From Prolixibacteraceae bacterium (lineage in GTDB: Bacteria; Bacteroidota; Bacteroidia; Bacteroidales; Prolixibacteraceae): 12,176 bases of DNA. Under the pieces are notes generated by a model. That model saw only the letters and a program-made list of their open reading frames with translations. It had not been told where the DNA came from and made no database searches. Below are positions 1 through 12,176 of this stretch, piece after piece. Location of the stretch: positions 1 through 12,176 of the forward strand of contig JAEUSS010000361.1 of NCBI GenBank assembly GCA_016788685.1. Reading direction: 5' to 3'. Made by a program: the position numbers and the translations under genes. Every line of letters starts with the position of its first letter. The stretch's first letter is position 1.

Positions 1-1350
1 CTCATTACTGCCTGGCAGACTCTCCCTGAATTGTCCGGCGCAAGTGCCTGTATTGCCGTAACCGATAATCAAACCGGAGAGGAAATCATCAAGTCGGCAC
101 CGCAACCGAGCCTGATTCCGGCATCCATCATGAAACTGGTAACCACCGCCACTGCACTGGAGGTTTTTGGCCCCGACTTTCGGTTTCAGACCACTCTTTC
201 CTACTCCGGAATAATTCGCAACGACACGCTTTTCGGCGACCTGCAAATCATTGGTGGCGGCGATCCGACCCTGGGGTCCGAATATTTTCCGGAGAACAAC
301 CGGTTTCAGGAACAATGGATTACCGCTTTGCAAAGTAAAAACATCAGAGTCATCACCGGCAGCCTGATTTTGGATGCCGGCATTTACGAATCGCAAACCA
401 TTCCCGACAAATGGATCTGGGAAGACATAGGCAACTATTACGGCGCCGGAGCTTCCGGAATCAGTGTCTTCGATAATCAATACCAAATCCATCTGAGCAC
501 GGGACCAGAAGCCGGAATGCCTGCAACTGTTGTACGAATCAATCCTGAAGTTCCGGAACTTATGCTTCAAAACGAAGTTCTGTCGTCGGACCAAAACAGT
601 GATCAGTCCTGCGTTTACGGCAGCCCGCTGGAAAACAAAAGAGTCATCCGGGGCACCATCCCGAAAAACAAAACCGACTGTATCGTCAAAGCATCCGTTC
701 CTGATCCTTCGGCACTACTGGCCAGAGAGTTCAGGAAAAAACTTGCGGCGGCCGGGATCTACGTTTCAGGAGAAACAGAATACACGAAGACCAGGCCTGA
801 TAGCTGTCAGTTATCGGTCATCCAGTCGCCCCCGCTGCGCGACATCATCCGGATTACCAACCACGAAAGCGTGAATCTGTTTGCCGAACACTTCCTGAAA
901 CACCTGGCATTTCAGGCTTCCGGACAGGGAACGACCAAAGACGGCTGCAAATTTGTCGTGCAATTCTGGAAAGAAAAGGGACTCGACATGACCGGCTTTT
1001 TTATGAACGATGGCAGCGGACTGGCTCTTTCCAATGCGATAACGGCCAGTCACCTGGTCAGCATTCTGAATTACATGAAAACGAAAAGCGCTTACCCGGC
1101 AGATTTTTACCAGTCGATGGCGACCGCAGGAAACGGCACGCTGGCAGGGTTCAGCAAGGAGAACTTCCCCAGACAGTGCCTGCGTGCCAAAAGCGGTTCG
1201 ATGACCCGTGTACGCTGTTATGCCGGTTACCTCACCACCGACAGCGGGCGGCAACTCTCCTACTCCGTCATGCTCAATAATTTTTCGTGCAGCCAATCGG
1301 AAGCCGCCCGGAAAATCGAGAATCTCCTGACAGTACTCCGGAAGATGTAA
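1..1350 (+). CDS. dacB: D-alanyl-D-alanine carboxypeptidase/endopeptidase, PBP4 (peptidase S13), 5' end cut off by window
   Basis: Periplasmic low-molecular-mass penicillin-binding protein that trims or hydrolyses D-Ala cross-links in peptidoglycan. The frame is open from base 1, so the signal peptide and first residues lie outside the window; a TTG at 31 is not a credible start because the reading frame continues through it. Counting from the first visible codon, the three active-site motifs of serine acyl-enzymes are present: SIMK (catalytic Ser 42, Lys 45), SVN (from residue 290) and KSGS (from residue 397). The wide spacing between SxxK and SxN, filled by an inserted domain, is typical of the S13/PBP4 class rather than DacA-type enzymes. 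About 449 residues are visible; full-length members are usually somewhat longer, which fits loss of a short N-terminus. It is convergent with ilvC, and nothing suggests a link to that pathway. Confidence 0.93.
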   Translation, partial: LITAWQTLPELSGASACIAVTDNQTGEEIIKSAPQPSLIPASIMKLVTTATALEVFGPDFRFQTTLSYSGIIRNDTLFGDLQIIGGGDPTLGSEYFPENNRFQEQWITALQSKNIRVITGSLILDAGIYESQTIPDKWIWEDIGNYYGAGASGISVFDNQYQIHLSTGPEAGMPATVVRINPEVPELMLQNEVLSSDQNSDQSCVYGSPLENKRVIRGTIPKNKTDCIVKASVPDPSALLAREFRKKLAAAGIYVSGETEYTKTRPDSCQLSVIQSPPLRDIIRITNHESVNLFAEHFLKHLAFQASGQGTTKDGCKFVVQFWKEKGLDMTGFFMNDGSGLALSNAITASHLVSILNYMKTKSAYPADFYQSMATAGNGTLAGFSKENFPRQCLRAKSGSMTRVRCYAGYLTTDSGRQLSYSVMLNNFSCSQSEAARKIENLLTVLRKM

Positions 1351-1400
1351 GCGGCAAACTTCCGCATAACCAAAAGATCAGGCTTCCATCTGCGGAAATA

Positions 1401-1430
1401 AACAGAAAAGCCCCGTCTTCCGACGAGGCT
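1401..1430 (-). terminator. Intrinsic terminator of ilvC
   Basis: Read on the minus strand, a 9-bp stem (arms 1409-1417 and 1422-1430, one G-U pair) closes a GGAA tetraloop of the GNRA type and is followed by TTTTCTGTT. It lies 23 bases past the ilvC stop. The T-rich side is only on the minus strand, so it serves ilvC; a dedicated dacB terminator is not evident. Confidence 0.85.
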
Positions 1431-1453
1431 CATCCAAATCTATGGGGGTAAAA

Positions 1454-2929
1454 TTATACGATACTTTTCATTGCTGTCATCTCAGCACGCAGTTCTTCAC
1501 CGATCATTTCAACTTCATGATAACGGATAATTTCGTTTACGCTGATCAGTTGTTTGTTGTCGACGCCATTGCCTTTTCCGGCTCCGTATGGTTTCCCGAT
1601 TACGTCTGTATCAATTTTCGACATGAAATCGGCCAGCAGCGGTTTGCAGGCATGATCGAACAGATAGCAACCATATTCAGCCGTATCAGAAATAACGCGG
1701 TTCATTTCGAACAGTTTTTTGCGTGCAATGGTATTGGCAATCAACGGAGTTTCGTGCAGTGATTCGTAGTATGCCGATTCTTCTTTGATGCCGGCTTCGG
1801 TCATGGTTTCAAAAGCCAGCTCAACACCTGATTTTACAAAGGCAACCATCAATACACCATTGTCGAAATATTCCTGTTCGCTGATTTCCATCGCTCCGGC
1901 AGGCGTTTTCTCGAAAGCTGTTTCTCCGGTTTCGGCTCTCCAGGTCAAAAGGTTTTTATCGTCGTTAGCCCAATCTTCCATCATGGTTTTCGAGAAATGA
2001 CCCGACATGATGTCGTCCATGTGTTTCTGAAATAAGGGGCGCATGATGCGTTTCAATTCTTCGGAAAGTTCGAATGCTTTGATCTTTGCCGGATTCGACA
2101 AACGATCCATCATGTTGGTAATTCCGCCGTGTTTCAACGCTTCGGTAATCACCTCCCAGCCATACTGAACCAATTTAGAAGCGTATCCGGCGTCAATTCC
2201 TTTTTCAACCATTTTATTGAATGACAGGATTGATCCGGTCTGCAACAAACCGCAAAGAATAGTCTGCTCGCCCATCAAATCCGATTTTACTTCGGCAACA
2301 AACGACGAACGCAGAACGCCGGCTTTGTGTCCTCCGGTAGCAACAGCGTATGCTTTAGCAATTTCGAACCCATCTTTATTCGGGTCGTTTTCAGGATGAA
2401 CAGCAATCAGGGTAGGTACACCGAAGCCGCGTTTGTACTCTTCGCGAACTTCAGATCCCGGTGATTTTGGAGCCACCATGATAACAGTAATGTCTTTACG
2501 GATTTGCATGCCTTCTTCTACGATGTTGAAACCGTGTGAATAAGAAAGAGTTGCTCCTTTTTTGATTAGTGGCATCACGGCTGTAATTACACCGGTGTGC
2601 TGCTTGTCGGGAGTAAGGTTGATCACCAGATCGGCCGTCGGGATCATTTCTTCGTAAGTTCCGACTTTAAACCCGTTTGAAGTTGCGTTTTTATACGACT
2701 GGCGTTGCTCTTTAATGGCTTCGGCACGCAGGGTGTACGAAACATCCAGACCCGAATCGCGCATGTTCAGCCCCTGGTTCAGCCCCTGAGCGCCACAACC
2801 AATGATCACAATTTTTTTGCCTTCGAGTTTTTTAACGCCGTCAGCAAACTCCGAGCTGTCCATAAATTCGCAGGTTCCCAATTGTTCCAACTGGAGACGC
2901 AGCGGTAATGTGTTGAAATAATTTCCCAT
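1454..2929 (-). CDS. ilvC: Ketol-acid reductoisomerase (NADP+), class II (long form)
   Basis: Converts 2-acetolactate and 2-aceto-2-hydroxybutyrate to the 2,3-dihydroxy acids, using NADPH and Mg2+, in the second common step of valine/isoleucine synthesis. The product is 491 residues and aligns by eye along its whole length with the E. coli enzyme, for example NYFNTL at the start, GCGAQG at 44-49 in the Rossmann fold, [15 protein letters not shown] (catalytic His) and [12 protein letters not shown] (metal-binding Asp/Glu), then the duplicated C-terminal knotted domain with YYESLHE and SDTAEYG. The length marks it as class II; class I enzymes are about 330-340 residues. The start at 2929 matches the family N-terminus; upstream bases are A-rich with no clear Shine-Dalgarno. 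It is separated from ilvDBN by two unrelated genes and followed by its own terminator, so it is probably transcribed as a single gene. Confidence 0.98.
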
Positions 2930-3125
2930 TTCTTTATATTTTTTGTGTATTTAAATTTTTCTGCTGATCCATACAAAGCAAAACAATATTCTCCGGAACT
3001 CCGAGTAAAAAAACAAGTATTTTAGGTACTTTTCATGGATTAAAAACTTCTGGAATTTCAGAAACAAAAAATCAGAACTAAAAAACAACGAGTTACAACC
3101 AACCTGCACTTGGTATTTTTACACA

Positions 3126-4013
3126 TCACCGAAAAGACTCCGTGCGATACTGAACAGGTGTCAAACCGGTTTCGCGCCTGAAGAATTTGGTGAAATACGA
3201 TTGATCCTCAAAGTTTAACTGACTGGCTATCTCTGATACACTCAGATTGGTATGAACCAACAAACGTTTTATTTCGAGTAATTGTTTCGCTTTAATGATT
3301 TGCGAAGAAGTTTTGCCGGTTAGCGTCTTCACCGTCTGGGTCAGGTGATTGGGCGTAATGCCGATCATATCCGCATATTGGCCGAGCGAAAGGTTTTTCT
3401 GGTGATTTTCTTCAACCAGGTGAAAGAACCGTTTCACCAGAATCTGTCCTTTCCCTTTGTTCAGCAAGTTTTCAGGAACCTGATAACGGGCGGCACAGGT
3501 GGTCAGGATCAGATCAAGGACCGAACGAAGCATTTCGACCGAATAGCCTGCCGTCCGGGAAACTTCGGCTATTCCCTGCCTGAACAGAACATCCAGAAAC
3601 TCAACATCTGCTTTTTGATTCAGCAGCAGTGGCGGGTTATCCTGATGGATCGTATAAAAAAACGGGAACTCAATCAGGCTGTTCTGATTGCTTCGGTTGA
3701 GCAGGTAAAAATCGGAAGTGAAAATAAAAATATAACCTTCAATATCGTGCGAAAGTTCCAACTTGTGTGCTTGTCCGGGCGACATAAAAAAAACGCAGGG
3801 AGGCTTGATCTCGTATTTATTGCCATCGATAACATGATAACCCGATCCTTTCTGAAGGTACAGCACTTCAAAAAAATCGTGCCGGTGCGGATACTTCACA
3901 CTGAAATGCCTGTTGGCATCAAACACTTCAACCTGAAACTGCTGAGTTTGCCGTTCAGGCGCGCTGAAATTATGCAGGCTGTAAACCGGTAGCTGTTCGG
4001 TTATATGCTTCAT
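3126..4013 (-). CDS. AraC-family transcriptional regulator with N-terminal cupin domain
   Basis: Predicted DNA-binding regulator of 295 residues, a usual length for the family. The N-terminal half is an AraC-type cupin sensor: HRHDFFEVLY at about 43-52, then SPGQAHKL at about 78-85. The C-terminal ~85 residues carry the two helix-turn-helix motifs of the AraC/XylS domain, with the signature stretch SVSEIASQLNFEDQSYFTKF and a closing GLTPVQYR. The start at 4013 is chosen because the residues upstream of it (a 33-residue Cys/Phe-rich extension to 4112) look unlike any AraC N-terminus, and the frame begins properly with MKHITEQLP. It lies upstream of ilvC in the same direction, with 196 bases between them. 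The ligand is unknown; the cupin could bind a sugar or small metabolite. Control of ilvC is possible from position only, not shown. Confidence 0.93.
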   Translation of the reverse strand: MKHITEQLPVYSLHNFSAPERQTQQFQVEVFDANRHFSVKYPHRHDFFEVLYLQKGSGYHVIDGNKYEIKPPCVFFMSPGQAHKLELSHDIEGYIFIFTSDFYLLNRSNQNSLIEFPFFYTIHQDNPPLLLNQKADVEFLDVLFRQGIAEVSRTAGYSVEMLRSVLDLILTTCAARYQVPENLLNKGKGQILVKRFFHLVEENHQKNLSLGQYADMIGITPNHLTQTVKTLTGKTSSQIIKAKQLLEIKRLLVHTNLSVSEIASQLNFEDQSYFTKFFRRETGLTPVQYRTESFR

Positions 4014-4075
4014 AAAAAATATCACATGTTGTTTACGAAAGTAAGCAACAAATTGGTTAAAACAAGCAAACCCGA

Positions 4076-4097
4076 TGCTCCGGAAAACCCGGGAGCA
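4076..4097 (-). terminator. Possible weak terminator after the DUF4251 gene
   Basis: A GC-rich imperfect hairpin (TGCTCC paired with GGAGCA, extended by two G-C pairs past a bulge, loop AAAA-rich) lies about 75 bases past the DUF4251 stop. On the minus strand it is followed by a broken T-rich tract (GGGTTTGCTTGTTTT) instead of a clean run. It could end DUF4251 transcription before the AraC gene, or be chance. Confidence 0.35.
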
Positions 4098-4172
4098 CCA
4101 GGAACAATGCAAACCGGAAAATCTTTCGAGTCAGCTGAATTGCTGCATTTGCCGGAAAATTGCCTCGCGGCA

Positions 4173-4715
4173 CTACAACGATTGCCCTACGAAAACCGAA
4201 GAGTCCTCCCACGGGACCAGATCGCCGTCAAAAGTCAGCCTCCCCGCTCTCAGCCCGGTTAGCGAGGCGGTAGCCCCACCCGAACCGCTGATAAAAAAGA
4301 TGAGGTCGTAAATACCGATGGGAGTCATCACGGTCATTCTCAAATCAAAAGATTTGGTTTTCTCTTCGGCAACCAGTTCCCAATTCGAGATGCGCCCTTT
4401 AGCTGTAATTCCGCCTACTCCGTTAGGGCCTATCCTGAAGTTTGAGCCAATCTGAATGATCGCCAAAGCAGAATCGACAGCAACAAAATTAATGTTTGAG
4501 CTCACCGGAATCCGATTGCCCCAACGATCCTGAAGATAATCTGATTCCAGTACAAAATTCTTGTTTTCGAGCATACTTTTGGTCGCCTGATATTGCTTTT
4601 CGAATTCAGCGTCCCTCTTCTGCTTTTTGGTAAGTGCCGGATTTTCATCATTCCCCTGAGCAAACAAAAGACTTGCAGAAATGATCAGACCGAGAAACAA
4701 AACGATTTTTTTCAT
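4173..4715 (-). CDS. DUF4251 domain-containing secreted protein
   Basis: A 180-residue exported protein of unknown function. It starts with a clear signal peptide (MKKIVLFLGLIISASLLFAQ), followed by a charged segment rich in Lys/Glu (about 25-50) that is common in this family. The conserved domain then runs from FVLESDYLQDRWGNRI through NFVAVDSALAIIQIG, the glycine-rich NGVGGITAKG and a beta-rich C-terminus ending near SSVFVG; these match DUF4251 as I know it. The start at 4715 is supported by the signal peptide and an unusually good ribosome-binding site for this genome (AAAGGA at 4723-4728, seven bases before ATG). A longer frame to 4880 would run into the hairpin at 4873-4921 and is rejected. 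No cysteine lipobox is seen. Its position between ilvN and ilvC gives no functional clue. Confidence 0.9.
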   Translation of the reverse strand: MKKIVLFLGLIISASLLFAQGNDENPALTKKQKRDAEFEKQYQATKSMLENKNFVLESDYLQDRWGNRIPVSSNINFVAVDSALAIIQIGSNFRIGPNGVGGITAKGRISNWELVAEEKTKSFDLRMTVMTPIGIYDLIFFISGSGGATASLTGLRAGRLTFDGDLVPWEDSSVFVGQSL

Positions 4716-4722
4716 GGCTTTA

Positions 4723-4728
4723 TCCTTT
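4723..4728 (-). promoter_or_regulatory. Ribosome-binding site of the DUF4251 gene
   Basis: AAAGGA on the minus strand, seven bases upstream of the ATG at 4715. It decides the start against the longer upstream frame and stands out because the other genes here have only A-rich leaders. Confidence 0.7.
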
Positions 4729-4872
4729 CTATACTTTAATCTCCTTTCAACACGAACAAGATTCGTTCCGCAGAAGAAAAAATCGGCAACTCTTTTTGAT
4801 CCTTTAGCAAAGATTAACAATTGAAACAGCCGGAGAAAGGGATTTCGTTCGGCTATTGCCCGACTAACGAGA

Positions 4873-4921
4873 AACGGCAAAGAACAACCACTTTTTTGTC
4901 CAAGTGATATTCTTTGCCGTT
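4873..4921 (-). terminator. Long hairpin after ilvN, probable end of the ilvDBN transcript
   Basis: Two perfectly complementary 12-base arms (4873-4884 and 4910-4921; AACGGCAAAGAA and its reverse complement) enclose a 25-base loop that can itself form a short CACTT/AAGTG stem. On the minus strand the arm is followed by a modest TTTCTCGTT tail; on the plus strand by CGCTTTTA. It begins 39 bases after the ilvN stop and precedes the DUF4251 gene, so it probably ends the operon, possibly incompletely because the T tail is weak. Confidence 0.65.
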
Positions 4922-4960
4922 CGCTTTTATTGACCGGAGAATACTCCGGACAAAACCTTC

Positions 4961-5506
4961 TTAGTCTATCTGTTCCAGCATCGAATCCCGTTCTTTCAGG
5001 AATTCTGAAAGTTTTTCGATGCTGCTTTTGGTAATGGCGACCCGTCCGGAGCGGATAAACTGAGTCACACCATACGATGAATTCAGTTCTTCGAACAAAC
5101 GTTGCGTTTCTTCGGTATGCCCGGTTTTTTCGATGACCACATAATCCCTTGTGATTTCGAGGATGCGTGCACCCGAATTGCGGATAATCGTTTCGACCTT
5201 GTCCGACTCGAACAAAAACTTGGTCGATACTTTATAGAGTGCGATCTCCTGAAAAACCATCTCGTTGTTGGTGTTCGCATAAACTTTGATCACATCAACG
5301 ATTTTTTCGAGCTGACCAACCACTTTTTCTACCCGGTCGGCCGTATCATTAATTACGATGATAAATTTAAAAATTCCGGAAATGGACGATTCTGAAACCG
5401 TCAAACTGTCGATATTGATTTTGCGGCGGGTGAAAATGATGGTTATCCTGCTGAGCAAACCGATATTATCTTCCGAAAAAATGGTTATGATATATTCTTG
5501 TTTCAT
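4961..5506 (-). CDS. ilvN: Acetolactate synthase, small (regulatory) subunit
   Basis: Regulatory subunit of acetohydroxyacid synthase; it activates the catalytic subunit and usually carries feedback inhibition by valine. The protein is 181 residues. An ACT domain occupies about residues 1-75 (YIITIFSEDNIGLLSRITII, then the family hallmark RRKINIDSLTVSES), followed by the C-terminal small-subunit domain (about 80-165; ALYKVSTKF onward). The start follows the ilvB stop by 12 bases, which supports co-transcription and perhaps coupled translation. Whether valine, leucine or isoleucine is the effector cannot be read from the sequence. The name ilvN rather than ilvH is a convention here. Confidence 0.95.
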   Translation of the reverse strand: MKQEYIITIFSEDNIGLLSRITIIFTRRKINIDSLTVSESSISGIFKFIIVINDTADRVEKVVGQLEKIVDVIKVYANTNNEMVFQEIALYKVSTKFLFESDKVETIIRNSGARILEITRDYVVIEKTGHTEETQRLFEELNSSYGVTQFIRSGRVAITKSSIEKLSEFLKERDSMLEQID

Positions 5507-5518
5507 GTGTTGTTCGTT

Positions 5519-7216
5519 TTAAGGTTCAAGTATAATATCCGAAATGGATGCGCCGGTCGGAACCATCGGGAAAACATTGTCTTCTTTTTCAACCACCACT
5601 TCAAGCACGTAGGGGCCTTTATGATCGAGCATTTCCTGAACGGCATTCTCCAACTGATCGCGTGAGGTTACTTTTTGCGAAGCCAGACCATAAGCTTTCG
5701 CAATTCCGACAAAATCAGGGTTTTTCATTTCAGTAAACGAATACCGTTTTTCGAAAAACAGCTGCTGCCACTGACGGACCATCCCCAGAAAATTGTTGTT
5801 CAGAACAATAATTTTAATATCCAGGTTGTACTGGGCAATCGTACCTAACTCCTGAATGGTCATCTGGAAACCTCCATCTCCGGCCATGGCAAACACAACG
5901 CGGTCGGGCTGTCCGATTTTGGCGCCCATGGCTGCGGGCAAAGCATAGCCCATAGTTCCCAGACCACCGGAGGTTACATTGCTACGCGATTGGGTGAACT
6001 TAAAATAGCGGGAAGCAATCATTTGCTGCTGTCCGACATCTGTTACCAAAACCGCATCGTGATTGGTTTTTTCAGATGCAATACGAACAACTTCGCCCAT
6101 AGTCAATCCAGCTTTTTTGGGGAAAACATCATGCGAAATTACTTTTTCGTATTCGATTTTATCGCATTCCTTAAACTCGTTGAGCCATTCCTGATGCGAA
6201 TTGGGATTCACATTATCAATAAGCATCCGGAGCGATTTTTTGGCATTTCCCAAAACCGGAGCATCGGCCTTGATGATTTTATTGACTTCAGCCGAATCAA
6301 TCTCCAGATGGACAATTTTTGCCTGACGGGCATACGCGGCAACTTTACCGGTTACACGGTCGTCAAACCGCATCCCGACGGCGATAATAACATCTGCCTC
6401 GTTGGTTTTAATGTTAGGTCCATAGTTGCCGTGCATACCGAGCATGCCTACATTTAACGGATGATCGCTTGGCAAGGCCGACAAACCCAGCAAGGTCCAG
6501 GCTGCCGGAATACCCGTTTTTTCTACAAATTCTTTCAATTCCTCTTCAGCATGGGCAATTACAACGCCGTGACCAAACAAAAGCAACGGCTTTTTAGCGG
6601 CGTTAATAATGTCGGCAGCCGCTTTCACCTGAAACGGATCAACCGGATATTCAGGAAGATAACTTCTGATTTTGGTGCACTTTTTATATTCAAAATCAAA
6701 CTGGGAAAACTGCGCATCTTTAGCAATATCGAGCAAAACAGGTCCCGGACGGCCAGTGTTGGCAATATGGAAAGCTTTTGCAATCGCTTCAGGAATTTCT
6801 TCGGCCTTGGTTACCTGGTAATTCCACTTGGTTACCGGCATTGTAATGCCAACCACATCCGACTCCTGAAAAGCATCAGTTCCGAGCAGTGGCGATGCCA
6901 CCTGGCCGGTGATGCACACCAGCGGAATGGAATCGATCATTGCATCAGCCAAACCGGTGATCAGGTTGGTCGCTCCGGGGCCCGATGTCGCAAAGCAAAC
7001 GCCTGCTTTCCCGGTAACCTTGGCATAACCTTCGGCTGCATGAATTGCTCCCTGCTCGTGCCTGGTTAAGTAGTGGGTAACTTTTTGATCAAAATCGTAA
7101 AGTGCATCATAGATGGGCATAATTGCCCCCCCGGGATACCCAAAAATGGTATCAACCCCTTCTTCAAGAAGGGATAATATTACAGCTTCTGAGCCGCTTA
7201 CACGCTGTGTTGCCAT
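5519..7216 (-). CDS. ilvB: Acetolactate synthase, large (catalytic) subunit
   Basis: Thiamine-diphosphate enzyme that condenses two pyruvates to acetolactate, or pyruvate and 2-oxobutyrate to acetohydroxybutyrate, the first common step of branched-chain amino acid synthesis. The 565 residues contain, in order, the TPP N-terminal domain (FGYPGGAIMPIYDALY, catalytic Glu 54 in HEQ), the central domain (about 190-330) and the C-terminal TPP-binding domain, with the GDG...NN cofactor motif beginning near residue 446 (MAGDGGF to LNNNFLGMVRQWQ). The start at 7216 (MATQRVSG) is preferred because it matches the family N-terminus; an in-frame ATG at 7261 would add 15 Lys-rich residues falling in the intercistronic hairpin region. 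It lies between ilvD and ilvN, and the attached ACT subunit gene downstream confirms the biosynthetic form over a catabolic AlsS. Confidence 0.97.
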   Translation of the reverse strand: MATQRVSGSEAVILSLLEEGVDTIFGYPGGAIMPIYDALYDFDQKVTHYLTRHEQGAIHAAEGYAKVTGKAGVCFATSGPGATNLITGLADAMIDSIPLVCITGQVASPLLGTDAFQESDVVGITMPVTKWNYQVTKAEEIPEAIAKAFHIANTGRPGPVLLDIAKDAQFSQFDFEYKKCTKIRSYLPEYPVDPFQVKAAADIINAAKKPLLLFGHGVVIAHAEEELKEFVEKTGIPAAWTLLGLSALPSDHPLNVGMLGMHGNYGPNIKTNEADVIIAVGMRFDDRVTGKVAAYARQAKIVHLEIDSAEVNKIIKADAPVLGNAKKSLRMLIDNVNPNSHQEWLNEFKECDKIEYEKVISHDVFPKKAGLTMGEVVRIASEKTNHDAVLVTDVGQQQMIASRYFKFTQSRSNVTSGGLGTMGYALPAAMGAKIGQPDRVVFAMAGDGGFQMTIQELGTIAQYNLDIKIIVLNNNFLGMVRQWQQLFFEKRYSFTEMKNPDFVGIAKAYGLASQKVTSRDQLENAVQEMLDHKGPYVLEVVVEKEDNVFPMVPTGASISDIILEP

Positions 7217-7259
7217 ATTCTTCTTTTTTTGTATATTTCTTTTCAATGTATAGATTCCC

Positions 7260-7307
7260 AAGCGCCTGAATCAAAAAAAAACACATCAGGCATTAAGCTT
7301 TTCAGGC
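7260..7307 (-). other. Intercistronic inverted and direct repeats between ilvD and ilvB
   Basis: The 96-base gap contains ATGCCTGA twice in direct orientation on the minus strand (around 7286-7293 and 7302-7309) and one inverted copy (TCAGGC on the minus strand, 7264-7269). The inverted copy can pair with either direct copy; with the nearer one, the stem can be extended by AAGC/GCTT across a 5-base bulge. A T9 run lies in the loop, not after the stem, so it does not look like a terminator. It may be an RNA processing or stability element. Confidence 0.4.
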
Positions 7308-7312
7308 ATCCG

Positions 7313-9142
7313 TTAGTCAATCAGTCTTATTGCTCCCCGGTCAGCCGACGAAACCATGCTTGCGTAGGCCTTCAGTGCTTTACTCACCTGCCGGTTGCGT
7401 CCGGTTGGCTTATAGGCACCTTCGCCTTTGCTGAGCTCTTTTTCTCTACGTTCGGCAAGCTGAGCATCACTTAAGAGTACATTTATTTTTCTTTCCGGAA
7501 TATCGATTTCAATCCAGTCGCCATCCTGTACCAGTGCAATTTCTCCGCCGGCCGCGGCTTCCGGAGAAATATGCCCGATGGATAAGCCGGAAGTTCCCCC
7601 GGAAAAACGACCATCGGTAATTAACGCGCAAGCTTTGCCCAGGTTCATCGATTTGATGTAGGAAGTCGGATACAACATTTCCTGCATTCCAGGACCACCT
7701 TTAGGCCCTTCGTACCGGATCACCACCACATCGCCGGCCTGTACTTTGTCGCCAAGAATTCCGTTGCAGGCATCGTCCTGCGATTGGAATACCTTGGCAG
7801 TTCCTTTAAAATGATAGACAGACGGATCGACCCCGGCAGTTTTTACAATACAGCCATTCCGCGCAATATTGCCATACAGAACAGCTAATCCGCCGTCCTT
7901 GTTGTAAGCATGCTCGTAATCGCGGATGCATCCGCTGGCGCGATCAGTATCCAATTCCTTAAAATAATTCTCCTGAGAACCCATAACCAGGTTACGACCT
8001 CCGCCCGGAGCCGATTTATATCTCCGGAAAGCATCTTCTGTAACCGTTGATGCCATGATATCATATCTGGCAATGGCCTCGCCCAGGGTGTTCCCGTCAG
8101 CCCGGGGAACCGACAAATCCAGCATCCCGGCACGGGCCAGTTCGCCCAGAATACCCAGAATACCTCCGGCGCGGTTTACATCCTGAATGTGATAAGTCCC
8201 GTTAGGCGCCACTTTGCAAAGATTTGGAGTAACGCGCGATAATTCGTCGATATCTTTCATGGTAAAGTTCACTTCACCTTCGGCAGCAATGGCCAGAATG
8301 TGCAAAACGGTATTGGTCGAACCTCCCATGGCAATGTCCAGACGCATGGCGTTTTCGAAAGCAGCTTTGGTTGCTATATTCCGCGGCAGCACATTTTCGT
8401 TGCCATTCTTATAATAATCGTAAGTCATTTCAACAATACGGTTGGCAGCCTCTTCGAACAAGCGCCTGCGATTGGCATGAGTTGCCAGAATTGTACCGTT
8501 GCCCGGGAGTGCCAGACCGAGAGCTTCTGCCAGGCAGTTCATTGAGTTGGCCGTAAACATTCCGGAGCAGGAACCACAGGTCGGACAGGCATCCCGTTCC
8601 ACTTTCGACATCTGCTCATCGGAAACCGAACTGTCGGCAGCCATCACCATGGCATCAACCAGGTCGTACTTTTTCCCGTCAACAACACCTGCTTCCATCG
8701 GGCCTCCCGAAACAAATATGACCGGAATATTCAGCCTCATGGCCGCCATCATCATTCCGGGGGTGATTTTATCGCAGTTCGAAATGCAAACCATCGCATC
8801 GGCCCGGTGCGCATTGCATACATATTCCACACTATCCGCAATCACATCACGTGAAGGAAGTGAGTACAACATTCCGTCGTGCCCCATGGCTATTCCGTCA
8901 TCGATGGCAATCGTATTAAACTCGGCAGCAAAACAACCTTTCTGCTCGACGATGCCTTTTATATACTGTCCGACTTCGTGAAGATGCACATGCCCCGGAA
9001 CAAACTGGGTAAATGAATTGACGATGGCAATTACCGGTCGTCCAAAATGTTCTTCCTTCATTCCATTGGCCCGCCAAAGGCTTCTTGCTCCTGCCATACG
9101 CCGTCCTTCAGTCGTAGTAGCTGATCTTAACCGTTTCTGCAT
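7313..9142 (-). CDS. ilvD: Dihydroxy-acid dehydratase
   Basis: Iron-sulfur enzyme that dehydrates the 2,3-dihydroxy acids to 2-oxoisovalerate and 2-oxo-3-methylvalerate, the third common step of valine/isoleucine synthesis. The 609 residues align by eye with E. coli IlvD throughout: [20 protein letters not shown] at the start, [20 protein letters not shown] (cluster Cys 123), [18 protein letters not shown] (186 onward), [27 protein letters not shown] and [19 protein letters not shown]. It is the long E. coli-like subtype rather than the shorter ~560-residue form. The start at 9142 matches the family N-terminus and is preceded by AAAAAGG. It is the first structural gene of the ilvDBN unit, 28 bases after the attenuator's T tail, so its expression should depend on read-through of that terminator. 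Confidence 0.98.
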
Positions 9143-9170
9143 ACCTTTTTGTCTGAAATTATTTTTCTTT

Positions 9171-9208
9171 AAAAAAAAGCCTTTCTCAACTGAATGAGAA
9201 AGGCTTTT
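9171..9208 (-). terminator. Attenuator terminator (3:4 hairpin) of the ilv leader
   Basis: On the minus strand a perfect 14-bp stem (arms AAAAGCCTTTCTCA at 9195-9208 and its complement at 9175-9188) closes a 6-base loop. A run of eight T bases (9171-9178) covers the end of the second arm and continues beyond it. It stands between the leader peptide and ilvD, with no gene ending just upstream that would need it except the leader peptide. Confidence 0.95.
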
Positions 9209-9244
9209 ATGTCTTATAGTTTACATTATACCAATCTCATTCAG
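9190..9244 (-). promoter_or_regulatory. Antiterminator pairing (2:3) of the ilv attenuator
   Basis: CTGAATGAGA (minus strand, 9244 to 9235) is the exact reverse complement of TCTCATTCAG (9199 to 9190), giving 10 perfect pairs, extendable by one G-U. The second segment includes the end of the terminator's 5' arm plus five bases of its loop, so the two structures cannot coexist. The first segment contains the leader peptide's TGA stop codon (9239-9237). A ribosome that reaches the stop would cover it and allow termination; one that stalls earlier leaves it free to block termination. Confidence 0.88.
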
Positions 9245-9288
9245 CACGAAGGAGGACCACCACGCTAATAATGACTAGAGATATAATG
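9224..9288 (-). promoter_or_regulatory. Protector (1:2) hairpin of the ilv attenuator
   Basis: CATTATA (9288 to 9282) can pair with TATAATG (9230 to 9224), and the adjoining TCTC (9281 to 9278) with GAGA (9238 to 9235), leaving a TTGG bulge: 11 pairs in all. The first strand lies in leader codons 5-9 and the second overlaps the antiterminator strand. Without translation this fold would hold the antiterminator strand away and favour termination. The stem is AT-rich, so its stability is less certain than the other two. Confidence 0.65.
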
Positions 9289-9302
9289 CTGATATTTTTC
9301 AT
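9237..9302 (-). CDS. ilv operon leader peptide, 21 residues, Ile/Val/Leu-rich
   Basis: A short frame beginning ATG AAA AAT and ending GCT GAA TGA. Residues 4-18 read ISIISLVIISVVVLL; overall there are five Ile, four Val and three Leu, 12 of 21 residues, matching exactly the end products of the downstream ilvDBN genes. It includes ATA (Ile7) and CTA (Leu9), codons that are often rare. An in-frame TAA lies two codons upstream, so the start is well bounded. It is preceded by AATAAGAA, a weak A-rich start region. It begins about 20 bases after the predicted transcription start and ends inside the antiterminator strand. A generic hydrophobic micro-peptide is the alternative, but the fit with overlapping RNA structures argues strongly for a regulatory leader whose translation, not product, matters. 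Confidence 0.9.
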   Translation of the reverse strand: MKNISIISLVIISVVVLLRAE

Positions 9303-9500
9303 TTCTTATTGCTAGATAACGATGGCAAATGTAAAAATTAATTTGAACTTCCAAAATTAATTTGAAAGCAAAATGCGTGTTCTACTGAAAATCTATAAGA
9401 AAACTACTCTTTTTTAAGCAATTAAACATCTAAAATAATCTTTTCAACTACATTTCTCCAGGTCGGAATTCTCCGGAAAATGACGCGGGCACCACTGGTT
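9303..9500. other. AT-rich region between the rsmI-like gene and the ilv leader
   Basis: Carries the ilv promoter at its left end. In the rest (about 9356-9500) I see no open frame worth calling and no convincing terminator for the rsmI-like gene, so transcripts from that gene could enter the ilv leader. Confidence 0.6.
9326..9355 (-). promoter_or_regulatory. Bacteroidota-type promoter of the ilv leader/ilvDBN operon
   Basis: Minus strand: a -33 TTTG (9355 to 9352), an 18-base spacer, and a -7 TACATTTG (9333 to 9326), an exact fit to TAnnTTTG. Transcription would start near 9319-9322, about 20 bases before the leader peptide ATG, which suits an attenuator transcript of about 150 bases. Confidence 0.8.
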
Positions 9501-10205
9501 TTAAATTTTCCCGATCATAAAAATTGCCGGCCGTTTCTGAATATCCGGGACGTTGGTTTTCCAGTATGAAACCGGTTTACTCCGGATAAATTCGGTATCG
9601 AGTGTGATGTCAGCTGCAATGCACAACATGGTTTGCGGGTCGCAGTTTTTCAGTAACTCGTCGAGCAACTGTGCGTTGCGGTATGGCGCTTCAATAAAAA
9701 TCTGGGTCTGGCCTTCGGTTTGCATCCGCTTTTCGAGCATTTTAATCTGCTGCGATTTTTCAGGATTTTTAATCGGCAAATACCCGTTGAACGCAAAATT
9801 CTGCCCGCTCATTCCTGAAGCCATTAAGGCCAGCAAAATTGAAGAAGGCCCGACCAACGGCACTACCTGTATATTTTTGGCGTGCGCTATCTTTACAACT
9901 TCGGCTCCCGGGTCAGCAACTCCGGGGCATCCGGCTTCTGAAATAATCCCGATATCCAGCCCTTTTTGATTAGGCTCCAGGTACCGGACGATCTCTTTCT
10001 TTTCAGTGTGCTGGTTTAGCTCAAAAAAGATGAGATCATCGATTACAATGGCCGGATTCACTTTCTTCAGGAAACGCCTTGCCGTACGGATATTTTCCAC
10101 AATAAAAACCGGAACCGATGAAATCAGCTGCGTCAGGTCGGGTGGCAAAACCCGCTCGATGCTGGTGTCGCCCAAAGTTGTCGGAATCAAATATAATTTG
10201 GCCAT
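9501..10205 (-). CDS. SAM-dependent methyltransferase, RsmI-like (tetrapyrrole methylase fold)
   Basis: Related to RsmI, which in E. coli 2'-O-methylates a cytidine of 16S rRNA near the decoding site. The 234 residues are shorter than E. coli RsmI (about 286), as in a Bacteroidota branch of the family. Recognisable motifs are LYLIPTTLGD at the N-terminus (the usual first strand has TPIGN), ISEAGCPGVADPG at about 88-100 and VPLVGPSSILLALMASG at about 115-131, both contributing to the SAM pocket. The start at 10205 (MAKLYLIP) fits the family; a 17-residue Arg-rich extension to 10256 would cross the divergent promoter region. The exact rRNA target cannot be read here, and Bacteroidota may carry a second RsmI homolog, so no symbol is assigned. 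It is upstream of and in the same direction as the ilv leader, but functionally unrelated as far as I can see. Confidence 0.87.
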   Translation of the reverse strand: MAKLYLIPTTLGDTSIERVLPPDLTQLISSVPVFIVENIRTARRFLKKVNPAIVIDDLIFFELNQHTEKKEIVRYLEPNQKGLDIGIISEAGCPGVADPGAEVVKIAHAKNIQVVPLVGPSSILLALMASGMSGQNFAFNGYLPIKNPEKSQQIKMLEKRMQTEGQTQIFIEAPYRNAQLLDELLKNCDPQTMLCIAADITLDTEFIRSKPVSYWKTNVPDIQKRPAIFMIGKI

Positions 10206-10219
10206 CTGGAAATTTTTCT

Positions 10220-10227
10220 CAAAAATA
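10220..10227 (-). promoter_or_regulatory. Putative -7 element for the rsmI-like gene
   Basis: TATTTTTG on the minus strand matches TAnnTTTG exactly and lies 14 bases from the ATG, implying a very short leader. No good -33 TTTG is found at the usual distance. Confidence 0.45.
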
Positions 10228-10260
10228 GTCAAAAACCTTCGGCGGGCAGAGGGCAATCCT

Positions 10261-10268
10261 TATTTTTG
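10261..10268 (+). promoter_or_regulatory. Putative -7 element for the PhnP-like hydrolase gene
   Basis: TATTTTTG on the plus strand matches TAnnTTTG exactly, 19 bases before the GTG start. The -33 region is GC-rich and matches poorly. Confidence 0.45.
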
Positions 10269-10287
10269 TAATTCAAACAGCGTAATT

Positions 10288-11049
10288 GTGAAACTCACCT
10301 TTTTAGGAACAGGAACATCTCAGGGAGTGCCGGTAGTCGCATGTCAGTGCCCGGTATGTTTGTCAAACAATCCGAAAGACAAGCGGTTACGGGCTTCGGT
10401 AATGATTGAAACCGGCAGCCAGTGCCTGGTTGTTGATGCCGGCCCCGATTTTCGCCAGCAAATGCTGCAACACCAGGTTCGTCATTTAAATGGCATCCTG
10501 CTTACTCACGAACATGTCGACCATATTTTTGGGCTCGATGATATCCGGGCATTCAACTGGGTACAGAAACAAGCGACCGACATTTATGCCGAAGAACGGG
10601 TTCAGGTTGCCATCCGGCGAATTTTTGATTATGTATTCGCCTCGTTCAAATACCCCGGAATTCCACAGATGCACCTTCACCTGATCGAAAACAAACCATT
10701 CCGGATGGGCGATCTGGATATCATTCCCATCCGCGGTTTTCATTATAAACTACCGGTTTTCGGATTCCGGTTTGACAAGATTGCCTATCTCACCGACGTA
10801 AACCGGATTGAAAATGAGGAAATTGAAAAGTTGCGGGGACTGGACATTCTGGTATTGAACGCGCTGCGGAAAGAAGACCACATTTCTCACTACAATCTGA
10901 GCCAGGCACTTGATCTGATTGCAGAAGTAAAGCCAGGGAAAGCTTACCTGACGCACCTCTCGCATCAGATGGGATTTTATGACGAAGTGCAAAAAGAACT
11001 TCCGGAGAATGTATTTCTGGCTTATGACGGGCTGGAAATAATGTCCTGA
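10288..11049 (+). CDS. Metallo-beta-lactamase-fold hydrolase, PhnP-like phosphodiesterase family
   Basis: A 253-residue cytoplasmic metal-dependent hydrolase. The N-terminus LTFLGTGTSQGVPV is typical of the PhnP/RNase Z-like branch. CxCxxC follows at residues 19, 21 and 24 and matches the structural zinc cysteines I recall in E. coli PhnP. The catalytic metal site is THEHVDHIFGLDD (His 74, His 76, Asp 78, His 79), with later ligands in YLTDVNRI and LTHLSHQMG. Length matches PhnP (about 252). In PhnP the substrate is a cyclic phosphodiester from phosphonate breakdown, but no phn genes are visible here, so the substrate is unknown. The GTG at 10288 is chosen because it starts exactly at the conserved N-terminus; the frame is open further upstream only through the neighbouring gene's antisense. 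Confidence 0.88.
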   Translation: MKLTFLGTGTSQGVPVVACQCPVCLSNNPKDKRLRASVMIETGSQCLVVDAGPDFRQQMLQHQVRHLNGILLTHEHVDHIFGLDDIRAFNWVQKQATDIYAEERVQVAIRRIFDYVFASFKYPGIPQMHLHLIENKPFRMGDLDIIPIRGFHYKLPVFGFRFDKIAYLTDVNRIENEEIEKLRGLDILVLNALRKEDHISHYNLSQALDLIAEVKPGKAYLTHLSHQMGFYDEVQKELPENVFLAYDGLEIMS

Positions 11050-11114
11050 CGGCATTGCCGGTTAAAACCGGATGAAACAACACAAGCGGAATCAATGCCC
11101 ACGCGTTGCCGCGA

Positions 11115-11714
11115 TCAGAATACAACCTTATCAACCTCAATTACAGGCATTTCATCAAAACCGATCATGGCATTTACCAACCCGATTTTTTGGTAATTTT
11201 TAATTTCATCTTCCCTGATTTCTCTCTCCGAAATAACTCCCTGATCGAGCAAAAATTGCCGTTTAGTCCCTTTCAGCAACGGGCTCGTTGGCGTGAACCA
11301 TTTTTCACCGTCGAAAAAAAGCAGGTTAGCAACAAATGAATCTGTCACCAGGCCATTTTTCACAATAATAATGTCATCGCAATTGCCGCGTCGGGCAAAC
11401 AACTCCTGAAGAACTTCCCGGCCGGCGTATTTCAAATGATAATCAATACTCTGGTGATGTACGACTTTCAGACTCCCGATTTTCCGGAAGACATAGGGCA
11501 TAATTTCGATTTTTTCGAGTGTCCGGCGATACAAAACACGAACCTTGAATATTCCGGAAGTGCAATTCTCCGGAATCTCAATTTCTTTTTCCAGATTTAT
11601 AGTTCCCGCACCAGGAAACAGTTCGTCCATCGACCGGTTAAGCCGGACCTGATGGTATGCCGGATTTTGAATGAACCCGTCTTTCAGTTTCAGCGATTCA
11701 ACTAATTGGCACAT
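11115..11714 (-). CDS. pabC: Aminotransferase class IV, probable 4-amino-4-deoxychorismate lyase
   Basis: PLP-dependent enzyme expected to release pyruvate from 4-amino-4-deoxychorismate, giving 4-aminobenzoate for folate. The 199 residues are short for fold-type IV enzymes (E. coli PabC about 269) but typical of a compact Bacteroidota form. Visible motifs are YHQVRLNRSM near 20-29, FKVRVLY with Arg 59, HLKYAGRE with the probable PLP-binding Lys 95, VTDSFVANLLFFDGEKWFTP, and SPLLKGTKRQFLL. Its first 17 bases overlap the end of pabB, which supports translational coupling and makes the PabC role more likely than a branched-chain aminotransferase (IlvE is larger, about 300 or more residues). The nearby ilv genes are therefore not a reason to call it IlvE. 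Confidence 0.85.
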   Translation of the reverse strand: MCQLVESLKLKDGFIQNPAYHQVRLNRSMDELFPGAGTINLEKEIEIPENCTSGIFKVRVLYRRTLEKIEIMPYVFRKIGSLKVVHHQSIDYHLKYAGREVLQELFARRGNCDDIIIVKNGLVTDSFVANLLFFDGEKWFTPTSPLLKGTKRQFLLDQGVISEREIREDEIKNYQKIGLVNAMIGFDEMPVIEVDKVVF

Positions 11715-12176
11715 ATACTTTCTGAATAATTTCGTTGTACTCCGCCTGACAGTCGCTTAAAAAAGTAATTCCGCCGCCGCTTTTAAAAACAAGCTGATCA
11801 TTCTGCTCTTCCAGATACCGGATTAAGACACAACTGTCCAGATTCCGGCCATCAAAGAAACCAAAAACTCCGGTATAATATCCCCGCCGGTAGCCCTCAA
11901 CTTCCCGGATAATCCTGACGGTCATCTCCTTGGGCGCGCCACAAATCGATCCGGCAGGCAACATTCCGGCTAAAATAGTCCCGATGGATGCCTGGTAATT
12001 CTCCGGAAGTTTTCCCGAAATCTGAGAACTCATCTGCAGCAAATCGCCCCGGTTGGTGGCTAGCCGGTCGATGTACATGAATCGTTTCACCTCCACGTCA
12101 GAAGCAACGATGCTCAGATCGTTCCGGATCAGGTCGACAATGGTATGGTGCTCGGCCACTTCCTTTTCGTCGTTCA
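11698..12176 (-). CDS. pabB: Aminodeoxychorismate synthase component I, C-terminal part (5' end outside window)
   Basis: Catalytic subunit that aminates chorismate to 4-amino-4-deoxychorismate. Only the last ~158 residues are visible; the frame is open to the window edge and a GTG at 12159 is an internal codon, since the residues before it (NDEKE) continue the family pattern. Chorismate-binding motifs are present: HHTIVDLIRNDLS, LLQMSSQISG, LPAGSICGAPKEMTVRIIREVE, YYTGVFGFFDG and FKSGGGIT. The region resembles anthranilate synthase TrpE and salicylate synthases, but the ICGAPKEMT form, GGGIT ending and overlap with the class IV lyase gene favour PabB. The diagnostic N-terminal regions are not available. 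Confidence 0.88.
   Translation of the reverse strand, partial: NDEKEVAEHHTIVDLIRNDLSIVASDVEVKRFMYIDRLATNRGDLLQMSSQISGKLPENYQASIGTILAGMLPAGSICGAPKEMTVRIIREVEGYRRGYYTGVFGFFDGRNLDSCVLIRYLEEQNDQLVFKSGGGITFLSDCQAEYNEIIQKVYVPIS

Follow-up and report, generated by a model that had tools for sequence, protein, structure and literature searches.

A putative ribosome-mediated attenuator upstream of ilvDBN in Prolixibacteraceae and related Bacteroidota

Introduction

In Escherichia coli, the branched-chain genes of ilvXGMEDA are preceded by ilvL, which encodes a leader peptide rich in Ile, Val and Leu, and the ilvL leader works as a terminator/antiterminator switch. Cases in Bacteroidetes/Chlorobi are reportedly mentioned in the abstract of Vitreschak 2004, so that the general idea may be older than the literature found here. 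Short frames resembling leader peptides have been noted in a Bacteroides paper, none of them an ilv case.

According to the passage compared from a 2010 survey, Proteobacteria and Actinobacteria were, to its authors' knowledge, the only groups with demonstrated leader-peptide systems until they added a case of their own in Firmicutes (PMC2965389). Bacteroid-trp (Rfam RF01692) is a leader RNA of Bacteroidota associated, in the portion of the source considered, with trp (Weinberg et al. 2010, PMC2864571); it is a tryptophan system, whereas the ilv unit described here is rich in Ile, Val and Leu codons. The preliminary description of this DNA had regarded leader-peptide attenuation as little described in Bacteroidota. 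Such control indeed receives only brief mention in what we found, but for Flavobacterium psychrophilum, a member of the same phylum, a transcriptome paper had already reported strong clues to it in front of amino-acid biosynthesis operons, although the text compared names no operon or leader sequence (PMC9723704). Among the matches listed from open-licence titles and the beginnings of abstracts, none describes an ilvD unit in Bacteroidota.

Here we analyse such a unit in the window, the whole 12,176-nt stretch of DNA under study, and in its relatives. The E. coli IlvL peptide (L050) and the window leader share ISLV[V/I]ISVVV, with 9 of 10 residues identical, and over 14 nt, ATTAGCGTGGTGGT, the two leaders are identical; these two stretches are the extent of the comparison. 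We set homology with ilvL aside: because a near relative (L022) has a quite different peptide, MINNNIISANLVNVVVVLLRAE, convergence is more likely than descent.

Architecture of the leader region

The preliminary description had proposed a frame of 21 codons, 12 of them for Ile, Val or Leu, a terminator of 14 bp ending in a T8 run, an antiterminator of 10 perfect pairs that excludes the terminator, and an 11-pair protector over the leader codons. Each of these was recovered on the minus strand (Table 1). The antiterminator, CTGAATGAGA with TCTCATTCAG, pairs perfectly at all 10 positions, and the terminator stem (9208-9195 with 9188-9175) has a folding energy of -20.2 kcal/mol. By folding, the protector comprises the 11 inner pairs, 4 more, and a 10-pair outer helix that the earlier account lacked.

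Table 1. Features of the ilvD leader region and operon in the window, with the leuA unit of the same genome
Feature	Position	Strand	Details
Promoter-like site	9354-9326	-	TTG-N18-TACATTTG; just 5′ of leader frame
Leader peptide frame	9302-9237	-	MKNISIISLVIISVVVLLRAE*; 21 codons, 12 I/L/V (5 Ile, 4 Val, 3 Leu)
Segment 1, outer protector arm	9289-9280	-	GCATTATATC; within leader frame; pairs with 9232-9223
3′ partner of outer protector	9232-9223	-	GGTATAATGT; pairs with 9289-9280, 10-pair helix
Inner protector arm	9268-9257	-	Ile-Ser-Val-Val-Val codons; 11 pairs with 9252-9241
Segment 2, antiterminator 5′ arm	9244-9235	-	CTGAATGAGA; includes leader stop TGA 9239-9237
Segment 3, antiterminator 3′ arm	9199-9190	-	TCTCATTCAG; overlaps terminator 5′ arm and loop
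Intrinsic terminator	9208-9171	-	14-bp stem, 6-nt loop, T8 at 9178-9171
ilvD, dihydroxy-acid dehydratase	9142-7313	-	NF009103, 1058.6 bits; first gene after attenuator
ilvB, acetolactate synthase large subunit	5519-7216	-	TIGR00118, 730.9 bits
ilvN/ilvH, acetolactate synthase small subunit	4961-5506	-	TIGR00119, 91.7 bits (cut-off 56.9)
leuA attenuator, source genome	contig C541, L090 1101-1245; R1 match G000:C541:1139-1245		only other convincing unit in that genome

Farther along the same strand lies ilvC, with an NCBIfam family match; the stretch from ilvN to ilvC (3126-4880) holds an AraC-type regulator and a 235-codon frame without an NCBIfam match.

All parts of an attenuator are present at this locus, and beyond chance. 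Of the 382 frames in the window that run from start to stop over 12-42 codons, the leader frame has the highest Ile/Leu/Val content. Dinucleotide shuffling of the 358-nt upstream region produced an equally rich frame in 2 of 5000 trials, and shuffling of the leader region produced any 10-nt perfect inverted repeat in 42 of 5000.

The same layout bears on whether the leader acts on translation of ilvD, by translational attenuation or coupling, and not on termination. Re-initiation has been proposed for leader frames near a gene, in the text compared for short distances to that gene (PMC4833913), but here 94 nt separate the leader stop from the ilvD start, and the terminator and T-run fall in this gap, which makes a translational mode of action very unlikely.

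Rfam leader families, including T-box, gave no match at cut-off in the window, in 20 relatives or in 14 further loci; sub-threshold matches include Phe_leader and Thr_leader. RF01692 had no match in the window or in the source genome. It scored above cut-off in 5 of 61 genomes, the source genome not among them, and in the six relatives with an RF01692 match the contig differs from that of the ilvD match. The best score against this family among the ilvD leaders searched was that of L024 (39.5 bits, cut-off 49).

Conservation upstream of ilvD

ilvD was found in 49 of 61 genomes, including the source genome, and the upstream region of one match per genome formed a first set (n = 49), in which our first script reported 50 units in 45 regions. 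A second draw found ilvD in 59 of 149 genomes of the order; 15 of the 59 were already in the first set, leaving 44 new regions from 43 genomes, and 26 of these regions gave a unit with 6 or more arm pairs under a slightly loosened version of the first script. Under a common rule for all 93 regions of this taxonomic order, which asks for an antiterminator arm of at least 6 contiguous pairs, a unit stands upstream of ilvD in 67 (40/49 and 27/44); the 93 reverse strands and 279 shuffles gave none. In 54 of 71 units the antiterminator arm and the leader stop codon overlap.

The script reported no unit in 26 of the 93 ilvD-upstream regions. One of these is cut by a contig end (L005), seven have an arm too short for the rule (L003, L013, L015, L018, L044, L130, L139), six show a unit by eye (L041, L042, L113, L129, L131, L135) and three are ambiguous on manual reading (L121, L132, L149); manual reading found no unit in the remaining 9 of 93 (L043, L115, L128, L137, L138, L141, L144, L146, L150). 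In L003, L013, L015 and L018, four of the 19 genus loci scored within L001-L020, leader and terminator are retained but contiguous antiterminator pairing is down to 5 pairs.

The closest named matches belong to Prolixibacteraceae, placed by NCBI in Marinilabiliales, class Bacteroidia. With the same rule and 600 nt of upstream sequence, 64 of 80 loci from named relatives were positive, a sample that overlaps the 93 regions; positive genera include Draconibacterium, Mariniphaga, Maribellus, Sunxiuqinia, Marinifilum and Labilibaculum. Within these 80 loci, records of Spirochaetes, Fibrobacteres and Desulfopila type lacked the unit (7 of 7), and one record titled Chlorobiota carried it.

Of 65 scorable positive loci, 59 have the motif TAnnTTTG, which we take to be the Bacteroidota -7 consensus, at most 70 nt 5′ of their first leader; on the reverse strand of these stretches 6 of 65 have it. 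At the level of the frame, the ilvD leaders have a crude pN/pS of 0.46 (15 distinct genus leaders).

Covariation and stability of the helices

All three helices are supported across relatives. In an alignment of 38 of the 50 units, 96.1% of cells in the terminator helix are paired, with two-sided changes at 7 of 10 pairs; for the antiterminator 88.4% of cells are paired and 17 cells carry changes on both sides. The covariation score of each of these helices was reached by 0 of 500 column shuffles. Two of the five antiterminator measures were unremarkable: a two-sided change at 4 pairs (equalled or exceeded in 134 of 500 shuffles) and 14 further pair types (likewise in 38 of 500). Antiterminator pairing is probably understated, because the arm is out of register in at least six rows of alignment A1 (L021, L025-L028, L049). 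At a central compensatory position, AAAGG in the leader arm with CCTTT in the terminator contrasts with AATGG and CCATT in other units.

An alignment-free swap test compared the pairing of each arm with its own partner against 5000 permutations of partners. For the antiterminator the own mean was 21.2 against a permuted maximum of 18.6 (0/5000; 50 units), and 22.95 versus 18.90 in the 31 units from L021 on. The protector gave 17.56 against a permuted maximum of 16.15 (0/5000; 49 units), and 16.78 versus 16.22 in the 30 units from L021 on. The antiterminator region is also more stable than its shuffles (mean z -3.1; below -1.5 in 43 of 50 units). The leader-plus-arm segment shows no such excess stability over its shuffles across relatives (mean z -0.56; z under -1.5 for 7 of 50 units).

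A check of conservation in relatives had been set beforehand, and its outcome is that leader frame and competing helices are kept, with compensatory changes. Comparison thus lends support to the initial proposal of a ribosome-mediated attenuator of ilvDBN.

Proposed mechanism

These features together make it very probable that the unit is a classical three-helix ribosome-mediated transcription attenuator for ilvDBN, with termination and amino-acid dependence predicted from its arrangement. We infer where transcription starts, that the frame is translated, that transcription terminates and does so according to charged tRNA, and what happens by default when no ribosome is present. Judging by the promoter-like site, transcription would start about 15-20 nt 5′ of the leader frame. 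When charged Ile, Val and Leu tRNAs are plentiful, a ribosome would reach the UGA stop within segment 2; its footprint there would cover segment 2, and therefore the terminator would form and transcription end near 9171. When they are scarce, the ribosome would stall on upstream Ile/Val/Leu codons and leave segment 2 exposed, free to pair with segment 3 ahead of the synthesis of segment 4; the terminator would then be blocked, permitting read-through into ilvD-ilvB-ilvN. With no ribosome, the protector would sequester segment 2, provided that it forms first. The controlling codons are probably the ten Ile, Leu and Val codons from Ile4 to Val16: if a ribosome covers about 13 nt, as we assume, one standing on the last two Leu codons would start to hide the antiterminator arm.

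Folding with masked ribosome positions follows this scheme under particular orders of formation. With the ribosome masked at the stop, the terminator is the sole helix able to form, and with the mask farther upstream the nascent RNA folds the antiterminator (-18.8 to -22.3 kcal/mol). For a mask at 9262, the antiterminator is also the best fold of the full transcript. For a mask ending at 9247, the full-length RNA has the terminator as its minimum-energy fold (-21.8), and the nascent antiterminator is nearly equal to it (-21.1); read-through would therefore be kinetic, and the antiterminator must form first. Without a ribosome, protector plus terminator is preferred in the full transcript, and nascent RNA to 9190 or 9186 favours the antiterminator over the protector at equilibrium, so that the no-ribosome default requires the protector to form first.

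Leader composition and a leuA counterpart

Genomes were searched with R1, a covariance model of the unit. In the source genome it gave 14 matches at E ≤5, the first two being the ilvD and leuA attenuators. Six others were rejected by eye as gene ends with terminators, and one remaining match is the same hairpin on the opposite strand. Since those six were judged to be gene ends, most R1 matches with weak E-values are chance matches, and the count of 58 of 198 genomes across the phylum at E ≤0.01 is for that reason too high.

The leuA leader of the source genome, MTGFANITLLGLILGILLIWMRD*, is followed by a 13-nt antiterminator arm, GATTGAGAATGGT versus GCCATTCTCGATT, and the unit has the same build as that of ilvD. 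Across relatives, 36 of 46 genomes have a leuA match. Of the 29 examined, 26 carried a unit; among the three that did not, one offered no sequence upstream of the gene. The leuA leaders (crude pN/pS 0.55; 14 leaders) contain 24.5% Leu, 21.6% Ile and 1.2% Val, compared with 18.1% Leu, 17.6% Ile and 20.8% Val in the ilvD leaders (71 units). Because leuA leaders are nearly Val-free and ilvD leaders Val-rich, Val appears lost where the gene serves leucine only; Ile is retained in leuA leaders, though superfluous for a pure Leu sensor.

This composition also addresses whether the frame encodes a functional small hydrophobic membrane peptide, such as a type I toxin, with the hairpin ending its own short mRNA. 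A 21-residue hydrophobic peptide with a strong terminator does have the usual shape of such membrane peptides. However, Ile, Leu and Val account for 87% of the I/L/V/F/M/A/W/C/Y residues in 63 distinct leaders, a range too narrow for general hydrophobicity, the leuA leaders do almost without Val, and the stop-codon region is constrained as an RNA arm; we consider a membrane peptide highly improbable. Least credible of all is that the hairpin terminates an upstream methyltransferase gene and the Ile/Val/Leu-rich frame arose by chance: a same-strand frame resembling TIGR00096 (108.4 bits, cut-off 167.9) does end at 9501, about 290 nt before the hairpin, but a conserved promoter-like site and the leader frame sit between them, the unit recurs before ilvD in 67 of 93 regions, and its arms covary with the stop-codon region of the leader frame.

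Attenuator-like units, the reading we favour, also precede other genes. Of 13 phylum R1 matches inspected, taken from the best-scoring, 10 precede amino-acid genes and three (L104-L106) do not. Among the ten, eight proteins have an NCBIfam match, L101 is named by likeness to L100, and the L102 gene resembles an ACT-domain subunit, with no family match at 1e-20. The ilvD beside two phylum R1 matches is of a shorter type, and a phylum search with the window's ilvD at E ≤1e-150 returned the source genome only. Sixteen further stretches were taken around strong R1 matches in the order, their genes being named by likeness of the protein start: nine lie before leuA, two before shorter-type ilvD, one before ilvB, one before ilvE and one before hisG, the last with leader MTFLTLHLHHSHSGPQAS. 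Elsewhere in the class and phylum, Ile/Val-rich frames stand before ilvE and the shorter ilvD, and MFLNQLHHHHHFFHARARQ before hisG.

Two side observations concern leaders of other kinds. His-rich leaders precede hisG in relatives at L108 and L159, and L108 matched no Rfam leader family. In L161 and L165, among the 16 stretches, a terminator precedes a glutamate-synthase-like gene but no Ile/Val/Leu leader is obvious; these are possibly another kind of regulated terminator.

Tandem units

Two units in series stand before ilvD in 5 of the 49 first-set loci (L022, L023, L024, L033, L048). Under the stricter rule tandem units number 4 in 93, and L152 shows two under the loosened script. Among the 80 named loci there are eight: L179 (the same locus as L022), two in Sunxiuqinia, three in Marinifilum and two in Labilibaculum, the Marinifilum and Labilibaculum arms being weak (6-8 pairs). 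Tandem units also precede ilvE and ilvB, including one each among the 16 stretches. Outside the first set, the loci with two units in series before ilvD, ilvB or ilvE include L180, L197, L220, L238, L242, L248, L249, L154 and L155.

No full promoter-like site was found between the units of L022-L024, L024 having a lone TATGTTTG, and the two units of these loci are for this reason probably on one transcript. The arms of L022 hint that the window unit could derive from fusion of two tandem units, but the loops fit either parent.

Among the papers listed by a narrow literature search for tandem attenuators with leader peptides were Salmonella mgtCBR and no amino-acid operon. In the text compared, mgtCBR likewise combines two leader frames with attenuation in one leader region, but it is no amino-acid biosynthesis operon, and the comparison is one of description (PMC3641672).

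Discussion

By the testable parts of the definition of the class, the window unit is a putative leader-peptide attenuator. For its phylum, we found only brief mention of such control, and no Rfam model matched. We propose tentatively, with rather more doubt than confidence, that Bacteroidota hold widespread leader-peptide attenuators without an Rfam model, at ilvD, ilvB, ilvE, leuA and histidine genes; that the tandem units of some lineages would be two separately sensed gates; and that single units may stem from loss or fusion of a pair.

Three helices tested across relatives give sequence-level support to control of branched-chain synthesis by ribosome stalling in these bacteria. Val-rich ilvD and Val-poor leuA leaders within one genome offer a ready test of specificity, and the tandem units raise the testable question of control by two gates in series.
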